Of a stretch of DNA of 64,000 nucleotides, positions 1 through 64,000 are shown in pieces. The stretch covers positions 124,001-188,000 of the forward strand of contig NZ_PDLY01000002.1 in the NCBI RefSeq assembly GCF_014048465.1. Reading direction: 5' to 3'. Below the pieces are notes generated by a model. The model did not search any database, was not told the origin of the DNA, and saw nothing but the letters and a program-made list of their open reading frames with translations. Position 1 is the stretch's first letter. Each line of letters opens with the position of its first letter. The position numbers were made by a program, and so were the translations under genes. This DNA comes from Bombella mellum (GTDB taxonomy: Bacteria; Pseudomonadota; Alphaproteobacteria; Acetobacterales; Acetobacteraceae).

Positions 1-2
1 GT

Positions 3-137
3 GGTCTGGCTCTGCTCCATCGCAAGGCCTGGTCTACCGAAGCGGAACTGATGCTGGGCGATCAGCCCATCAGACTGGACTGGCCAGACTGGCTTCCCAA
101 AAATGATAGTAGTGAAGAAGGTCAGCAACCGACATGA
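3..137 (+). CDS. C-terminal end of an unidentified protein (partial)
   Basis: An open frame enters from the left edge and ends at a TGA that overlaps the hisI start codon in an ATGA arrangement, which suggests translational coupling. The 44 visible residues end in a hydrophilic tail (NDSSEEGQQPT) after a Trp-rich stretch (LDWPDWLP). I do not recognise a family from this fragment. The other two plus-strand frames close within the first 120 bases, so this is the coding frame if the region is coding. Confidence 0.6.
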   Translation, partial: GLALLHRKAWSTEAELMLGDQPIRLDWPDWLPKNDSSEEGQQPT

Positions 138-556
138 CGTGGACTCCCTTACCGATAACGGCACTGCACACCCTGCTGAATATGGTACAGTTCAACGAGC
201 ATGGTCTGATCAGTGCCATTGCACAGGACAGTGAAGGGCATGTCCTCATGCTGGCCTGGATGAACAGGGAGGCCCTGACCGAAACCTTGCAGACTGGTCG
301 GGTCTGCTATTATTCCCGCAGCCGTAAGAAGCTCTGGCGTAAAGGAGAAATTTCCGGTCAGGAACAGCATCTTCTGGCAGCAGCCTTGGACTGTGATGCA
401 GACTGCCTGCTTCTGACTGTCCAGCAGAAAGGAGTGGCCTGCCATACTGGCCGTCGCAGCTGCTTCTACAAGAGCATCACTCCGTCCGGTCTCGTCAGCC
501 TGACTGAACCGGACATTCAGCCAGAATACCTTTACGGAAAGGATGTATCAGCCTGA
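134..556 (+). CDS. hisI: Phosphoribosyl-AMP cyclohydrolase HisI
   Basis: Catalyses the third step of histidine synthesis, opening the adenine ring of phosphoribosyl-AMP in the cytoplasm. The 140-residue length fits the monofunctional enzyme without a HisE domain. Visible signatures are CYYSRSRKKLWRKGE (58-72), the metal-binding DCDADC (86-91) and ACHTGRRSC (102-110), which supply the Cys and Asp ligands for zinc and magnesium in this family. The start ATG overlaps the previous stop, so it is probably the last gene of an operon entering from the left. It converges on frmB, with a hairpin between them. No other his genes are in the window. Identification is firm. Confidence 0.95.
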   Translation: MTWTPLPITALHTLLNMVQFNEHGLISAIAQDSEGHVLMLAWMNREALTETLQTGRVCYYSRSRKKLWRKGEISGQEQHLLAAALDCDADCLLLTVQQKGVACHTGRRSCFYKSITPSGLVSLTEPDIQPEYLYGKDVSA

Positions 557-564
557 CAGAAAAA

Positions 565-595
565 TCCCCCTTCCATACATCCGATGAAAGGGGGA
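565..595 (-). terminator. Intrinsic terminator between hisI and frmB
   Basis: An 8-bp stem (TCCCCCTT at 565-572, AAGGGGGA at 588-595) has a 15-base loop. Read on the minus strand the stem is followed by a T-run from the A5 at 560-564, so it is a good rho-independent terminator for frmAB. On the plus strand it lacks a T-tract but may still help end hisI transcripts. Confidence 0.7.
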
Positions 596-611
596 CTCTC
601 CCGAAACTGGG

Positions 612-1463
612 TCAGGACAAGCCTTCAGCGTGATGCTTCAGATGATCCTGTATGAAACTCTGTACGAACCAGTAAGAATGATCATATCCCTTGTGACGGC
701 GTAGGCATAAGGACTGTCCGGCCTCCCGCGCTGCTTTTTCCAGAGCGTCCGGACACAGACGGTCAAGGAATTCATCATCAAGGCCCTGATCAATCAGCAG
801 CGTTCCGGGATGGGTACGCCCACCCTTCAGAAGAAGACATGGGTCATATTGTCCCCACTCCGCCTCATGGCCACCAAAATAGCTGGACGTTACTTTCTGC
901 CCCCAGTCCACCTGTGAAGGTGCTGCAATGGGAGCAAAGGCGGAAACGGTCGTCCAAGCGTCGGCATCACCCAGTGCGACTGAAAGTGCTCCCATACCCC
1001 CCATTGAATGCCCCATGATGCCTCGTTTTTCTGTCCTGACGGGACAATGTTTTTCTATGAGAGCGGGCAGTTCATGGCGGACATATGATCCCATGCGATA
1101 ATGGGCTGCCCATGGGTCTGCAGTGGCATCAACATAATAGCCGGCCCCCGTCCCCAGATCATAGGACGCATCCTCGCCAGCCACATCCGCTCCTCTTGGG
1201 GAAGTATCCGGTGCCACCAGAGCCAATCCATGTTCAGCCGCATGACGGATGGCATTGCTTTTTATGAGGAACGTATCCTGATTGCAGGTCAGTCCAGCCA
1301 GAACATACACTGCCGGAACTGTCTGCCCGGCCAGTGCCTTCTCCGGAAGAAAGATGTTGACCCTTGCCGTCAGTCCAAGTGTCTCAGACCTGTGGGAGAG
1401 GAAGTGAACTTCCCCTCCACAGCAGGCATGACGCTCGATGAGTGTGAATGGCGATACTGTCAT
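612..1463 (-). CDS. frmB: S-formylglutathione hydrolase FrmB
   Basis: Hydrolyses S-formylglutathione to formate and glutathione, the second step of glutathione-dependent formaldehyde detoxification. The 283-residue protein is a serine hydrolase of the esterase D type. It has the nucleophile elbow GHSMGG with Ser153, an acid at Asp229 or Asp230 (IDQGLDD) and the catalytic His262 (GYDHSYW). The early LAGLTCNQDTF block is also typical of the family. Its ATG overlaps the frmA stop by 4 bases (1460-1463), so the two enzymes of the pathway are translationally coupled. Length matches the family. Confidence 0.95.
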   Translation of the reverse strand: MTVSPFTLIERHACCGGEVHFLSHRSETLGLTARVNIFLPEKALAGQTVPAVYVLAGLTCNQDTFLIKSNAIRHAAEHGLALVAPDTSPRGADVAGEDASYDLGTGAGYYVDATADPWAAHYRMGSYVRHELPALIEKHCPVRTEKRGIMGHSMGGMGALSVALGDADAWTTVSAFAPIAAPSQVDWGQKVTSSYFGGHEAEWGQYDPCLLLKGGRTHPGTLLIDQGLDDEFLDRLCPDALEKAAREAGQSLCLRRHKGYDHSYWFVQSFIQDHLKHHAEGLS

Positions 1464-2581
1464 AATGCGTAGTTCACGATATTACGGATGCCCTCACCCC
1501 GTGCCATCATGTCGAAGCCTTTGTTGATGTCATCCAGCTTCATCTCATGTGTGATGAGATCATCAATATTGATGCGACCTTCCATGTACCAGTCCACGAT
1601 TTTCGGAACATCCGTGCGACCACGGGCACCACCAAAAGCAGAACCGATCCAGCGGCGGCCCGTCACCAGCTGGAACGGACGCGTGCTGATTTCCTGCCCA
1701 GCACCAGCCACGCCGATCACGCAGGATACCCCCCAGCCACGATGGGCACTTTCCAGAGCCTGCCGCATCAGGGTCACGTTACCCACACATTCAAACGTGT
1801 AATCGGCTCCACCTCCGGTCAGTTCGATGAGATGACCGACCAGATCGCCATTCTCACCCAGATCTTTCGGATTGACGAAATCCGTCATGCCGAATTTCCG
1901 GGCAATGGCTGCCCGTTCAGGATTGATGTCGATGCCAATGATGCGGTTGGCACCAACCATTTTGGCCCCCTGGATGACATTCAGACCGATCCCACCAAGC
2001 CCGAATACAGCAACGGTCGATCCGGCCTCAACCTTGGCCGTGAACAGTACGGCTCCAATGCCGGTCGTTACTCCGCAGCCGATGTAACAGACCTTGTCGA
2101 ATGGTGCATCCGGACGGATCTTTGCCAGTGCAATTTCTGGCATGACCGTGAAATTGGCAAAGGTGGAACAGCCCATATAGTGATGGACCGGCTTTCCCTT
2201 GTAAGAAAAACGTGTCGTTCCATCAGGCATGAGACCTTTTCCCTGCGTTCCACGGATGGACGTACAGAGATTTGTCTTGCGGGACAGGCATGACGGGCAC
2301 TCACGACATTCCGGCGTGTACAGGGGAATGACATGATCGCCGGGTTTGAGGTGTTTTACTCCTGTCCCAACTTCCCTGACGATTCCGGCACCTTCGTGCC
2401 CCAGAATGGACGGGAACAGACCCTCCGGGTCCTTACCGGACAGTGTATACTTGTCTGTGTGACATAGCCCTGTCGCCATGATTTCCACCAGCACCTCACC
2501 ATCACGAGGTCCTTCCAGCTGGACGGTATCCACGACCAGAGGCTGGCCTGCTTCAAGAGCGATTGCAGCACGAACGTCCAT
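1460..2581 (-). CDS. frmA: S-(hydroxymethyl)glutathione dehydrogenase (class III alcohol dehydrogenase)
   Basis: Oxidises S-hydroxymethylglutathione, formed from formaldehyde and glutathione, to S-formylglutathione with NAD. This zinc medium-chain dehydrogenase has 373 residues. Catalytic zinc ligands are Cys40, His62 (GHEGAG) and Cys169 (YIGCG). Structural zinc ligands are Cys92, Cys95, Cys98 and Cys106. The nucleotide-binding motif GLGGIG lies at 194-199. First gene of the frmAB operon. An AGGA about 11 bases upstream may be the ribosome site. No FrmR-type regulator is nearby, so control is unknown. A GGGCTT-C-AAGCCC inverted repeat at 2641-2653 in the upstream gap could be an operator, which is speculative. 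Confidence 0.95.
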   Translation of the reverse strand: MDVRAAIALEAGQPLVVDTVQLEGPRDGEVLVEIMATGLCHTDKYTLSGKDPEGLFPSILGHEGAGIVREVGTGVKHLKPGDHVIPLYTPECRECPSCLSRKTNLCTSIRGTQGKGLMPDGTTRFSYKGKPVHHYMGCSTFANFTVMPEIALAKIRPDAPFDKVCYIGCGVTTGIGAVLFTAKVEAGSTVAVFGLGGIGLNVIQGAKMVGANRIIGIDINPERAAIARKFGMTDFVNPKDLGENGDLVGHLIELTGGGADYTFECVGNVTLMRQALESAHRGWGVSCVIGVAGAGQEISTRPFQLVTGRRWIGSAFGGARGRTDVPKIVDWYMEGRINIDDLITHEMKLDDINKGFDMMARGEGIRNIVNYAL

Positions 2582-2692
2582 ATCTTAATTATCCTGATCT
2601 GTCGCTGTTTCTTTGGTCCGAATTGTGCCACAGAATGAGCGGGCTTCAAGCCCTGACATATTCACCACTCCATATGTGAGGAATTTGCCACC

Positions 2693-3568
2693 TTGATCAT
2701 CAAACGCCGCTACGGCATCTCCATACTGTTCCGGGAAATCCTCCCACCTCTTGTCATCCTCACGGGATGGGACTGCGTGGTGGTCATTCTTTTCCAGATA
2801 TTTCATCAGGAATGGATGGAACAGCCCGCCCTTCCTTTTTCCCTCATGGGATCGGCCTTGGCCATTTTTCTGGGTATCCGCAACAATGCTGCCTATGCCC
2901 GTTGGTGGGAAGGACGGACATTATGGGGATCCATCACCAACAACTGTCGCTCTTTTGGACGAGAAGTAGCCTCCCTCCTTGGAGGACAGCCTGACCTTGT
3001 CCGGGCCATGGCTGCCTACCCCTACATCCTGAAGGCATCGCTGAGTGGCAACAAGCCTGATGAGGCCATCAGGAGTCTTCTGGATGCAGAGACATATGAA
3101 TTTGTCTTTTCCTGCGGCAATCCGGCCAATGCACTCCTTTATCGAATCGGACAGTCGGTGCGTCAGCTTGTAGAGGAAAGGCATGTGGATGGTGCCGTAC
3201 ATGGTACGGTGGATCGCATCCTGTCTGATCTGGCCAATGCGCAGGGCGGACTGGAGCGTATTCGCAACACGCCTCTGCCAATACAGTATTCGATTCTTCC
3301 CAATGCGGTGACTCATCTTTTCTGTATTCTGCTGCCCCTTTCAGCCGTGCAGACATTGGGTTGGATCACGCCTCTCGGTTCCAGCATCATTGGCGTTCTT
3401 TTCCAGATGCTGGATCGTAGTGGCCGCAACCTTCAGGAACCTTTCAAGGTCAGCCCTCATGCTTTGCCCATGCTGACCATGAGTCGCACGATTGAACGTG
3501 ATCTGCTCCAGCCTTTAGGGCTGGAATATCACCCATTACCAACACTCCGTTTCGGACAAATGCCCTGA
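2693..3568 (+). CDS. Bestrophin-family membrane protein (YneE-like)
   Basis: A 291-residue bacterial bestrophin homologue, a family of ion channels in the inner membrane. The N-terminal pattern of a basic start, a hydrophobic helix from about residue 15, and then SALAIFLGIRNNAAYARWWEGR (about 55-77) is diagnostic. A second hydrophobic pair follows near 200-230 and the end is soluble. The best start is a TTG preceded by GTGAGGAA about 9 bases upstream. No in-frame ATG fits the family N-terminus. It is divergent from frmA with about 110 bases between. The ion carried cannot be read from the sequence. Confidence 0.85.
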   Translation: MIIKRRYGISILFREILPPLVILTGWDCVVVILFQIFHQEWMEQPALPFSLMGSALAIFLGIRNNAAYARWWEGRTLWGSITNNCRSFGREVASLLGGQPDLVRAMAAYPYILKASLSGNKPDEAIRSLLDAETYEFVFSCGNPANALLYRIGQSVRQLVEERHVDGAVHGTVDRILSDLANAQGGLERIRNTPLPIQYSILPNAVTHLFCILLPLSAVQTLGWITPLGSSIIGVLFQMLDRSGRNLQEPFKVSPHALPMLTMSRTIERDLLQPLGLEYHPLPTLRFGQMP

Positions 3569-3588
3569 ATAACTGAAGATACAGATTA

Positions 3589-3650
3589 CGGGAGAGTAGC
3601 TTTTTACGTTATGCAAGACACATTCGTGTTTTTCTGTTATTCTCCCGCAC
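3589..3650 (+). promoter_or_regulatory. Candidate carD promoter predicting a leaderless mRNA
   Basis: AAGACA (3615-3620), a 17-base spacer, and an extended -10 (TG-T-TATTCT, hexamer 3638-3643) form a plausible sigma-70 promoter. Its start would fall near 3650, right at the carD ATG (3651). No Shine-Dalgarno sequence precedes that ATG. A 7-bp inverted repeat (CGGGAGA at 3589-3595, TCTCCCG at 3641-3647) spans the promoter. Predicted from sequence only. Confidence 0.45.
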
Positions 3651-4241
3651 ATGAACAACAGCTTCAGAATGCCCCAGAAGGGTGGTGTCACTGACGAGAT
3701 GGCCCGTGCGGCCGCCGAGCACACTGCCCGTCAGAAAGACCCAGAGCAGGAAAAGAATCCTTTCCGCGAGGGTGATGCCATTGTCTATGCCGCTCACGGT
3801 GTGGGTCGTGTTGACAGGATCGGTGAGGAAGAAATCGCAGATACGAAGATCGAAATGATCCAGATTTCTTTCCCCGGGAACCAAATGACGTTGCGCATTC
3901 CACTGGCCAAGGCTCGCAAGTCCGGTCTGCGCAAGATTGCCACCCGTGAGATCGTGGACAAGGCCATGGCGGTCATCAAGGGTAAGCCGCATGTCAGCCG
4001 TGGGATGTGGGCACGTCGGGCTGTGGCCTATCAGGAAAAGATCAACTCTGGTGATCTCGTTCAGATTGCTGAGGTCCTTCGTGATCTTCGTCGTAATGTC
4101 GACAGTCTTGATGGTAGTTTCTCTGAACGTAAGCTTTTTGAGGCAGCTCAGGAGCGTTTCGTTGCTGAGCTGGCCGTTCTGGAAAACAAGGATCCGGCCA
4201 AGGTTCTGGAAGACCTGACCCAGACCATGAAAAACGCCTGA
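3651..4241 (+). CDS. carD: CarD-family transcriptional regulator (CdnL-like)
   Basis: CarD/CdnL proteins bind the RNA polymerase beta subunit through an N-terminal Tudor-like domain and stabilise open promoter complexes. The 196-residue protein has the domain start (PFREGDAIVYAAHGVGRV, about 34-51) and the strand pattern to about 95. A helical DNA-contacting part follows with a conserved Trp (RGMWARRA) and the SERKLFEAA motif. Codons are T-rich (CGT, GGT, GTT) compared with many neighbours, consistent with high expression. It has no clear ribosome site and may be leaderless. Single gene, flanked by a bestrophin gene and an SDR. Confidence 0.93.
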   Translation: MNNSFRMPQKGGVTDEMARAAAEHTARQKDPEQEKNPFREGDAIVYAAHGVGRVDRIGEEEIADTKIEMIQISFPGNQMTLRIPLAKARKSGLRKIATREIVDKAMAVIKGKPHVSRGMWARRAVAYQEKINSGDLVQIAEVLRDLRRNVDSLDGSFSERKLFEAAQERFVAELAVLENKDPAKVLEDLTQTMKNA

Positions 4242-4252
4242 TCCTCTCAATA

Positions 4253-4288
4253 CCCCCCTCCCCGACCTGTTGTCTTTTCTGAGGGGGG
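4253..4288 (+). terminator. Possible hairpin terminator after carD
   Basis: CCCCCCTC (4253-4260) pairs with GAGGGGGG (4281-4288) around a 20-base loop just after the carD stop. It lacks a following T-run, so it may be a weak terminator or an mRNA-stabilising hairpin. Confidence 0.35.
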
Positions 4289-4328
4289 GAACGTCCGTCA
4301 GATATTCTGGTGGGAAAGGTTTGAGGTT

Positions 4329-5129
4329 ATGTCTACAATGTCATCGAAGCGTTTCGCCGGTCAGAAAGTTCTGATTACTGGAGCTTCACAGGGGATTGGT
4401 GAAGCTGCTGCCCAGTATTTTGCTCAGCATGGGGCACAGGTTGCCATTAACGGCCGTAAAGAAGAAAAACTGAAGCCTGTATTGGCATCTTTGCCAAAAG
4501 CTGCTTCTGGTGAACATGTTATCGTTGCTGGTGATATTTCTCAGGAAGATGCCGTGGAAAGCATTTTTCAGAAAAGTATTGCAAGCATGGGAGGTCTGGA
4601 TGTTCTGATCTGCAACGCAGGTTATCAGATACCTTCACCTTCTGAAGACGTGAAACTGACTGACTTCGAAGGAGTCATGGCAGTCAATGTAACCGGGGTC
4701 ATGCTCTGCTGTCGTGCAGCCCTACGTTACTGGTTGGAACATGGCATCAAGGGGCGGGTTGTAGTCAACTCTTCTGTACATCAACTGATTCCTAAACCAC
4801 ATTATTTGGGTTATTCGGCGTCCAAGGGGGCTGTGGACAATATTGTCCGTACATTGGCTCTGGAATATGCTTCTCGTGGTATCCGTTTCAATACAGTCGC
4901 ACCTGGAGCTATCGTTACGCCGATCAATGACTCTTGGGTTAAAGATCCCAAACAGTATGAAGCCGTCGCCAGTCACATCCCAATGAAACGTCCTGGTGAG
5001 AGCAAGGAAATTGCTGATGCAATGGGGTTTCTTGCTTCGGATGAGAGTAGCTATGTAACTGGCCAGACACTCTATGTTGATGGGGGGCTGACTCTTTATG
5101 GAGATTTTGAGCATAATTGGTCTTCATGA
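4329..5129 (+). CDS. SDR-family oxidoreductase, glucose 1-dehydrogenase-like
   Basis: A classical short-chain dehydrogenase of 266 residues. It shows the TGASQGIG cofactor loop (17-24), the NAG motif (96-98), and a catalytic Ser148/149, Tyr162 and Lys166 (GYSASK). The C-terminal YVDGGLTLY ending resembles glucose 1-dehydrogenases and gluconate/polyol SDRs. An acidic residue after beta2 is absent (INGRKEEK), which suggests NADP use. This is inference, and the substrate cannot be fixed. Codon use is T-ending and AT-richer than most of the window, which could reflect high expression or acquisition. A GAGG lies just upstream of the start, and a good terminator follows. Confidence 0.85.
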   Translation: MSTMSSKRFAGQKVLITGASQGIGEAAAQYFAQHGAQVAINGRKEEKLKPVLASLPKAASGEHVIVAGDISQEDAVESIFQKSIASMGGLDVLICNAGYQIPSPSEDVKLTDFEGVMAVNVTGVMLCCRAALRYWLEHGIKGRVVVNSSVHQLIPKPHYLGYSASKGAVDNIVRTLALEYASRGIRFNTVAPGAIVTPINDSWVKDPKQYEAVASHIPMKRPGESKEIADAMGFLASDESSYVTGQTLYVDGGLTLYGDFEHNWSS

Positions 5130-5179
5130 TTTAATATGAGTTTTCCCCTTCTCCGTGAGGAAAAGGTTGTTTTGTATGG

Positions 5180-5213
5180 AGAGAGAGCGTGCATTCACTC
5201 TCTCTTCTTTTTT
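5180..5213 (+). terminator. Rho-independent terminator after the SDR gene
   Basis: An 8-bp perfect stem (AGAGAGAG 5180-5187, CTCTCTCT 5198-5205) with a 10-base loop is followed by a T-rich tract ending in six Ts at 5208-5213. Confidence 0.85.
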
Positions 5214-5308
5214 GATAGGTAGGTTTAAGGAAAAAAATAAGCTTTATGCCAACTTATTATGCCAACAATATCTCTGCCTCTCTCCCTCAAGAGAAACATT
5301 CCTAAATT

Positions 5309-5953
5309 TTACATATCATCCGAATTCGTCGAGAGGGCCACATCCTGCCGTTCAAAAGCCCCAGCAATCCGCAACTCCACTTCATCACTGACATACGGAA
5401 TGAACATCTTAATGCCAAAATCACTACGCTTGATTGTTGCCGTTGCATCGAATCCAACCGTATATTTCTTATCCAGCATATTGACGCCTGCCCCGACAAA
5501 ATGGACGTGCAGCGTTTCAGGATGAGTTATGCCGTGCATTGTCATGTTACCTGTAACCAGAGCATCATCCCTCCCCGTCAGTTTAACACTGACAGATACA
5601 AACTCTGCTCTCGGAAACTGCCCAGCAGCCAGCCATTCACTTCCACGCAGCTCCTCAGTCAGCTTTTTGCTGGTTGTCATTACTGAGGAGACCGGAACAG
5701 AAACGGACAGACTGGAAGACTCTGGCTGCTGAGGATTCAGCTGCAACGTGCCCGAAGCACCAGAGAAAAGCCCTTCGTAGACAGTAAACCCAAAATGAAG
5801 GACCGAAAAACTGACCTGAGTATGCTGAGGTTCAACCTTATAATAGCCAGGCTGTATCTGGGCGGAATCCGTCACCACCTGCGCCGACGCTGCCACCGGA
5901 ATGAAACAGGCAAAAACAGCGGCAGCACAAACAGCAGGTAGCCGGAACAGCAT
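5309..5953 (-). CDS. YceI-family periplasmic lipid-binding protein
   Basis: A 214-residue exported protein with a signal peptide cleaved after AASA (about residue 24). The YceI fold is visible: YYKVEPQHTQVSFSVLHFG, then the strand pattern through GTLQLN, FPRAEFVS, GNMTMHGITHP and the terminal SDFGIKMF. YceI proteins are lipocalin-like barrels that bind isoprenoid or other amphipathic molecules in the periplasm. The ligand here is unknown. Transcribed alone, converging on the SDR gene. Length is slightly above the usual 190 because of a short polar tail. Confidence 0.9.
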   Translation of the reverse strand: MLFRLPAVCAAAVFACFIPVAASAQVVTDSAQIQPGYYKVEPQHTQVSFSVLHFGFTVYEGLFSGASGTLQLNPQQPESSSLSVSVPVSSVMTTSKKLTEELRGSEWLAAGQFPRAEFVSVSVKLTGRDDALVTGNMTMHGITHPETLHVHFVGAGVNMLDKKYTVGFDATATIKRSDFGIKMFIPYVSDEVELRIAGAFERQDVALSTNSDDM

Positions 5954-6026
5954 GACAGATCATCCTTCCAAAACGGCCATCACGAGACCATGAGGCAACA
6001 GTCCCTCCTGTTTACAGAGGCTGCCA

Positions 6027-9000
6027 TCAATAATCTATCCCATAAGACAGCCCGATGCTTGAACCGGGATCATTCTCAGGCGTCGTGAACCCTGTCACCT
6101 GTCCACCCGTGCCAACCGTAGTATTCAGCTGGAGCCTTTTCGTGAGGTCTACCTTGACCTGGGCCTGAGCTCCTTTCCCTGACAGACCTTCCTTCGCTCC
6201 AACATAAACACCTTTCATGACATATTTCCCCGCCTCCACACTGGCCGCCCCATTCCCCACACTACCACCGCCACCAATGGCAAGGTGATCAAGCCCCAGA
6301 GCACCACGAACCTTTCCCATCGGGTCGAAAGCTGAACCTCCACCAATCTGCACGATGGCAAGTCCCAAAGACGCTAGCTGTGTGGACGACAGAGAACTCC
6401 GTTCTGTTCCAAACAAAAGGATGGACAGAACCTCATCCCGAGGACGGCTCGGATTGGAGACGAAGTCAATCTTTGGATCACTGGCATAGCCCTTCACAAG
6501 CAGGCTGGCCAACGTTCCGTTGGCATTGCGATCCGCCCGAAAATCTATTGTCGGGTCCAGCTTGTGAGCGGCACTGGCACCGCTGAAACCAACCTGGCCA
6601 TATGTAAAATTGAGGTTGATGCCTGCCAGATTGAAATTACCCCTTTTCAGGTTGATTCCCCCCGTCACGACCGGCGCAGTGCTGACACCACCTATATGCA
6701 GTTTCCCCTGCATCTCGGCAAACAGACCATGCCCTCTTACGAACAGTCGTCCCGGAGACATGAAATTGATGTTCAGACCAACTATCATCTTGGGTGCTGC
6801 ATGTGGTGCCGCCTTTGCCTGTTCCGGCGTTATGATTTCCAGCTGGGGCACCGAGGCCGGCATGGAATCCGGCAACGTTATGGACGCCTCAGGCACCGTA
6901 ATGTCCCCCTCGACGTCAACGCGTGTCGTGGCCTGGCCAAAAATGTGCAGACGACTGTTGATCATTTCCGTCAGCATGTCACTCTGGATGGGTTGTGCCT
7001 TCTCCATGACAAAATGCAGATCCAGCGGCATGCCGGGACGCAGCACACCAACCATTCCCGTCAGGCCCAGCGAACCCTGCCCTGCACGAGCCGTAAAATG
7101 ATCGATATTGAAGCTGTCTCCCCGGGCCGTCACCAGAACATCGATATCATGCACATGCACACCATCAGCATACTGATCAAATGATCCTTTATGCATCTGT
7201 ATGCTTCCCGTGACCTGTGGCTGCTTCACAGGCCCTCTTACCCCCAGATCAAGAATAAGCTGCCCTCCAACGCCCATACCGTTGGCACCGAGGAAGGCAT
7301 TGGCGGCAGAGAGCATCACCTTCCCTTTCGCCGTAATATCCATTGCCCCCGCAGGAGAGAGAGGAACTTTCCCCGCCACCAGAAACGCCATGGGATCCCC
7401 AGCCCGGAACTCCGTTCGAAGCAGAGCCTGCTTTCCATCCATATCGGCCTGAACATGTAGTCGCCCGGCGGGGAGAGCCTCCGTCTGCTCACTTATGAAG
7501 CGCAACCCCGTGCCATCAAGAGTGACACGCCCCACGGGAGCCGTCATGCTCCCTTTCAATCGGGCCGTAGCCCCCACTTCTCCTGCCACATGCAGAGATG
7601 GAATGAACGGTTCCGCCAAGGCGGCCGTGATATGTTCCAGTCGTGCTTCTACATTCAGATCAGGCTTGATGCCCCCATTGAGACTGATCCGCCCCGCAGG
7701 ACCATGAGGTGGCCGCAATTCAGCATTCAGATGATCAATCCCCAAAGTCCGTCCATATTTCAGTACGGTCGGCGACAGAAGCCGGACCGAATCACCTTTC
7801 AGATCGGCAGAAAGTTTTGTCAGTCTGACTTCCTGATCCGGAATATTAGCCTGTGCCGACAGACTGACATGGGCCGGGGATTTCATGACATTCTCGAACG
7901 CCCCATCAACCTGTACGCCAAGAGCGGACTGAGGTCCCCTCACAAACATCTTCAGATTGCCTCCAATATCGTTGGCCTTCAGGCCAGAAAGCTGGAGAGC
8001 CACATCCGCCACGGGATCTTCCTGAAGGTGCTGAATGTCTCCCTTCATCCGGATCATGTTCACAGCGTAAGGACCCATTCGGAACTGACCATCAAGTCCA
8101 AGATTCAGCCGGTCATGAGGAACGTTCTCAGCTGCTCCTTTCTGCACACCCGGCAATGTATGCATGTCCAGTTGAAGATGCCCTGACATCGGTCGCCCCA
8201 GAATCAGCCGGTCATGAGGAACGTTCTCAGCTGCTCCTTTCTGCACACCCGGCAATGTATGCATGTCCAGTTGAAGATGCCCTGACATCGGTCGCCCCAG
8301 AAGATGACTGAATCCATCCAGCCTGGCGACGTGCAGTTCGACGTCGCCCTGTGGAATATGCCGCCCGGCGGGCAGAAACACGTTCGCCTTCCCCTGAAGG
8401 TCTTTCCACGCAAGACTGTCAAGCGTGGCCACCATGTCCCCATCAGCCTTGCGGGCAAAAGCCATGTGCAGATTCACCGGAGAACGGTCCAGCGTGCCGG
8501 ACATCTGCAACGTTCCCTCCGGTCGTGACGGAAGATGAACCAGCTCAAGATTCAGATCCAGCGGAGCCTCCGGTATAGGCACACCAGCATGAGCAAGGCC
8601 AAGCTCTCCACCAAGATGAGCTTTCACCGCAAGATCCGTCAGAGAACCCGTCACATCACTTTCCAGACCCGCCCGCCCACGCAGGGCAGGTGACAGAGCC
8701 TTCAGATCGGGCAGGGTCAACTTCAAGGAAGCAGATAGCTGCTGCCTCGGATTCATCCGCGCCTTTCCATCCAGATGAAATGCCTTCCCTCCCAACGAAG
8801 CTTCTTCCAAGGCAATCGTCCCATCACCCTGTTTCCTTGCACGGACACGCAGCGTACCCTGATCACCGATCAAGGAAACAGCCTGCGCCGGTCCCTCCCT
8901 GAGACCAAAATGTCCGTCAAGCACAGCTGTCATGTCTCCAGCCGCTTTCAGAGGAAGCGTAAAATCCCCACCAACAGAGGCCATCCCCGCCAGCTTCTGT

Positions 9001-10349
9001 CCTGTGAGAACCGTAAGGTCTGGCAATTTTTCCACGTCCAGATTCATGTGCCCCGCCAAAACGCCCCCCATGGTCCCGGCCACATCCAGTCTCACGGCAT
9101 CATGCTCCAGATGTATCTGATAGGGCCGATCGGCATGATAGGGCTGCATCGTGGCTTCAAGGACCAGTGGGGCAGCAGCAAGAATGGAAGAGGCCTTCCC
9201 CGGCAGACTGATACCGTCCAGTCTGGCCGATAAGGCCAGTCTGCCATCAATATTCCTCCCACGACTGACCTTCTGAAGAGACGCTTCGTCCCGAGCGAGA
9301 ATGGCCTGCACTCCACCGTCCTGACCCTTCAGCTGAACATGCAGATGCCCGGCTCCGGTCCCCGCTGCCATCAGGTCCGTTCCATCAAGCTGGACAGTCC
9401 CCATTGGATCCAGCATGTCACCGTGCAGAGCGGCAGAAATATCCAGTGCCTCCCAACCAATACCCGGCATGACAGTCATGGGAGGAGCATGGAAAGCCAG
9501 CGTCAGATCATCCTTCAGATGAACAAGGTCTAGACTGCCGCCCAGAGCCATCACCAGTGGACTGTCCTTACGTGTGGCGGCCTTGGCCCTCAGTTTGACG
9601 GCTACGGCCTGGTAGGGGCCAGTCAGGGACAGATCAAAAGCCAGAGGATCCAGAACCCCCAGACGCCCCGGAGAAGTGACGAAACCCTGCGCCCCTTCAT
9701 CATAATGAAGACGCCCCTCCACCTTATGCCGCCCCGCATCAAGATCAATCAGGAGATGAGCCGGATCATCCAGCCTCTCCGCCCTCAGAAGCAGTTCAAT
9801 TCTGGACATCTTCCCAAAGGAAGGCATCCTCGTCAGAGCACTCAGACTTTCAAGACGTGCCCTTCCCCCAATCCTGAAACTGGCCGCCTGCCCGAATACG
9901 GTCGGTCCCACCGCCAGGAAATCAAGGTTCAGCCTGTCAATCCGCACCCCCCAGTCTGGCAGGCCCGTGGAGGGCTTTGTTTGAGCTGCCGGATCAGGAG
10001 GGAAAGACGGATTACGGCTATAATCCAGCCGGTCGGCAGAAAGATTGCGTACATGTACCTGCTTGTGCAGCAGGGCAAGAAGCCCCAGCCGCAGGCTCGC
10101 ATCACGCCCCTCAAGCCACACACCCTGCGGGTCTTTCAATACCACATGGGACAGGGAAAGATGCCAGGGCAGCGTACCCCGCATTCCTTCCACCTGCACC
10201 ATCCCCCCCGACCATTCCGGCAGTTTCTGTTCCACAAACCGCTTCACCGGTGGCAGATTGATACCCATCAATGCGATGGCGAGAAGGAGAATCACTCCTC
10301 CCAGAAAAATGAGACCATATCTGCATAGCCTGCGCCCCAGTCCCCGCAT
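6027..10349 (-). CDS. tamB: Translocation and assembly module protein TamB
   Basis: A 1440-residue inner-membrane-anchored, periplasm-spanning beta-groove protein. With TamA it takes part in outer-membrane protein assembly and probably phospholipid transport. An N-terminal membrane helix (about 10-30, GLIFLGGVILLLAIALMG) is followed by repetitive beta-strand sequence. The conserved TamB C-terminal domain ends with beta-signal-like strands (SIGLSYGIDY). The ATG shares one base with the tamA stop (TGATG), which sets the start over upstream in-frame codons inside tamA. Residues about 683-748 hold a perfect 33-residue tandem duplication encoded by a 99-bp DNA repeat. Reading frame is intact. Confidence 0.95.
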   Translation of the reverse strand: MRGLGRRLCRYGLIFLGGVILLLAIALMGINLPPVKRFVEQKLPEWSGGMVQVEGMRGTLPWHLSLSHVVLKDPQGVWLEGRDASLRLGLLALLHKQVHVRNLSADRLDYSRNPSFPPDPAAQTKPSTGLPDWGVRIDRLNLDFLAVGPTVFGQAASFRIGGRARLESLSALTRMPSFGKMSRIELLLRAERLDDPAHLLIDLDAGRHKVEGRLHYDEGAQGFVTSPGRLGVLDPLAFDLSLTGPYQAVAVKLRAKAATRKDSPLVMALGGSLDLVHLKDDLTLAFHAPPMTVMPGIGWEALDISAALHGDMLDPMGTVQLDGTDLMAAGTGAGHLHVQLKGQDGGVQAILARDEASLQKVSRGRNIDGRLALSARLDGISLPGKASSILAAAPLVLEATMQPYHADRPYQIHLEHDAVRLDVAGTMGGVLAGHMNLDVEKLPDLTVLTGQKLAGMASVGGDFTLPLKAAGDMTAVLDGHFGLREGPAQAVSLIGDQGTLRVRARKQGDGTIALEEASLGGKAFHLDGKARMNPRQQLSASLKLTLPDLKALSPALRGRAGLESDVTGSLTDLAVKAHLGGELGLAHAGVPIPEAPLDLNLELVHLPSRPEGTLQMSGTLDRSPVNLHMAFARKADGDMVATLDSLAWKDLQGKANVFLPAGRHIPQGDVELHVARLDGFSHLLGRPMSGHLQLDMHTLPGVQKGAAENVPHDRLILGRPMSGHLQLDMHTLPGVQKGAAENVPHDRLNLGLDGQFRMGPYAVNMIRMKGDIQHLQEDPVADVALQLSGLKANDIGGNLKMFVRGPQSALGVQVDGAFENVMKSPAHVSLSAQANIPDQEVRLTKLSADLKGDSVRLLSPTVLKYGRTLGIDHLNAELRPPHGPAGRISLNGGIKPDLNVEARLEHITAALAEPFIPSLHVAGEVGATARLKGSMTAPVGRVTLDGTGLRFISEQTEALPAGRLHVQADMDGKQALLRTEFRAGDPMAFLVAGKVPLSPAGAMDITAKGKVMLSAANAFLGANGMGVGGQLILDLGVRGPVKQPQVTGSIQMHKGSFDQYADGVHVHDIDVLVTARGDSFNIDHFTARAGQGSLGLTGMVGVLRPGMPLDLHFVMEKAQPIQSDMLTEMINSRLHIFGQATTRVDVEGDITVPEASITLPDSMPASVPQLEIITPEQAKAAPHAAPKMIVGLNINFMSPGRLFVRGHGLFAEMQGKLHIGGVSTAPVVTGGINLKRGNFNLAGINLNFTYGQVGFSGASAAHKLDPTIDFRADRNANGTLASLLVKGYASDPKIDFVSNPSRPRDEVLSILLFGTERSSLSSTQLASLGLAIVQIGGGSAFDPMGKVRGALGLDHLAIGGGGSVGNGAASVEAGKYVMKGVYVGAKEGLSGKGAQAQVKVDLTKRLQLNTTVGTGGQVTGFTTPENDPGSSIGLSYGIDY
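8105..8302 (-). repeat. Perfect 2 x 99-bp tandem repeat inside tamB
   Basis: Bases 8105-8203 and 8204-8302 are identical. The unit is a multiple of three, so it adds 33 residues (LGRPMSG...NVPHDRL) without breaking the frame. The lack of any difference suggests a recent duplication or slippage event. Confidence 0.95.
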
Positions 10350-12403
10350 CAGAAAGTCTCCCCAAGGCCAAGATAGAGTTCCCACTTGTCCCCACGATTG
10401 GGACGGTTGAGTGGTACGGCCACATCCACACGCACCGGACCGATCGGCGTGAAATAACGGACACCTCCGCCACACCCCACACGCAGCTTTCCATGTCCAG
10501 GCATGGACTTGGAACTGACCTGCCCGGCATCCGTAAACGCTGCCAGCCCAAAGTTTTTCGGCAGACGCTGGCGGAATTCAATGGTTCCGGCGTCCATGGA
10601 TGTGCCACCAATGGCATATTTGGTCGTACCATATTGTGGTCCGACGCCCTGATAACGGAAACCACGAACCGACCCCGGGCCACCAGCATAAAGCCTCTGG
10701 TCAGGAGGCAGATTCCACGTGGATGCTCCCTGGATCGACCCCACCATGACACGCATGGCAATGATGCTATACCCCGGTTTTCCCATCCCCAGATGATGCA
10801 GGTCAAAATAGGTAGAGGCCTGCCCGTTCATGGGAATGAAAAACGACGTCTTGTGTTCCAGTGAAACGGATGGGGTGATGCCCAGCGTCATCCGAAAACC
10901 ATGTGTTGCCGGTTCAATAGGACTGGCCCGATGCGTTCCGTCATAATCCAGCCTGATCGGTATGGAGCCTATGAAATACTCAGCCTTTCTCCCAAACTGG
11001 CGAATATGCTCCTGTTCCAGCGTCACCCCCACACTGCCGGAAAAATCTTTCCACAGAGGACGGGACACATGCCCCTGAACCAGAAGAGCCGTCTGGTGAT
11101 ACGAATAAAGAAGCTGCCGCACGGCCTCGACACGTAGGCCCAATGTCTGACTGCGTTCCATGAAGTCAGGCTTCATGAAATCGACATATCCGTCATATCC
11201 CAGCCCCTGCTGTGCTGTGCCACCCAGCCCGGTCGCCATGGCCGAGACACGCAGCTGCTCACCACGCCCTAGGAGATTCCTGTGAAGCCAGGAGACACCA
11301 GCCCGTCCACCCAGATCGGTTGAATAACCGACATCGCCGGTCACACGATGACGCTTGCCCTCGGTGAAATCAAAATCAATCGGCAGCTCTCCCTCCACTC
11401 CGGCAGGCCGCGCAGCAGGTTTCTTTCCGGAGGTGGTCTTCTGAGGCGGCGAGGACAGAGGCAGGACCTTGTCCCCATTATGCTGAACAACTGCCGCAAA
11501 AAGACCAGTACTTCCCAAATCAAGACGGGCCTGCTCAATGGCGGACGGCTGATAGAGCTGACCTTCCCTGAGCAGCATCCGTCTCCTGACATAATCAGGC
11601 CGGACCTTCTTCAGTCCGTTCAGCGTCATGGGACCAATGACCAGCTTGGGTCCGCGCCTTACCCGCAGCTGGACATCAATCTGCTTTTTCTCCGGGTGAA
11701 GAATGGCCTGGGGTGTCTGCACATCTGAAAGACCATACCCTTCCTCCTGAAGATGTGTCAGCAGCCGCCCCTGCATGGCCAGCACATCCGCCGCAATGGC
11801 TGGGACTCCTTCCTTCAGTCCCAGGCTATCCCGCTCCTCATCTGACAGGGTCACCGTATTCCTGACAACCGAAAAAGCCGCAGCCTCCCCAGCAGAGCCA
11901 GTCTGGCTGGCACCAGCACCGCCATCTTCAGGAGCCACAATGATCCGCCCCACCGTAAACTGGTCACCAAGCACGCCCCCCAGATGAACATGCACCGTTT
12001 CACCGGACTTCACGGAGGTCAGAAAAGCAGCGAGATCAGGAGAGTGACCATCAATACTCCTGCCGGCCACCTCCAGCCTGATGGTGGCATGGCCACCGTA
12101 ATAACCCCGTGACTGCAATGCCCCCTGAAGACGGTCATAATCCGACCTTATCCGCCCCGCCAAGGCATACGGTCCCACCTTCTGGGTCTTCTGGAGGCTG
12201 ACAAGCTGGGAGGCCGCCTTCAGGCTGTCATTGACAGCACTGTCGGCCGTCGGGTCCACACTGGCGTCATAAGAAACAGCCTGCCGTACCAGCTCATGAA
12301 CGACAGGCATGTCGCCATCCTCACCCTGCGCTGGCACGATGTCCCAGCCCAGCATGCTTATGCAGAGCAGAAGCCCTGCCAAGTGACCTGACCGTTTCTC
12401 CAT
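10349..12403 (-). CDS. tamA: TamA-like outer-membrane protein (BamA/Omp85 family)
   Basis: An Omp85-family outer-membrane barrel partner of TamB. It has a signal peptide (MEKRSGHLAGLLLCISMLGWDIVPAQG), then POTRA-like repeats (about 60-330). The C-terminal barrel carries the surface-antigen signature, including YAGGPGSVRGFRYQGVGP near residue 580 and a terminal aromatic residue (GLGETF). I chose the ATG at 12403 (684 residues) because it gives a proper signal peptide. An in-frame ATG at 12469 would add 22 residues with no sign of secretion. The ribosome site AGGCGG sits very close to the chosen ATG. Operon with tamB. Confidence 0.92.
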   Translation of the reverse strand: MEKRSGHLAGLLLCISMLGWDIVPAQGEDGDMPVVHELVRQAVSYDASVDPTADSAVNDSLKAASQLVSLQKTQKVGPYALAGRIRSDYDRLQGALQSRGYYGGHATIRLEVAGRSIDGHSPDLAAFLTSVKSGETVHVHLGGVLGDQFTVGRIIVAPEDGGAGASQTGSAGEAAAFSVVRNTVTLSDEERDSLGLKEGVPAIAADVLAMQGRLLTHLQEEGYGLSDVQTPQAILHPEKKQIDVQLRVRRGPKLVIGPMTLNGLKKVRPDYVRRRMLLREGQLYQPSAIEQARLDLGSTGLFAAVVQHNGDKVLPLSSPPQKTTSGKKPAARPAGVEGELPIDFDFTEGKRHRVTGDVGYSTDLGGRAGVSWLHRNLLGRGEQLRVSAMATGLGGTAQQGLGYDGYVDFMKPDFMERSQTLGLRVEAVRQLLYSYHQTALLVQGHVSRPLWKDFSGSVGVTLEQEHIRQFGRKAEYFIGSIPIRLDYDGTHRASPIEPATHGFRMTLGITPSVSLEHKTSFFIPMNGQASTYFDLHHLGMGKPGYSIIAMRVMVGSIQGASTWNLPPDQRLYAGGPGSVRGFRYQGVGPQYGTTKYAIGGTSMDAGTIEFRQRLPKNFGLAAFTDAGQVSSKSMPGHGKLRVGCGGGVRYFTPIGPVRVDVAVPLNRPNRGDKWELYLGLGETF

Positions 12404-12630
12404 CCCGCCTATCAAATGACACCCGCTATGTTCACACCTGTTTCTCCAGCCTTCTACCCCATCCGTCATCCGGATATCTGGCCAGTCCGGCCCTTTATGG
12501 CAGACCCTTCTACCTTAAAAAAGTTTCTGTTCTGTCATTTGTAACCTTTTCTCCACGCCTGAAGAGGAAGATCAGTCGCACCTGCTGATAAAGATTGTCT
12601 CTCCTTCATAAAATGCTTATTTAGTCAGCC

Positions 12631-13599
12631 ATGTCCGTTGCAAAGCCTTATCCAACCAGAAAACGAAACAATAACCGGCCTGTCTTTGATCCAGACCGCC
12701 TTTTTGCCGAAGATGAACGTGCCTCACAGGACACCTTCCTGGACCGTCTGCGAGCACGGGTGCGGGCGTGTACCCTGCTGAGCTGGGCCGCTGCCGGCAT
12801 CGTGGGGCAGGGTTCTAGCCTGCTCATGCCTGGCAAGATGTACCGACGCTTCCCTCTCTTCTTCTGGAGCGTGGCCAACCGCATCCTCCACATAAAGGTG
12901 CGTACGATCGGTGAACGTGCCGGCTCCCTGACGCCACGTGCGGATGGACGCCGTGTCATCTATGTCGCCAACCACTGCTCATGGCTGGATGTTCTCGTTC
13001 TGGGCCAGGTCCTGCCGGCCTTCTTCATCGCCAAACAGGAAGTGCGCCACTGGCCTGTCATCGGCTACCTGACCTTTCTTGGACGCACCATCTACATCAA
13101 CCGCAACCGTCAGGAATCCGGGCAGGACGTTCAGGAGATCATCGAGCAGCTGCGCAAGGGATATGACATCGCCTTTTTCCCCGAGGGAACAACATCCAAA
13201 GGCAACGGGATGCTTCCCTTCATGTCTTCCCTGTTCGCCATAGCCAAACCTGTCCGACGTCGCAATGACACGACACCTGATGATCATCCATCCTGCATCA
13301 TCCAGCCCGTGACGGTAGCCTATGACCGGCTGGAAGGGCTTCCCGTCGGGCGGCATCGCCGCTCATTCGTCTTCTCATGGTTTGGTGACATGGATTTCGG
13401 CCCCCATCTGATGCAGCTGGGCAAGTGGCGTTCCATGCGGGCCACGGTCCTGTATCATCCCCCCATCAAGCCTGAGGACTATCCCTCCCGCAAAGCCCTT
13501 TCCAACGCTGCCCGGGCCATCATCGAACAGGGCAGTGAAGACCTTCGTCAGAACAGACTGAGGGAAGACGCCACGTCTCCCGACCACACACTCTCCTGA
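12631..13599 (+). CDS. plsC: 1-acyl-sn-glycerol-3-phosphate acyltransferase (PlsC family)
   Basis: Acylates lysophosphatidate at position 2 in phospholipid synthesis at the inner membrane. The 322-residue protein has the HX4D motif NHCSWLD (His115, Asp120) and the substrate motif FPEGTTSKG (183-191). An internal hydrophobic segment lies near 45-65. It is longer than E. coli PlsC because of a basic N-terminal extension, so a related lysophospholipid or ornithine-lipid acyltransferase role is possible. No clear Shine-Dalgarno sequence precedes the ATG. The 227-base upstream gap shared with tamA presumably holds divergent promoters. Followed 35 bases later by miaB. Confidence 0.88.
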
Positions 13600-13634
13600 C
13601 CTACAACCATACGGAACAGCTTGTCATAACCATC

Positions 13635-15020
13635 ATGCCAGAACAGATTTCTTCCTCTCCGTCACGCGGTCTGCACATCATCACCTGGGGGTGTCAGATG
13701 AATGTCTATGACAGTGCGCGCATGGCGGATGTTCTGCGTCCTCTTGGTTATAGCCCGGTCGACCTGCCTGACAATGCGGACATGATCATCCTCAACACCT
13801 GTCACATCCGTGAGCGGGCTGCCGAGAAGGTCTTTTCTGAGCTCGGGCGGCTCCGCCAGATCCGTGAAGCCCGCAAGCTGGAAGGGAAAGACACCCTCAT
13901 TGCCGTGGCGGGCTGTGTCGCTCAGGCCGAAGGCAAGGAACTTCTGGCACGAGCCCCATATGTGGACCTCGTTCTGGGGCCACAGACCTACCACCGCCTG
14001 CCGGAGATGGTCGCCCGCATCGCCCGGGCTGGTGGCAGCGTGATTGATACGGATTTCCCTGTCGAATCCAAGTTCGACCTCCTCCCGGAAGAGGCCGCCC
14101 CCCAGAATGAAGGCAACCTCACGGCCTTTCTCACCATCCAGGAAGGGTGTGACAAATTCTGCTCCTTCTGCGTGGTTCCCTATACACGGGGGGCTGAAAC
14201 AAGTCGGCCCGTGGAATCCATTCTGGCCGAGGCGCAGCGTCTTGTTGCCAGTGGTGTGAAAGAAATCACCCTTCTGGGGCAGAACGTGAACGCCTATCAC
14301 GGCGACTGGAAAGACCGTACCGCCAGCCTGCCAGAACTGGCCACTCTTCTGCATGAGCAGCTTCCAACCCTGAAACGGCTCCGCTACATCACGTCTCACC
14401 CGAGAGACATGGAGCAGTCCCTGATAGACGCCCACAGGGACAATCCAATTTTCATGCCCTACCTTCATCTGCCGGTCCAGAGCGGATCCGACAAGGTACT
14501 CAAGGCCATGAACCGGGGGCATACGGCCGATGAATACCGGGACATCATCCGTCGCCTCAGAAAAGCACGGCCTGACATTGCCCTGACATCCGACTTCATC
14601 GTCGGCCATCCCGGCGAAACGGATGAGGATTTCGAGGCCACCATGCAGCTGGTCCGTGATGTCCGCTTCGCCAGTGCCTACAGTTTCAAATATTCCCAAC
14701 GGCCTGGCACACCAGCCGCCGGACAGCCTTTTCAGGTGCCCGAAGACGTGAAGGAAAAGCGGCTGGCTGCCCTCCAGGCTCTCCTGCGGGAGCAGCAGGA
14801 TGCATTCAACGCTTCTCTTGTCGGGACGGTTCAGGATATTCTGGTGACCGGAATCGGACGCAAGCCGGGGCAGCTGAACGGCCGCTCTCCCTACCTCCAG
14901 CCCGTCCATTTTGATGGCGATAAATCCCTGATCGGACAGATCGTCAAGGTCCATATCACAGCTCCCTTCACCAATTCCCTTGGTGGTCACCTCCATGAAC
15001 AGGAAGGTAAAGCCGTTTGA
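13635..15020 (+). CDS. miaB: tRNA-2-methylthio-N6-dimethylallyladenosine synthase MiaB
   Basis: A radical SAM methylthiotransferase that thiomethylates i6A37 in tRNAs reading UNN codons. The 461-residue protein has the three N-terminal cluster cysteines (Cys20, Cys56, Cys94), the radical SAM CxxxCxxC (Cys172, Cys176, Cys179), and a C-terminal TRAM domain (about 380-450). Length and motif spacing match MiaB rather than RimO or MtaB. It starts the conserved miaB-phoH-ybeY-corC cluster. The stop overlaps the TTG start of phoH. Confidence 0.96.
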
Positions 15021-16120
15021 GCCGTTCCCCCAGAACTTCCTTTTCTTCCGGTCAGGAAGGGCATCGTACGACAACCCTGCGCTTTGAGGACAATCATCGT
15101 CTGCAAAAAGTCCTCGGAGACCACGACCGTCATCTCATCCGTCTGGAACAGGGAACGGGGGTGCGTCTGGTCTGCCGTGGCAACCGTGTCGCCATTTCTG
15201 GCGAAACAGAGTCCGTGAACCGGGCTCAGGCTGTCCTTCAGGCTCTCTATCAGCAGGCTGGCAAGGGAATGCCCCTCGACGGTGATCAGGTCGATGGCGT
15301 CATCCGGCTGACAGCCCTTCCGTCTCACCGCCGAACCCAACGCTCCCCTTCTTTTGAAGAAACGACTCCCGCCATGGATGCTTCCTCCCTGGACAACCTT
15401 CCACACATCCAGACAAAACGTGGAGCCATCGCGCCACGCTCCCCCGGACAGAGCACCTACATGAAAGCATTGGCCAGCCAGGAACTTGTCTTTGGTGTCG
15501 GCCCCGCCGGTACGGGAAAGACCTATCTGGCAGTGGCACAGGCCGTCGCCATGTTTCAGGCCGGACAGGTGGACAGGATCATTCTCTCCCGTCCTGCCGT
15601 GGAGGCCGGAGAGCGGCTGGGCTTCCTGCCAGGAGACATGCGGGAAAAGATCGATCCCTATCTCCGTCCCCTCTATGATGCCCTGCATGACATGATGCCC
15701 GGCGACCAGGTGTCCCGCCGCATGGCCAGCGGAGAAATCGAGGTTGCTCCCCTGGCCTTCATGCGTGGCCGGACACTGGGCCATGCCTACGTCATCCTCG
15801 ATGAGGCGCAGAACACCACACCTGCCCAGATGAAGATGTTCCTCACCCGCATGGGATCCGGAACACGCATGGCCATCACGGGCGACCTGAGCCAGATCGA
15901 TCTTCCCCGTGGAGTGACCTCTGGCCTGAAGAATGCCATCGACACTCTGGAAGGCGTGAAAGGCATTTCCATCTGTCCACTCACGGCCGCCGATGTTGTC
16001 CGCCACCCCCTTGTCGCCCGTATTGTCGAGGCTTACGATCGGCAGGCCACCGATGAGGAACCTGATCATCACCACTCCTACCGGACTCACCATGAAACGC
16101 CCTACCGTTCCTCACGCTGA
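15017..16120 (+). CDS. phoH: PhoH-family ATPase (YbeZ)
   Basis: A cytoplasmic P-loop ATPase linked to RNA metabolism and ribosome quality control with YbeY. The 367-residue protein has an N-terminal KH-like part (about 20-110), Walker A GPAGTGKT (162-169) and Walker B VILDEAQN (259-266). The start is a TTG at 15017 overlapping the miaB TGA, with AGGAAGG about 9 bases upstream. No ATG is available before the conserved N-terminal domain. Gene order miaB-phoH-ybeY-corC is the same as in many proteobacteria. Confidence 0.95.
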
Positions 16121-16580
16121 GGTCCTGATTTCTGATCCACGCTGGCGGGCCGCACTGGGGAACGTGCCGCAGCTTGTCCAGCGTGCCTGTGGGATGGCCC
16201 AGCGTCATGGTCATGTCTTTTCGGCAGGTGTTCCCGGTCCTTCCTTCGTTTTTGCCGATGACCGGCATGTCCAGCATCTCAATGCCCGCTTCCGTGGCAA
16301 GAACAAACCCACCAATGTCCTGACATTCGAGCCGCCGTCCCCCATGCTGGGCGGCGACATCATTCTCGCCTACCAGACCGTGCAACGGGAAGCCCGACAG
16401 GCCCGTAAAACCCTCAAGGCACACACGGTCCATCTGATCGTTCATGGACTGCTTCATCTCGCCGGTCACGACCATCATCATCCCGGCGAAGCCCGGCGGA
16501 TGGAAGGACTGGAAACATTCATCCTGCGCAGGATGGGTTTTGGAGACCCCTGGAAACCACGCCCACACAGTCATATCTGA
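16092..16580 (+). CDS. ybeY: Endoribonuclease YbeY, rRNA maturation factor
   Basis: A zinc-dependent protein needed for 16S rRNA 3-prime maturation and 70S ribosome quality control. The signature HGLLHLAGHDH places zinc ligands at His118, His122 and His128. The 162-residue form starting at 16092 puts the family N-terminus (EVLISDPRW) at residue 10, as in homologues. It overlaps phoH by 29 bases. An in-frame ATG at 16053 with GGCAGG 6 bases upstream would add 13 residues and remains possible. Confidence 0.93.
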   Translation: MKRPTVPHAEVLISDPRWRAALGNVPQLVQRACGMAQRHGHVFSAGVPGPSFVFADDRHVQHLNARFRGKNKPTNVLTFEPPSPMLGGDIILAYQTVQREARQARKTLKAHTVHLIVHGLLHLAGHDHHHPGEARRMEGLETFILRRMGFGDPWKPRPHSHI

Positions 16581-16641
16581 CCTGAGGTCATTCCAACCCA
16601 CTTTTCTTCTTCTGCCCATCAACAGGAATACAACCCTTCCA

Positions 16642-17523
16642 ATGAAACTTTTCCGTCGCAAGGCACGCACAAAGACCATAAGGCAGCATATCACTGACCT
16701 CGTCCGGGAAGCTGCCAGCTTGGGAAAGACAAACCCTGATTCTCAGGAACTGGACAGACAGGAACGTGCCCTCATCATGAACGTGCTGCGTCTGCGCACG
16801 ATCACGGCCGACGACGTCATGATCCCCCGGGCTGACATCATAGCCATGCCGGATGACCTCTCATTCGATGAGGCTCTGGGACTGATGCGGGAAGAAAACC
16901 ATTCCCGCATGCCGGTCTATCACAGGGAGCTGGACGACATCATAGGGATGATCCACGTCAAGGATCTGGTCGCTCATATCGGTACGGATGCCCCCTTCAA
17001 CCTCCGTTCTCTGTTGCGCCAGCCCCTTCTGGTGGCCCCCAGCATTCCCGTGCTGGATCTTCAGCTTCAGATGCGGCAGCGGCGCACCCATATGGCTCTC
17101 GTCATCGACGAATATGGCAGCATCGACGGCCTCGTGACGATAGAAGACCTGATCGAAACCATTGTCGGGGACATTTCGGACGAACACGACGAACCCGTCA
17201 CCACCCCCTGGTTCAATCGTCCGGACGGCACGATCGACCTGGATGCCCGCCTTCCTGTCAAGGAACTGGAGGAACGTCTCGGCCCGGTCCTGACCCGGGA
17301 GGAACGGGAAGCCGAAATCGAAACCGTTGGCGGGCTCGTCTTCCATCTGGCCGAACATGTCCCCGCCCGGGATGAGGTTCTGGTCCACCCCAGCGGACTG
17401 GAATTCCGTGTCATTGATTCTGACGCCCGTCACATACTGACCCTGAGGATGCGTGTTCCTCCTCATCTCAGACGCCAGCCCGATCCATCCGAAGAGCTGC
17501 CATCATCCGGGCCAGCCTCTTGA
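16642..17523 (+). CDS. corC: CorC/YbeX-type protein with CBS pair
   Basis: The 293-residue soluble protein matches E. coli YbeX/CorC in size and build. It has a short basic N-terminus, two CBS domains (about 50-175) with VMIPRADI and a histidine-rich turn, and a C-terminal CorC_HlyC domain ending near 280. There is no DUF21 membrane domain. The family is tied to magnesium/cobalt efflux in older work and to ribosome function through its link with YbeY. Start chosen at 16642. Upstream in-frame codons fall inside ybeY and lack homology. E. coli follows this gene with lnt, but here a DsbA-like gene follows. Confidence 0.9.
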
Positions 17524-17600
17524 CGGCAGACCCTTTCCTACCATTCATGGCCCAGCGATGCACTCCATCCCGTTGCATGATCCAGCGTAAAGGACCCACC

Positions 17601-18251
17601 ATGACAACCCGTTTCCCTCTGTCACGCCGCCACTTTCTGACCAATGGCTCTGCCCTTCTGGCTACAGGTCTGACCACAGCCAGCCTCACCGTTCCTGGAA
17701 CGGCTCTGGCTCAGACACCGGCCCCCAAGGACCCACGTCTTGCTCCACGCATCATTGGCAGCGAGCAGGCTCTCGTGCTGGTGCAGGAGTGGTTCTCCCT
17801 CACCTGCACCCACTGCGCCCATTTTGCGACGGAAATCTTCCCCAAGGTCAAGGAACAGTTCATCGACACGGGGAAGATCCGCTACCAGTTCCATGACTTC
17901 CCTCTGGATCAGGTTGCCCTGATTGCCGCCATGGTGGCCCGCTCCCTCCCGGAAGACCGTTATCTGCCCTTCATCGAATCCCTCTTCTCCCGCCAGATGC
18001 AGTGGGCGTTCTCCAGTGGCGATCCTGTCGTCCACCTCAAACAGGAAGCCGCTCTGGCCGGCATCGCTCCTGATGAATTCGACAGGATCAGCAAGGACAT
18101 GACCTTCGGGCAGGAACTGTATCAGCTTACCCAGCAGGATGGACAGACATACGACATCAAGGGTACGCCCTATTTCCGTTTCAACAAGACGCCCTTCGCT
18201 CAGGACCCTGAAACACTGGAAAAATTTGCTGAGCTTGTCAGCAAGGCCTGA
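17601..18251 (+). CDS. DsbA-family thiol:disulfide oxidoreductase with Tat-like signal
   Basis: A 216-residue exported thioredoxin-fold protein. The N-terminus has a twin-arginine-like SRRHFL and a hydrophobic stretch ending ALA (about residue 37). The active site is CTHC (69-72, SLTCTHCAHF) and the cis-proline loop is KGTPYF. An inserted helical domain separates them, as in DsbA/Com1-type proteins. It probably catalyses or isomerises disulfides in periplasmic proteins, with its target unknown. The ATG at 17601 is preferred over an earlier in-frame ATG at 17520 overlapping corC, because it gives the signal peptide. Confidence 0.9.
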   Translation: MTTRFPLSRRHFLTNGSALLATGLTTASLTVPGTALAQTPAPKDPRLAPRIIGSEQALVLVQEWFSLTCTHCAHFATEIFPKVKEQFIDTGKIRYQFHDFPLDQVALIAAMVARSLPEDRYLPFIESLFSRQMQWAFSSGDPVVHLKQEAALAGIAPDEFDRISKDMTFGQELYQLTQQDGQTYDIKGTPYFRFNKTPFAQDPETLEKFAELVSKA

Positions 18252-18299
18252 GCCTCTCCCCCTTCCTCTCTCCATCGTTCCAGTTCGTGACGGGATTCA

Positions 18300-21200
18300 A
18301 TGACACAGCACAAAGCGACCACAACCCGCCTTGATATTGTCGGTTTCAAAAGCTTTGCTGATGAAGTCCATCTGGACATCCTTCCCGGCCTGACCGGAAT
18401 TGTCGGCCCCAATGGCTGCGGCAAATCCAACATAGTGGAAGCCCTGCGCTGGACGATGGGAGAAACCTCTGCCCGTGCCCTCCGTGGCGGAGAAAGCGAT
18501 GATCTCATCTTTGCGGGTACGGGCAGTCGTCCAGCCCGCAATCTGGCCCGTGTCACCCTCCATCTGGGCTCAGCGACAGGGCTGGCTCCAGCCCCTTTCC
18601 AGCAGGCAGATGAGCTTGAGATTTCCCGACAGGCCGAACGTGGTTCAGGCAGTACGTACCGTATCAACAACCGTGTCATGCGGGCACGGGATGTGCAGAC
18701 CATCTTTGCAGACCTTTCCTCTGGAGCCCGCAGTTCCTCCATCATCAGCCAGAACCGTGTCAGTCAGCTTATTGCCGCCAAGCCGGAAGAACGACGCCTC
18801 CTGCTGGAAGAAGCGGCCGGTATCACCGGACTTTACGTCCGTCGCCGTGATGCGGAACTGAAGCTCCGACAGGCTGAAAGCAACCTTGAACGGGCTGAAG
18901 AACACCGTCAGACACTCGACCAGCAGATCAGGACGCTGTCCACACAGTCAGAACAGGCCCAGCGTTACCGGAATGTCTCGAAAGAGATACGTCAGCATGA
19001 ACGTTCCCTGCTAATCCTGCAGCATGCCAGAGCCGAACAGCTTGTCCAGAGCCGTCAGGCAGCCTTGGAAAAAGCCAGGCAGACCCTGGCAAAAAGCGAG
19101 CAGGCTCTTCAGGCAGCACAGGAACAGGTCAAGGCGCAGATCGAAAAACAGCAGCAGCAGGAAAAGGAGCTGGCCACTCTACGTCCGCAGCTTGAGCAGC
19201 AGCGCATCCGCATCAACGTCGCCCAGGCTTCACTCAAGCACAGGCAGCAGGCTGCCGAGGACAATGCCCGCCAACGTACCCAGCTGGACGAGGATATTAC
19301 CCGTCAGGCAGAAGAACTGGCCCAGCTCACGGAACAGCAGGCCAGAACGGCACAGGCCCTGGAACAGCTGACCAGCCAGCAGCAGACACTTGCCAGCACC
19401 TCTCCAGCCCTGACCGAGGCATTGAACGCCCTGAAAAAACAGGAAAACGAGCAGCAGACTGCCTATGAGGCCCTTTCCTCCCAGTATCAGGCGGGCACCC
19501 TCCAGCAGGAACGTCTCCAGAGCCATCAGCAGGCCCTTGCCAAGCAGATAACCGATGACCGGCATGCGCTCACTCGTCTGGAAAGTGAACTGCAAACTCT
19601 TGAACAGGAATGCAAACGAAACACTCCAACCGAACTCTCCCGTCAGCAGGCATCAGACAGTCTGGAACAGGCAGCTTCCTACGAACGTCAGGCAAAGGAA
19701 GCCGACACCCGGTTCCAGGAACAGCGTCTCCTAAGCGAACGGACGCAGCGAGACCTCCAGGAAGCGCAGAACCAGCTCCAGCACTTCCAGCAGCGTGAAA
19801 AAGAACTGACCCAGACCATTTCCAGACATCAGGCCCGCCTGAAAGCCGATCAGGAGCAGATCGGACAGATCAGCGGCAACCTACTCGACAAGGCCAGGGA
19901 GCAACAGCTGCATCAGGCCTGCGAGGACGCACAACAGCAGACCAAACGTGCAGCACAAAATGAAAAGGAACTGGTCCAGAAGCGGGAAAAAGCAGAACAG
20001 CTCTGGCTCAGGGAACAGGCTGATCGGGAAAAACGGCAGCAACGTCGTCTTTTCCTGGAACAGGAGCTGGACCGCCTTGAAGAACGGCTGAAAGAACAGC
20101 AAAGCCGCCATGTCAGAGCACAAACTGCCCTAGAGGAAGCCGGCTCCAGAGCCGTTAAGGAAGCCGAACTACAGAAAGTCCAATCAGACCTCGACACTCT
20201 GCAGGAGCAGGTAAAAACCCGGCATGAACACATCATCCAGACTGAGGAACAGCACGCCTCCCTTCTGAAGCAGGAGCAGGAAACACAGGCCGCCCGACAG
20301 AAGACCGAAAGCGACCTGTTACGCTGCAAAGGGGAACATGAAGGGTTGAAGCGCAGCCTTCAGGGCAGCCTGCTCGCCATTCCCCATCCGGTCATGGAAC
20401 GGCTCAGCATTCCTGATGATCTGACAAATGCCGTTGCCAGTGCCCTGACTGACGGTCTGGAAGCCTCGCTTCCCAAGAAGGGAGAAAAGCTGGCCGACAC
20501 ACCACGTCTATGGTGCACGCTGCCGCCTCTTACAGAGCAGGATACACCCAGAACGGCCCTGTCATCCCTGCCTAGTCTGGCGACACTCATTGAAACACCA
20601 GCCCCTCTGAGAAGGGCGTTTCAGGCCATTTTCCTTCTTGAGAACAACCAAGAAGGTGAAACCCTGCAGACACAACTCCAGCCCGGCCAGTCTCTCGTGT
20701 CAAAAGATGGGGCACTCTGGCGATGGGACGGCTTCATCCGCCAGCCCAACACGCCCACAGCTGAAATGGTCCGCCTCCAGCAGGCACAGAGACTGAAAAA
20801 GACCGAAACGGCTCTACAGACACTTCAGCAGCAGCTGGAAACGCAGACAGAGCTGACAGAGACGGTGCGGCAGCAGCGTGAACAGCTGGAACAGACACTG
20901 GCAGAGCAGCGGCAGAAACATGAAGAAAACCGGGAGGAGCAGGCACGTCTCCGTCATCACCTGGAAGGGCTGAAACAGCGTCATGCCCTGCAGCAGGAAC
21001 AGCTGGCACTCCTTCAGAATGAAGTGGCCACACAGGCTGAACAGCAGGCACACACAAAAGCCCAGCATGACTCAACACGCAAGGAACTGTCCTCTCTTCC
21101 TGAGACGGACAGCAGGGTTGCTGATGCCGCCAAAAACCTGAAGGCCCTGCGGGAACAGGAACAGCTGGCACGCCAGACGCTTGAAACAACCCGAACCCAG

Positions 21201-22847
21201 CTGCAGAAGACCACAGACGAACGGCAGCAGGCTCTCTTCAGAAACCGGTCTCTCATCACACGTCTGGACGAACTGAAACAGACCGTCACCCAGCTGGAGC
21301 ATGACCTGACGGAACTGACCAGCCAGAAACAGACCCTGCTGGACAGACTGTCACGGATCGACATCGCCGCCCTTCAGGCAGACATGGAAAAATCCCGGTC
21401 TGCACTCCAGCAGGCCCGGCACGACAGCGTGAAAGCCGCCCGCAGGGCGGAAGACGTACGCAAGGCAGCCTCCCGGCAGGAAGAGGACCTTCAGGAACAG
21501 ACCCGCCTTCTTACAGGATTGCAGGCACGATATGAAAGCCTGTCCCAGCAGAAACGGACACTTGAAGCCGCACTGAAAGAACGGCTCACAGAAGAAAAAA
21601 CCTGCCTGGAAGATCAGGCCAGTCTGCCAGACATGGCCGCCCTGAAAGAATGGCTCGACCAGACAGCCGCAGCCCTGACCAGTACGAGAGAGACCCTGCA
21701 ACAGAAGCAGGCAGACCATCAGGCTCTGGTACAGGAACTCTCCCTGCTGAAAGAACGTCATGACCATCTACAGGCTGACAGTCTGAAACAGGGAGAACGC
21801 CATACCCAGCTTCAGGCCCTGATCACGGACCTGAAGAAACGCCGTGGCGCCCTACAGCAAACGGCGACGGCCCAGACAGACGGCAACGGTTTTGCCCAGC
21901 ACGAAAAACAGATCCAGAACGACATGAAGGTTCTTGAGAAACTGGAAGCGGAAGAGCAGACCCTTGCCACCAGCCTCTCACAGACAATCGCCACCCTACA
22001 GGAGCAGCAGACACTGCTTGACCATCACAGGGAAAGCGGCAGCCGCTACCGTGAAGAGACCATCCGCCTGAAAGAACGGGCTGAGCAGGCCGAAGAGGCT
22101 CTTGCCCTCCTGCGTCACGATGCTCCTCTGCCAGAAGACGCAGAAGCTCCGGAAACGGTTTCTGCAGACGCTGAACAGTCCCTCCGACAGTCCCTGAAAC
22201 GGGCCATGAAGCGGCGGGAAGAGCTGGGACCGGTCAATCTCTGTGCCGAGGACGAATTCCGTACAGCCCAGCAGGAAGCCGAACGAATCGCCAAAGAGCA
22301 TCAGGACCTGTCCACCGCCATCGCCCGGCTGCGTGGCGGGGTCGGTGCCATCAATCGTGAAGGCCGACAACGCCTCATGGCCGTTTTTGCGGATATCAAC
22401 GAACATTTCCAGAAGCTCTTCACACGCATGTTCAGCGGCGGCAAAGCCCATCTCCAGATGGTCGGCAGCGACGATCCGCTGGAAGCCGGACTGGAAATTT
22501 TCGCCCAGCCACCGGGCAAGAAACTCTCCACCCTGTCCCTTCTCTCCGGCGGAGAACAGGCCCTCACCGCCCTGTCCCTCATCTTTGCCGCCTTCCAGTG
22601 TACCCCGGCTCCCATCTGTGTACTGGATGAAGTGGACGCTCCCCTTGATGATGCCAACGTGGAACGCTTCTGCACCCTGATCCGGGACATGACCAGAGAA
22701 ACGGGCACCCGTTTTCTGGTCATCACCCACCATCAGCTGACCATGGCCCACATGGACCGCCTCTACGGCATCACCATGCAGGAGCGGGGCGTGAGCCGCC
22801 TGCTCTCCGTGAATCTTGATGAAAGCATCCGTATGGTAAATGGTTGA
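18300..22847 (+). CDS. smc: Chromosome segregation protein SMC
   Basis: The condensin ATPase that organises and segregates the chromosome. It has Walker A GPNGCGKS (36-43), a globular hinge at about 690-820 between two long coiled coils very rich in Gln and Glu, ABC signature LSGGEQ (1415-1420) and Walker B VLDEVD (1441-1446). At 1515 residues it is some 300 longer than the roughly 1190-residue bacterial norm. The extra length lies in the coiled-coil arms. The kleisin partners ScpA and ScpB are not in this window. It starts 48 bases after the DsbA-like gene. Confidence 0.96.
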   Translation: MTQHKATTTRLDIVGFKSFADEVHLDILPGLTGIVGPNGCGKSNIVEALRWTMGETSARALRGGESDDLIFAGTGSRPARNLARVTLHLGSATGLAPAPFQQADELEISRQAERGSGSTYRINNRVMRARDVQTIFADLSSGARSSSIISQNRVSQLIAAKPEERRLLLEEAAGITGLYVRRRDAELKLRQAESNLERAEEHRQTLDQQIRTLSTQSEQAQRYRNVSKEIRQHERSLLILQHARAEQLVQSRQAALEKARQTLAKSEQALQAAQEQVKAQIEKQQQQEKELATLRPQLEQQRIRINVAQASLKHRQQAAEDNARQRTQLDEDITRQAEELAQLTEQQARTAQALEQLTSQQQTLASTSPALTEALNALKKQENEQQTAYEALSSQYQAGTLQQERLQSHQQALAKQITDDRHALTRLESELQTLEQECKRNTPTELSRQQASDSLEQAASYERQAKEADTRFQEQRLLSERTQRDLQEAQNQLQHFQQREKELTQTISRHQARLKADQEQIGQISGNLLDKAREQQLHQACEDAQQQTKRAAQNEKELVQKREKAEQLWLREQADREKRQQRRLFLEQELDRLEERLKEQQSRHVRAQTALEEAGSRAVKEAELQKVQSDLDTLQEQVKTRHEHIIQTEEQHASLLKQEQETQAARQKTESDLLRCKGEHEGLKRSLQGSLLAIPHPVMERLSIPDDLTNAVASALTDGLEASLPKKGEKLADTPRLWCTLPPLTEQDTPRTALSSLPSLATLIETPAPLRRAFQAIFLLENNQEGETLQTQLQPGQSLVSKDGALWRWDGFIRQPNTPTAEMVRLQQAQRLKKTETALQTLQQQLETQTELTETVRQQREQLEQTLAEQRQKHEENREEQARLRHHLEGLKQRHALQQEQLALLQNEVATQAEQQAHTKAQHDSTRKELSSLPETDSRVADAAKNLKALREQEQLARQTLETTRTQLQKTTDERQQALFRNRSLITRLDELKQTVTQLEHDLTELTSQKQTLLDRLSRIDIAALQADMEKSRSALQQARHDSVKAARRAEDVRKAASRQEEDLQEQTRLLTGLQARYESLSQQKRTLEAALKERLTEEKTCLEDQASLPDMAALKEWLDQTAAALTSTRETLQQKQADHQALVQELSLLKERHDHLQADSLKQGERHTQLQALITDLKKRRGALQQTATAQTDGNGFAQHEKQIQNDMKVLEKLEAEEQTLATSLSQTIATLQEQQTLLDHHRESGSRYREETIRLKERAEQAEEALALLRHDAPLPEDAEAPETVSADAEQSLRQSLKRAMKRREELGPVNLCAEDEFRTAQQEAERIAKEHQDLSTAIARLRGGVGAINREGRQRLMAVFADINEHFQKLFTRMFSGGKAHLQMVGSDDPLEAGLEIFAQPPGKKLSTLSLLSGGEQALTALSLIFAAFQCTPAPICVLDEVDAPLDDANVERFCTLIRDMTRETGTRFLVITHHQLTMAHMDRLYGITMQERGVSRLLSVNLDESIRMVNG

Positions 22848-22913
22848 CCTTCTGCCATTATCATCAGACAATTAGTGCCCTTTAAGGCAACTGGAGGCTG
22901 AGTTTCCAAAACC

Positions 22914-23651
22914 GTGAGCGATCGACCTATCTTTTCAGAACCACGGCTTGATGAATCGGTTTTGTCCCATATTCGCAAGCATGGTCTTCGCATTGTGGGA
23001 GACGTGCACGGTGATCTCAATGCCTTCCGTCACGCCATCGCCACGAAGCGTTTCGTCGTCCAGCTTGGCGACCTGGTCGATCATGGACCTGACAGTGCCG
23101 GCGTACTGGAAACCATGCTGGACCTGCTGGAAACCCGCCGTGGCATGTTCGTTCTTGGCAACCATGACCGCAAGCTGGGACGTGCGCTGGAGGGCCGACG
23201 CCTCCGCCGGGACCTCCCCCTGGAAACCACCCTCAGGCAGATACAGGCCTCCACGGCCGAAGACCTCGCCCGCCGTTCCTACGAGGCCATAGCCCAGGCT
23301 CCCGCCTGGCAGCGGCTCGGCAACCTGCTCTTCGTCCATGGAGGGTTCCATACGGCCATGCTGGCCGGGCCACCACCTCCCACAGGTCTGGCAGACATGT
23401 CTGCTCCCCTGTCACGTGCCCTTTTCGGGGAGACCACCAGCCGCCTTCAGCCCGACGGCTATCCGGAACGACGGCTGAGCTGGATCAACCGTATTCCGGA
23501 AGGGATCACCGTCTATGTGGGGCATGACAGACGCTCCCTAGATGGCCGCCCCCTCCACCGCACGGGACGGCTGGGAGGCAAGGCCATCTTCATGGACCTT
23601 GGTGCCGGAAAAGGCGGCCATCTTGCATGGATAGACCTCAATGACTTCTGA
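22914..23651 (+). CDS. Calcineurin-like metallophosphoesterase (PPP-type)
   Basis: A 245-residue phosphoesterase with the full set of metal-binding motifs: GDVHG (29-33), GDLVDHG (52-58), GNHD (82-85) and VHGG near 145. This resembles bacterial serine/threonine phosphatases and ApaH-like enzymes. The substrate cannot be told from sequence. Start is a GTG. The nearest GGAGG is about 16 bases upstream, which is far. Its end overlaps the chorismate mutase start by 11 bases, so the two are probably co-translated. Confidence 0.88.
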   Translation: MSDRPIFSEPRLDESVLSHIRKHGLRIVGDVHGDLNAFRHAIATKRFVVQLGDLVDHGPDSAGVLETMLDLLETRRGMFVLGNHDRKLGRALEGRRLRRDLPLETTLRQIQASTAEDLARRSYEAIAQAPAWQRLGNLLFVHGGFHTAMLAGPPPPTGLADMSAPLSRALFGETTSRLQPDGYPERRLSWINRIPEGITVYVGHDRRSLDGRPLHRTGRLGGKAIFMDLGAGKGGHLAWIDLNDF

Positions 23652-23979
23652 ACAGCACAATACCCGTCCAGACCCTTCACTGGAGCTGGCTGCGCTCCGT
23701 CAGCGTATCGACAATATTGACGCAGCCCTGATCTATATGCTGGCCGAACGTTTCCGCTGCACGGCAGACGTGGGAAAACTGAAAGCCACCTGCCAGCTTC
23801 CCGCCTGTGACCCGGCACGGGAAGAAGAACAGCTGACCCGCCTGCATGCCCTGGCTCAGGATTCCGGACTGGATGTCCTCTTCACCAAAAAGTTTTTTGC
23901 TTTTCTGGTCAGTGAGGTCATTGCCAACCATAAGGCCATTGCCGCAGAACACGGCCCTGAATCCAATATCACGCCCTGA
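23641..23979 (+). CDS. Monofunctional chorismate mutase (AroQ class)
   Basis: Converts chorismate to prephenate for phenylalanine and tyrosine synthesis. A short all-helical 112-residue protein with the AroQ pattern: LRQRIDNIDAALIYMLAERF at about 19-38, then VGKLKA, EEEQLTRL and FFAFLVSEVI. The fold needs a dimer. No prephenate dehydratase or dehydrogenase is fused. It overlaps the preceding phosphoesterase by 11 bases. Confidence 0.93.
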   Translation: MTSEQHNTRPDPSLELAALRQRIDNIDAALIYMLAERFRCTADVGKLKATCQLPACDPAREEEQLTRLHALAQDSGLDVLFTKKFFAFLVSEVIANHKAIAAEHGPESNITP

Positions 23980-23989
23980 CAGGACAGCA

Positions 23990-24028
23990 GTTTAATCTGT
24001 TCTACCTATTAAACATATAGATTAATCT
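23990..24028 (+). promoter_or_regulatory. AT-rich palindromes upstream of sldB1
   Basis: An inverted repeat GTTTAAT (23990-23996) / ATTAAAC (24008-24014) lies next to a perfect palindrome AGATTAATCT (24019-24028), about 80 bases before the sldB1 start in an AT-rich gap. They look like binding sites for a transcription factor, but none is identified. The second sldBA copy lacks them. Confidence 0.35.
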
Positions 24029-24062
24029 TATCTATTTATTTTTCCCTCCTCCAGAACTGGCT

Positions 24063-24107
24063 CCATAGTTACTACATGGTTTCTGCTAGACTGGAGATAG
24101 CATTGTG
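24063..24107 (+). promoter_or_regulatory. Leader and ribosome site of sldB1, duplicated before sldB2
   Basis: This 45-base segment ending in the GTG start of sldB1 carries GGAG 9 bases before the start codon. It matches 35 of 45 bases with 26816-26860 before sldB2 without gaps. The duplication therefore included the translation leader. Confidence 0.7.
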
Positions 24108-24485
24108 TCGTCGTTATCATCTTCCAGACCAACATTAGGACCTGCAAGTCTGGCCATTCGTGCCCTCGCCCTGCTGATTCTACTGTTCGGCCTCTATTTC
24201 GTCATTTTCGGATCATGGCTCATCCTGCTTGGCGGGTCTTGGTATTACACCCCATGCGGCATCCTGCTCTGCATCTCCGGTGTCTATCTCTTCCGCCTGA
24301 GCCCTGTGGGAGCATGGAGCTACCTCCTCGCCTGGGCACTGACCATTCCGTGGACCATCTACGAAGTCGGCTTCCACTTCTGGGGATGGCTCCCCCGCCT
24401 TTTCGGCCCCACGCTGATCGCCATCGCCGTCGCAACGTGCCTGCCTTACCTTCTCCGTAACCAGAAGGACAACATCCATGCGTAA
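24105..24485 (+). CDS. sldB: PQQ-dependent polyol dehydrogenase small membrane subunit SldB, copy 1
   Basis: A 126-residue hydrophobic protein with four to five membrane helices (from about 17-42, then 46-62, 70-88 and 92-118). In Gluconobacter SldB is needed to activate and anchor the SldA quinoprotein at the periplasmic face of the inner membrane. The GTG start follows CTGGAGATAG. Its stop overlaps the sldA start by 8 bases (24478-24485). It is about 90 percent identical by eye to the second copy, with differences mainly at both termini. The symbol rests on gene pairing, size and resemblance to known SldBA. Confidence 0.85.
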   Translation: MSSLSSSRPTLGPASLAIRALALLILLFGLYFVIFGSWLILLGGSWYYTPCGILLCISGVYLFRLSPVGAWSYLLAWALTIPWTIYEVGFHFWGWLPRLFGPTLIAIAVATCLPYLLRNQKDNIHA

Positions 24486-26688
24486 TCAGGCCTATATTCT
24501 CGGTCTCCTGCTTGGCGGAACCATTCTGGGAGCCTCCCTGCCAGCCCGTCCAGTTCTGGCTCAGGTCCCTCCATCGCAGGGCACACCCGGATCGGATGAT
24601 GATGATACGCCCGTATCAAAACAGGCCGAGTCCAGAATCTTTCATGATCCGGCCCCCGGCACACCTCAGCCTGCTGGCGTCAATGCCGCCAACCTGCCTG
24701 ACATTGACGAACTACCAATCGACCAGCTGCCTCAGGCCGTCCCACAGGAAAGTGCCAACCCCAAACCGGATGACTGGCCGGCCTATGGGCGTGACGACCA
24801 GGCAACACGCTACTCCCCCCTGACCCAGATCACACCGAAGAACGTGAGCCAGCTCCAGCAGGTCTTCGTCTATCATACGGGCAGCCTTCCTCCGAAAGGG
24901 AAACCCAACAAATGGGCAGCGGAAACAACCCCCATCAAGGTTGGTGACTCCCTGTATCTCTGCTCCGCTACCAACGACATGATGCGCGTTGATGCCGCCA
25001 CCGGGCAGGAGAAATGGCATTTCCATGCTCATGAAAGTTATGACGCCATCCCCTACACGGCCGCCTGCAAGGCCGTCACATACTACACCTCATCCACCGC
25101 AGCAGAGGGGCAGCCCTGCCATAACCGCATCATCGAAGCGACGCTGGACAACCGTCTGATCGCCGTCGATGCCGAGGACGGCAAACTCTGTGAGGCATTC
25201 GGCCATGGTGGGCAGGTGAACCTCATGCAGGGCATGGGATGGTCAGTCCCCGGTTTCGTCGCCATGACAACAGCCCCTCCAATCATCAATGGTGTGGTGG
25301 TTGTCAATCATGAGGTGCTGGACGGCCAACGCCGCTGGGCCCCGTCTGGAGTGATCCGTGGCTATGATGCCGAAAGCGGAAAGTTCCTCTGGGCCTGGGA
25401 TGTCAATAATCCGGACAATCATCATCAGCCGGACAAGGATCATTATTACAGCCGAGGAACACCCAATTCATGGGCAGCCATGACAGGCGACAATGCTCTC
25501 GGCCTCGTCTATGTCCCTACAGGCAACTCGGCCGCCGATTATTACAGTGCCCTGCGCAGTGAAGCGGAAAACAGAGTCTCATCCTCCGTCGTTGCCCTTG
25601 ACGTCCGTACAGGTGAACCCCGCTGGGTCTTCCAAACCGTCCACAAGGATGTCTGGGACTATGACATCGGCTCTCAGGCCACCCTGTTCGACTATCATGC
25701 CGATGACGGAAGCGTCATTCCTGCCCTCATCATGCCAACAAAGCGGGGACAGACCTTCATTCTGGATCGCCGGACCGGCAAGCCCCTGCCTGACTTCCCC
25801 GTCGTCGAAAAACCGGCCCCCAACCCGGGCTTTGTCAAGGATGACCCACGGGCACCGACACAGCCCTGGTCCACGGGTGTGCCCCGCCTTGGCATACCGA
25901 AAATGACGGAAGCCAACACATGGGGCATCTCTCCGCTGGACCAGCTGGCCTGCCGCATCAAGTTCCGCAGAGCACATTATGTCGGCGAGTTCACACCGCC
26001 CACCATCAAACAGCCTTGGCTTGAATATCCCGGCTATAATGGTGGTAGTGACTGGGGCAGCATCTCCTACAACCCCCAGACGGGCATCATGCTGGCCAAC
26101 TGGAGCATACTCCCCATGTATGACCAGCTCGTGAGCCGCAAGAAGGCTGACAAAATGGGGCTGATCCCCATTGACTCACCGCAGTACAATCCCGGTGCGG
26201 GCGGCGCAGAAGGCAATGGTGCCCAGGCCCAGACACCTTATGGGATTGTCGTCACGCCATACTGGAACAGCTTCACCCAGATCATGTGCAATGAACCTCC
26301 CTACGGGATGATCACCGCCATCGACCTGAAAGCCCACAAGATACTGTGGCAGAAGCCCCTGGGAACGGCCCGGTCCAACGGACCATGGGGCATCGCCACA
26401 GGACTTCCGCTGAACATCGGTACGCCCAACAATGGCGGATCGGTCATGACGGCCGGCGGCCTTGCCTTCATCGGGGCCTCCACCGACAACTTGCTCCACG
26501 CCATCGACCTCAAGACCGGCAAAACGCTCTGGACCGGTGCCCTGCCCGGCGGTGGACAGGCCAATGCCATGACCTATGCCGTCAATGGTCGCCAGTATGT
26601 CGCCATCATGGCAGGAGGGCATCACTTCATGCGTAGCCCGGTCTCTGATGCTCTGGTTGTCTACGCCCTGCCAGAAAAGGAGAAATGA
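24478..26688 (+). CDS. sldA: PQQ-dependent polyol (glycerol/sorbitol) dehydrogenase large subunit SldA, copy 1
   Basis: A periplasmic quinoprotein that oxidises polyols (D-sorbitol, glycerol, D-arabitol and similar) to ketoses and passes electrons to ubiquinone. The 736-residue protein has a signal peptide cut near VLA (residue 28-29) and an eight-bladed propeller with PQQ-enzyme repeats. The VWDYDIGSQ motif (about 391-399) carries the likely catalytic Asp. The GVNAANLPDI and HEVLDGQRRWAPSGVIRGYD blocks match SldA rather than membrane glucose dehydrogenase. The region 559-606 keeps a glycine-rich loop (NPGAGGAEGNGAQ) that I recall from Gluconobacter SldA. Translationally coupled to sldB. Confidence 0.9.
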   Translation: MRNQAYILGLLLGGTILGASLPARPVLAQVPPSQGTPGSDDDDTPVSKQAESRIFHDPAPGTPQPAGVNAANLPDIDELPIDQLPQAVPQESANPKPDDWPAYGRDDQATRYSPLTQITPKNVSQLQQVFVYHTGSLPPKGKPNKWAAETTPIKVGDSLYLCSATNDMMRVDAATGQEKWHFHAHESYDAIPYTAACKAVTYYTSSTAAEGQPCHNRIIEATLDNRLIAVDAEDGKLCEAFGHGGQVNLMQGMGWSVPGFVAMTTAPPIINGVVVVNHEVLDGQRRWAPSGVIRGYDAESGKFLWAWDVNNPDNHHQPDKDHYYSRGTPNSWAAMTGDNALGLVYVPTGNSAADYYSALRSEAENRVSSSVVALDVRTGEPRWVFQTVHKDVWDYDIGSQATLFDYHADDGSVIPALIMPTKRGQTFILDRRTGKPLPDFPVVEKPAPNPGFVKDDPRAPTQPWSTGVPRLGIPKMTEANTWGISPLDQLACRIKFRRAHYVGEFTPPTIKQPWLEYPGYNGGSDWGSISYNPQTGIMLANWSILPMYDQLVSRKKADKMGLIPIDSPQYNPGAGGAEGNGAQAQTPYGIVVTPYWNSFTQIMCNEPPYGMITAIDLKAHKILWQKPLGTARSNGPWGIATGLPLNIGTPNNGGSVMTAGGLAFIGASTDNLLHAIDLKTGKTLWTGALPGGGQANAMTYAVNGRQYVAIMAGGHHFMRSPVSDALVVYALPEKEK

Positions 26689-26699
26689 CGTATTAACAT

Positions 26700-26733
26700 T
26701 TCCGGCCACATCATCAATAAAATGTGGCCGGAA
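26700..26733 (+). terminator. Strong hairpin after sldA copy 1
   Basis: A perfect 12-bp stem (TTCCGGCCACAT 26700-26711, ATGTGGCCGGAA 26722-26733) with a 10-base loop lies 11 bases after the stop. No T-run follows, so it may stabilise mRNA or only partly terminate, leaving open read-through into copy 2. Confidence 0.55.
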
Positions 26734-26815
26734 TACTATGATGGTTAACCTGTCAGACCTATGGAAAGTGGATATTAACCTCATCTATCAATTTCCGTGC
26801 CTTTCTTCATTACCC

Positions 26816-26860
26816 TCATAGTTACATCATGTTTTCTGATAAACTGGAGACAGAACCGTG
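26816..26860 (+). promoter_or_regulatory. Leader and ribosome site of sldB2 (paralogue of the sldB1 leader)
   Basis: Ungapped match of 35/45 bases to 24063-24107, with the same CTGGAGA ribosome site placed before a GTG start. Sequence further upstream is not clearly similar, so transcriptional control of the two copies may differ. Confidence 0.65.
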
Positions 26861-27238
26861 TCCTTTCTTTCTTATCCCGGGTCCAGGCCCAAGCCTGCCG
26901 ACCTGGCCATCTGGGCTCTCGCTGCGCTGATCCTGCTGTTCGGCCTCTATTTCGTCATTTTCGGGTCATGGCTCATCCTGCTGGGCGGGTCTTGGTATTA
27001 CACCCCATGCGGCATCCTGCTCTGCATCTCCGGTGTCTATCTCTTCCGCCAGAACCCGGTGGGAGCATGGAGTTACCTCCTCGCCTGGGCACTGACCATT
27101 CCGTGGACCATCTACGAGGTCGGCTTTCATTTCTGGGGATGGCTCCCCCGCCTTTTCGGTCCCACGCTGATCGCCATTGTCGTCGCAGCCTTCCTCCCCC
27201 GTCTCCTTCATAACCAGAAAGCACATTTCGATGCGTAA
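26858..27238 (+). CDS. sldB: PQQ-dependent polyol dehydrogenase small membrane subunit SldB, copy 2
   Basis: A 126-residue paralogue of the protein at 24105-24485 with the same helices and almost identical core. Changes cluster in the first 20 residues and the tail. It has a GTG start with CTGGAG upstream, and the same 8-base ATGCGTAA overlap with its sldA. The high similarity shows a tandem duplication of the whole sldBA unit. Whether each SldB serves only its own SldA is unknown. Confidence 0.85.
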   Translation: MSFLSYPGSRPKPADLAIWALAALILLFGLYFVIFGSWLILLGGSWYYTPCGILLCISGVYLFRQNPVGAWSYLLAWALTIPWTIYEVGFHFWGWLPRLFGPTLIAIVVAAFLPRLLHNQKAHFDA

Positions 27239-29435
27239 TCAGGCCTATCTTCTCGGTGCCCTGCTGGGAGGGACCATCCTCGGTGTTTCCCTCTCCTCCG
27301 CTCAGGCCCAGTCACCCGCTCCGCAGGATACCCCTCCCAGCACGAGCCACAAGACCGTTCCTGACTCCCTGACGGCTTCCAGCCTCTTTCATGACCCGGC
27401 CCCCGACACGCCTCAGGCTGCAGGCGTCAATGCCGCCAACCTGCCTGACATTGACGAGCTGCCAATCGACCAGCTGCCTCAGGCCGTCCCTCAGGAAAGC
27501 GCAGACCCGAAACCGGATGACTGGCCGGCTTATGGCCGTGATGACAGGGCCACACGTTATTCACCCCTGACCCAGATCACGCCGGAAAATGTGGGCAAGC
27601 TCCAGCGGGCCTTCATCTACCACACGGGCAGCCTCCCTCCCAAAGGCAAGATCAACAGGCTTGCGGCGGAAACGACCCCCATCAAGGTTGGTGACTCCCT
27701 GTATCTCTGCTCCGCCACCAACGACATGATGCGTGTCGATGCCGCCACAGGGCAGGAGAAATGGCGTTTCCATTCCCATGAAAGCTATGACGCCATTCCC
27801 TTCACCTCAGCCTGCAAGGCCGTCACCTACTATACGTCCTCAACGGTACCGGAAGGCCAGCCCTGCCATAACCGCATCATCGAAGGAACATTGGACAACC
27901 GTCTGATCGCCGTCGATGCCGAGGACGGCAAACTCTGCGAAACGTTCGGCCATGGTGGGCAGGTGAACCTCATGCAGGGCATGGGATGGTCAGTCCCCCG
28001 TTTTGTTGGCGTGACCAGCCCGTCCCCCATCGTGAATGGCGTGATCGTCGTCAATCATGAGGTACTGGACGGCCAGCGCCGCTGGGCACCATCAGGGGTT
28101 GTCCGTGGCTATGATGCTGAAAGCGGGAAGTTCCTCTGGGCCTGGGATGTCAATAATCCGGACAATCACCACCAGCCGGACAAGGATCATTATTACAGCC
28201 GTGGGACACCCAATTCATGGGCGGCCATGACAGGCGACAATGCTCTCGGCCTCGTCTATGTCCCCACGGGTAATTCAGCCGCCGATTATTACAGTGCCCT
28301 GCGCAGTGAGGCCGAAAACAGAGTCTCATCCTCCGTCGTGGCCATTGATGTCCGCACGGGTGCGCCCCGCTGGGTCTTCCAGACCGTCCACAAGGATGTC
28401 TGGGACTATGACATCGGCTCTCAGCCGACCCTGTTCGACTATCATGCCGATGACGGAAGCGTCATTCCTGCCCTCATCATGCCGACCAAGCGGGGACAGA
28501 CCTTCATTCTGGACCGTCGGACCGGCAAACCCCTACCTGACTTCCCCGTTGTCGAAAAACCGGCTCCCAACCCAGGCTTTGTCAAGGATGACCCACGGGC
28601 ACCGACGCAGCCCTGGTCCACGGGTGTGCCCCGCCTTGGATTCCCCAACCTAACCGAAGCGGACATGTGGGGAGCATCCCCGCTGGACCAGCTGGCCTGC
28701 CGCATCAAGTTCCGCAGGGCGCATTATGTCGGCGAGTTCACACCGCCCACCATCAAGCAGCCCTGGATCGAAGACCCCGGCTATAATGGTGGCAATGACT
28801 GGGGCAGCATCTCCTACAACCCCCAGACGGGCATCCTGTTCGCCAACTGGAGCCACATGCCCATGTATGACCAGCTTGTGAGCCGCAAGGAGGCCGACAA
28901 GCTGAAACTCTTCCCCATTGACGTTCCCGAGTACACGCCACGCCACGGCATCACGGCCGGCAATGCCTCCCAGGCCGAAACACCCTACGGTGCCCTGGTT
29001 GGTCCGTTCTGGAACACCTTCACACGGATGATGTGCAATGCTCCGCCCTATGGCATGATCACGGCCATCGACCTGAAGGCCCACAAGGTTCTGTGGCAGC
29101 ATCCTTTCGGCTCTGCCCGCGCCAATGGGCCATGGGGCATCGCCACTCACCTGCCTGTAACGATCGGTACGCCCAACAATGGCGGCTCTCTCATGACAGC
29201 CAGCGGCCTTGCCTTCATCGGTGCCGCTACCGACAACCAGCTTCATGCCATCGACCTCAAGACCGGCAAGACGCTCTGGACTGATGTCCTGCCCGGCGGT
29301 GGACAGGCCAATGCCATGACCTATGCCGTCAATGGCCGCCAGTACGTCGCCATCATGGCAGGAGGGCATCATCTGATGGGAACGCCCGTGTCTGATGCTC
29401 TTGTTGTCTACGCCCTGCCAGAAGAGAAGAAATGA
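27231..29435 (+). CDS. sldA: PQQ-dependent polyol dehydrogenase large subunit SldA, copy 2
   Basis: A 734-residue paralogue of the upstream quinoprotein with its own signal peptide (cut near AQA, residue 26). The PQQ propeller, VWDYDIGSQ motif and GTPNNGG region are intact, so it is probably active. Differences concentrate in the N-terminal linker after the signal peptide and in residues about 535-604. There the glycine-rich loop of copy 1 is replaced by YTPRHGITAGNASQ and neighbouring residues change (GALVGPFWNTF). This suggests changed substrate range, which is inference. The ATG at 27231 overlaps sldB2 by 8 bases and mirrors copy 1. Earlier in-frame codons lie inside sldB2. Confidence 0.9.
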   Translation: MRNQAYLLGALLGGTILGVSLSSAQAQSPAPQDTPPSTSHKTVPDSLTASSLFHDPAPDTPQAAGVNAANLPDIDELPIDQLPQAVPQESADPKPDDWPAYGRDDRATRYSPLTQITPENVGKLQRAFIYHTGSLPPKGKINRLAAETTPIKVGDSLYLCSATNDMMRVDAATGQEKWRFHSHESYDAIPFTSACKAVTYYTSSTVPEGQPCHNRIIEGTLDNRLIAVDAEDGKLCETFGHGGQVNLMQGMGWSVPRFVGVTSPSPIVNGVIVVNHEVLDGQRRWAPSGVVRGYDAESGKFLWAWDVNNPDNHHQPDKDHYYSRGTPNSWAAMTGDNALGLVYVPTGNSAADYYSALRSEAENRVSSSVVAIDVRTGAPRWVFQTVHKDVWDYDIGSQPTLFDYHADDGSVIPALIMPTKRGQTFILDRRTGKPLPDFPVVEKPAPNPGFVKDDPRAPTQPWSTGVPRLGFPNLTEADMWGASPLDQLACRIKFRRAHYVGEFTPPTIKQPWIEDPGYNGGNDWGSISYNPQTGILFANWSHMPMYDQLVSRKEADKLKLFPIDVPEYTPRHGITAGNASQAETPYGALVGPFWNTFTRMMCNAPPYGMITAIDLKAHKVLWQHPFGSARANGPWGIATHLPVTIGTPNNGGSLMTASGLAFIGAATDNQLHAIDLKTGKTLWTDVLPGGGQANAMTYAVNGRQYVAIMAGGHHLMGTPVSDALVVYALPEEKK

Positions 29436-29442
29436 CAGACCG

Positions 29443-29481
29443 TTCCTTCCGACCACCCTTCTACCGGGTGGCCGGAAGGAA
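29443..29481 (+). terminator. Hairpin after sldA copy 2
   Basis: A 16-position stem with one A-C mismatch (29443-29458 with 29466-29481) and a 7-base loop, starting 7 bases after the stop. It lacks a T-run on the plus strand. A second hairpin follows at once, so transcription probably ends in this region. Confidence 0.6.
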
Positions 29482-29493
29482 TGCTGCTGAAAC

Positions 29494-29531
29494 AAAAAAA
29501 GCGGAACCTCTGATGTCCCGAGGTTCCGCTT
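29494..29531 (-). terminator. Rho-independent terminator of the small minus-strand gene
   Basis: A perfect 12-bp stem (AAGCGGAACCTC 29499-29510, GAGGTTCCGCTT 29520-29531) is followed on the minus strand by a run of seven Ts (A-run 29494-29500 on plus). It ends transcription of the gene at 29562-29816 and separates it from sldA2. Confidence 0.9.
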
Positions 29532-29561
29532 CTCACTGTCTCCGGCTCTGACCGGCTATCT

Positions 29562-29816
29562 TCAGCGTGGGTGGGTCGGCGGGCAGTTGCAGCCACGTGT
29601 AGGAGCATTGGAACGCCGGATGATATGATGATCGATCCATTCCGATACGAGAAGCCGGGCCTCCGGCAGAGAAGCTTCCGGATGGTGGATCCGGTACAGT
29701 GTCGTGCAGGCAGCAAAGATTTTCATCTCACTCTGCCCCATGTCGTGCAGTTCCTGATACGCTGTGATTACGGCGCGTTCGCATTTACGACCGATATGTC
29801 CGGTATCAACTTTCAT
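29562..29816 (-). CDS. Small conserved-looking protein of unknown function
   Basis: An 84-residue soluble protein with a helical, His-rich middle (TTLYRIHHPEASLPEARLLVSEWIDHHI) and a Cys-containing tail (RGCNCPP). I do not know its function. Support for a real gene is an AGGGG ribosome site 8 bases before the ATG and a textbook terminator right after the stop. It is isolated between the convergent sldBA operon and the divergent pyrE. Confidence 0.7.
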   Translation of the reverse strand: MKVDTGHIGRKCERAVITAYQELHDMGQSEMKIFAACTTLYRIHHPEASLPEARLLVSEWIDHHIIRRSNAPTRGCNCPPTHPR

Positions 29817-29929
29817 ATCCTATACCCCTACGATACCCTGTTTCCCTAAGGAAAGACCTCCACTCAGGGAGGATGAAAGCTCTTATCGCCCCCATAAATG
29901 ACAGAGTAAAGCGTCATCAATAAGAGAAT

Positions 29930-29978
29930 GGGCAAAAAAGGCATCTTTGCCCTACCCCTCCCTTCTTCTAACGGGTAG
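29930..29978 (+). promoter_or_regulatory. Two adjacent hairpins in the pyrE leader
   Basis: GGGCAAA (29930-29936) / TTTGCCC (29946-29952) is followed directly by CTACCC (29952-29957) / GGGTAG (29973-29978). Both lie 40-90 bases before the pyrE start, and they share a base so cannot both fully form. They could be a regulatory leader. There is no T-run, so classical attenuation is not shown. Confidence 0.35.
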
Positions 29979-30020
29979 ATGTCTCCAAAGGAACCATTTT
30001 TCGAGATTACGGAGAGAATA

Positions 30021-30764
30021 ATGCCTGCATCTGGCACAGCATCCAATCTGGGCATCCGCCCCACACAGTGGGACCGTGATGCTGCGCTGACGACGGCGCG
30101 CATTCTTCTGGAAATCAAGGCCATCAACTTCCGCCCCAGCGAACCTTATACCCTGACATCCGGCTGGAAATCCCCCGTCTACATCGACTGCCGCAAGATC
30201 ATTTTCTTCCCCCGTGCCCGCAAGAAACTGATGGAACTGGCCGTCGAAAAGATTGGCCGCCACATCGGGTATGAAAGCATCGATGCTGTCGTGGGTGGTG
30301 AGACGGCAGGTATTCCTTTCTCCGCATGGATTGCCGACCGGCTGATGACGCCAATGGCCTATGTCCGCAAGAAGCCCAAAGGCTTTGGCCGCAACGCACA
30401 GATTGAAGGTGACGTGCCGGAAGGCATGCGCACCCTTCTGGTGGAAGACCTGACAACGGACGGTGCCTCGAAGATCCGCTTTGCCAACGCCCTGCGTGAG
30501 GCAGGGGCCATCGTGGATCACACGTTTGTCGTGTTCTTCTATGGCGTGTTCCCGGGTGCCCAGAAAACCCTGCAGGACATGGGCATAAGCCTGCACGCCC
30601 TCTGCACATGGTGGGATGTGCTGGAAGCCTGTGCGGACGGTCAGTATTTCTCAGCTGAAGACAGTGCCGAAGTCCGCCGCTTCCTAGAAGACCCATGCAG
30701 CTGGTCCAAGGCACATGGTGGTGTGGGCAGCGCAGAAGAAGCCCTGGCCTTCAAGCGGGGCTGA
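30021..30764 (+). CDS. pyrE: Orotate phosphoribosyltransferase PyrE
   Basis: Forms orotidine monophosphate from orotate and PRPP in pyrimidine synthesis. The 247-residue protein has the family start (FxPSEPYTLTSGWKSPVYIDCRK, about 37-59), the catalytic loop region (RKKPKGFGR) and the PRPP-binding motif LLVEDLTTDGASK (about 138-150). The ATG at 30021 follows GGAGAG, which places the start there rather than at 29979. The protein is longer than the E. coli enzyme and matches the alphaproteobacterial form. Its 200-base leader contains hairpins. Confidence 0.95.
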   Translation: MPASGTASNLGIRPTQWDRDAALTTARILLEIKAINFRPSEPYTLTSGWKSPVYIDCRKIIFFPRARKKLMELAVEKIGRHIGYESIDAVVGGETAGIPFSAWIADRLMTPMAYVRKKPKGFGRNAQIEGDVPEGMRTLLVEDLTTDGASKIRFANALREAGAIVDHTFVVFFYGVFPGAQKTLQDMGISLHALCTWWDVLEACADGQYFSAEDSAEVRRFLEDPCSWSKAHGGVGSAEEALAFKRG

Positions 30765-30843
30765 CGCCTCCTGCTCTCCGTGATGTCCGGCCGGGGAATT
30801 CATCCCTTTTCCCCGCCAGACCACCATCCTCAGGGAACAGTCC

Positions 30844-31668
30844 ATGCCGACATCATCTTCGCCCCGCATTCTGGTTTTTGATTCCGGCATCGGAGGGCTT
30901 GGTGTCGTTCAGGCCCTGCGCAGTCTGGCTCCCTCGCTGACGGTCGATTATCTCGCCGATACCGCCCTCTTCCCCTATGGGGAACAGCAGGATGATGTGC
31001 TGCGGGAACGCATCGTCGGACTGGTCTCACAGGCCTGCGCAGAACTGCACCCCTCACTGGCCATCATCGCCTGCAATACGGCCAGCACGCTGGCCCTGCC
31101 CCTGCTACGGGAACGGCTGACCCTGCCCATCGTGGGCTGTGTCCCTCCCATACGCTGGGCGGGACGGGTATCCACCACCCGCACCATCGGTCTTCTGGCA
31201 ACCAGCGCAACGGCCCGTCGTCCCTATCTGAAACAGCTGCATGAAGAATTCGCTGCTGACTGTCGGCTGATCGTCCATGGCTCCCGCCATCTGGCCAACA
31301 TGGCCGAACGGGCCTTCCGGGGAGAGCCGCTCGAATCGCTCGAAGTCCAGCAGGAGCTGGGCTGCCTTTTCCAGCAGTCTGGCGGAGACCATATTGATAC
31401 CATCGGGCTAGGCTGCACGCATTATACGTTCCTGATGCCCTATTTTCAGCGTCTTGGCCCGGCAGGCCTCATGTGGCTTGACCCTGCCCCTGCCGTCGCC
31501 CAGCAGGCCCTGAGGCGACTGGAAGAAATCGCAAAACCGCCAGCAGCTTCAAACCCAGCCTCGCCATCGGACCGTTTTTTCCTGACAGCTCCTCCACCAG
31601 AAGGGCAGAACCTCGCCAGCCACATAGCATGGCTGGGCTTCACCAGCGGGTGGCAGGTCTTCCCTTAA
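30844..31668 (+). CDS. murI: Glutamate racemase MurI
   Basis: Makes D-glutamate for peptidoglycan. The 274-residue protein has the DSGIGGL start (13-19) and the two catalytic cysteines, Cys77 (ACNTAS) and Cys191 (GLGCTHY). It follows pyrE by 79 bases with a weak AGGG upstream and converges on the polyprenyl synthase, overlapping it by 4 bases. The C-terminus has an Ala/Pro-rich stretch before a final conserved-looking helix. Confidence 0.94.
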   Translation: MPTSSSPRILVFDSGIGGLGVVQALRSLAPSLTVDYLADTALFPYGEQQDDVLRERIVGLVSQACAELHPSLAIIACNTASTLALPLLRERLTLPIVGCVPPIRWAGRVSTTRTIGLLATSATARRPYLKQLHEEFAADCRLIVHGSRHLANMAERAFRGEPLESLEVQQELGCLFQQSGGDHIDTIGLGCTHYTFLMPYFQRLGPAGLMWLDPAPAVAQQALRRLEEIAKPPAASNPASPSDRFFLTAPPPEGQNLASHIAWLGFTSGWQVFP

Positions 31669-32723
31669 CGGGCCCGTTCGACCGTATACAGCACGGTCTC
31701 ACGCAACAGATTTTTCAGGGTGCTTTCCGGGAAACAGGCCAGAGCTTCCACGGCCTTCCCAGCATAGTCACGGGCACGTTCGATCGTGATACGGATGGCG
31801 TCCCTGCGGGCAATGATCTCCAGAGCATGGGGCAGATCAGCCTCGGTCTGCTCGTTATCCTCGATCACCCGTTTCCAGAACTGCCGTTCTTCTTTCGTTC
31901 CCTGTTCATAGGCCGCCAGAACGGGAAGCGTGATTTTTCCTTCCCGGAAATCATCTCCGACCGTCTTGCCCAGCACCTGCTGGTCAGCGGCATAATCCAG
32001 CGCGTCATCAACCAGCTGGAAGGCCATGCCCAGGTTGGTTCCATACTGCTCCAAGGCCAGCTCAGCCTTGCGGTCATGCTGGGCAATCACCGCCCCGACA
32101 CGACAGGCCGCAGCAAAAAGAGCCGCCGTCTTGCCGTGAATGACCTCCAAATAACGCTCTATCGGCGTGGAGAGGTCATTCTGCGTGGACATCTGAAGGA
32201 CCTCACCTTCCGCAATCGTCGCCGACGCAGCCGACAGGATGGCCATGACCTCTAGGGAGCCGTCTGCTGTCATCAGCTGGAAGGAACGGGCGAACAGGAA
32301 GTCTCCCACCAGAACGGAAGCCTTGTTCCCAAACAGGGCATTGGCCGACGCCATGCCCCGCCGCAGCGTACTTTCATCCACCACGTCATCATGCAGCAGC
32401 GTGGCGGTATGGATGAATTCGACGCAGGCCGCCAACCCGATGTGCCTCTTCTGCCCTTCCTGCTCGCCATACCCGCAGAGGCGGGCAGAAGCGAGTGTCA
32501 GAAGAGGACGCAGCCGCTTTCCTCCGGCCGCCACAAGATGCGCACCAAGCTGGGGAATGAGCGGCACGGAGCTCTGCATCCTGTCTATGATGGCCTGATT
32601 GCAGGCTGTCATATCATCGGCAAGATAGGCTGAGAGGGCCTTCAGGGCGTCTTCCCCCTTGACCTCCCTACCCGCAGCCTCACCGCCAGATGCAATGTGG
32701 GGCCCTGATGAGGAAGAAACCAA
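31665..32723 (-). CDS. ispB: Polyprenyl diphosphate synthase (octaprenyl/decaprenyl type, IspB)
   Basis: Builds the long isoprenoid side chain of ubiquinone. The aspartate-rich motifs are LLHDDVVDES (first) and LVDDALDY (second), with GGKRLRP for IPP binding, in the trans-long-chain arrangement. The chosen start is a TTG at 32723 (352 residues) with GGAG 9 bases upstream. A GTG at 32810 gives 29 more residues with no ribosome site and no homology I recognise. Chain length (Q9 or Q10 in this family) cannot be read directly. With ubiA in the same window it supports the ubiquinone pool used by the quinoproteins. Confidence 0.9.
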   Translation of the reverse strand: MVSSSSGPHIASGGEAAGREVKGEDALKALSAYLADDMTACNQAIIDRMQSSVPLIPQLGAHLVAAGGKRLRPLLTLASARLCGYGEQEGQKRHIGLAACVEFIHTATLLHDDVVDESTLRRGMASANALFGNKASVLVGDFLFARSFQLMTADGSLEVMAILSAASATIAEGEVLQMSTQNDLSTPIERYLEVIHGKTAALFAAACRVGAVIAQHDRKAELALEQYGTNLGMAFQLVDDALDYAADQQVLGKTVGDDFREGKITLPVLAAYEQGTKEERQFWKRVIEDNEQTEADLPHALEIIARRDAIRITIERARDYAGKAVEALACFPESTLKNLLRETVLYTVERAR

Positions 32724-32946
32724 AACGCACAACTCCAGTTCTGCCCATCCCGGCCTGACGGGACGGGCAGTATCGGATGGCTGCCTCCCTGTCCTCTCTG
32801 CCTTTTTCACGGCACATCGACAGGGACAATGACGGCCATCCCTGATTAGAAAATAGTTCCATCCATATGAGCAGCAAAGAAGCCACGGTCAAGACAGTCC
32901 GCTTCATAAACCGCCCAGCTGGCAGGTATTTCCCTCTGCCCGTCCT

Positions 32947-33969
32947 TCAGGAGAAGACCCCACTCTCGAAGGCATCTTCCCATGTTCCCTGGGTGGAGGC
33001 ACGGGAATATTCCGTCGCACGATTCTCAAAGAAATTCGTATGTTCGACGGCATTCAGCATGTCATCCACCCACGGCAGCGGATTTTCCTCAATGCCATAG
33101 ATCGGGTCCAGCCCCAGCTGGATCAGACGACGGTCCGCAATGAAACGGATGTAACGCTCCACCTGCTCGGCGGACAGACCTTCCACCGGTCCCATCTCGA
33201 AAGCCAGCTCGATGAACGCATCCTCATGGGACACTGTCTGCCGACAGATTTCCACCAGCTCGGCCCGGAAGTCTTCCGTCCATATCTCCGGATTTTCCCG
33301 GATGAAGGTGCGGAACAGCCGGATCATGGAAAGGCAGTGCAGTGTTTCATCACGCACGGACCAAGAAACGATCTGCCCCATTCCCTTCAGCTTGTTGAAC
33401 CGGGGGAAGTTCAGCAGGATGGCAAAAGAAGCAAAGAGCTGGAGGCCCTCCATGAACGCCCCGAAGGCAGCCATAGTCTTGGCAATCTCACGCTTGCTGT
33501 TAATGTTGAAGGACTGCATGAAATCATACTTGTCCTTCATCTCCTTATATTTCAGGAAGGCGGAATACTCCGTTTCCGGCATCCCGATCGTGTCCAGAAG
33601 GTGAGAATAGGCCGCAATATGGATGGTCTCGATGTTCGAGAAACAGGAGAGCATCATCAGGACTTCCGTCGGCTTGAAGACCTGACTGTAATATTTCATG
33701 TAGGCAGAATTCACCTCCACGTCAGCCTGCGTGAAGAAACGGAAAATCTGCGTGACAAGATTCTGCTCCGCTTCCGAAAGCTTGCGGTGCCAGTCCTTCA
33801 CGTCCTCCGCCAGCGGGACTTCCTCAGGCAGCCAGTGCAGACGCTGCTGGGTCAGCCAGGCATCATAGGCCCAAGGGTAACGGAACGGCTTGTACACCGG
33901 GTTCTCGACCAGAAGATTGGCCTGCTCGGCAGATTCAGGAGCCTGCGGCAATGGAGTGCCTTCTGTCAT
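32947..33969 (-). CDS. nrdB: Class I ribonucleotide reductase small subunit NrdB
   Basis: Houses the di-iron tyrosyl radical cofactor used by NrdA. In the 340-residue form Asp83, Glu114, His117 and Tyr121 (ETIHIAAYSH) match the E. coli ligand and radical-tyrosine spacing, and a second ligand set follows at EGLQL and RDETLH. The start at 33969 (MTEGTP) fits the family. An in-frame ATG at 34017 preceded by GAGGAAG adds 16 residues and is a real alternative. It follows nrdA by about 100 bases containing a short hairpin. Confidence 0.94.
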   Translation of the reverse strand: MTEGTPLPQAPESAEQANLLVENPVYKPFRYPWAYDAWLTQQRLHWLPEEVPLAEDVKDWHRKLSEAEQNLVTQIFRFFTQADVEVNSAYMKYYSQVFKPTEVLMMLSCFSNIETIHIAAYSHLLDTIGMPETEYSAFLKYKEMKDKYDFMQSFNINSKREIAKTMAAFGAFMEGLQLFASFAILLNFPRFNKLKGMGQIVSWSVRDETLHCLSMIRLFRTFIRENPEIWTEDFRAELVEICRQTVSHEDAFIELAFEMGPVEGLSAEQVERYIRFIADRRLIQLGLDPIYGIEENPLPWVDDMLNAVEHTNFFENRATEYSRASTQGTWEDAFESGVFS

Positions 33970-34043
33970 CTCTCGAAACCTTTTTCTCTGGAACAGCCCC
34001 CTCCGGGCTGGATTCATTCTTCCTCGGCCGGCAGAGACCCTGA

Positions 34044-34076
34044 AAGGCAGGTCCCCGCCCTCACGCTTCCTGCCTT
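34044..34076 (-). promoter_or_regulatory. Intercistronic hairpin between nrdA and nrdB
   Basis: AAGGCAGG (34044-34051) pairs with CCTGCCTT (34069-34076) just at the nrdA stop. It has no T-run on the minus strand, so it could set the relative level or stability of the two cistrons rather than terminate. Confidence 0.3.
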
Positions 34077-35988
34077 ACTGGCAGGAAAGACATTCCTCAT
34101 AGCTTCCGGCACCAGTCTCGGCATGACGTGGCGTGGCCTGCGGAAGGTGGTCATCATCACCCTCCATGATGTCACGCTTCACGGCGACGTTGGAAACCGT
34201 GTCGGCCCTCTGGATGGAGAGGGAACGGCAGTAATAAAGCGATTTCACGCCCTTCTTCCATGCCTCATAATGGATGCGGACAAGGTCACGCTTGTGCACG
34301 TCCGCCGGCAGGAACAGGTTGACCGACTGCGACTGACAGATGAACGGTGCACGATCTGCCGCATGTTCAACCACCCAACGCTGATCAATCTCGAAAGCCG
34401 TCTTGAAGACATCCTTCTCATCCTGGGTCAGGAAATCCAGATGCTGGACTGACCCTTTGCTCAGGGTAATGGACGACCAGACCTCATCCGTATCCCGACC
34501 ATATTTCTGAAGGAGCTTCGCCAGATGGCGGTTCCGCACCGTGAAGGAGCCGGACAGTGTCTTCTGCAGGAACACGTTGGCACTGATGGGGTCGATACCC
34601 GGGCTGGCATTGCCCGCAATGATGGAAATGGACGCTGTCGGCGCAACAGCCATCCTGTTGGAAAAACGCTCCTGGAACCCGTATTCCTCGGCATCCGGGC
34701 ACGGGCCACGTGTTGCGGCCAGCTCACGGGAGGCCTCCGCTGTCTGCTTTGAAATGTGCTCGAAGAACTTCTTGTTCCACACCTTCGCCATGACGCTGCC
34801 AAACGGCACCATCCTGGACTGGAGGAAAGAATGGAATCCCATCACGCCAAGACCGACGGAACGTTCCCGCATGGCGGCATAGCGGGCATGAGCCATGTCG
34901 TCTGGAGCATTGTCGATGAAATCCTGCAACACATTGTCGAGGAACAGCATCACATCCCTGATGAAATGCGGCTCGTCCTTCCATTCATCCCAGTATTCCA
35001 GATTCAGGGACGACAGACAGCAGACCGCCGTACGGGTCTTGCCATGATGATCGACCCCCGTTGGCAGGGTGATCTCGGCACAGAGGTTGGACGTCTTCAC
35101 CTCCAGCCCCGCCAGCCTGTGATGTTCGGGCCGGGCACGATTCACCGTGTCGGAGAACACGATATACGGTTCCCCCTGCTCCATACGGGCCGTCAAAAGC
35201 CGAATCCACAGGGCACGGGCTGACACCTTACGGATGACACTGTGATCCTTGGGAGAAATCAGCGGCCACTCCTCATCCCCGACCACGGCCCGCATGAAAT
35301 CATCCGTCAGCAGAACACCATGATGCAGGTTGAGGGCCTTACGGTTCGGATCGCCACCAGTCGGACGACGCATCTCGATAAATTCTTCAATCTCGGGATG
35401 CCATATCGGCAGATAGACCGCCGCAGACCCACGGCGCAGGCTGCCCTGGCTGATCGCCAGCGTCAGACTGTCCATCACCCGGATGAACGGAATCACGCCA
35501 GATGTCTTGCCATTCCGGCCTATGTTCTCCCCGATGGAACGCAGATTCCCCCAGTAGGAACCGATCCCGCCTCCCTTGGCGGCCAGCCAGACATTCTCGT
35601 TCCAGAGACCGACGATCCCCTCGAGACTGTCCTCGGACTCATTCAGGAAACAGGAAATGGGCAGACCACGATTCGTTCCACCATTCGAAAGAACCGGCGT
35701 AGCGGGCATGAACCAGTGACGGGACATGTAATCATAGATCCGCTGCGCATGTCCCTCATCCGCTCCATACCGTGAGGCCACACGGGCGAACAGCCCCTGA
35801 TAGGTCTCGCCATCCAGCAGATACCGGTCATCCAGCGTGGCCCGTCCGAAATCCGTGAGAAGGGCATCGCGCTCCGGAACCGTGCGGACAGGATGACGCC
35901 CCGGAAGCTGGACGACATTGGGGAAGAGCTCAGGGTCTTCGGCTCCGCCCATCGGCTGAGCGAACGTCTGCGCATCATGCATTCTCAT
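34075..35988 (-). CDS. nrdA: Class I ribonucleotide reductase large subunit NrdA
   Basis: Reduces ribonucleoside diphosphates to deoxy forms. The 637-residue protein has the barrel cysteines (early GLPISCFLNES, then NLCAEI), the loop sequence GGGIGSYWGNLR, and the C-terminal redox pair CLSC (633-636). It is shorter than the 760-residue E. coli enzyme. It begins almost at the catalytic core, and no ATP-cone motif is visible at the N-terminus. The ATG follows GAGGGG by 8 bases. A candidate NrdR box pair lies 110-157 bases upstream. Operon with nrdB. Confidence 0.95.
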   Translation of the reverse strand: MRMHDAQTFAQPMGGAEDPELFPNVVQLPGRHPVRTVPERDALLTDFGRATLDDRYLLDGETYQGLFARVASRYGADEGHAQRIYDYMSRHWFMPATPVLSNGGTNRGLPISCFLNESEDSLEGIVGLWNENVWLAAKGGGIGSYWGNLRSIGENIGRNGKTSGVIPFIRVMDSLTLAISQGSLRRGSAAVYLPIWHPEIEEFIEMRRPTGGDPNRKALNLHHGVLLTDDFMRAVVGDEEWPLISPKDHSVIRKVSARALWIRLLTARMEQGEPYIVFSDTVNRARPEHHRLAGLEVKTSNLCAEITLPTGVDHHGKTRTAVCCLSSLNLEYWDEWKDEPHFIRDVMLFLDNVLQDFIDNAPDDMAHARYAAMRERSVGLGVMGFHSFLQSRMVPFGSVMAKVWNKKFFEHISKQTAEASRELAATRGPCPDAEEYGFQERFSNRMAVAPTASISIIAGNASPGIDPISANVFLQKTLSGSFTVRNRHLAKLLQKYGRDTDEVWSSITLSKGSVQHLDFLTQDEKDVFKTAFEIDQRWVVEHAADRAPFICQSQSVNLFLPADVHKRDLVRIHYEAWKKGVKSLYYCRSLSIQRADTVSNVAVKRDIMEGDDDHLPQATPRHAETGAGSYEECLSCQ

Positions 35989-36097
35989 GAATCGAGCCCC
36001 TCATTTCGGCATCATTTTCGGCTTAAAAGGTTCCTTCATCTCCCACGGATGAAGAGCACATTTCAAGGCTTGTTTTTCTCTCGCAGTTATGTCTTCG

Positions 36098-36145
36098 AAG
36101 AAGATATGGGGGTGAATGTACACCCCCTGACACTACATCTTGTTA
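36098..36145 (-). promoter_or_regulatory. Candidate pair of NrdR boxes upstream of nrdA
   Basis: On the minus strand TAACAAGATGTAGTGT (36145-36130) fits the NrdR consensus acaCwAtATaTwGtgt, with the right half nearly perfect. A weaker site, ACCCCCATATCTTCTT (36113-36098), lies exactly 32 bases away, three helical turns, which is the usual NrdR pair spacing. A GGGGGTG/CACCCCC hairpin (36108-36127) sits between and overlaps the weaker box. The nrdR gene is not in the window. Confidence 0.55.
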
Positions 36146-36181
36146 ATGACGAGTAGATTTTCAACCGGCTGGCAACAGTTT

Positions 36182-37276
36182 TCAGAGCCAGCCGCACTGG
36201 GCATGGTTACGCAGCAGCTGATCCGCCAGAATGCAGGCCATCATGGCCTCGGCAACCGGTACGGCCCTGATGCCGATGCAGGGGTCATGCCGCCCCTTTG
36301 TCCTCACATCCACCGCCTCACCATCCCTCGTGATGCTGGGGACCGGCACCAGAATGGAACTGGTCGGCTTGATGGCCATACGGGCCACGACAGGCTGCCC
36401 CGTCGATATCCCTCCCAGAATCCCGCCAGCATGGTTGCTGAGGAAGACAGGCTCCATGGGATTCCCTGATGGCCGGATAGGGTCGGCATTTTCCTGCCCG
36501 TACAGCTTCGCCACGGCCAGACCGTCCCCGATTTCGACAGCCTTCACGCCGTTAATGCCCATCATCCCGCCAGCCAGCTCTGCATCCAGCTTGCCATAGA
36601 CGGGAGAACCGAGACCGGCAGGCACGCCCTCCGCCACGACTTCCAACATGGCCCCGACGGAAGACCCGGATTTTCTGACCGCTTCCAGCTGCTCACTCCA
36701 GAGCGGAACCATCTCGGCATCTGGCGAAAAGAACGGGTTCCGCTCCACCTCATCCCAGTCCCAGCGGTCACGCTCCACGCACTGATCCCCGATGCCCGTC
36801 AGGGCACCGCGGATGACAAGCTGTGGCCCGACCAGCTCCCGGAGAATGACCCGGGCCACAGCTCCGGCTGCCACACGCATGGCCGTCTCCCGGGCGGAGG
36901 ACCGGCCACCACCACGATAGTCACGGATGCCATACTTCAGATCATAGGCGATGTCGGCATGGCCGGGACGATACTGCCGGGCGATCTCCCCATAATCACG
37001 GGAACGCTGGTTCGTGTTCTCGATCATCAGGGAGATGGGCGTACCTGTCGTCTGTCCCTCGAACACGCCGGACAGGATCCTGACCTCATCCGGTTCCCGA
37101 CGCTGGGTCGTGTAACGGGACTGCCCCGGCCGCCGCCTGTCCAGCCACGGCTGGATGTCCTCCTCCGACAGTTTCAGGCGCGGCGGACAGCCATCGATGA
37201 CACAGCCGATGGCCGGGCCATGGCTCTCTCCCCATGTCGTGACACGTAGCAGACGCCCGAAACTGTTCTCAGACAT
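36182..37276 (-). CDS. aroC: Chorismate synthase AroC
   Basis: Converts EPSP to chorismate, the last shikimate-pathway step, using reduced FMN. The 364-residue protein has the signature GESHGPAIG at 17-25, the RRPGQS block and the [12 protein letters not shown] block near 125-137. It starts 6 bases after fabI, and the AATAAGGG at the end of fabI serves as its ribosome site, so the two form an operon. aroE and a chorismate mutase lie elsewhere in the window. Confidence 0.96.
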
Positions 37277-37282
37277 TGACCC

Positions 37283-38134
37283 TTATTCCCCCGATGAAAG
37301 GCTCATGTCGGGAGCGTCGGGATTCTTCATGCCGATGATGTTGTACCCACAGTCAACATGATGAATCTCACCGGTCACGCCCGTTGACAGGTCAGAAAGC
37401 AGATACAGGCCGGACCCGCCCACATCCTTCAGGGACACGTTGCGCTCCAGCGGGGCATTGACCTGGTTCCAGCGCAGGATGTAGCGGAAGTCGCCAATGC
37501 CATTCGCCGCCAGCGTCATGATCGGCCCGGCGGAGATACCATTGACACGGATGTTGTCACGTCCAAGATCCACCGCCATATAGCGGACGGAAGCCTCCAG
37601 GGCCGCCTTGGCCACGCCCATCACATTATAATGCGGCATGACACGCTCGGCACCGAGATAGGTCAGCGTCAGGATGGAGCCACCCTCGTTCATCATCGCC
37701 GCCGCACGACGGGCCACTGCGGTGAAGGAGAAGCAGGAAATATCCATTGCCTGAAGGAAGGCCTCACGGGGCGTGTCCACATAACGCCCACGCAGATACT
37801 GCTTGTCTGCCCAGCCGATGGCATGGACGACAAAATCAATCTTGCCCCAGCTCTTCTCAATTTCATCAAATGTTGCATTGATGGCCGCATCATCGCCAAC
37901 ATCACAGGCCAGAACCATGCTGGACCCGACACTTTCGGCCAGAGGACGCACACGCTTGCCCAGAGCCTCCCCCTGATAGGTGAAGGCGATCTCCGCTCCC
38001 TGATCGGCACAGGCCTTGGCTATGGCCCAGGCAATGGAATTCTTGTTCGCCACGCCCATGATGACACCACGCTTGCCAGCCATGAGCGTCCCCTTGGCCG
38101 TTTCCTGCTGTGAATGCGTTTCTGTTTCTGACAT
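37283..38134 (-). CDS. fabI: Enoyl-[acyl-carrier-protein] reductase FabI
   Basis: Reduces enoyl-ACP in the last step of each fatty-acid elongation cycle. The 283-residue protein of the divergent SDR type has GVANKNSIAWAIA for cofactor binding (27-39) and catalytic Tyr159, Tyr169 and Lys176 (YLGAERVMPHYNVMGVAK). The spacing matches classical FabI and not FabV or FabK. The ATG at 38134 follows AGGGGGC, and earlier in-frame codons lack homology. The N-terminus carries about 18 extra polar residues. First gene of fabI-aroC. Confidence 0.95.
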   Translation of the reverse strand: MSETETHSQQETAKGTLMAGKRGVIMGVANKNSIAWAIAKACADQGAEIAFTYQGEALGKRVRPLAESVGSSMVLACDVGDDAAINATFDEIEKSWGKIDFVVHAIGWADKQYLRGRYVDTPREAFLQAMDISCFSFTAVARRAAAMMNEGGSILTLTYLGAERVMPHYNVMGVAKAALEASVRYMAVDLGRDNIRVNGISAGPIMTLAANGIGDFRYILRWNQVNAPLERNVSLKDVGGSGLYLLSDLSTGVTGEIHHVDCGYNIIGMKNPDAPDMSLSSGE

Positions 38135-38307
38135 GGTCAGCCCCCTTGAGGATAATCTTGCATCTGTAATAATTGGGTCATCTCGTCGCACAAGGATGGT
38201 CACACGGCAAGGGCTCTCTTATCACGAGAAAGAGTTTTTCTGCTTCGCTCCCTGTTGTGCCCGGCAGATGATGCGAAAATGCACCACCGTGTCAGGCAGG
38301 ACGTTCA

Positions 38308-39588
38308 ATGAGCCGCTTTTCCCAGCCTTCCTTCCCGGTCGATCCCGTCCTGTGGCTCTGGTCCCTGATCGGCCACGCCGCCATGCCGTGGCTATACCAT
38401 CATGCCCACAGGAGGCTCCGGCAGGGGAAAGAAACCGTCTCCCGCCTGCCGGAACGTTTCGGTCATCCCGAGCTGCGAAAGCCCTCTGCCGCCGGTCCAC
38501 TTCTCTGGCTTCATGCGGCGAGCGTGGGTGAAAGCCGCTGCATCCTCCCTGTTGCCGAACGTCTCCTGTCAGACTGGCCGGAACTGACCATCCTCATGAC
38601 GACGGCCACCCTGACGGGAGGACAGACCGTCATGTCGCATCCGGCAGTCCAGACCGGGCGTCTGGTACATCAGCTCATTCCCTATGATGTTCCCTGTCTT
38701 CTCGACCGTTTTCTCTCATACTGGCGGCCCATCGGACTGGTCCTGACAGAGAGCGAACTCTGGCCGGGTCTCCTCTGCCTGTGCCAGAAGAGACAGCTGC
38801 CGGTCATGCTGGTCAACGGTCGCCTGTCCTTCCGCTCCGCCCGATACTGGCAGCTGGCTGCTCCCCTCCTTCATCACCTCCTGCGCCCCATCCGCTGGGT
38901 CATGCCCCGCAGCCCGGAAGACGCCCGGGCCTTTTCCCGATTCGGACTGAAAGATCGCCTGCTTCCTCCAGCCGACCTGAAAGAGGATGCTCCCCCGCTT
39001 CCCTTCAACAGGGAGGAGGCCATGACCCTGCGCCAGAAACTCGGCTTCCGTCCCGTTTTCGTGGCGACCTCCACACATCCCGGGGAAGAGGAAATCATCC
39101 TCGCCGCAGCCCGGGAGGCCCGTGCGACCAGACCTGACCTTCTGACCATCATCATTCCCCGTCACCCAGAACGGGGAGCCGAACTGGCCGGCCAGACTCA
39201 GGCACCACGACGTTCCACAGGACAGAGCCCTGCTCCCCATGATACGCTATGGATTGCGGATACGCTGGGTGAGGTTGGCCTCTTCCTTCAGCTTGCCGAG
39301 CGTGTTCTCGTGGGCAATTCCCTCCTTGCGCCCGGCGGAGGCCACAATCCTCTCGAGCCACTCCGTTTCCGGCGGCCAACGGCCATTGGCCCCTACATGC
39401 AGAACTGGAATGATCTGTGTACCCGTCACGCCGCTTCCCTGCATCCAGTTGAGGATGCCGCCTCACTCGCACGATGGCTGAAAATCCCCTCTCTTCCCCG
39501 GCCCCGGCCACTTCACGGAAACCACGCCATCATACAGGCCGCATGTCACATAAAAGACACAGTTAAGCCCGATAAAGCCCACAAATGA
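38308..39588 (+). CDS. waaA: 3-deoxy-D-manno-octulosonic acid transferase WaaA
   Basis: Adds Kdo to lipid IVA at the inner membrane in lipopolysaccharide synthesis. The 426-residue GT30 enzyme has an N-terminal membrane anchor (about 12-30) and the LHAASVGE motif (68-75) with the catalytic Glu. ESELWPG, a STHPGEE block and the late GHNPLEP motif also match the family. The stop overlaps the lpxK start by 4 bases. First gene of a tight waaA-lpxK-lpxL operon. Confidence 0.95.
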   Translation: MSRFSQPSFPVDPVLWLWSLIGHAAMPWLYHHAHRRLRQGKETVSRLPERFGHPELRKPSAAGPLLWLHAASVGESRCILPVAERLLSDWPELTILMTTATLTGGQTVMSHPAVQTGRLVHQLIPYDVPCLLDRFLSYWRPIGLVLTESELWPGLLCLCQKRQLPVMLVNGRLSFRSARYWQLAAPLLHHLLRPIRWVMPRSPEDARAFSRFGLKDRLLPPADLKEDAPPLPFNREEAMTLRQKLGFRPVFVATSTHPGEEEIILAAAREARATRPDLLTIIIPRHPERGAELAGQTQAPRRSTGQSPAPHDTLWIADTLGEVGLFLQLAERVLVGNSLLAPGGGHNPLEPLRFRRPTAIGPYMQNWNDLCTRHAASLHPVEDAASLARWLKIPSLPRPRPLHGNHAIIQAACHIKDTVKPDKAHK

Positions 39589-40565
39589 AACTGACTGCAC
39601 CTTCCTTCTGGCAGAAACCTGCCCCAACCACATTATCCAACCTTCTTCTTCCAGTGAGCTGGATAACGGGACATATGGCCCGGCAGCGGCAGAAACAGCC
39701 TTCCCTGAAACTGCCCGTACCCGTCCTCTGCTGTGGCAACATCACCGTTGGCGGTGCCGGCAAGACCCCGCTGGCCCTGTACCTGCTCCAGCAGCTGATC
39801 AAAAGGGGGCGCACACCCCATGCCATCACCCGTGGTTATGGTGGCCGCTCCCGCAGGACCGGACTGATACGACCGGAACGGGACAAAGCCATCGATGTCG
39901 GCGACGAAACCATGCTTCTGGCCCGCATTGCCCCCACCTGGAGAGGGCCGGACCGTCAGGCCAGTGCCATGCAGGCCATCGCTGCTGGAGCAGACTGCCT
40001 GCTTCTGGATGACGGCCTTCAGGATCCCTCCCTGCACAAGGACATGAACATTCTGGTCATTGACGGCCCGGCCGGGCTGGGCAACCAGCGTCTCCTGCCC
40101 GCCGGCCCCCTGCGTGAAACCCTGGCTGACGCCCTGCCACGTCTGCATGCCGTCACCCTCTTTGGCAAGGATCCTCACCACATCATCAACCAGATTCCTC
40201 CAGACATGCCACTGCTCAGAGGAACGCTGTCTGCCGGTCCTGCCATCCGGAAACTGCAGGGCCATCAGATCATCGCCTTTGCAGGCATCGGCCGCCCACA
40301 GAAATTCTTTTCCACGCTTCAGGATGCCGGTCTCACGCTGCTGCGCACCCTGACCTTTCCTGACCATCACATCTATTCCAGACGTGAGCTGAAACAGCTG
40401 GCCCAGCTTGCTCACGCCCCGGACACCGTTCTGGTCACGACCGAAAAAGATTACGTCAAGCTGCCGCCACTCTTCCAGAATTTCGTGACCAGCCTGGACA
40501 TCGAACCCAGATGGAACAATCCGGCTCTGGCCAGCGAGCTGCTCGACCGTTTTCTGGCAGCATGA
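39585..40565 (+). CDS. lpxK: Tetraacyldisaccharide 4'-kinase LpxK
   Basis: Phosphorylates the lipid A disaccharide at the 4-prime position. The 326-residue protein has an N-terminal amphipathic anchor and the Walker A NITVGGAGKTPL (52-63). LLDDGLQDPSL supplies the Asp of the DGxQ motif typical of LpxK. It overlaps both neighbours by 4-base ATGA junctions. Confidence 0.96.
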   Translation: MKLTAPSFWQKPAPTTLSNLLLPVSWITGHMARQRQKQPSLKLPVPVLCCGNITVGGAGKTPLALYLLQQLIKRGRTPHAITRGYGGRSRRTGLIRPERDKAIDVGDETMLLARIAPTWRGPDRQASAMQAIAAGADCLLLDDGLQDPSLHKDMNILVIDGPAGLGNQRLLPAGPLRETLADALPRLHAVTLFGKDPHHIINQIPPDMPLLRGTLSAGPAIRKLQGHQIIAFAGIGRPQKFFSTLQDAGLTLLRTLTFPDHHIYSRRELKQLAQLAHAPDTVLVTTEKDYVKLPPLFQNFVTSLDIEPRWNNPALASELLDRFLAA

Positions 40566-41467
40566 GACATCATCTTGAGGCATGGGGCCTGAGAAGCCTT
40601 TTCCAGCTTTCCAGAATGCTGCCCGCCTCCTCAGCATCCCGCCTGGGAGGAGCACTGGCCCGCCATCTCGGGCCTTTCCTTCCCTCATCCCGTATTGCAG
40701 ACCTCAACCTGCAACGGGCCTTCCCCAAACTTGGAGCATGGGAGCGTCAGAACATCATCCGGGGATGCTGGAAGAACCTGGGCTGTACGCTGGCAGAACT
40801 CCCCCACCTGCCAGACCTTCCCTCCAGTCCGGCAACCGGGCCGGGCTGGCGTGTCCTGAACGATCATATCCTGCATCAGGCCCGCAGGAGCGGCAGGCCC
40901 GTCATTTTCTTCTCGGGCCATCTGGGAAACTGGGAACTCATGCCCCTGATCGTGGCCCGCTATGGTCTGGGGTTCTCGCCTTTCTACCGTGCTCCCAACA
41001 ACAGGCATGTGGACCATCTTCTCCGCCAGATGCGCCAGAAGATTGCCGGTGTTCCCACGTCATTCTTCCCGAAAGGTCGGCAGGGTGCACGGGATGCGGT
41101 CCGTCATCTGTCCAACGGAGGCCATCTTGGCGTCTTGGGCGACCAGAAGATGAACGACGGTATCGAAGCCTCGCTCTTCGGACACCCCACCATGACGGCT
41201 CCAGCCGCCGCCGCCCTAGCTCTCCGCTTCAAAGCCCTGATCGTCACGGGACATGTCTGGCGGGAAGGCCCTGCCCGTCTCGTCCTGGATGTGGCCTCCT
41301 GTCTCGATCCGCAGGATGTCAGTCCTGCACCCCGTCAGGAAATGATCCACCAGCTTACCCAGACACTCAATGATGAACTGGAACGATGGATTACCGAACG
41401 CCCGGAAAACTGGCTGTGGCTGCATCGCCGGTGGGAGAAAACGTTCTACCAGAATAAGAAAAAGTAA
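40562..41467 (+). CDS. lpxL: Lipid A biosynthesis late acyltransferase (LpxL/HtrB family)
   Basis: Adds a secondary acyl chain to Kdo-lipid A. The 301-residue protein has the HX4E catalytic motif GHLGNWE (His120, Glu125) and the C-terminal PENWLWLHRRW signature. The ATG at 40562 overlaps the lpxK TGA. Which position or acyl chain it uses (LpxL versus LpxM type) cannot be told from sequence. End of the lipid A operon. Confidence 0.92.
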   Translation: MRHHLEAWGLRSLFQLSRMLPASSASRLGGALARHLGPFLPSSRIADLNLQRAFPKLGAWERQNIIRGCWKNLGCTLAELPHLPDLPSSPATGPGWRVLNDHILHQARRSGRPVIFFSGHLGNWELMPLIVARYGLGFSPFYRAPNNRHVDHLLRQMRQKIAGVPTSFFPKGRQGARDAVRHLSNGGHLGVLGDQKMNDGIEASLFGHPTMTAPAAAALALRFKALIVTGHVWREGPARLVLDVASCLDPQDVSPAPRQEMIHQLTQTLNDELERWITERPENWLWLHRRWEKTFYQNKKK

Positions 41468-41636
41468 ATTTTCCCTAGCCATGCAACAGAAACATGGTAG
41501 GATTGCAAAATGCGAACGATATTCTGACTGCCAAGCCCTCCTGACCAGTTTTCACAAAGTGCGCTTCGGTACTCATGGAATTGTTCGGACGATGATGTGA
41601 CAGGGCTTCCCTGTTCCCATGTAAGGAGACACTGAC

Positions 41637-42035
41637 ATGGCTCAGAAAGCGTTCCGCGTGGCAGATCACGCCACGGTCCCTTCCTCCAGCACACGGAATG
41701 ACAGGACCGGTACCGTCATCCCGTTCCGCCAGAAACTTCTCCCCCGCCATCATCGCTATCTCGCCCAGTGGTTCGCCGCCAGCGAACGAATGGGTATCCT
41801 TGATGTCGCCATCGAGAATGCACCAGAACCATCAGCTGCCGACTCCCACCTTGTGGTTGTCTGGGTCCGAGAAAATGCCAATCCGGCTTACGTCATCAGC
41901 CTGCATGGCCCGCAATGGGTCCTGACGGACTGCCTGAGGGACAATGAACTGGGACGCTACGGGGACCTCCCCGAGGCTCTCCATACCATCCGTCCCGTCC
42001 TTCCCCTGCATCAGACCGGAGTGGCTTCCTGCTGA
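41637..42035 (+). CDS. Hypothetical protein, 132 residues
   Basis: A soluble protein I do not recognise. A basic, Ser/Thr-rich N-terminus (1-38) precedes a compact region with an amphipathic helix (YLAQWFAAS) and beta-like strands (HLVVVWVREN, AYVISLHGPQWVL). There are two cysteines. It is supported as a real gene by a strong TAAGGAG ribosome site 8 bases before the ATG and an excellent terminator 22 bases after the stop. It is separated from lpxL by 169 bases and is likely transcribed on its own. Confidence 0.75.
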   Translation: MAQKAFRVADHATVPSSSTRNDRTGTVIPFRQKLLPRHHRYLAQWFAASERMGILDVAIENAPEPSAADSHLVVVWVRENANPAYVISLHGPQWVLTDCLRDNELGRYGDLPEALHTIRPVLPLHQTGVASC

Positions 42036-42056
42036 CAGCAGCACCAGATCATGCCC

Positions 42057-42100
42057 TCATGAAAAAGCCCGCCTGTTTTTTCAGGCGGGCTTTTTCATGA
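42057..42100. terminator. Bidirectional terminator with 19-bp perfect stem
   Basis: Bases 42057-42075 and 42082-42100 are fully complementary around a T6 loop. The GC core (GCCCGCCTG) is flanked by A5 and T5, so it works as a terminator in both directions for the convergent genes ending at 42035 and 42122. Confidence 0.95.
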
Positions 42101-42121
42101 AGAAACCGTTCCAGCCTCCCA

Positions 42122-43648
42122 TCAGGGGACAGGCTGCACCCTCACAGCAGCAGGTCGAGCCTGCCGGGCCGGAGACCACACGGCAACATCAGAAGAGCCT
42201 GTTCCCTGTGCCTGCCTGCGAGGAGACCAGACAGGAACATCGGCAACACCAGCTGACGACACAGGAGCTGCTCCAGATGAAGAGGCGGACAGGGACGACG
42301 AGGACGTCAGATCACGGGAAGCAGGAACAATCAGCTGACTGCCGCCACCGGGTGCGATCTGATAGATACCGAGAGCCCGTGTCATGCGGCCATCCAGACG
42401 CAGATGGAACAGGCCGTTCACGCCGATATACCCCTTCGGCTGGGTGAGCGTCGCCACATCCAGCTTGTTCTGACGGATCAGGGCTCCAGCAAGAGCGGCC
42501 GCATCATATGCAAAATCAGCCACAGGCGACGGCTTCTGATGATAGGCATTCTGGTAGCTCTGCACGTAGCCTCTCCGCTGCCTCTCATCAAAGGCCACGT
42601 ACCAGGCCCCCCGGAGATCGCCCAGCTTGCCGTCAAAAGAACGCCAGAGCATGGGACCGAGGATACGTACCTGCGGCACGAGCAGCTGATCATTTTTCAG
42701 GGCCACGATCACCCGCGCCAGCTCCAGCCCGGTATCACCAAGAAGCAGGGCATCAAACGGCGGCGGATTCACGGTGCTGCCTGACGTGCCGGAGCCGGAG
42801 GCCTGCGCTCCTGAAGGTGCAGAAACCGCCGCACCACCATCCTCATTCATGGGATCGGCAGCAGAAGGGCCATCCCCGGCCTGAGACGATGACGCCGACC
42901 CGGAGGCTGCCGCAGAAGGTCTGCGGCTCAGCTGAGCCATTTTCTGCGTGATGTCATCAATGCTGTCACCATGAAACATGACCTGCGGCACATCAAGTCC
43001 GGCTTCCTGACAGGCCAGTGTCAGCCCTTCACCCATGGAATGGCCCAGGGCCGTATCGGGCAGGAAAGCGGCAAAATGCTTCCTGCCATCCAGCCGGGCG
43101 GCATCAACAAGACGACGGACCTGCTGCTCCGGCGTCAGCCCCATGACCCAGACACCCGGCCTTGCCTGTGTCACGTCACTGGTGAAGGCAAGCTCCGGCA
43201 CGTTCGCCGGCTGAAGGACAGACGCCACGGCCTGCGTGTCACCTGCCGTCAGGGGGCCGAGCACGATCCCGTCACCGGCCTCCAGAGCCTGTCGGGCCGC
43301 CTGGGCCGGTCCTGCTGGCTGAGCACTGTCAAACACGTCCATCGAAGGCGGCTGGTTGTCCGGCAGGGCCAGACGGGCCGCATCCCTCATCCGCTGCCCG
43401 ATGGCCGCATGAGGCCCGCTGAGAGGCACGATCAGCCCCACACGGGCCGGTTTCTCCACAGGTACGGGCGATACCACCCGGGGAGCCTCACTGTTTTCAT
43501 GACCGCCTCCCCCGGAACAGGCCCCCAGAAGAAGGAAAATACCCGCCGCCAATGCGGTCTGGCTCTTTCCTCTCTTGCCGTACCCCTGTCTGTCACGGCT
43601 ATAAGGGCCGGAGCGGCTCATTGAGGATAGCGATGTCTGAAAAACCAT
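42122..43648 (-). CDS. LpoA-like penicillin-binding protein activator (lipoprotein)
   Basis: A 508-residue lipoprotein with lipobox LGAC (Cys44) and a periplasmic-binding-protein fold (GLIVPLSGPHAAIGQRM onward), as in the C-terminal half of LpoA. LpoA activates the penicillin-binding protein PBP1A at the outer membrane. Divergence from rsmI matches the enterobacterial lpoA-rsmI order. Residues about 245-300 are a Ser/Ala/Gly-rich insertion. The C-terminus repeats VWSPRRQA / VWSPARQA. The GTG/ATG-region start at 43648 (after GGGGAG) overlaps the rsmI start. An alternative ATG at 43621 (499 residues) would avoid this. Confidence 0.8.
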   Translation of the reverse strand: MVFQTSLSSMSRSGPYSRDRQGYGKRGKSQTALAAGIFLLLGACSGGGGHENSEAPRVVSPVPVEKPARVGLIVPLSGPHAAIGQRMRDAARLALPDNQPPSMDVFDSAQPAGPAQAARQALEAGDGIVLGPLTAGDTQAVASVLQPANVPELAFTSDVTQARPGVWVMGLTPEQQVRRLVDAARLDGRKHFAAFLPDTALGHSMGEGLTLACQEAGLDVPQVMFHGDSIDDITQKMAQLSRRPSAAASGSASSSQAGDGPSAADPMNEDGGAAVSAPSGAQASGSGTSGSTVNPPPFDALLLGDTGLELARVIVALKNDQLLVPQVRILGPMLWRSFDGKLGDLRGAWYVAFDERQRRGYVQSYQNAYHQKPSPVADFAYDAAALAGALIRQNKLDVATLTQPKGYIGVNGLFHLRLDGRMTRALGIYQIAPGGGSQLIVPASRDLTSSSSLSASSSGAAPVSSAGVADVPVWSPRRQAQGTGSSDVAVWSPARQARPAAVRVQPVP

Positions 43649-44532
43649 ATACTCCCCCCGATCACGGAACGTCTCCTTCTTCTACCGGGCAGCTCATGCT
43701 GGTGGCAACGCCTCTCGGCAATCTTGCCGATATCAGCCAGCGAGCCTTGGACACCCTGCGGATGGCCGATGCCATCCTCTGCGAAGACACCCGCGTTACG
43801 ACAAAACTTCTACGGCATTATGGCATCAGCAACCAGCTCATTCCTCTGCATGACCATAATGAGCAGGACAGAACCCCCGGCCTCCTGACCCGTCTCCATC
43901 AGGGACAGCGTCTTGCCCTGGTGTCCGACGCCGGCACTCCCATCGTCTCCGATCCCGGATACCGGCTTGTCCGGGCAGCGCAGGAAGAAGGTCTCGCCGT
44001 CACCTCCCTTCCGGGAGCCAATGCCGCCGTCACGGCCCTGACACTGTCCGGCCTGCCACCCCTGCCTTTCATGTTCCTCGGCTTTCCTCCACGGGGAGAG
44101 GCACGTCGACAGAATTTCGCAGCCCTGCGGGCTGTCGAACAGGCAGGGCTTGCCGCCACGCTCATCTGGTATGAGTCCCCCCATCGCCTGCTGGAAACGC
44201 TCAGAACCCTACAGCAAGTTTTCGGGGCCGGCAGGCCTGCCGCCGTCGGGCGGGAACTGACAAAACATTTTGAAGAAATGGTCCGTGGCACTGTGGCCGA
44301 CCTGATCGCCCGTTTTGAGGAAACGGCTCCACGGGGGGAAATCACCCTGCTGCTTGGCCCACCGGCCAGGGACGATACCAGTGCACAGGAACTCGACACC
44401 GTCCTGAAAGAGGCCCTGAAGAGCCACTCCGTCAAGGATGCCGCAACTCTGGTGGCGGGCATCGTCAGCCTGCCCAAGCGCACCGTCTATAACCGGGCTC
44501 TTGAGCTGGCCAGAGAAGAAAAGAACGACTAG
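43633..44532 (+). CDS. rsmI: 16S rRNA (cytidine1402-2'-O)-methyltransferase RsmI
   Basis: Methylates the ribose of C1402 in 16S rRNA. The 299-residue tetrapyrrole-methylase-fold protein has LMLVATPLGNLADIS (22-36), CEDTRVT and SDAGTPIVSDPG. The ATG at 43633 follows GAGGATAG. It lies within 16 bases of the divergent lipoprotein gene start. Its stop overlaps lolA on the opposite strand by 4 bases. Confidence 0.95.
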   Translation: MSEKPYTPPDHGTSPSSTGQLMLVATPLGNLADISQRALDTLRMADAILCEDTRVTTKLLRHYGISNQLIPLHDHNEQDRTPGLLTRLHQGQRLALVSDAGTPIVSDPGYRLVRAAQEEGLAVTSLPGANAAVTALTLSGLPPLPFMFLGFPPRGEARRQNFAALRAVEQAGLAATLIWYESPHRLLETLRTLQQVFGAGRPAAVGRELTKHFEEMVRGTVADLIARFEETAPRGEITLLLGPPARDDTSAQELDTVLKEALKSHSVKDAATLVAGIVSLPKRTVYNRALELAREEKND

Positions 44533-45158
44533 TCCTCATCCTTCGGCAGGTCGAAACTACTCTCCGGAATGCTGACTCCCGTCCGGGCCTCAGAAAAATG
44601 CACGACCGTCCTGTGGCCCTGGGCATCAAGAACCGTCCATCCTTTCAGACCGAGCGGGCGGGTGGAGAAGAACAGGGTCATCTCCCCCTCACCCGGATTC
44701 TCCGTCCTTGTCACACGCAGCTGTATCTCACTGCCATGCTGCTCATACCCCAGAATGGACACGTCCCCTGAAAAACGGGGATTGGGCCGCAGCAGCAGAC
44801 CCAGCGGCGTGTGGTCTAACGGGATCGTCGTGATCTGCCCTATGCTGCGGTCCTGAAAGACGACCTTCCCGTCATTGGCCACGAGCAGAAGAGGGCTTGG
44901 TGGATCATAGGAGAAACGCATCCGCCCCGGACGCTCCAGCAGAACGGTGCCGACCGAACGGCCATCCTGCTCGGTCACCTGTTCAAACCGGGCCTGGAAA
45001 CTTTTCGTCTCGGCAAGGCTGGTTTCAATCCGACCGACCCAACCCTGCTGTGCCGGTGTCAGGCTCGCCGCCGCTTCCGCCTGTCTTCCCGGCATGACGG
45101 TTCCACCCAGCACGAGGGCCAGCCCACAGGCCACAGCAGCACGCCGCAACATCATCAT
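44529..45158 (-). CDS. lolA: Outer-membrane lipoprotein carrier protein LolA
   Basis: Carries lipoproteins from the inner to the outer membrane through the periplasm. The 209-residue protein has a signal peptide (cut near AEA, about residue 29), then the LolA fold: SFQARFEQV, GTVLLERPGRMRFSYDPPSP and LGLLLRP. The ATG at 45158 is chosen because GAGGAG lies 5 bases upstream and it gives a good signal peptide. It lies 13 bases after gshA, in an operon. Confidence 0.93.
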   Translation of the reverse strand: MMMLRRAAVACGLALVLGGTVMPGRQAEAAASLTPAQQGWVGRIETSLAETKSFQARFEQVTEQDGRSVGTVLLERPGRMRFSYDPPSPLLLVANDGKVVFQDRSIGQITTIPLDHTPLGLLLRPNPRFSGDVSILGYEQHGSEIQLRVTRTENPGEGEMTLFFSTRPLGLKGWTVLDAQGHRTVVHFSEARTGVSIPESSFDLPKDED

Positions 45159-45171
45159 CCCGCTCCTCACC

Positions 45172-46557
45172 TTACAGGACAACATCCGCTTCCTGGAAAA
45201 TATGCCGGACATCTTCCTTCCAGACACCATGATAGCGTTCCAGCCACCGCTCCGCCTGCGTTTTTGCGCCGTCGGCAATCTCATAGAGCGGAGCAAGATA
45301 ATATTCCTCTCCAAAACCACGCTTCTGAAGTCCCTGCTCGGAGAGGTCCAGAATACGCTTCGCCAGCGTACGGAGACCGCCGGGGAACGGAGCATCCATG
45401 GCCTGTTCCACGACCAGCTCCGCCAGTGACTGGTAACGCAGCCAGGGCTGTTCCCTCACCACACGCTCCACTTCTGCCAGCACGTCAGGATCATACAGCA
45501 GCCCGACCCAGAAGGCAGACTGGGCCACCATCATGTCGGGCCGCCCGGCATCAGCCCCCCGCATTTCCAGAAACTGCTTGAGACGGACATCCGGGAACAG
45601 GGTCGTCAGATGGTCTTCAAAATCACCTATGGTCGGTCGCAGGCCGATGAGAGGCTCCTGCTCCACACCATCCAGCCATTTGCGGAAAGAACAGCCGGCA
45701 GCATCAATATTCCGGCCATCCCGATGCACGAAGTACATCGGCACATCCAGTGCCCAGTCCACATACTGCTCAAACCCGAACCCTTCTTCAAAGAAAAGGG
45801 TCGGCTGGCCGCTGCGCTGGTTGTCCGTATCCAGCCAGATGTAAGCCCGGTTGGAGAGACGCCCCGTCGGCCTGCCATCCGCAAAAGGCGAGTTCGCCAT
45901 CAGGGCCGTGATGAGCGGCTGGAGGGCAAGAGACACCCGCATCTTGCGGGCCATGTCCGCCTCGCTGGAAAAATCCAGATTGACCTGCACGGTGCAGGTC
46001 CGGGTCATCATGTCCAGCCCACGCCGACCAACCTTGGGCATGTAACGGCGCATGATGGCGTAACGGCTCTTTGGCATCCACGGTATGGCGTCACGCTCCC
46101 AGAGGGGCTGGAACCCAAGAGGCGCAAATCCCAGACCCAGTTTCCTGGCCGGTTCCGCAATCTGCTGGAAATGAGCGATCATTTCCTGCTCGGTTTCCTG
46201 AAGGATCCTGACAGGAGCACCAGACAGCTCGAACTGCCCTGCCGGTTCCAGAGAAATGGACCGGCCCTTGTGCGGCCCCGCCCCTTTCAGGCCGATCAGA
46301 TGGCCATTGTCGCGGATGGCCTGCCAGTCCGGCCCTTCCAGAGCACCCAGCAGGGCACCGATGCCCTCCGGCTCATAGGCAGGCGGAGCGAACGGTTTCA
46401 GCTCCCCTCTGGCACGCTCAGGCAGCCGGAAACCGAACTTCTCATGCTCCGTCCCGATACGCCACTCTTCCTGCGGCTTGCAGCCACGGGCCAGCACGTC
46501 AACAAGCTGCGCCCTGCTCTCGATCAGTGTCGTGTTGCTCTCACCTGGATTGGACAT
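45172..46557 (-). CDS. gshA: Glutamate-cysteine ligase (alphaproteobacterial/plant type)
   Basis: Makes gamma-glutamylcysteine, the first step of glutathione synthesis. The 461-residue protein belongs to the plant/alphaproteobacterial GCS2-like family, with WRIGTEHEKFGF (32-43), a MRRYMPKVG block and TCTVQVNLDFSSE. It shares no obvious motifs with the E. coli-type enzyme. An AAGG ribosome site lies about 8 bases upstream. Glutathione made here would feed the frmAB formaldehyde pathway at the left end of the window. Confidence 0.94.
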   Translation of the reverse strand: MSNPGESNTTLIESRAQLVDVLARGCKPQEEWRIGTEHEKFGFRLPERARGELKPFAPPAYEPEGIGALLGALEGPDWQAIRDNGHLIGLKGAGPHKGRSISLEPAGQFELSGAPVRILQETEQEMIAHFQQIAEPARKLGLGFAPLGFQPLWERDAIPWMPKSRYAIMRRYMPKVGRRGLDMMTRTCTVQVNLDFSSEADMARKMRVSLALQPLITALMANSPFADGRPTGRLSNRAYIWLDTDNQRSGQPTLFFEEGFGFEQYVDWALDVPMYFVHRDGRNIDAAGCSFRKWLDGVEQEPLIGLRPTIGDFEDHLTTLFPDVRLKQFLEMRGADAGRPDMMVAQSAFWVGLLYDPDVLAEVERVVREQPWLRYQSLAELVVEQAMDAPFPGGLRTLAKRILDLSEQGLQKRGFGEEYYLAPLYEIADGAKTQAERWLERYHGVWKEDVRHIFQEADVVL

Positions 46558-46698
46558 TCACAAAACCTTACCGGCTAAATTCCACCACCACATGCCGCAG
46601 GACGCTCAGACTGTCCGTAAGCCAGATGTTCTATAGTAGGGGTCACATTTGCCTCCATTCAAGGGAGCATCACATATTCATCATGTGCCCCGCCTTCT

Positions 46699-47427
46699 TC
46701 ACATCACCTGACCGGTCCTTCCGATCCGGGCCAGAGCGGCACAGGCGGCCGTATCGGCCCGCAATATGCGTGGCCCAAGAGAAAAGGACTGCACGGCCTC
46801 GTGCCGGGACAGACGCACCACCTCTTCCTCGGAGAACCCCCCTTCGGGGCCGATGAGCAGGGCATCACAGTGACCAGGGGCCTCTCCCCCGTCCCGCCGC
46901 TCCAGCGCAACGGCCAGTCTGCGTCGCACGGGCCAGCGGGCAAGGACGGTCGCCAGAGGCTCCAGCGGCATGATGGCGGGGACATCCAGCCGTTCGCACT
47001 GTTCCGCCGCTTCCTGAGCGATCAGGCCCAGGCGTTCGAGATTCAGACGGTGCGTGTTGGTCCGGGCTGTCAGGACCGGACGGAAACGCGTAACACCCAT
47101 TTCCGTCCCCATGCGGATGACCAGTTCCGTCGCATCCCGCTTGAGCGGTGCGAAAAGCAGCTCCACGCCTTCGGTTTCCTGCTGGGGACGCAGACAGGAC
47201 AGAAGGCGTACTCCGGCCTGATTCTTCCCTATCTCATCAAGCGTCGCCTGCCACTCTCCATCCCGCCCATTGAACAGGACGACACCATCACCCTGCTGAA
47301 GGCGCATGACCTTGCCGAGATAATGGGCCTGTCCAGCCGACAGGGAAATCACGCCTCCTTCTTTCCAGGGAGACGATTCATCAGGAACAAAAAGACGGGG
47401 ATCGGTGCGGCTCATGATTTCGGGCAT
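46699..47427 (-). CDS. rsmE: 16S rRNA (uracil1498-N3)-methyltransferase RsmE
   Basis: A SPOUT-fold methyltransferase for U1498 of 16S rRNA. The 242-residue protein has a PUA-like N-terminus with HYLGKVMRLQQGD, then ERLDVPAI and the knot motif LLIGPEGGFSEEE followed by LGPRILRADTA. The ATG at 47427 follows GGGG by 8 bases. A further ATG at 47415 is possible. Divergent from ubiA with 78 bases between. Confidence 0.93.
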   Translation of the reverse strand: MPEIMSRTDPRLFVPDESSPWKEGGVISLSAGQAHYLGKVMRLQQGDGVVLFNGRDGEWQATLDEIGKNQAGVRLLSCLRPQQETEGVELLFAPLKRDATELVIRMGTEMGVTRFRPVLTARTNTHRLNLERLGLIAQEAAEQCERLDVPAIMPLEPLATVLARWPVRRRLAVALERRDGGEAPGHCDALLIGPEGGFSEEEVVRLSRHEAVQSFSLGPRILRADTAACAALARIGRTGQVM

Positions 47428-47505
47428 ACCGTTTTCCCCGACCAGTTTCCAGCATCCACGATAAAATATTGACCTCCCCCCGTTTCTGTCCAATCACTCG
47501 TCCTC

Positions 47506-48423
47506 ATGTCCCTGATACATCCCCACACAGACATCCACAGAAACGGATTCATCGGCCGGCTGAAAGAGCCTTGGCATTCCTACGCCCTGCTGGCACGGCT
47601 GGACCGGCCTGTCGGCACATGGCTGCTTCTGCTTCCCGGCATATTCGGCATCTTTCTGGCTGAGAACCCTTCCTCCCTGACACAGCGCATCATCCATACG
47701 GTGCTCTTTGCCATCGGTTCGCTGCTCATGCGTTCGGCGGGATGCGTGATCAACGACATGTGGGATCGAAAAATCGACGCCCAGGTGTCCCGCACTGCAG
47801 GCAGACCCCTGGCCAGTGGTGCCCTCACCCTGAAACAGGGGCTTGGCCTCCTCGGAATCCTCCTGCTGGGCGGGCTGGCCGTCCTTCTGGCCCTTCCCCC
47901 GCTCTGCTGGGCACTCGCTCCTCTGGCCATGCTTCTGGTCGCCTTCTATCCGGCCGCCAAAAGGCTGACATGGTGGCCGCAGCTCGTCATGGGGTTCACT
48001 TTCGGCTTTGGTGCTCCGATGGGATATGCCGCCAGCCAGCTCACCATCGACCTACCCGGCTTCCTGCTTTATGGAGGCGTCATCATCTGGCAGCTCGGGT
48101 TCGACACCATCTACGGCTTTCAGGACATGGAAGATGACGCCCGCATAGGGGTCAAATCCACCTCCCGGCTGATGCTGGATCACGCCCACCTGTTCGTCGG
48201 CCTCTGCTATGCCACGGCCCTCGGGCTGTTCGCCGCATCAGCACTGGCAGCCGGGCTTCATCCCCTCTTCTGGCCTCCCTTCCTGCTGGCCTGCGCCATC
48301 CTGGCCCGGCAGACGGTCCGCCTTGCTCCGCATGATGCACCGCTCTGCCTTCACTTCTTCCGGCAAAACGTGCTGGTCGGCATGATCCTGGCCGTCGCCT
48401 TCATTCTGGGGCGGCTTGTCTGA
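47506..48423 (+). CDS. ubiA: 4-hydroxybenzoate polyprenyltransferase UbiA
   Basis: Attaches the polyprenyl tail to 4-hydroxybenzoate in ubiquinone synthesis. It is an integral inner-membrane protein of 305 residues with about eight helices. Prenyl-diphosphate motifs are NDMWDRKID (about 83-91) and DMEDDARIGVKS (about 206-217). No clear ribosome site precedes the ATG. It works downstream of the polyprenyl synthase encoded at 31665-32723. Confidence 0.94.
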   Translation: MSLIHPHTDIHRNGFIGRLKEPWHSYALLARLDRPVGTWLLLLPGIFGIFLAENPSSLTQRIIHTVLFAIGSLLMRSAGCVINDMWDRKIDAQVSRTAGRPLASGALTLKQGLGLLGILLLGGLAVLLALPPLCWALAPLAMLLVAFYPAAKRLTWWPQLVMGFTFGFGAPMGYAASQLTIDLPGFLLYGGVIIWQLGFDTIYGFQDMEDDARIGVKSTSRLMLDHAHLFVGLCYATALGLFAASALAAGLHPLFWPPFLLACAILARQTVRLAPHDAPLCLHFFRQNVLVGMILAVAFILGRLV

Positions 48424-48440
48424 CCCCCAGTCCGCACAAA

Positions 48441-48470
48441 AAAGGAGCCTTCCCCACGGGAGGCTCCTTT
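48441..48470. terminator. Terminator between ubiA and an MFS gene
   Basis: AAAGGAGCC (48441-48449) pairs with GGCTCCTTT (48462-48470), with an inner CCC/GGG extension and a one-base bulge. On the minus strand a T-run follows (As at 48438-48443), serving the MFS gene. It lies 18 bases after the ubiA stop and may act on both strands. Confidence 0.8.
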
Positions 48471-48493
48471 CATGCCCGAAAAGCCGGAACCAC

Positions 48494-49903
48494 TCAAACT
48501 GGCTGGACAGGCCGATTTTTCAGAAGGGTCCGTCCCGCACTCAGGGCCGCTCCACAGAAGGCCACGAACGCTGCCGCCCCAAGACAGATGAAGGCTGGAT
48601 GGGGAAAAAGCGTGAACAGCCCAGCCACCAACAGCGCACCGGTCGTCTGACCTGAAAGACGGGCCACGGAGAGCATTCCGCTTGCCCCACCTTCCCTGCC
48701 GGGAGGGGCCGTCACCATGATGGCCCGGTTGTTCGGCGGCTGGAAGAAACCGAAGCCCATGCCCGCCACGAGCGTCCGCCAGGCAATGGCCATGTTGCTG
48801 GCATCCAGCGGCAATGTGCAGAGCAGTATGAACCCTGTGCAGGTCACCAGCAGACCAATGGAGGACAGCATGGAGGCCGGAAAACGGTCAGCAATCCTGC
48901 CAACCATGAATGACATCACGGCCACGCCCACAGCCCAGGGGGCGATCAGCAGACCAACCGTTGCCGGATTTTTATGGAAAGCAATGGCCAGCGTGAAAGG
49001 CATGGCCACGATATACAGATTGGAAGCCACGAACCCGCAAAAGCTCACCAGACAGGCAACGAGAAACGGAACCCGCTTCAGCAGGTCCAGCGGGACGATG
49101 GGTTCCTGCCGTTTTTTCTGCCAGCGCAGAAGCAGCCACCAGCTCACGAGGCTCCAGCCCGTCAGACCGGCCCCCCATCCCAGATCACCGTGCATGAGGC
49201 TGTCCAGCCCTATCCCCAACAGGGCAAAGGAGGCAACCGTCAGCAGGGAACCAAGAATGTCGGTTTTCACCTCACTGCGGGGAGTTTTAGGCAGGGCTTT
49301 GCTGGCCAGCAGGATGGCCACGCCCCCCAGTGGAAGGTTGATCCAGAAAATCCACGGCCACGAGGAAATGGACAGGATGAACGACCCGATGGTCGGCCCC
49401 AGGGCCACGCCCAGCCCGATGAACAGACCGTTGAGCGCAATCCCCTTGCCTATGAGCTTGTGCGGATAAATGAAGCGCACAAGCGCAATATTCACACTCA
49501 TGATGCAGGAGCTGCCAACACCCTGAAGAGCCCGGGCAAGCGTCAGCTCCAGCATGTTCTGCGACATGGCACAGGCCACAGACGCAATGAGAAACAGGAC
49601 AATTCCCAGCTGGCTCATCCGCCCAAAACCAACCCTGGCCCCAATGGCGGCCAATGGCAGGAGACAGGCCAGATTGGCCAGCTGGTAGGCATTGATGACC
49701 CAGATCGCCTGCGAAGCAGAAGAGTGGAGATCCGTTGCGATGGTGGGCAGGGCCACATTCGCAACGGAATAATCCAGGATCGAAAGCATCAATGCCAGAA
49801 TGACAGATGACATCGCCTTGAAGCGTTGCATCCCGTAAAGGCCTGCGTGCCTCTCCGGGTCGTATTCTCCCTCAAGGCTAGGATCTGCCATCTTACTGCC
49901 CAT
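48494..49903 (-). CDS. MFS drug-efflux-type transporter (DHA2/EmrB-like)
   Basis: About 469 residues with 13-14 predicted membrane helices. The DHA2 pattern shows LDYSVANVALPTIA in helix 1, WVINAYQLANLACLLPL in helix 2, and the motif-C-like GLGVALGPTIGSFI. This suggests proton-driven export of drugs or other small molecules, substrate unknown. The ATG at 49903 overlaps the upstream transporter by 11 bases. An ATG at 49891 directly after that stop is equally possible. It is co-transcribed with the sugar porter. Confidence 0.88.
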   Translation of the reverse strand: MGSKMADPSLEGEYDPERHAGLYGMQRFKAMSSVILALMLSILDYSVANVALPTIATDLHSSASQAIWVINAYQLANLACLLPLAAIGARVGFGRMSQLGIVLFLIASVACAMSQNMLELTLARALQGVGSSCIMSVNIALVRFIYPHKLIGKGIALNGLFIGLGVALGPTIGSFILSISSWPWIFWINLPLGGVAILLASKALPKTPRSEVKTDILGSLLTVASFALLGIGLDSLMHGDLGWGAGLTGWSLVSWWLLLRWQKKRQEPIVPLDLLKRVPFLVACLVSFCGFVASNLYIVAMPFTLAIAFHKNPATVGLLIAPWAVGVAVMSFMVGRIADRFPASMLSSIGLLVTCTGFILLCTLPLDASNMAIAWRTLVAGMGFGFFQPPNNRAIMVTAPPGREGGASGMLSVARLSGQTTGALLVAGLFTLFPHPAFICLGAAAFVAFCGAALSAGRTLLKNRPVQPV

Positions 49904-51326
49904 TACCCTCTGGTTCTCCCAATTTACGCAGGGGCACCCCTGCAAAAAGATTCGCTTCGATCCGCTCCAGCGAAGCACCCTTCGTCTCCGGGACAAAACC
50001 CAGAGTAATCAGCACGAACAGGCCATTGAACGCTGCAAACAGGATGAAGGTCCAAGACGCACCCATCGCCAGCATCATCAGCGGGAAAATGCTGGAAACA
50101 ACCCAGTTGGCCACCCAGTTTGTCACCGTGGAACAGCCGATACCAAAGTCACGGCCACGTGTCGGCTGAACCTCGGAGCACAGGGCCCAGACAAGCGGTC
50201 CCTCACCAATGGCAAAACCGGCCACAAAGACAAGGATCAGAGCGCAGAGCAGGATGGAAGCGGCCAGGCTGCCACCACCAAAAGCCAGCACTGCACCGAC
50301 ACCAACCAGCGAAGCACCAACGATGACACAGCTCGTCAACAGCAGCGGACGACGGCCCCACCTGTCGGCGTACCGGATGGCCACACCCGTGAAAACCATG
50401 TTGGTCAGCCCGACCAGTGTCGTGGCCCACACGGCAGCATTGGTCCCGAAATGGGCAGCTTCGAATACGCGCGGCGCATAGTAAAGCAGGGCGTTGATCC
50501 CGCTCAGCTGCTGCATGATCTGGAGGGTGATCCCCAGAAACACGGAACGACGGAAGTTGGGGTTGCTACGAAACAGCCCATATCCGGCATCACTGCTCTT
50601 GGAGAGACGGTCGTCGATATCGGCCAGCTCCGCTTCCGCCACTTCCTCATCAGAACGCAGCATACGCAGCACCTTGCGGGCACGCTCCGTATCACCACGC
50701 ATCATCAGCCAGCGAGGGCTGTGCGGCAGAATCAGCACCACACCGAGGAACAGGGCTGCCGGAACTCCCATGATCCCGAGCATCCAACGCCAGTGCCCCC
50801 CCTCGGACAGGATGCTATCGGACACGAATGCCAGAAAAATCCCGAGCGTAACCATCAGCTGGTAGAAGGAAATCATGGCACCACGGGCCGATTCGACCGT
50901 GATCTCAGAAATGTAGAGCGGAGCTGCAAATGCTGCCACGCCAACAGCCAGCCCCAACAGGACACGCCCTGTAATGAGCAGGGCCACCCCGGGAGCAAAC
51001 GCACAGAAAAGCGTACCAACCAGAAAAAGGATCCCGGCACCCAACATGGCACCCGGGCGACCAAAAGAAACGGAAATGCGACCAGCAAATGTAGCACCAA
51101 CAGCAGCACCAGCCATCATGGACGACACGATCCACCCCTGCATGGCGGCACCAGCATGGAAATCAGTCGCAATGAACGGCAGAGCACCGGCGACAACGCC
51201 TGTATCCAACCCAAACATCAACCCGGAAAGGGCCGCAAGAATGCCAAGAAACGTAGCACGCCCTGTCGTCTTCTGAGACGAAGAGGCACCGCCCCCACTC
51301 CTGGCTGCCGGCGTTACTCCTACCAT
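49893..51326 (-). CDS. Sugar porter family MFS transporter (GalP/XylE-like)
   Basis: A 477-residue, 12-helix proton symporter for hexoses or pentoses. Sugar-porter signatures present are FGLDTGVVAGALPFI (helix 1), SEITVESARGAM, QQLSGINALLYYAP (helix 7), RYADRWGRRPLL and the terminal PETKG (helix 12 end). Substrate is not certain; glucose or galactose is usual. It heads a two-gene operon with the DHA2 transporter. Pairing with an efflux pump is unusual and may indicate import and overflow export, which is speculation. Confidence 0.92.
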   Translation of the reverse strand: MVGVTPAARSGGGASSSQKTTGRATFLGILAALSGLMFGLDTGVVAGALPFIATDFHAGAAMQGWIVSSMMAGAAVGATFAGRISVSFGRPGAMLGAGILFLVGTLFCAFAPGVALLITGRVLLGLAVGVAAFAAPLYISEITVESARGAMISFYQLMVTLGIFLAFVSDSILSEGGHWRWMLGIMGVPAALFLGVVLILPHSPRWLMMRGDTERARKVLRMLRSDEEVAEAELADIDDRLSKSSDAGYGLFRSNPNFRRSVFLGITLQIMQQLSGINALLYYAPRVFEAAHFGTNAAVWATTLVGLTNMVFTGVAIRYADRWGRRPLLLTSCVIVGASLVGVGAVLAFGGGSLAASILLCALILVFVAGFAIGEGPLVWALCSEVQPTRGRDFGIGCSTVTNWVANWVVSSIFPLMMLAMGASWTFILFAAFNGLFVLITLGFVPETKGASLERIEANLFAGVPLRKLGEPEGNGQ

Positions 51327-51413
51327 GATAACTCCTCATTCATAAAGGTCATACGCCCCTCCGGCATCAGGGCGTGCAGCGATTATGGACGTTATTGCTC
51401 CAAATTCAATAAA

Positions 51414-52781
51414 TTATCGCTCATCCTGCTTCACGAATGGATTACGGCTCCCCCGCAGCAGCAGCCGGATCGGCGTGCCGGGAAGATGGAAGGTCTCCCG
51501 CAGCCCGTTGATGAGATAACGCTTGTAACTGTCCGGCAGCTGCTCCGCTCTCGTGCCGAACAGAACGAAGGTTGGCGGACGGCTCTTCGCCTGCGTCATG
51601 TAACGCAGTTTCAGCCTGCGCCCATCCACCAGTGGTGGCTGGTGACGCTCCACGGCTTCCTCGAACCAGCGGTTGAGGTCACTGGTCCCCACACGGGCGT
51701 TCCAGACCTCGCTGGCCCTGCGGACCGCAGGCAGAAGACGGTGCAACCCTTCCCCGGTCAGGGCCGAGAACGTCACGACCTCGATCCCGCGCATCTGGGC
51801 TAGGGAAATTTCAATCCTGTCGGAAATGGCCTTGCGGGTTGCCTGACGCTCCCGCACCGCATCCCACTTGTTGAGGGCCAGGACACAGGCTCGCCCTTCC
51901 CGCTCAATCAGACGGGCGATCTGCAGGTCCTGTTCATCCACGCCCCGGTCCGCATCAAGAACCAGCACGACCACCTCGGCCATCTTCATAGCCTCGATGG
52001 ACGCAGAAACGGAAACACGTTCCAGCCCTTCCTGGACACGGGCACGCTTTCTCATCCCGGCCGTGTCGACAATCTCGATCGGCCCGGCCTCATCCTCCAG
52101 CATGACACTGACGGCATCCCGGGTCAGACCGGCCTCCGGGCCGGTAATCATCCGCTCTTCGCCCAGAAGACTGTTCAGGAGGGTGGATTTTCCAGCATTC
52201 GGACGGCCGATGATGGCGATACGCAGCGGTTTCTCACCATCCTGCTCGGCCAGTGTCTCCTCATCCGGCAACAGGCTGACGATCTCGCCCATCAGATCGG
52301 CCAGCCCTTCACCATGCTCGGCAGACATGGCCAGCGGTGTCCCCAGACCGAGGGAATAGGCTTCCATCGCCGCCTCAGCCCCTGCCCGTCCCTCGGCCTT
52401 GTTGGCCACCAGCAGGACAGGCCGGTTCTGACGTCGCAGCCAGTTGGCAAAATGCGCATCAGCAGGAGTGATGCCAGACCGTGCATCAACACAGAAGACG
52501 ACCAGATCGGCCTGGGCGATGCCCTGCTCGGAAGAGGCCCGCATCCGCCCGAACAGCGTTTCCGGGGCCGCCTCCTCAAGACCGGCCGTGTCCACCAGCC
52601 GTACACGACGGCCCCGCAGCATGGCCACGCCGTCCTTGCGGTCTCTCGTCACTCCCGGCTCGTCCGAGACGATCGCCTGACGTCGCCCGACCAGCCGGTT
52701 GAAGATGGTGGACTTCCCTACATTGGGACGACCCGCAATGACGACGACAGGCAGCCTGCCTGTCCCAGAATCATCAACCAT
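51414..52781 (-). CDS. der: Ribosome biogenesis GTPase Der (EngA)
   Basis: A double GTPase needed for 50S subunit assembly. The 455-residue protein has two tandem G domains, each with a P-loop (GRPNVGKS at 17-24 and GRPNAGKS near 193), DxxG switches (DTAGLEE, DTAGMRK) and NKxD (NKAE in the first domain, NKWD in the second). A C-terminal KH-like domain follows. The first-domain NKAE is the usual divergent form. The ATG at 52781 overlaps the bamB stop by 8 bases. Upstream in-frame codons at 52799 and 52805 are possible. Confidence 0.95.
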   Translation of the reverse strand: MVDDSGTGRLPVVVIAGRPNVGKSTIFNRLVGRRQAIVSDEPGVTRDRKDGVAMLRGRRVRLVDTAGLEEAAPETLFGRMRASSEQGIAQADLVVFCVDARSGITPADAHFANWLRRQNRPVLLVANKAEGRAGAEAAMEAYSLGLGTPLAMSAEHGEGLADLMGEIVSLLPDEETLAEQDGEKPLRIAIIGRPNAGKSTLLNSLLGEERMITGPEAGLTRDAVSVMLEDEAGPIEIVDTAGMRKRARVQEGLERVSVSASIEAMKMAEVVVLVLDADRGVDEQDLQIARLIEREGRACVLALNKWDAVRERQATRKAISDRIEISLAQMRGIEVVTFSALTGEGLHRLLPAVRRASEVWNARVGTSDLNRWFEEAVERHQPPLVDGRRLKLRYMTQAKSRPPTFVLFGTRAEQLPDSYKRYLINGLRETFHLPGTPIRLLLRGSRNPFVKQDER

Positions 52782-54144
52782 AAGCGCGGAGAACACCATC
52801 TTCACTCAGGACAAGCAGCTGCCCGTCACAGACGATCGGCTGCACCTGACAGGAGGACGGCGTGTCTATCTTCCCTTCTTCCTGCCCCGTCTGGGCATTC
52901 ACGATCACCATGCCGCCACGCTCCATGCTGGAGAGGCAGACAAGCCTGTTGTTCAGCAGGATCGGCCCCATCCACTGGATCGGCCCCTTCTCCTGCTCTG
53001 GCTTCCTGTACCGTGCCAGCTGTCTGACCCAGCGCACCTGCCCCGTCACACGGTCAAGACAGGCCAGCTGCTGGTCCAGGGAGATGAGATACAGCCATTC
53101 GCCGCAGACACAGAGCGGTGACTGACCGCTGACCTCACGCTCCCACAGGCGACGGCCCGACCGCATGTCAATGGCCACCAGCACGCGAGAAAGGGAAACG
53201 GCGTAAGCCGTTCCCCCCACGACCACGGGACCACCACGCACGCAGGCAAAATCCAGCATGGCACCCAGCCCGTTGCCCCCGCCAAGGCTGTCACTCCAGA
53301 CGACCTCACCGGAAGCGGCACGCAGGGCCACAAGATCACCACTGCCAAAACCGGCCACCACAATGCCATTGACGATGGCTGGCGCACCGGCCCCGAACAT
53401 GGTCGTATTGACGTCCGTTGCCTGATAGGTCCAACGCTGCTGCCCCGTGGCGGCATCCACGGCATAAAGACGGGCATCAATGGTCGTGAACACCATCAGC
53501 CCGTCCACGACCGTCGGGGCCGAGCGACCTGGCGTCCCGATGTCAATTGCCCATTTCTGATGACCCGTGGCCGCATCCAGAGCAAGGGCCTGTGCCACCC
53601 CATCGACGACATACAGGGTATCACCCACCAGAGCGATGCCCCCTCCAAGATTGGTGGAGCGTGTCTTGCGGGCAGGCTGGAGACGCCAGAGCCTTTCACG
53701 TCGTGGCCAGCTCCAGGCCCGGATGACACCTTCGGCATCCACCGTGAACATGCGGCCATTGCCGATCACTGGCGTGGACTGGAGGGCACCCTTGCGGTTG
53801 GGCACGAATGCCACGAAGGACAGCCAGCCCACACGGTTCACGCCGGACCCGACAGACTCACTCCAGAGTTCCCTGGTCCCGCTCCAGGCCGCATTGACAG
53901 CCTCATGGGAGGCCAGACGTCCTTCCTGGGTCCATTCCGTCACGGGCTGAACGGGAGGCAGGGTGACTGGAGCCGTATCCCGTGGGTCCACCGTCAGGCC
54001 AGCCCCCGTGGACAGCACGTCAATCCTGCGCCCCGGCAGCACCGTCTTTTTCGGATCATCTGAAAAAGCCCCGCAGCCGGCAAGGCCGGTCAGGGCAGCA
54101 AAGGAACAGGCTCCCTTGAGCAGGGCACGGCGGGATGCTCCCAT
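52774..54144 (-). CDS. bamB: Outer-membrane assembly lipoprotein BamB
   Basis: A PQQ-like beta-propeller lipoprotein of the BAM complex. The 456-residue protein has a lipoprotein signal with lipobox LAGC (Cys24), then repeated propeller blades (RAWSWPRRERLWRL, LDAATGHQKWAI, VDAATGQQRW, LRAASGEVVW). The ATG at 54144 is preferred because GGAGG lies 8 bases upstream and the signal length is normal. An ATG at 54183 overlapping the previous stop would add 13 residues. The YfgM-bamB-der order is conserved across proteobacteria and supports BamB over a PQQ enzyme. Confidence 0.93.
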   Translation of the reverse strand: MGASRRALLKGACSFAALTGLAGCGAFSDDPKKTVLPGRRIDVLSTGAGLTVDPRDTAPVTLPPVQPVTEWTQEGRLASHEAVNAAWSGTRELWSESVGSGVNRVGWLSFVAFVPNRKGALQSTPVIGNGRMFTVDAEGVIRAWSWPRRERLWRLQPARKTRSTNLGGGIALVGDTLYVVDGVAQALALDAATGHQKWAIDIGTPGRSAPTVVDGLMVFTTIDARLYAVDAATGQQRWTYQATDVNTTMFGAGAPAIVNGIVVAGFGSGDLVALRAASGEVVWSDSLGGGNGLGAMLDFACVRGGPVVVGGTAYAVSLSRVLVAIDMRSGRRLWEREVSGQSPLCVCGEWLYLISLDQQLACLDRVTGQVRWVRQLARYRKPEQEKGPIQWMGPILLNNRLVCLSSMERGGMVIVNAQTGQEEGKIDTPSSCQVQPIVCDGQLLVLSEDGVLRAYG

Positions 54145-54179
54145 GGATCTGTCCTCCACGACTGAAGAAAAACGATGGT

Positions 54180-54872
54180 TCATCCGGCCTCTCCCAAAGT
54201 CTGTAACAACATTCCGGCCCGCTGCCGCAGCTCATCCGTACTGTCGGGCGAAGCCTGTACCTCGAGCAGAAGACGACGTGCCTCCACATGGTCCGCCTGC
54301 GTCGAGTCCGCAGTCAGGTCAAGTACGGCCAGCCCCTCCTTTGCCAGAGGTGTCCAGCTTCCACCCTGCTGCACAAGGGCCTGATAGCCACGGCGCAGCT
54401 CGTCCTTCGGAGCCGCTCCCATGCGGGCATTCAGGAGACAATACTGCGCCATCATCCGCAGCGAGCTGTCAGAAGCAGCGTCTTCAGCCACCTGCTGCCA
54501 CAGTTTCAGGGCAGCCTGACCGTCATGATCCTGCGCCTTCAGCTCGGCAAGATACATGGCCGCATAACTGCGGATGCCCTGCGGTGCAGACCGGGCGAGT
54601 TCTGCAAACAGACCTTCCGCCTTCTGGCGGTCCTCAGCCGTGGCCGGGGTCGTGCCATCCGGCCCGACCAGAAGATGCATGGCCTCAAAATACCGGTCCG
54701 AAGCCTCCGCCTGCGCCACATGGAGCCGGTGCTGCTGCCAGCCCCACACGCCCCCGGCAATGCCAGCCACCACCAGCACAACCGCAAGAACAACACCCAC
54801 GCGAAGAGCCATGGACCTGAGCCGCAGCAGACGCTGCTCCTCTTCCACTTCCCTGATCAAATCGTCTGCCAC
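54180..54872 (-). CDS. YfgM-like tetratricopeptide protein
   Basis: A 230-residue inner-membrane-anchored protein with one membrane helix (about 24-46, VGVVLAVVLVVAGIAGGVWGW) and a periplasmic TPR-like helical domain. E. coli YfgM is an ancillary subunit of the SecYEG translocon that works with periplasmic chaperones. Position just before bamB and der matches the enterobacterial order. Its stop overlaps the first possible bamB start by 4 bases. Confidence 0.88.
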   Translation of the reverse strand: MADDLIREVEEEQRLLRLRSMALRVGVVLAVVLVVAGIAGGVWGWQQHRLHVAQAEASDRYFEAMHLLVGPDGTTPATAEDRQKAEGLFAELARSAPQGIRSYAAMYLAELKAQDHDGQAALKLWQQVAEDAASDSSLRMMAQYCLLNARMGAAPKDELRRGYQALVQQGGSWTPLAKEGLAVLDLTADSTQADHVEARRLLLEVQASPDSTDELRQRAGMLLQTLGEAG

Positions 54873-54988
54873 GCCATATCCTTAGCTGGACCAGTCATGA
54901 AAATTCTGGACCCCCTATAGCATGACGGTCCAGTAACAAACATCCTCCTTCACAAAAATTCACACCCTGCCCGTCTCCATTCGGCCCT

Positions 54989-56311
54989 TCAGGGCTGGAA
55001 GCTGATGGGACGGCCCACGTTGCTGGTGACGAGCTCATCATCCTGCATCACGACCTGCCCCCGGACGATGGTTCCCACGGGCCAGCCCGTGACGGTCTTT
55101 CCGTCATAAGGTGTCCAGCCTGCGGGAGAGGCGATCCAGTCATTGGTGATGGTCCGCTGCTTCTTCATGTCCACAAGGGTGATGTCACCATCAAACCCGA
55201 CGGCCAGACGCCCCTTGTTCGGCAGCCCATAGACCCGGGCCGGACCGGCGGCCATCACGTCCACGAGCCGGGTCAGGCTCAGACGCCCTGCATTGACGTG
55301 ACCCAGCATCAGCGGAACGATCGTCTGCACACCCGTCAGGCCGGACGGACATTCCAGCCACGGCAGTTCCTTGGCTTCTCTGGGATGCGGCGCATGGTCG
55401 GAAGACACCACATCCACCCGTCCATCCCGCAGGGCGGCCCAGCCTGCCTCAAAATGACGCCGCTCATTCCGCAGCGGAGGGTTCATCACGGCCTTGCCAC
55501 CCAGACGCTCATAACATTCCGGTCCTTCATTGGTCAGATGATTGACCAGAACCTCCACCGTGGCATGACGGCGGTTCTCACCCAGAAGGATGAACTCCTC
55601 TTCCGTTGAGACATGCAAGATGTTGATGGGCCGCCCCGTCCTGCGGGACAGGGCCAAGATACGCTGCGTGCCCCGAATGGCGCATTCCGCATCCCGCCAC
55701 TCGGCATGACAGTGGTAGGGCTGCCCCGGCTCGAAGAGCTTCCGCCGCTCCCGCAGGCGGTATTCATCCTCCGAATGGAAGGACACACGGCGATGGCCGG
55801 AGCGCAGGACCGCCTCGATCCCCTCATCATCCTCGATCATGAGATCGCCGGTCGAAGACCCCGCAAAAACCTTGACGCCACAGACACCCTCTTCCTGCTC
55901 GAACTCGGCCAGAAGGGGGGTGTTCTCCCGGGTCGCACCAATATACATGGCGACGTCAATATTAGCCGTCTCCACGATATGCTGACGCTTCCAGTCCAGC
56001 ATCTTCCTGTCCGTGATGGTCGGGTTGGTGTTCGGCATGTCAAACACGGCCGTAATGCCACCCAGAGCCGCCGCCCGGGTACCTGTCTCCAGCGTTTCAG
56101 CCTCCGGCTTGCCGGGATCACGCAGATGCACGTGAGAGTCGATCAGCCCGGGCAGGACATGTAGGCCCGTGGCATCAATGACACGGTCAGCCTCATCACT
56201 GGCGGAAACAGACAGGGAAGCGATCCGCTGGTCACGGATGCCGATGTCGGCCTGCGCCTCACCCCATGGAAATACGCACCGTCCATTACGGATTATGAGA
56301 TCAAAATGCAT
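54989..56311 (-). CDS. pyrC: Dihydroorotase (class I)
   Basis: Cyclises carbamoyl-aspartate in pyrimidine synthesis. The 440-residue amidohydrolase has HVHLRDPG (60-67), DMPNTNP and a C-terminal SSDHAPHP metal site. The segment GVKVFAGSSTG carries the lysine region. The form with EAETLETGTRAAALGGITAV is class I (PyrC/AllB-like). Dihydroorotase is favoured over allantoinase or hydantoinase because of overall pattern and length. pyrB is not adjacent. Confidence 0.88.
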   Translation of the reverse strand: MHFDLIIRNGRCVFPWGEAQADIGIRDQRIASLSVSASDEADRVIDATGLHVLPGLIDSHVHLRDPGKPEAETLETGTRAAALGGITAVFDMPNTNPTITDRKMLDWKRQHIVETANIDVAMYIGATRENTPLLAEFEQEEGVCGVKVFAGSSTGDLMIEDDEGIEAVLRSGHRRVSFHSEDEYRLRERRKLFEPGQPYHCHAEWRDAECAIRGTQRILALSRRTGRPINILHVSTEEEFILLGENRRHATVEVLVNHLTNEGPECYERLGGKAVMNPPLRNERRHFEAGWAALRDGRVDVVSSDHAPHPREAKELPWLECPSGLTGVQTIVPLMLGHVNAGRLSLTRLVDVMAAGPARVYGLPNKGRLAVGFDGDITLVDMKKQRTITNDWIASPAGWTPYDGKTVTGWPVGTIVRGQVVMQDDELVTSNVGRPISFQP

Positions 56312-56362
56312 GATGTCTCCCTGAAAAATCTGTCATCGTTTCATCACAGTGATGACCGGTTC

Positions 56363-57268
56363 TTACCCCCCTCTGGACCATTCATAAAGAGAGAGGGCGG
56401 CCTGACAGACATCTTCAGCCTTCAGACCCTCCATGTTTCCGGTACCCGGCGGGCCGGGAGCCTCAAGCACGGCCGTCCAGCGGCCAGAAGGCGCATATTC
56501 TGCGGCACGGCTGGGGCCAAACAGGCCCAGCGTTGGCACATCCAGAGCCGCTGACAGGTGCATCAGCCCTGAATCACTCCCGACAAACAGGCAGCAGCGG
56601 GCCAGCAGGGCTGCGACCTGCGCCAGTGAATGCCTCCCGCCAAGGTCCAGAGCCTCCGGCATGGCAGCCCGGGCCGGAGCGGCCAGCCTCTCCTCCCGTT
56701 CTCCCGGCCCATAGAACAGGGCAGGACGCATCCCCTCTGCCCTCAGCCGGTCTGCGAGAGCCGCAAAAGATGCAGCGGGCCAGAGTTTCGTCTCCGTTCC
56801 CGCCGTCGGAGCCAGAGCCACCCAGCGGACGTCAGCGGGCAGGAGACGGGCGGCCATGCCCTGCTCCTCCGGTCCCAGCCAGACATGCGGACGAAAGGGC
56901 TGCCTGAAGCCCAGTGACCGGGCCTGCTGCTCCAGCTTCAGCCCTGTCCGCCTGCCCCCCCTGACGACATGACGGGAACGGCTCCATACTCCATAGGCCA
57001 GAGGCGATGAACGAAGATCGACCACCACTTCCCAGCGATGGCGCACAACCTGCCACCACAGGGCCAGCCAGTGCCTGTTATGAGGCTTCTTCTCCACCAC
57101 GATGATCCGCTCGCAACGGGGCATGTACCGGAACAGGTCCTGCACGGCCGGACCGCAGGCGATGGTGAATCGGGCCTGAGGATGACGCTCCATCATCCCG
57201 GCCAGCGCCCCCATGGCAATCACGGCATCACCAAGACGATGCGCCGTGATGAAGAGGATACGATTCAC
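56363..57268 (-). CDS. Glycosyltransferase family 9 (heptosyltransferase-like)
   Basis: A 301-residue GT9 protein related to the ADP-heptose:LPS heptosyltransferases WaaC and WaaF. It has a start of the form ILFITAHRLGDAVIAMGAL and a central WVALAPTAGTETKLWPAASFAALADRL block. The acceptor-side motif CLFVGSDSGLMHLSAALDVPTLGLFGPS also fits. It probably adds a sugar to the lipopolysaccharide core, but donor and acceptor are not known. Its ATG overlaps dnaQ by 4 bases. Confidence 0.88.
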   Translation of the reverse strand: MNRILFITAHRLGDAVIAMGALAGMMERHPQARFTIACGPAVQDLFRYMPRCERIIVVEKKPHNRHWLALWWQVVRHRWEVVVDLRSSPLAYGVWSRSRHVVRGGRRTGLKLEQQARSLGFRQPFRPHVWLGPEEQGMAARLLPADVRWVALAPTAGTETKLWPAASFAALADRLRAEGMRPALFYGPGEREERLAAPARAAMPEALDLGGRHSLAQVAALLARCCLFVGSDSGLMHLSAALDVPTLGLFGPSRAAEYAPSGRWTAVLEAPGPPGTGNMEGLKAEDVCQAALSLYEWSRGG

Positions 57269-57960
57269 TCCTGCAACCAGATCGGGTCTGACAGGGTTGC
57301 GAGAAATTCGGCATGACGGGCCTGGGTGGCCTCATCCGGTGGTGGCATGGGGCGGGCCTTGCGACCCGTCACGACCCTGCGCTTCCCCGCCCCACCCGGG
57401 CCGGCAGCCTGCTGCCGGTCACTGCCCAAACCAAGGCCACGCTGCCGCCCCCCGATCAGCTCCACATACACGTCGGCCAGCAGACGGCAGTCCAGCAGGG
57501 CATTGTGGGTGCCACGTTCGGAAAGGTCGATCCCGAAACGTCGGCAGAGGGCGTCCAGATTGGCAGGCATCCCGGGGAATTTCTTTCGGGCCATGATGAC
57601 GGTATCGATGGCCCGACTGTCATAATCCAGAACGGAACGTCCGGCCCGCTTCAGCTCTGCATTGATGAACTTGAAATCGAACGGTGCATTATGGGCGATC
57701 ATCTTCCCGTCACCGATGAACTCCAGAAACTCATCGGCAATGTCAGCGAAAAGAGGTTTCCCTTCCAGGTCCGCCAGCGTGAAACCATGCACCTTTGTGG
57801 CCTCGGGGGGGATGTCCCGTTCGGGATTCACCAGCACATGGAAACAATTCCCCGTCCGCAGGTCATTCACCAGCTCCAGGGCGGCAATCTCGATCACCCT
57901 GTCCCCAGTATCCGGGTCCAGCCCTGTCGTCTCGGTATCAAAAAGAATGGAACGGGTCAT
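57265..57960 (-). CDS. dnaQ: DNA polymerase III epsilon subunit (DnaQ proofreading exonuclease)
   Basis: The 3'-5' exonuclease that proofreads replication. The 231-residue protein has ExoI FDTETTG (7-13, Asp8 and Glu10), ExoII HNAPFDFKFIN (about 93) and the ExoIII-epsilon motif HNALLDCRLLADVY. A tail with basic and Gly-rich residues would bind the alpha subunit. The ATG at 57960 comes just after the coaE stop, and the end overlaps the GT9 gene by 4 bases. Confidence 0.95.
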   Translation of the reverse strand: MTRSILFDTETTGLDPDTGDRVIEIAALELVNDLRTGNCFHVLVNPERDIPPEATKVHGFTLADLEGKPLFADIADEFLEFIGDGKMIAHNAPFDFKFINAELKRAGRSVLDYDSRAIDTVIMARKKFPGMPANLDALCRRFGIDLSERGTHNALLDCRLLADVYVELIGGRQRGLGLGSDRQQAAGPGGAGKRRVVTGRKARPMPPPDEATQARHAEFLATLSDPIWLQE

Positions 57961-57961
57961 G

Positions 57962-58576
57962 TCATCGTCTTTCACGCATCTGCCACAGGGAGGCCAGAAT
58001 GGCACGGACCTGACGGGCCGCACAGGCACGGGAGAGGCCCGTCCTTATCACGATATCGGCCCGGCGTCGCCGCTCCCTGTCCGGCATCTGCCGGGCCAGC
58101 AGGGCTTTCGCATCCGCCTCGCTCATCTGCCCGCCCCTCCTGTAACGCTGCCGGATGCGGGACAGACGGACAGACAGCGGAGCCGACACCACCATGACGA
58201 GCGTACAGTCCCGATCCGCCCCCGTTTCCCACAGAAGGGGAATGTCCAGAACACAGAACGGCACCTGACGGGACCGGCAACGCCTCAGAAAAGCCTGTCT
58301 CTCCTGCCGGACCATCGGATGGATGATGGCCTCCAGCCGTGGCAGGACAGTTGGATCGGCCGCTATGAGACGGCGCAGGGCCGCCCTGTCCAGCACGCCA
58401 TCATACACGACACCGGGAAACGCCTTCTGTAGGGCAGGAACCGCCCGCCCATGAGGGGCCTGAAGCTGACGGACGCAGGCATCCGCATCGAAGACAGGCA
58501 CACCAGCCCTGCGGAACATGGATGCCACCGTGCTCTTCCCGGCGGCCATGCCACCCGTCAGCCCCAGAACCTTCAC
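57962..58576 (-). CDS. coaE: Dephospho-CoA kinase CoaE
   Basis: Phosphorylates dephospho-CoA in the last step of coenzyme A synthesis. The 204-residue protein has the P-loop GLTGGMAAGKST (5-16), the substrate lid (FDADACVRQL) and VLDIPLLWETG. Gene order aroE-coaE-dnaQ is a common alphaproteobacterial arrangement. It starts 24 bases after aroE ends. Confidence 0.95.
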   Translation of the reverse strand: MKVLGLTGGMAAGKSTVASMFRRAGVPVFDADACVRQLQAPHGRAVPALQKAFPGVVYDGVLDRAALRRLIAADPTVLPRLEAIIHPMVRQERQAFLRRCRSRQVPFCVLDIPLLWETGADRDCTLVMVVSAPLSVRLSRIRQRYRRGGQMSEADAKALLARQMPDRERRRRADIVIRTGLSRACAARQVRAILASLWQMRERR

Positions 58577-58600
58577 GAACAGGCCCCGACCATCACCATG

Positions 58601-59449
58601 TCAGGAAAGGCCATGCCGGGCGAGGTCCTGCGCCAGAAGGTCAAAACTGGCTTCATCAGCTTCCGGCAGCACACCGAACCATTCCTGAAACCCGGCCCGT
58701 GCCTGACAGATCAGCATGCCCAGCCCGTCCACGGTGCGGAAGCCACGCTCCTGCGCTGCCTTCAGCAGAGGTGTCTGCCGAGGCGTATAGACGATGTCCG
58801 CCACGCTCAGCCCCTCCTGCCCTTTCTGCAGCAGGCTGGACCATGCCATATCCTCACGGCCGCCCATACCGAGCGATGTCGCATTAACGAGAAGACTCAT
58901 CTCTCCCAGTCGGTCAGGCCATTCTGCCCAGCCCAGAACCGTTCCGGCTCCCAGAGCCTGTACAAGAGCCTCGGCCCGAGCTGCCGTACGGTTGGAGATG
59001 AAGACCTCACAGCCCCGATCCTGCAAGGCAGCAGCCACAGCCCGGGCAGCTCCACCGGCACCCAGAATCAGGACACGCCCTTCCAACGCCACGCCATGCG
59101 CCAGAAGATTGTCGCAGAAGCCAGTCCCATCTGTGCAGTCCCCCATGATCCGCCCCTCTGCAAAGCGCAGTATATTAGCCGCCCCAGCCCGGCGAGCCGT
59201 TTCTGTCAGTTCATCACAAAGACGAAAGGCTTCCTCCTTGTGCGGAATCGTGACATTCACCCCACGGAAGCCCGCTGCGGCCAATCCTCTCAGGGCCGTT
59301 TCCAGCTGTCCTAGCTCGACTGGCAAAGGAACATAGGCCCCATTGATCTGATGCACCCGGCACCAGTGGTTATGCAGCATGGGAGACCGGGAATGTTCCA
59401 CTGGCCAGCCAATTATCCCGGCCAGTCTGGTTTTTCCATCCATTGTCAC
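58601..59449 (-). CDS. aroE: Shikimate dehydrogenase AroE
   Basis: Reduces 3-dehydroshikimate to shikimate with NADPH. The 282-residue protein has GWPVEHSRSPMLHN (SxS substrate motif), NVTIPHKE (catalytic Lys), GDCTDGTGF and the cofactor motif GAGGAARAV. The preferred start is a GTG at 59449 forming a GTGA overlap with the preceding gene, with AAGGA 6 bases upstream. The ATG two codons later (59443) is a close alternative. Confidence 0.94.
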   Translation of the reverse strand: MTMDGKTRLAGIIGWPVEHSRSPMLHNHWCRVHQINGAYVPLPVELGQLETALRGLAAAGFRGVNVTIPHKEEAFRLCDELTETARRAGAANILRFAEGRIMGDCTDGTGFCDNLLAHGVALEGRVLILGAGGAARAVAAALQDRGCEVFISNRTAARAEALVQALGAGTVLGWAEWPDRLGEMSLLVNATSLGMGGREDMAWSSLLQKGQEGLSVADIVYTPRQTPLLKAAQERGFRTVDGLGMLICQARAGFQEWFGVLPEADEASFDLLAQDLARHGLS

Positions 59450-60234
59450 ATCATGTCCTTTCGTTTTTCCCAAAAAAGAGGCAGCAGCCGGGCCAAACGC
59501 TCCGCCCAGAGACGCTGCCCCGCTTCATCACTGATGAGGTCCTGCCTTATCTCGATCTCAAGGGCTGGCAGATTCCGCCGTCCGGCGTGATAGGGCACGC
59601 TGTATTCATTCTGGCTGTTCAGCACATAAGGCTGGTTGTCCCCCACATGGAGGTCGCCTTCCTCCTCCAGCAATATCCGCATCAGGCGGGCTGAATGAGG
59701 GTCATGATCGTGCAGCAGCCCGATGTCCCACGGGCGTCTCCGCCCATCCTGCATGGCAGGAGTGAAACTGTGCAGGGATACGAACAGCGTCGCTTCCGGC
59801 TTCCGTCGGGCCAGATGGCGTTCTATCTCATCGTGATAGGCATGGAGAATGGCCTCTTCCCGCTGCCCTCTCTCCACAGCTGACAGGCCCTGATTCCCCG
59901 GCACGGGCGCACCGTCACTGACGGGGGGAATGGAAGTCGGATGCCCGGCGGCCCGGTTGCAGTCAATCACGAGGCGGGAATAGACCTGCTCCACAAGCAA
60001 GCAACCAAGAGCCTGCTGGAGGTGTCTCCCCACTTCCCGGATGCCAATATCATAGGCGATGTGCCGGTCCCATTCATCCACAGGCAGGCCCAGATCACCC
60101 AGCCTTTCTGGCACGGCACGGCCCGCATGGTCGCTGATCATGACGAAAGGACTGTCCGTCACTGCTGCATGGACATGATAAGGGCGGGCCTCACCCTCCC
60201 CCAGAAGGGGCATGGCCTCAGTCTGCCTGTTCAT
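59446..60234 (-). CDS. N-formylglutamate amidohydrolase family protein
   Basis: A 262-residue member of the N-formylglutamate amidohydrolase (HutG-like) family. It has SDHAGRAVPERLGDLG, the block YSRLVIDCNRA and FVSLHSFTPAM carrying likely zinc ligands, and EIEIRQDLI late. The family hydrolyses N-formyl-glutamate or related amides. No histidine-degradation genes are nearby, so the physiological substrate is unclear. The ATG at 60234 follows GAGG by 9 bases. A GTG at 60249 overlapping the tlpA-like stop is possible. Confidence 0.87.
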   Translation of the reverse strand: MNRQTEAMPLLGEGEARPYHVHAAVTDSPFVMISDHAGRAVPERLGDLGLPVDEWDRHIAYDIGIREVGRHLQQALGCLLVEQVYSRLVIDCNRAAGHPTSIPPVSDGAPVPGNQGLSAVERGQREEAILHAYHDEIERHLARRKPEATLFVSLHSFTPAMQDGRRRPWDIGLLHDHDPHSARLMRILLEEEGDLHVGDNQPYVLNSQNEYSVPYHAGRRNLPALEIEIRQDLISDEAGQRLWAERLARLLPLFWEKRKDMM

Positions 60235-60245
60235 CACGCCCGACC

Positions 60246-60818
60246 TCACTCAACCTGACGAAGAAGGGAGCGGACCGTGCTGGCCGCAGCGGCGTCCTTC
60301 CACTCCACGCCGCCATCAGAAATGGCCCGCACCTGCCCCTGGGCATCGACCAGCAGCGTCATGGGCAGTCCGGGTTCCTGAAGGCTCTTCAGGAACGGGT
60401 CCACGGCCTGACGCTCCGCCGTCCAGACGGGCAGGCCTTCGGCATGAAGACGGGGCAGGGCTGCCTGAACCCGTTCAGGTGAACCACTGTCCAGAGCAAC
60501 GGGGATCACGGGCAGATCAGGATTCCTGTCCAGAAAGGCTGCCAGCTGGGGCAGCTCTTCCCGGCAGGGTGTGCACCATGTGGCCCAGAGATGCAGCATG
60601 TACGGCTTCCCCGACTTCAGGGGCAGGCTGGCCTTCGTGCCGCCCATCCCCGTGATGCCCAGCGTGACCGGGGCCGACAGGGCCGGTTCCGGCTCAAGCT
60701 CCTGCAAACTCTGCAACGCCTCGGCCTGCACGCAATTGTGCCACAGGCCCGCAGCCGCTACACTCAGCCAGCCCGCCAGAACGGCGCATGTACGAATCTT
60801 TTTCCAGTTTCTGATCAT
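60246..60818 (-). CDS. TlpA-like thiol:disulfide oxidoreductase
   Basis: A 190-residue exported thioredoxin-fold protein with a signal sequence or N-terminal anchor (about 10-33) and a redox centre WCTPC (81-85, Cys82 and Cys85). The TlpA/ResA pattern continues with [11 protein letters not shown] and the cis-Pro [12 protein letters not shown]. Such proteins reduce apocytochrome c or copper-site cysteines in the periplasm. The ATG at 60818 follows GAGGA by 6 bases. Its start lies only 10 bases from the divergent argH start. Confidence 0.9.
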
Positions 60819-60828
60819 ATCGGTCCTC

Positions 60829-62271
60829 ATGACGCACAATAATACCAGCAACGCCTCCCCTGCAAACAGACCCGCCAGCACGGACGCCGCCAACCCCCAG
60901 TGGGGTGGCCGTTTCGCCAGCGGTCCGGCAGCCATCATGGAGGAGATCAACGCCTCCATCGGGTTCGACAGAATTCTCTGGCGGCAGGATATCCGTGGCT
61001 CCCTCGCCCATGCTGCCATGCTCCGCAAGGTTGGCCTGCTGACGGAACAGGAAGAAGCCGAAATCCGGCAGGGTCTGGCCGATATTGCCACGGAAATCGA
61101 AGAAGGCCGCTTCGCTTTCTCCCCGGCACTGGAAGATATTCACATGAATATCGAGTCCCGCCTGTCCGAGCGGATCGGGGAAGCCGGGAAACGGCTGCAC
61201 ACCGCCCGTTCCCGCAATGACCAGATCGCCACGGACTTCCGTCTCTGGGTCCGGGATTCCATCGACGGCATCGTGGAACAGACGGAAGCCCTTATGCGTA
61301 CCCTTGCCCGCCGTGCGCTGGAATATCATGACACCCCCATGCCGGGTTTCACCCATCTTCAGGTCGCCCAGCCCGTCACTTTCGGCCATCACCTGCTGGC
61401 TTATGTGGAAATGCTGGCCCGTGATGCCTCCCGCCTGCGTGATGCCCGCCGCCGGATGAATGAATGCCCGTTGGGGTCCGCCGCCCTGGCAGGCACATCC
61501 TTCCCCATCGACCGGGACATGACGGCGCAGGCCCTCGGTTTCGACCGCCCGACGTCAAACTCGCTGGATGCCGTGTCCGACCGCGACTTTGCGCTGGAAT
61601 ATCTGTCTGTCCTCTCCATGGAGGCCATGCATCTCTCCCGCCTTTCGGAAGAGATCGTGCAGTGGGCCTCTGCGGCCTTCAATTTCGTCCATCTGTCCGA
61701 TGCCTTCACCACCGGCTCCTCCATCATGCCGCAAAAGCGCAACCCGGATGCTGCCGAGCTGGTCCGTGCCAAGGTAGGCCGCATCACCGGTGACCTGATC
61801 GGGCTGCTGACGGTTATGAAAGGTCTCCCGCTGGCCTATGCGAAGGACACGCAGGAAGACAAGGAACCCGTCTTTGACGCCACGACGGCCATCACCCTGT
61901 CCTTGGCCGCCATGGAAGGGATGATCCGGGACCTCAAACCAAACAAGGAACGGATGCGGGAGCTGGCGGGTGCCGGCTTCTCCACCGCCACGGACCTTGC
62001 CGACTGGCTGGTGCGGGAACTGCGTCTGCCCTTCCGCACGGCCCATCATGTCACGGGGCGTCTTGTCAGCTTGGCCGAACAGAAAGGCTGCGACTTGGCC
62101 GATCTTTCACTCGAAGACATGCAGGCCGTGGAATCAGGCATCAACAGGTCCATCTATGACGTCCTGACCGTGGACTCCTCCCTTGCCTCCCGCACCAGCC
62201 ACGGCGGCACGGCACCGGCCAATGTGCAGGCACAGGCCAAGGGATGGCTGGAACGGCTTGGACAGGCCTGA
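60829..62271 (+). CDS. argH: Argininosuccinate lyase ArgH
   Basis: Splits argininosuccinate to arginine and fumarate. The 480-residue protein has a polar N-terminal tail, WGGRFASGP (25-33), HTARSRNDQ and the superfamily signature [11 protein letters not shown] (about 295-305) with the catalytic Ser. The ATG at 60829 is the last possible in-frame start before the conserved region. It has only a weak ribosome site and nearly abuts the divergent tlpA-like gene. Followed by a small lipoprotein gene, as is usual. Confidence 0.95.
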
Positions 62272-62285
62272 GCGGAGAGATGATC

Positions 62286-62444
62286 ATGCGTCTGCTTCAT
62301 TCCCCCCTCATGACGAGGGCCGTTCTGGCCCTTGTCGCTGGCGTCTTCCTGCTGGGTCTGAGTGCGTGCGGTCGGCAGGGCAATCCACAGCCTCCCGGCC
62401 CGTCTGACAAAGTCACCTACCCCCAGATATATCCACCCGAATAA
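62286..62444 (+). CDS. lptM: Small lipoprotein, LptM/YifL-like
   Basis: A 52-residue lipoprotein with a basic start, a hydrophobic core and lipobox LSAC (Cys28), then GRQGNPQPPG and a Tyr/Pro-rich end. LptM (YifL) assists maturation of the LPS translocon LptD. Location just after argH and the CGRxG start of the mature protein match the YifL family. The ATG at 62286 has GGAG 8 bases upstream. An ATG at 62280 is also in frame. lysA, common next in order elsewhere, is absent. Confidence 0.75.
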   Translation: MRLLHSPLMTRAVLALVAGVFLLGLSACGRQGNPQPPGPSDKVTYPQIYPPE

Positions 62445-62460
62445 AACCGCTTTTTTACGA

Positions 62461-62508
62461 GGCAGGCAGGCTTCCATATTTACCCCTGTCTGCCATTTCC
62501 TGTTTTTT
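62461..62508 (+). terminator. Terminator after the argH-lptM operon
   Basis: GGCAGGCAGG (62461-62470) pairs with CCTGTCTGCC (62485-62494) through nine Watson-Crick pairs and one G-U pair. After a short spacer a run of six Ts follows (62503-62508). Confidence 0.7.
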
Positions 62509-62647
62509 ATGAAATTTTTTCCTGACTGTTAAGTAATGTGTAAATAGGATAAAGTAATAATACCTAAAAAAATTCCCTATTCATTCATCTTTTATCTAAG
62601 AAGTTCCCCTACCCTGCCATGATGAAACGTACCTGAGAAAGGTGATC

Positions 62648-63073
62648 ATGATGGCAACGCTGACGGAAATCATTCTGAAAAACCCGTCCCGCTATGGCTA
62701 CATGCAGACCGGAAACATCGCCCATTTCCAGACTGCTCCTGCCATCGAGACCGGACTGCGTCTGACCCTGCCGACCGGCGATGTCATTCCCTGTCAGCGT
62801 CATAACAGGGGCTGGTACAATTTCATCCTGCCCGTCGAGACGGCCCGCATCTGTCTCGACATGACCGCACCTGACCTTGCGGAGTTCACTCTGGTGGAGA
62901 TCACCCTGTTCGTCGGTGCCCAGGAATGGTCCCTGCCAATCCCCAAAGCAAAACAGGATCGAGCGACCCGGGATGTCAGCATTGATCTCCCCGCCATTCC
63001 CTACTGGGTCCAGGGGCTTCTCTGCGTCCGTCTGGAACGTGCCGAACAGGCTCAGGCCGAACAGGCGGCCTGA
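62648..63073 (+). CDS. Hypothetical protein, 141 residues
   Basis: A protein I do not recognise. It is soluble and looks beta-rich: FQTAPAIETGLRLTLPTG, RGWYNFILPVETARI, LVEITLFVGAQEWSLPIP, then an end VQGLLCVRLERAEQAQAEQAA with an Ala/Gln/Glu tail. No signal peptide. The ATG at 62648 follows AAAGG by 5 bases. About 140 bases of very AT-rich DNA upstream, after the previous terminator, look like a promoter region in contrast with the GC-rich surroundings. It converges on the metallohydrolase. Confidence 0.72.
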   Translation: MMATLTEIILKNPSRYGYMQTGNIAHFQTAPAIETGLRLTLPTGDVIPCQRHNRGWYNFILPVETARICLDMTAPDLAEFTLVEITLFVGAQEWSLPIPKAKQDRATRDVSIDLPAIPYWVQGLLCVRLERAEQAQAEQAA

Positions 63074-63086
63074 GAAAACATCCTCC

Positions 63087-63875
63087 TCATACGGTCAGGA
63101 CCAGACCGTCCCGGGCGGGACGGACATCTTCAGGCAGACTTTCACACAGCGAGCCATAATCCATATCCGGCCCCATATGGGTCAGGACCGTGTGTCTGGG
63201 CTGGAACTGCTGCCGCCATTCCATCACACGCCCCAGCCAGCCATGGGATGGATGCGCCTCCCGCTGGAAGCACCCAACAACCCAACAGGACAGGTCATGC
63301 AGAACAGCCTGTGATTCTGCGGGGAAACTCTCAACATCCGTGCAGTAGGCAAACGCCCCGAGACGCAGACCGAGACTTGTCGTCCAGCCATGCTTCTGCG
63401 GGAAAATGCAGCCCTCCAGCGGACCGACCTTCAGCGGGCCATAGGTGGGAATTTCCTGCACGTCAAAGGCAGGACGATAGAAAGTCCCTCCTTCCCACGG
63501 GCGAAAGGCATAGTCAAAGCGCTGCCGCAGCTCGGCAAGAACCTCTGCCGTGGCCAGAAGCTGGATCGGCCGACCGATCACACGGTTGACAGCCCGAAGC
63601 TCATCCAGTCCACCGATATGATCGCTATGAGCGTGCGTGTAGAACACGGCATCGACATGGGTCAGTCCATTCGCCAGCATCTGCTGCCGCAGGTCCGGCC
63701 CACTGTCGACCAGAAGGCGGAAGCCCTCATGCTCGATCACGATGGATGACCGCAGACGGTGATTCCGCCTGTCCGTCGGATCACACACGCCCCAGAGGCC
63801 CGTTCCGGTCCCTTCCTCACCCCCGATCATGGGAACGCCAGCAGAGCCACCACAACCGAGAATCGTGATCTTCAT
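63087..63875 (-). CDS. MBL-fold metallohydrolase, PhnP-like
   Basis: A 262-residue metallo-beta-lactamase-fold phosphodiesterase related to PhnP. It has GCGGSAGVP (8-16), the metal motif THAHSDHIGGLDELR near 80-94 and a later HMGPDMDYGSL. PhnP acts on cyclic ribose phosphates, but this group is often found beside tatD outside phosphonate loci. The true substrate is therefore unknown. The ATG overlaps the tatD stop (ATGA), so the two are co-translated. Confidence 0.88.
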   Translation of the reverse strand: MKITILGCGGSAGVPMIGGEEGTGTGLWGVCDPTDRRNHRLRSSIVIEHEGFRLLVDSGPDLRQQMLANGLTHVDAVFYTHAHSDHIGGLDELRAVNRVIGRPIQLLATAEVLAELRQRFDYAFRPWEGGTFYRPAFDVQEIPTYGPLKVGPLEGCIFPQKHGWTTSLGLRLGAFAYCTDVESFPAESQAVLHDLSCWVVGCFQREAHPSHGWLGRVMEWRQQFQPRHTVLTHMGPDMDYGSLCESLPEDVRPARDGLVLTV

Positions 63876-64000
63876 ACGGCCAGCCGTGTGAAGAGACGCC
63901 TTGTGTTGGCCTGAGTGACCTCCACCAGCCGTTCACCCGTCAGACCACGCTCTTCAGCCAGCCGGGCTGCCGTATGCACGACATAGCCCGGCGTGTTCGG
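63872..64000 (-). CDS. tatD: C-terminal end of TatD-family hydrolase (partial)
   Basis: The last 42 residues of a protein entering from the right edge. Tyr-Val near the start, LAEERGLTGERLVEVTQANTRRLF and a short end match the C-terminus of TatD-family metal-dependent DNases (the xxTxxNxxRLF motif). Its stop overlaps the start of the MBL-fold gene by 4 bases, a common pairing in this class. Confidence 0.8.
   Translation of the reverse strand, partial: PNTPGYVVHTAARLAEERGLTGERLVEVTQANTRRLFTRLAV

Follow-up and report, generated by a model that had tools for sequence, protein, structure and literature searches.

In the window, meaning the whole 64,000-nt stretch of DNA that was analysed from Bombella mellum, an acetic acid bacterium associated with bees, the polyol dehydrogenase operon sldBA is present as a tandem duplication. 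The duplication is older than the species sampled and not recent, and gene conversion has homogenised the core of sldA and spared one block. Judging from its sequence, the second catalytic subunit, SldA2, probably forms a Bombella subclass of SldA with altered catalysis, probably in its substrate range.

As the original prediction had it, two full sldBA units, each starting with GTG, lie head-to-tail at 24105-26688 and 26858-29435. The features of the locus are as follows.

24064..24104, plus strand: leader ahead of the unit 1 GTG; contains GGAG, is a direct repeat and resembles other Bombella units
24105..24485, plus strand: sldB1, small membrane subunit of 126 aa, GTG start; TIGR03074 positions 3-102
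24478..26688, plus strand: sldA1, PQQ dehydrogenase subunit of 736 aa, ancestral type with GGAEGNGA loop; TIGR03074 144-783, PF01011
25255..25812, plus strand: sldA1 core, residues 260-445, homogenised with copy 2 (region trees, AU tests, synonymous divergence)
26065..26367, plus strand: sldA1 block (residues 530-630), specific to this paralog, glycine-rich loop of the family type
26700..26733, plus strand: hairpin 3' of sldA1, perfect 12-bp stem, terminator-like, T run not clear
26817..26857, plus strand: leader ahead of the unit 2 GTG; contains GGAG, is a direct repeat and resembles other Bombella units
26858..27238, plus strand: sldB2, small membrane subunit of 126 aa, GTG start; TIGR03074 positions 3-97
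27231..29435, plus strand: sldA2, PQQ dehydrogenase subunit of 734 aa, derived type with RHGITAGNA loop, ATG start at 27231
28002..28559, plus strand: sldA2 core, residues 258-443, homogenised with copy 1 (region trees, AU tests, synonymous divergence)
28812..29114, plus strand: sldA2 block (residues 528-628), specific to this paralog, loop of the derived type
29441..29483, plus strand: hairpin 3' of sldA2, from folding energy

The sldB/sldA overlap is the same 8 bases, ATGCGTAA, in both units (24478-24485 and 27231-27238), again as predicted. The common leader, earlier put at 35 of 45 identical bases, was found as a direct repeat of 46 nt with 80% identity (24064-24109 vs 26817-26862). The hairpin regions fold at -23.8 kcal/mol over a 72-nt stretch (z -4.29) after sldA1 and at -35.5 kcal/mol over a 78-nt stretch (z -6.81) after sldA2. 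The ORF listing gives an alternative TTG start for sldA2 at 27177, with a product of 752 aa. The consensus promoter scan gave 2 sites against a shuffle mean of 2.2, so no excess, and an Rfam scan at the gathering threshold and a tRNA scan of the whole window returned no matches. Both pqqC and pqqE are found in the same genome as the sldBA pair.

PF01011 spans residues 100-708 of SldA1 and 98-706 of SldA2, as in PQQ beta-propeller catalytic subunits. In both units a separate gene for a small membrane subunit lies directly upstream of sldA, and SldB and SldA jointly span the membrane glucose dehydrogenase profile TIGR03074, which is shared out between them (SldB1 3-102, SldB2 3-97, both SldA 144-783) with each protein alone below the cut-off. 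The SldA scores of 754.5 and 753.1 bits, under the cut-off of 832.65, are expected because SldA is without the N-terminal membrane part. The SldA2 model matched PQQ dehydrogenases in structure comparison (top Z 32.0, 4mh1); SldB1 matched neither a PDB entry (up to E 1) nor a Pfam family. Residues D394, K422 and H715 of SldA1 align with D466, K493 and H775 of E. coli Gcd, which we take to be catalytic, and are kept in SldA2. SldBA enzymes as a family oxidise glycerol, sorbitol and further polyols, with quinone as acceptor.

Saccharibacter (L013, L014) and Acetobacteraceae ESL0709 (L011) have a single sldBA flanked by the same neighbours, which points to a duplication in place in the ancestor of Bombella. 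Two SldA are present at five of the seven named Bombella loci, and all tandem Bombella loci examined have one position and order in common. The marks of a recent dosage-type tandem duplication are not seen: most Bombella genomes examined carry the duplication, at one locus, and identity is strongly uneven. Other arrangements occur as well. B. saccharophila has three genes (B-A1-A2), Bombella ESL0385 encodes a 735-aa SldA1 together with its sldB, and in B. dulcis SldA2 is the only SldA and is accompanied by an sldB with a B1-like N-terminal tail. The flanking-gene tree of eight Bombella resolves only B. saccharophila with ESL0385, B. intestini with B. favorum, and B. apis with the latter pair (80/99).

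Between the two copies, 621 of 736 aligned SldA columns and 104 of 126 SldB positions are identical. In 40-codon windows along sldA the differences are not evenly spread, which bears out the uneven divergence predicted earlier: protein identity is 39-40/40 in windows covering residues 281-360 and 381-460, compared to 16/40 at residues 21-60 and 22/40 at 561-600. The description of SldA as mostly near identical is accurate for about residues 280-470 and fails elsewhere, where window identity ranges from 40% to 95%. Pairwise dN/dS, proposed as a check, is below 1 in all windows, and positive selection between the copies is not supported. Synonymous distance also varies along the gene (0.13 at 381-420, 1.46 at 561-600, 1.56 at 21-60), which indicates gene conversion and not selection alone.

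In the core tree the two copies pair within species in B. pluederhausensis (99/96) and B. apis (100/97), and the sequences of B. saccharophila group with ESL0385 (100/99) and those of B. intestini with B. favorum (98/99). For this region the AU test rejected an SldA1 clade (p 0.0008) and an SldA2 clade (p 0.0002), and when the window copies were set beside those of B. pluederhausensis or B. apis, orthologous grouping was likewise rejected (p 5e-5 to 1.6e-4). Within species the synonymous difference is 0.13-0.35 in the core vs 0.51-0.86 in the block in all six tandem species; the ortholog means, from which B. favorum was excluded as a near-duplicate of B. intestini, are 0.62-0.71 and alike in both regions. 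Runs of identical synonymously variable codons exceeded shuffles by sum of squares in all six species (0-23 of 5000); among the five cross-species controls, one gave a borderline value (227 of 5000). The longest identical tracts sit at different residues in different species. In the sister species, then, paralogs within a species are closer than orthologs, in tracts, as in concerted evolution. Within-genome convergence of codon usage was considered and rejected as the whole cause of the low divergence between paralogs, since synonymous divergence is far higher in the block of these same genes.

The conversion signal is weaker in the window genome than in its sister species. Its core synonymous difference is 0.34 (Fisher core vs block p 0.022), and its longest identical run was matched in 183 of 5000 shuffles (153 of 5000 for B. 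favorum). The window pair has support of 76/85 in the full core tree and 49/52 beside B. pluederhausensis; beside B. apis the two are not sisters (60/72 against). Residues 76-230 and 631-736 give a mixed signal (paralog clades AU p 0.04-0.12), with all region borders chosen after the divergence profile was known.

The block at residues 530-630 behaves differently. Its tree contains an SldA2 clade (100/99) and an SldA1 clade (75/87), and pairing of the window copies was rejected (p 0.0046 and 1.6e-6, in tests with B. pluederhausensis or B. apis). Here pN between paralogs, 0.15-0.19, exceeds that between orthologs (means 0.045 and 0.077) at similar synonymous distance. Since the core pairs by species and the block splits by paralog, conversion homogenised the first and spared the second. 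Thirty-two positions divide all seven SldA1 from all seven SldA2, 14 of them in residues 551-600. Copy 1 does keep a glycine-rich loop, as had been noticed: SldA1 carries the family loop GGAEGNGA, which recurs with minor variations in most of the 74 SldA compared from outside Bombella; SldA2 has RHGITAGNA. In the AlphaFold models of both proteins the loop has pLDDT <50, as does a stretch just before Y193.

Duplication followed by specialisation, as put forward in the original prediction, is supported for the block and some other sites (the 32 diagnostic positions and ten family-conserved changes). Specialisation through the post-signal linker is weakly supported. Between paralogs the linker pN is 0.27-0.34 in five of six tandem species vs ortholog means of 0.175 and 0.220, and the tree of residues 1-75 places six of seven SldA2 in one clade (96/99). 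No other part of SldA is under so little constraint as the linker, however, and it carries just one of the 32 diagnostic sites. In B. pluederhausensis its pN is 0.12 and 47 consecutive synonymously variable codons are identical within residues 11-117; the linker difference was overwritten there, so it is not kept in every species. The earlier interpretation had missed that the duplication predates the sampled species and that low divergence elsewhere in the gene reflects conversion.

Conserved sites changed asymmetrically. With family-conserved columns defined as those conserved in at least 97% of background SldA homologs, and counted over 88 of 91 proteins after the distant mGDH-like L067_1, L068_1 and L070_1 were dropped, SldA2 alters 10 of 284 columns in all seven sequences, W146 and E578 included, and SldA1 alters 3 of 272; on these counts SldA2 appears as a divergent member of the SldBA family, and still a member. 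SldA2-specific sites outside the block (145, 146, 193, 195, 259, 717) also recur in seven of seven. The replacements K145R, W146L, Y193F, A195S, G259R, E578A, G581A and F717L are absent from the non-Bombella SldA among the 88 compared. Around 145, 193-195 and 717, altered conserved sites fall next to positions that in relatives presumably bind the cofactor; in the alignment several SldA2 changes thus adjoin the PQQ pocket positions of these relatives, and they are predicted to lie close to the pocket. A narrow DNA pattern for the SldA2 motif, too narrow as it turned out, matched one of 299 genomes, the window's own. A wider one matched 14 of 150, three being Bombella sldA2, and in the five inspected of the 11 others no sldA was found. 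On the best 80 of 433 candidates and the pattern matches inspected, SldA2-like proteins are absent outside Bombella. The chance is about even that SldA2 represents a new catalytic subclass, restricted to Bombella as far as the data examined go, whose substrate (perhaps a sugar, polyol or acid from the bee niche) is not oxidised by other SldA, and that selection maintains its distinctness against ongoing conversion from its neighbour.

The results support that the duplication took place in situ and is old, that paralog-specific and species-specific segments form a mosaic, and that conserved sites changed asymmetrically. The explanation that we consider fairly probable as a whole is that sldBA was duplicated in place in the Bombella ancestor, that copy 1 would have retained the ancestral enzyme, and that copy 2 would have acquired replacements in the 530-630 block and beside the PQQ pocket, probably altering substrate range or kinetics. 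Both copies would thereafter have been under purifying selection, and within each species conversion between them would have gone on homogenising the conserved propeller core as well as the middle of sldB. Selection against copies that had undergone conversion, together with the mismatch of the block itself, may have held the distinguishing block apart. Recombination between the shared repeats may have deleted units, which would account for the one-copy and three-gene arrangements in sister species.

It is unlikely that the block is fitted to another partner (SldB2, quinone or membrane) and not to a substrate. The N- and C-terminal tails of SldB1 and SldB2 are distinct in the window genome, B. 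intestini, B. favorum and B. apis, and the linker differs too in most pairs, but SldA2 occurs without a B2-type gene in B. saccharophila and B. dulcis, and several changed conserved sites align next to presumed cofactor positions. Rather improbable is a role in dosage only, with conversion neutral or favouring sameness and the block a stretch where conversion chanced to fail. Such a role would agree with the catalytic-type residues kept in both copies and with conversion across much of sldA and the middle of sldB; against it, the block is constrained, both in the family loop and in ortholog pN, and the same 32 differences recur in every sequence.

The ten changed family-conserved positions could mean that SldA2 is decaying or has lost dehydrogenase activity, and the passage in PMC9147383 on B. 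apis G773c mentions a frameshifted copy there, leaving the copy unspecified. This is very doubtful, given that SldA2 frames are open in seven of seven, that the protein is under purifying selection (A2 orthologs pN 0.05-0.09 at pS 0.53-0.76), that B. dulcis has no other SldA and that the catalytic-centre D, K and H are retained. Core trees that pair copies by species are also what independent duplications in each species would predict, with the SldA2 block spread by horizontal transfer. The shared position and order of the tandem loci and the differing places of the longest identical tracts make this highly improbable, as do the SldA2-specific sites beyond the block, whose recurrence would require several imports in parallel.

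If the preferred reading of old duplication with partial conversion is right, the locus is a natural experiment in which conversion erases neutral differences between twins and the survivors mark residues probably important for their functional difference. It would provide a short list of sites for altering specificity in a family of dehydrogenases that industry uses for oxidative fermentation. For the undefined membrane dehydrogenases that honeybee-associated bacteria carry, it would offer a role that can be tested. The duplicate itself is already in print: the available part of PMC9147383 describes a duplicate membrane-bound alcohol dehydrogenase with undefined substrate spectrum in all Bombella genomes but three, and its main text does not contain the term gene conversion. 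The single copies of the three strains are termed truncated there, whereas ESL0385 has a 735-aa SldA1 and an sldB here.

Gluconobacter SldBA has the same gene order, small membrane subunit first, and the same PQQ propeller. SldA1 is 63-72% identical to Gluconobacter SldA among the matches listed, and SldA2 differs at 10 positions that are conserved in the other SldA compared, including KW of KWAAETTP and E of GGAEGNGA. Paralogous sets are known there too, with a second sldBA besides the working one as in Bombella: in G. oxydans WSH-003, according to the available part of PMC8927921, sldBA2 is without D-sorbitol activity despite high homology to sldBA1, and G. thailandicus NBRC 3255 has two sets, one named glycerol dehydrogenase (PMC3624681), which by locus tags lie apart, unlike the tandem Bombella sets. 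Three Gluconacetobacter loci (L052, L053, L054) likewise carry two head-to-tail units, with copies 86-91% identical, but both copies have the family-type KW and a near-family loop, unlike SldA2. The Bombella neighbours were not found around L052 and L054, and this tandem seems to stem from a separate duplication. Prokaryotic paralogs are known to evolve in concert over long periods, and in the cases described in the available part of PMC6053082 paralogs resemble each other within species more than their orthologs, as in Bombella sldA. Unlike those cases, Bombella sldA evolves in concert in part of the gene only, and one block resists.

The gene coordinates bear out the original prediction of two complete sldBA units (SldB, small membrane subunit; SldA, PQQ catalytic subunit) in the window:

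24105-24485, + strand: sldB1, GTG start
24478-26688, + strand: sldA1
26700-26733: strong hairpin 3' of sldA1
26858-27238, + strand: sldB2, GTG start
27231-29435, + strand: sldA2
29441-29483: strong hairpin 3' of sldA2

The units share GTG starts, the sldB/sldA overlap (ATGCGTAA) and a leader (46 nt, 80% identity), as had also been predicted. Hairpins likewise lie 3' of sldA1 in the B. pluederhausensis, B. intestini and B. apis loci (judged by eye). The hairpins behind each sldA, and behind sldA1 in these three other Bombella, suggest that the two units are transcribed separately. The hairpins 3' of the window's sldA genes show no clear T run, and a promoter scan resolved no promoter for the two units.

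The nearest named loci found by homology search are from Bombella. Both SldA types are present in five of the seven: the order is B-A-B-A in B. pluederhausensis, B. intestini, B. favorum and B. apis, and B-A-A in B. saccharophila, where sldA2 occurs without a second sldB. Bombella sp. ESL0385 possesses only SldA1 and B. dulcis only SldA2. Among 11 Bombella genomes, a set that overlaps with the named loci, seven contain two SldA and two contain one; G009, one of the seven, has short stretches of N in each SldA. In G007 contig ends break the locus, leaving the start of an SldA1-type gene and the end of an SldA2-type one. In G010 there was no SldA match except an mGDH-like one, and no sldBA match between the flanking genes. 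Saccharibacter (two loci) and ESL0709 hold a single sldBA at the same place, flanked by smc, phosphoesterase and chorismate mutase genes and, at the other end, by pyrE, murI and ispB (labels from sequence). The duplication therefore most simply arose in place in a Bombella ancestor. In PMC9147383 the enzyme is duplicated in all of the Bombella genomes studied there but three and its substrate spectrum is undefined. That paper also calls the single ESL0385 copy truncated; the SldA1 found there (L006:6001-8208) has 735 aa and is accompanied by sldB.

Region trees, built from codon-aligned SldA genes (14 from Bombella, 6 from outgroups), uncovered a mosaic. Residues 530-630 (the block) split by paralog (A2 clade 100/99, A1 clade 75/87), whereas in residues 260-445 (the core) the copies group by species, and four of these groups are strongly supported. 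In the core, A1 and A2 clades were rejected (AU p 0.0008 and 0.0002), and residues 1-75, 76-230 and 631-736 gave a mixed signal (AU p 0.04-0.31); p-values that depend on these regions, here and below, are to be weighed with care because the borders were fixed after the profile was seen. In all six tandem species, of which B. intestini and B. favorum are close kin, the synonymous difference between twin copies is 0.51-0.86 in the block vs 0.13-0.35 in the core, and the ortholog mean is 0.62-0.71 in both. Runs of identical codons were tested over 424 synonymously variable sites with 5000 shuffles. Their sum of squares exceeded the shuffles in all six species (23 of 5000 in the window, 12 in B. 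favorum, 0 in B. pluederhausensis, B. intestini, B. apis and B. saccharophila), and the longest run alone gave 183, 153, 0, 0, 4 and 0 in the same order. Of five cross-species controls, one reached 227 of 5000 (sum of squares) and the other four did not stand out.

The signal is weaker in the window but still present (core vs block, Fisher p 0.022). The window pair is supported in the core at 76/85 in the full tree and at 49/52 beside B. pluederhausensis only, and the copies are not sisters beside B. apis only; orthologous pairing with either species was rejected in the core. The middle of sldB is homogenised too (dS 0.10-0.21 for windows between codons 21 and 100, 0.84-0.87 at the ends), with species-specific SldB variants present in both copies (judged by eye). 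We read the core/block mosaic, the synonymous pattern, the run test and the sldB middle as repeated gene conversion between the tandem copies.

The N runs of G009 (L101:1484-1503 and L108:1488-1503) share one codon position in the core of the two copies, which are 98% identical to each other over the 100 nt flanking the runs. The runs look like a gap that the homogenised repeat produced during assembly.

As predicted, copy 1 keeps a glycine-rich loop (GGAEGNGA) and copy 2 differs (RHG[IM]TAGNA; RPGVSAGNA in B. dulcis). Of the 74 SldA compared from outside Bombella, most have GGAEGNGA with small variations. All SldA1 are separated from all SldA2 by 32 positions, 14 of them within residues 551-600. 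Among columns at least 97% conserved in the background of SldA homologs, SldA2 alters 10 of 284 in all seven sequences (K145R, W146L, Y193F, A195S, G259R, Y517, E578A, G581A, I590, F717L), while SldA1 alters 3 of 272. Block pN between paralogs (0.15-0.19) exceeds the ortholog means (0.045 and 0.077), so the block's history is in line with a burst of replacement followed by constraint. Pairwise dN/dS along SldA1 and SldA2, a check proposed with the original prediction, is <1 throughout and gives no support for positive selection.

Divergence of the post-signal linker had also been taken to mark specialisation. Linker pN between paralogs (0.27-0.34 in five of six tandem species) is indeed higher than between orthologs (0.175 and 0.220), and six of seven SldA2 group together in residues 1-75 (96/99). 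However, the linker is the least constrained part of SldA, contains 1 of the 32 diagnostic sites, and in B. pluederhausensis lost its difference between paralogs while both enzymes persist. It is a weak mark at best.

The predicted SldA2 structure (pLDDT 77.9, pTM 0.84) resembles those of PQQ dehydrogenases, most closely 4mh1 (Z 32.0, rmsd 3.0 over 458 residues); the glycine-rich loop has pLDDT <50 in both the SldA1 and SldA2 models. Residues were placed relative to the pocket by sequence alignment. The ETTP glutamate, three residues past W146, aligns with the LEATP glutamate of 1kv9, and A196-C197, directly past Y193 and A195, with the adjacent cysteine pair. In E. coli Gcd, the aligned counterpart of T194 is H262 and that of H715, the neighbour of F717, is H775. 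These aligned positions we take to be PQQ or substrate contacts in relatives. Given such roles, several clusters of SldA2 changes would flank the pocket, which supports a putatively altered catalysis of SldA2.

SldA2 appears to have kept a function: its reading frame is open in 7/7 sequences, pN among its orthologs is low, the catalytic-type D, K and H are retained, and in B. dulcis it is the sole SldA. The sldB beside it in B. dulcis carries a B1-like tail at the N-terminus, and B. saccharophila has sldA2 without a second sldB, so SldA2 can apparently do without SldB2. A profile search found pqqC and pqqE in the B. mellum genome above cut-offs; the pqqE profile also matches all 14 control genomes below cut-off. 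Specialisation of the two copies after duplication, as originally proposed, appears likely from the paralog-separating sites and the changed conserved columns.

Between sldBA and pyrE, Saccharibacter (L013:8232-9572) and ESL0709 (L011:8374-9651) carry a citrate synthase gene (PF00285); at the matching place in the window (29436-30038) there is none. A relative of this gene is found elsewhere in 7 of the 11 Bombella genomes, with no match in the B. mellum genome and three others. According to PMC9147383, the species that lacks citrate synthase is B. favorum rather than B. mellum. Yet the gene is present in genome G003, whose sldBA lies at the same coordinates as the B. favorum locus. The two species may be swapped in that paper, or the window may represent another strain. 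A small gene at 29562-29816 (- strand; 84 aa, no Pfam family) closely resembles genes in the corresponding position of Saccharibacter (L013) and ESL0709 (HIGRKCERAVITAYQEL... type).

The tandem paralogs of the window are a genuine and instructive example of partial concerted evolution; concerted evolution as such is known in prokaryotes (PMC6053082). A literature search, in which taxonomy and 16S-database matches were judged by title, found no paper on gene conversion between Bombella sldBA copies. Gluconobacter also has paralogous sldBA sets. The sldBA2 of G. oxydans WSH-003 reportedly has no activity on D-sorbitol (PMC8927921), and G. thailandicus NBRC 3255 has two sets, one of which is named as the glycerol dehydrogenase (PMC3624681). 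Gluconacetobacter aggeris, G. asukensis and G. tumulicola possess a separate head-to-tail sldBA pair, whose copies are 86-91% identical.
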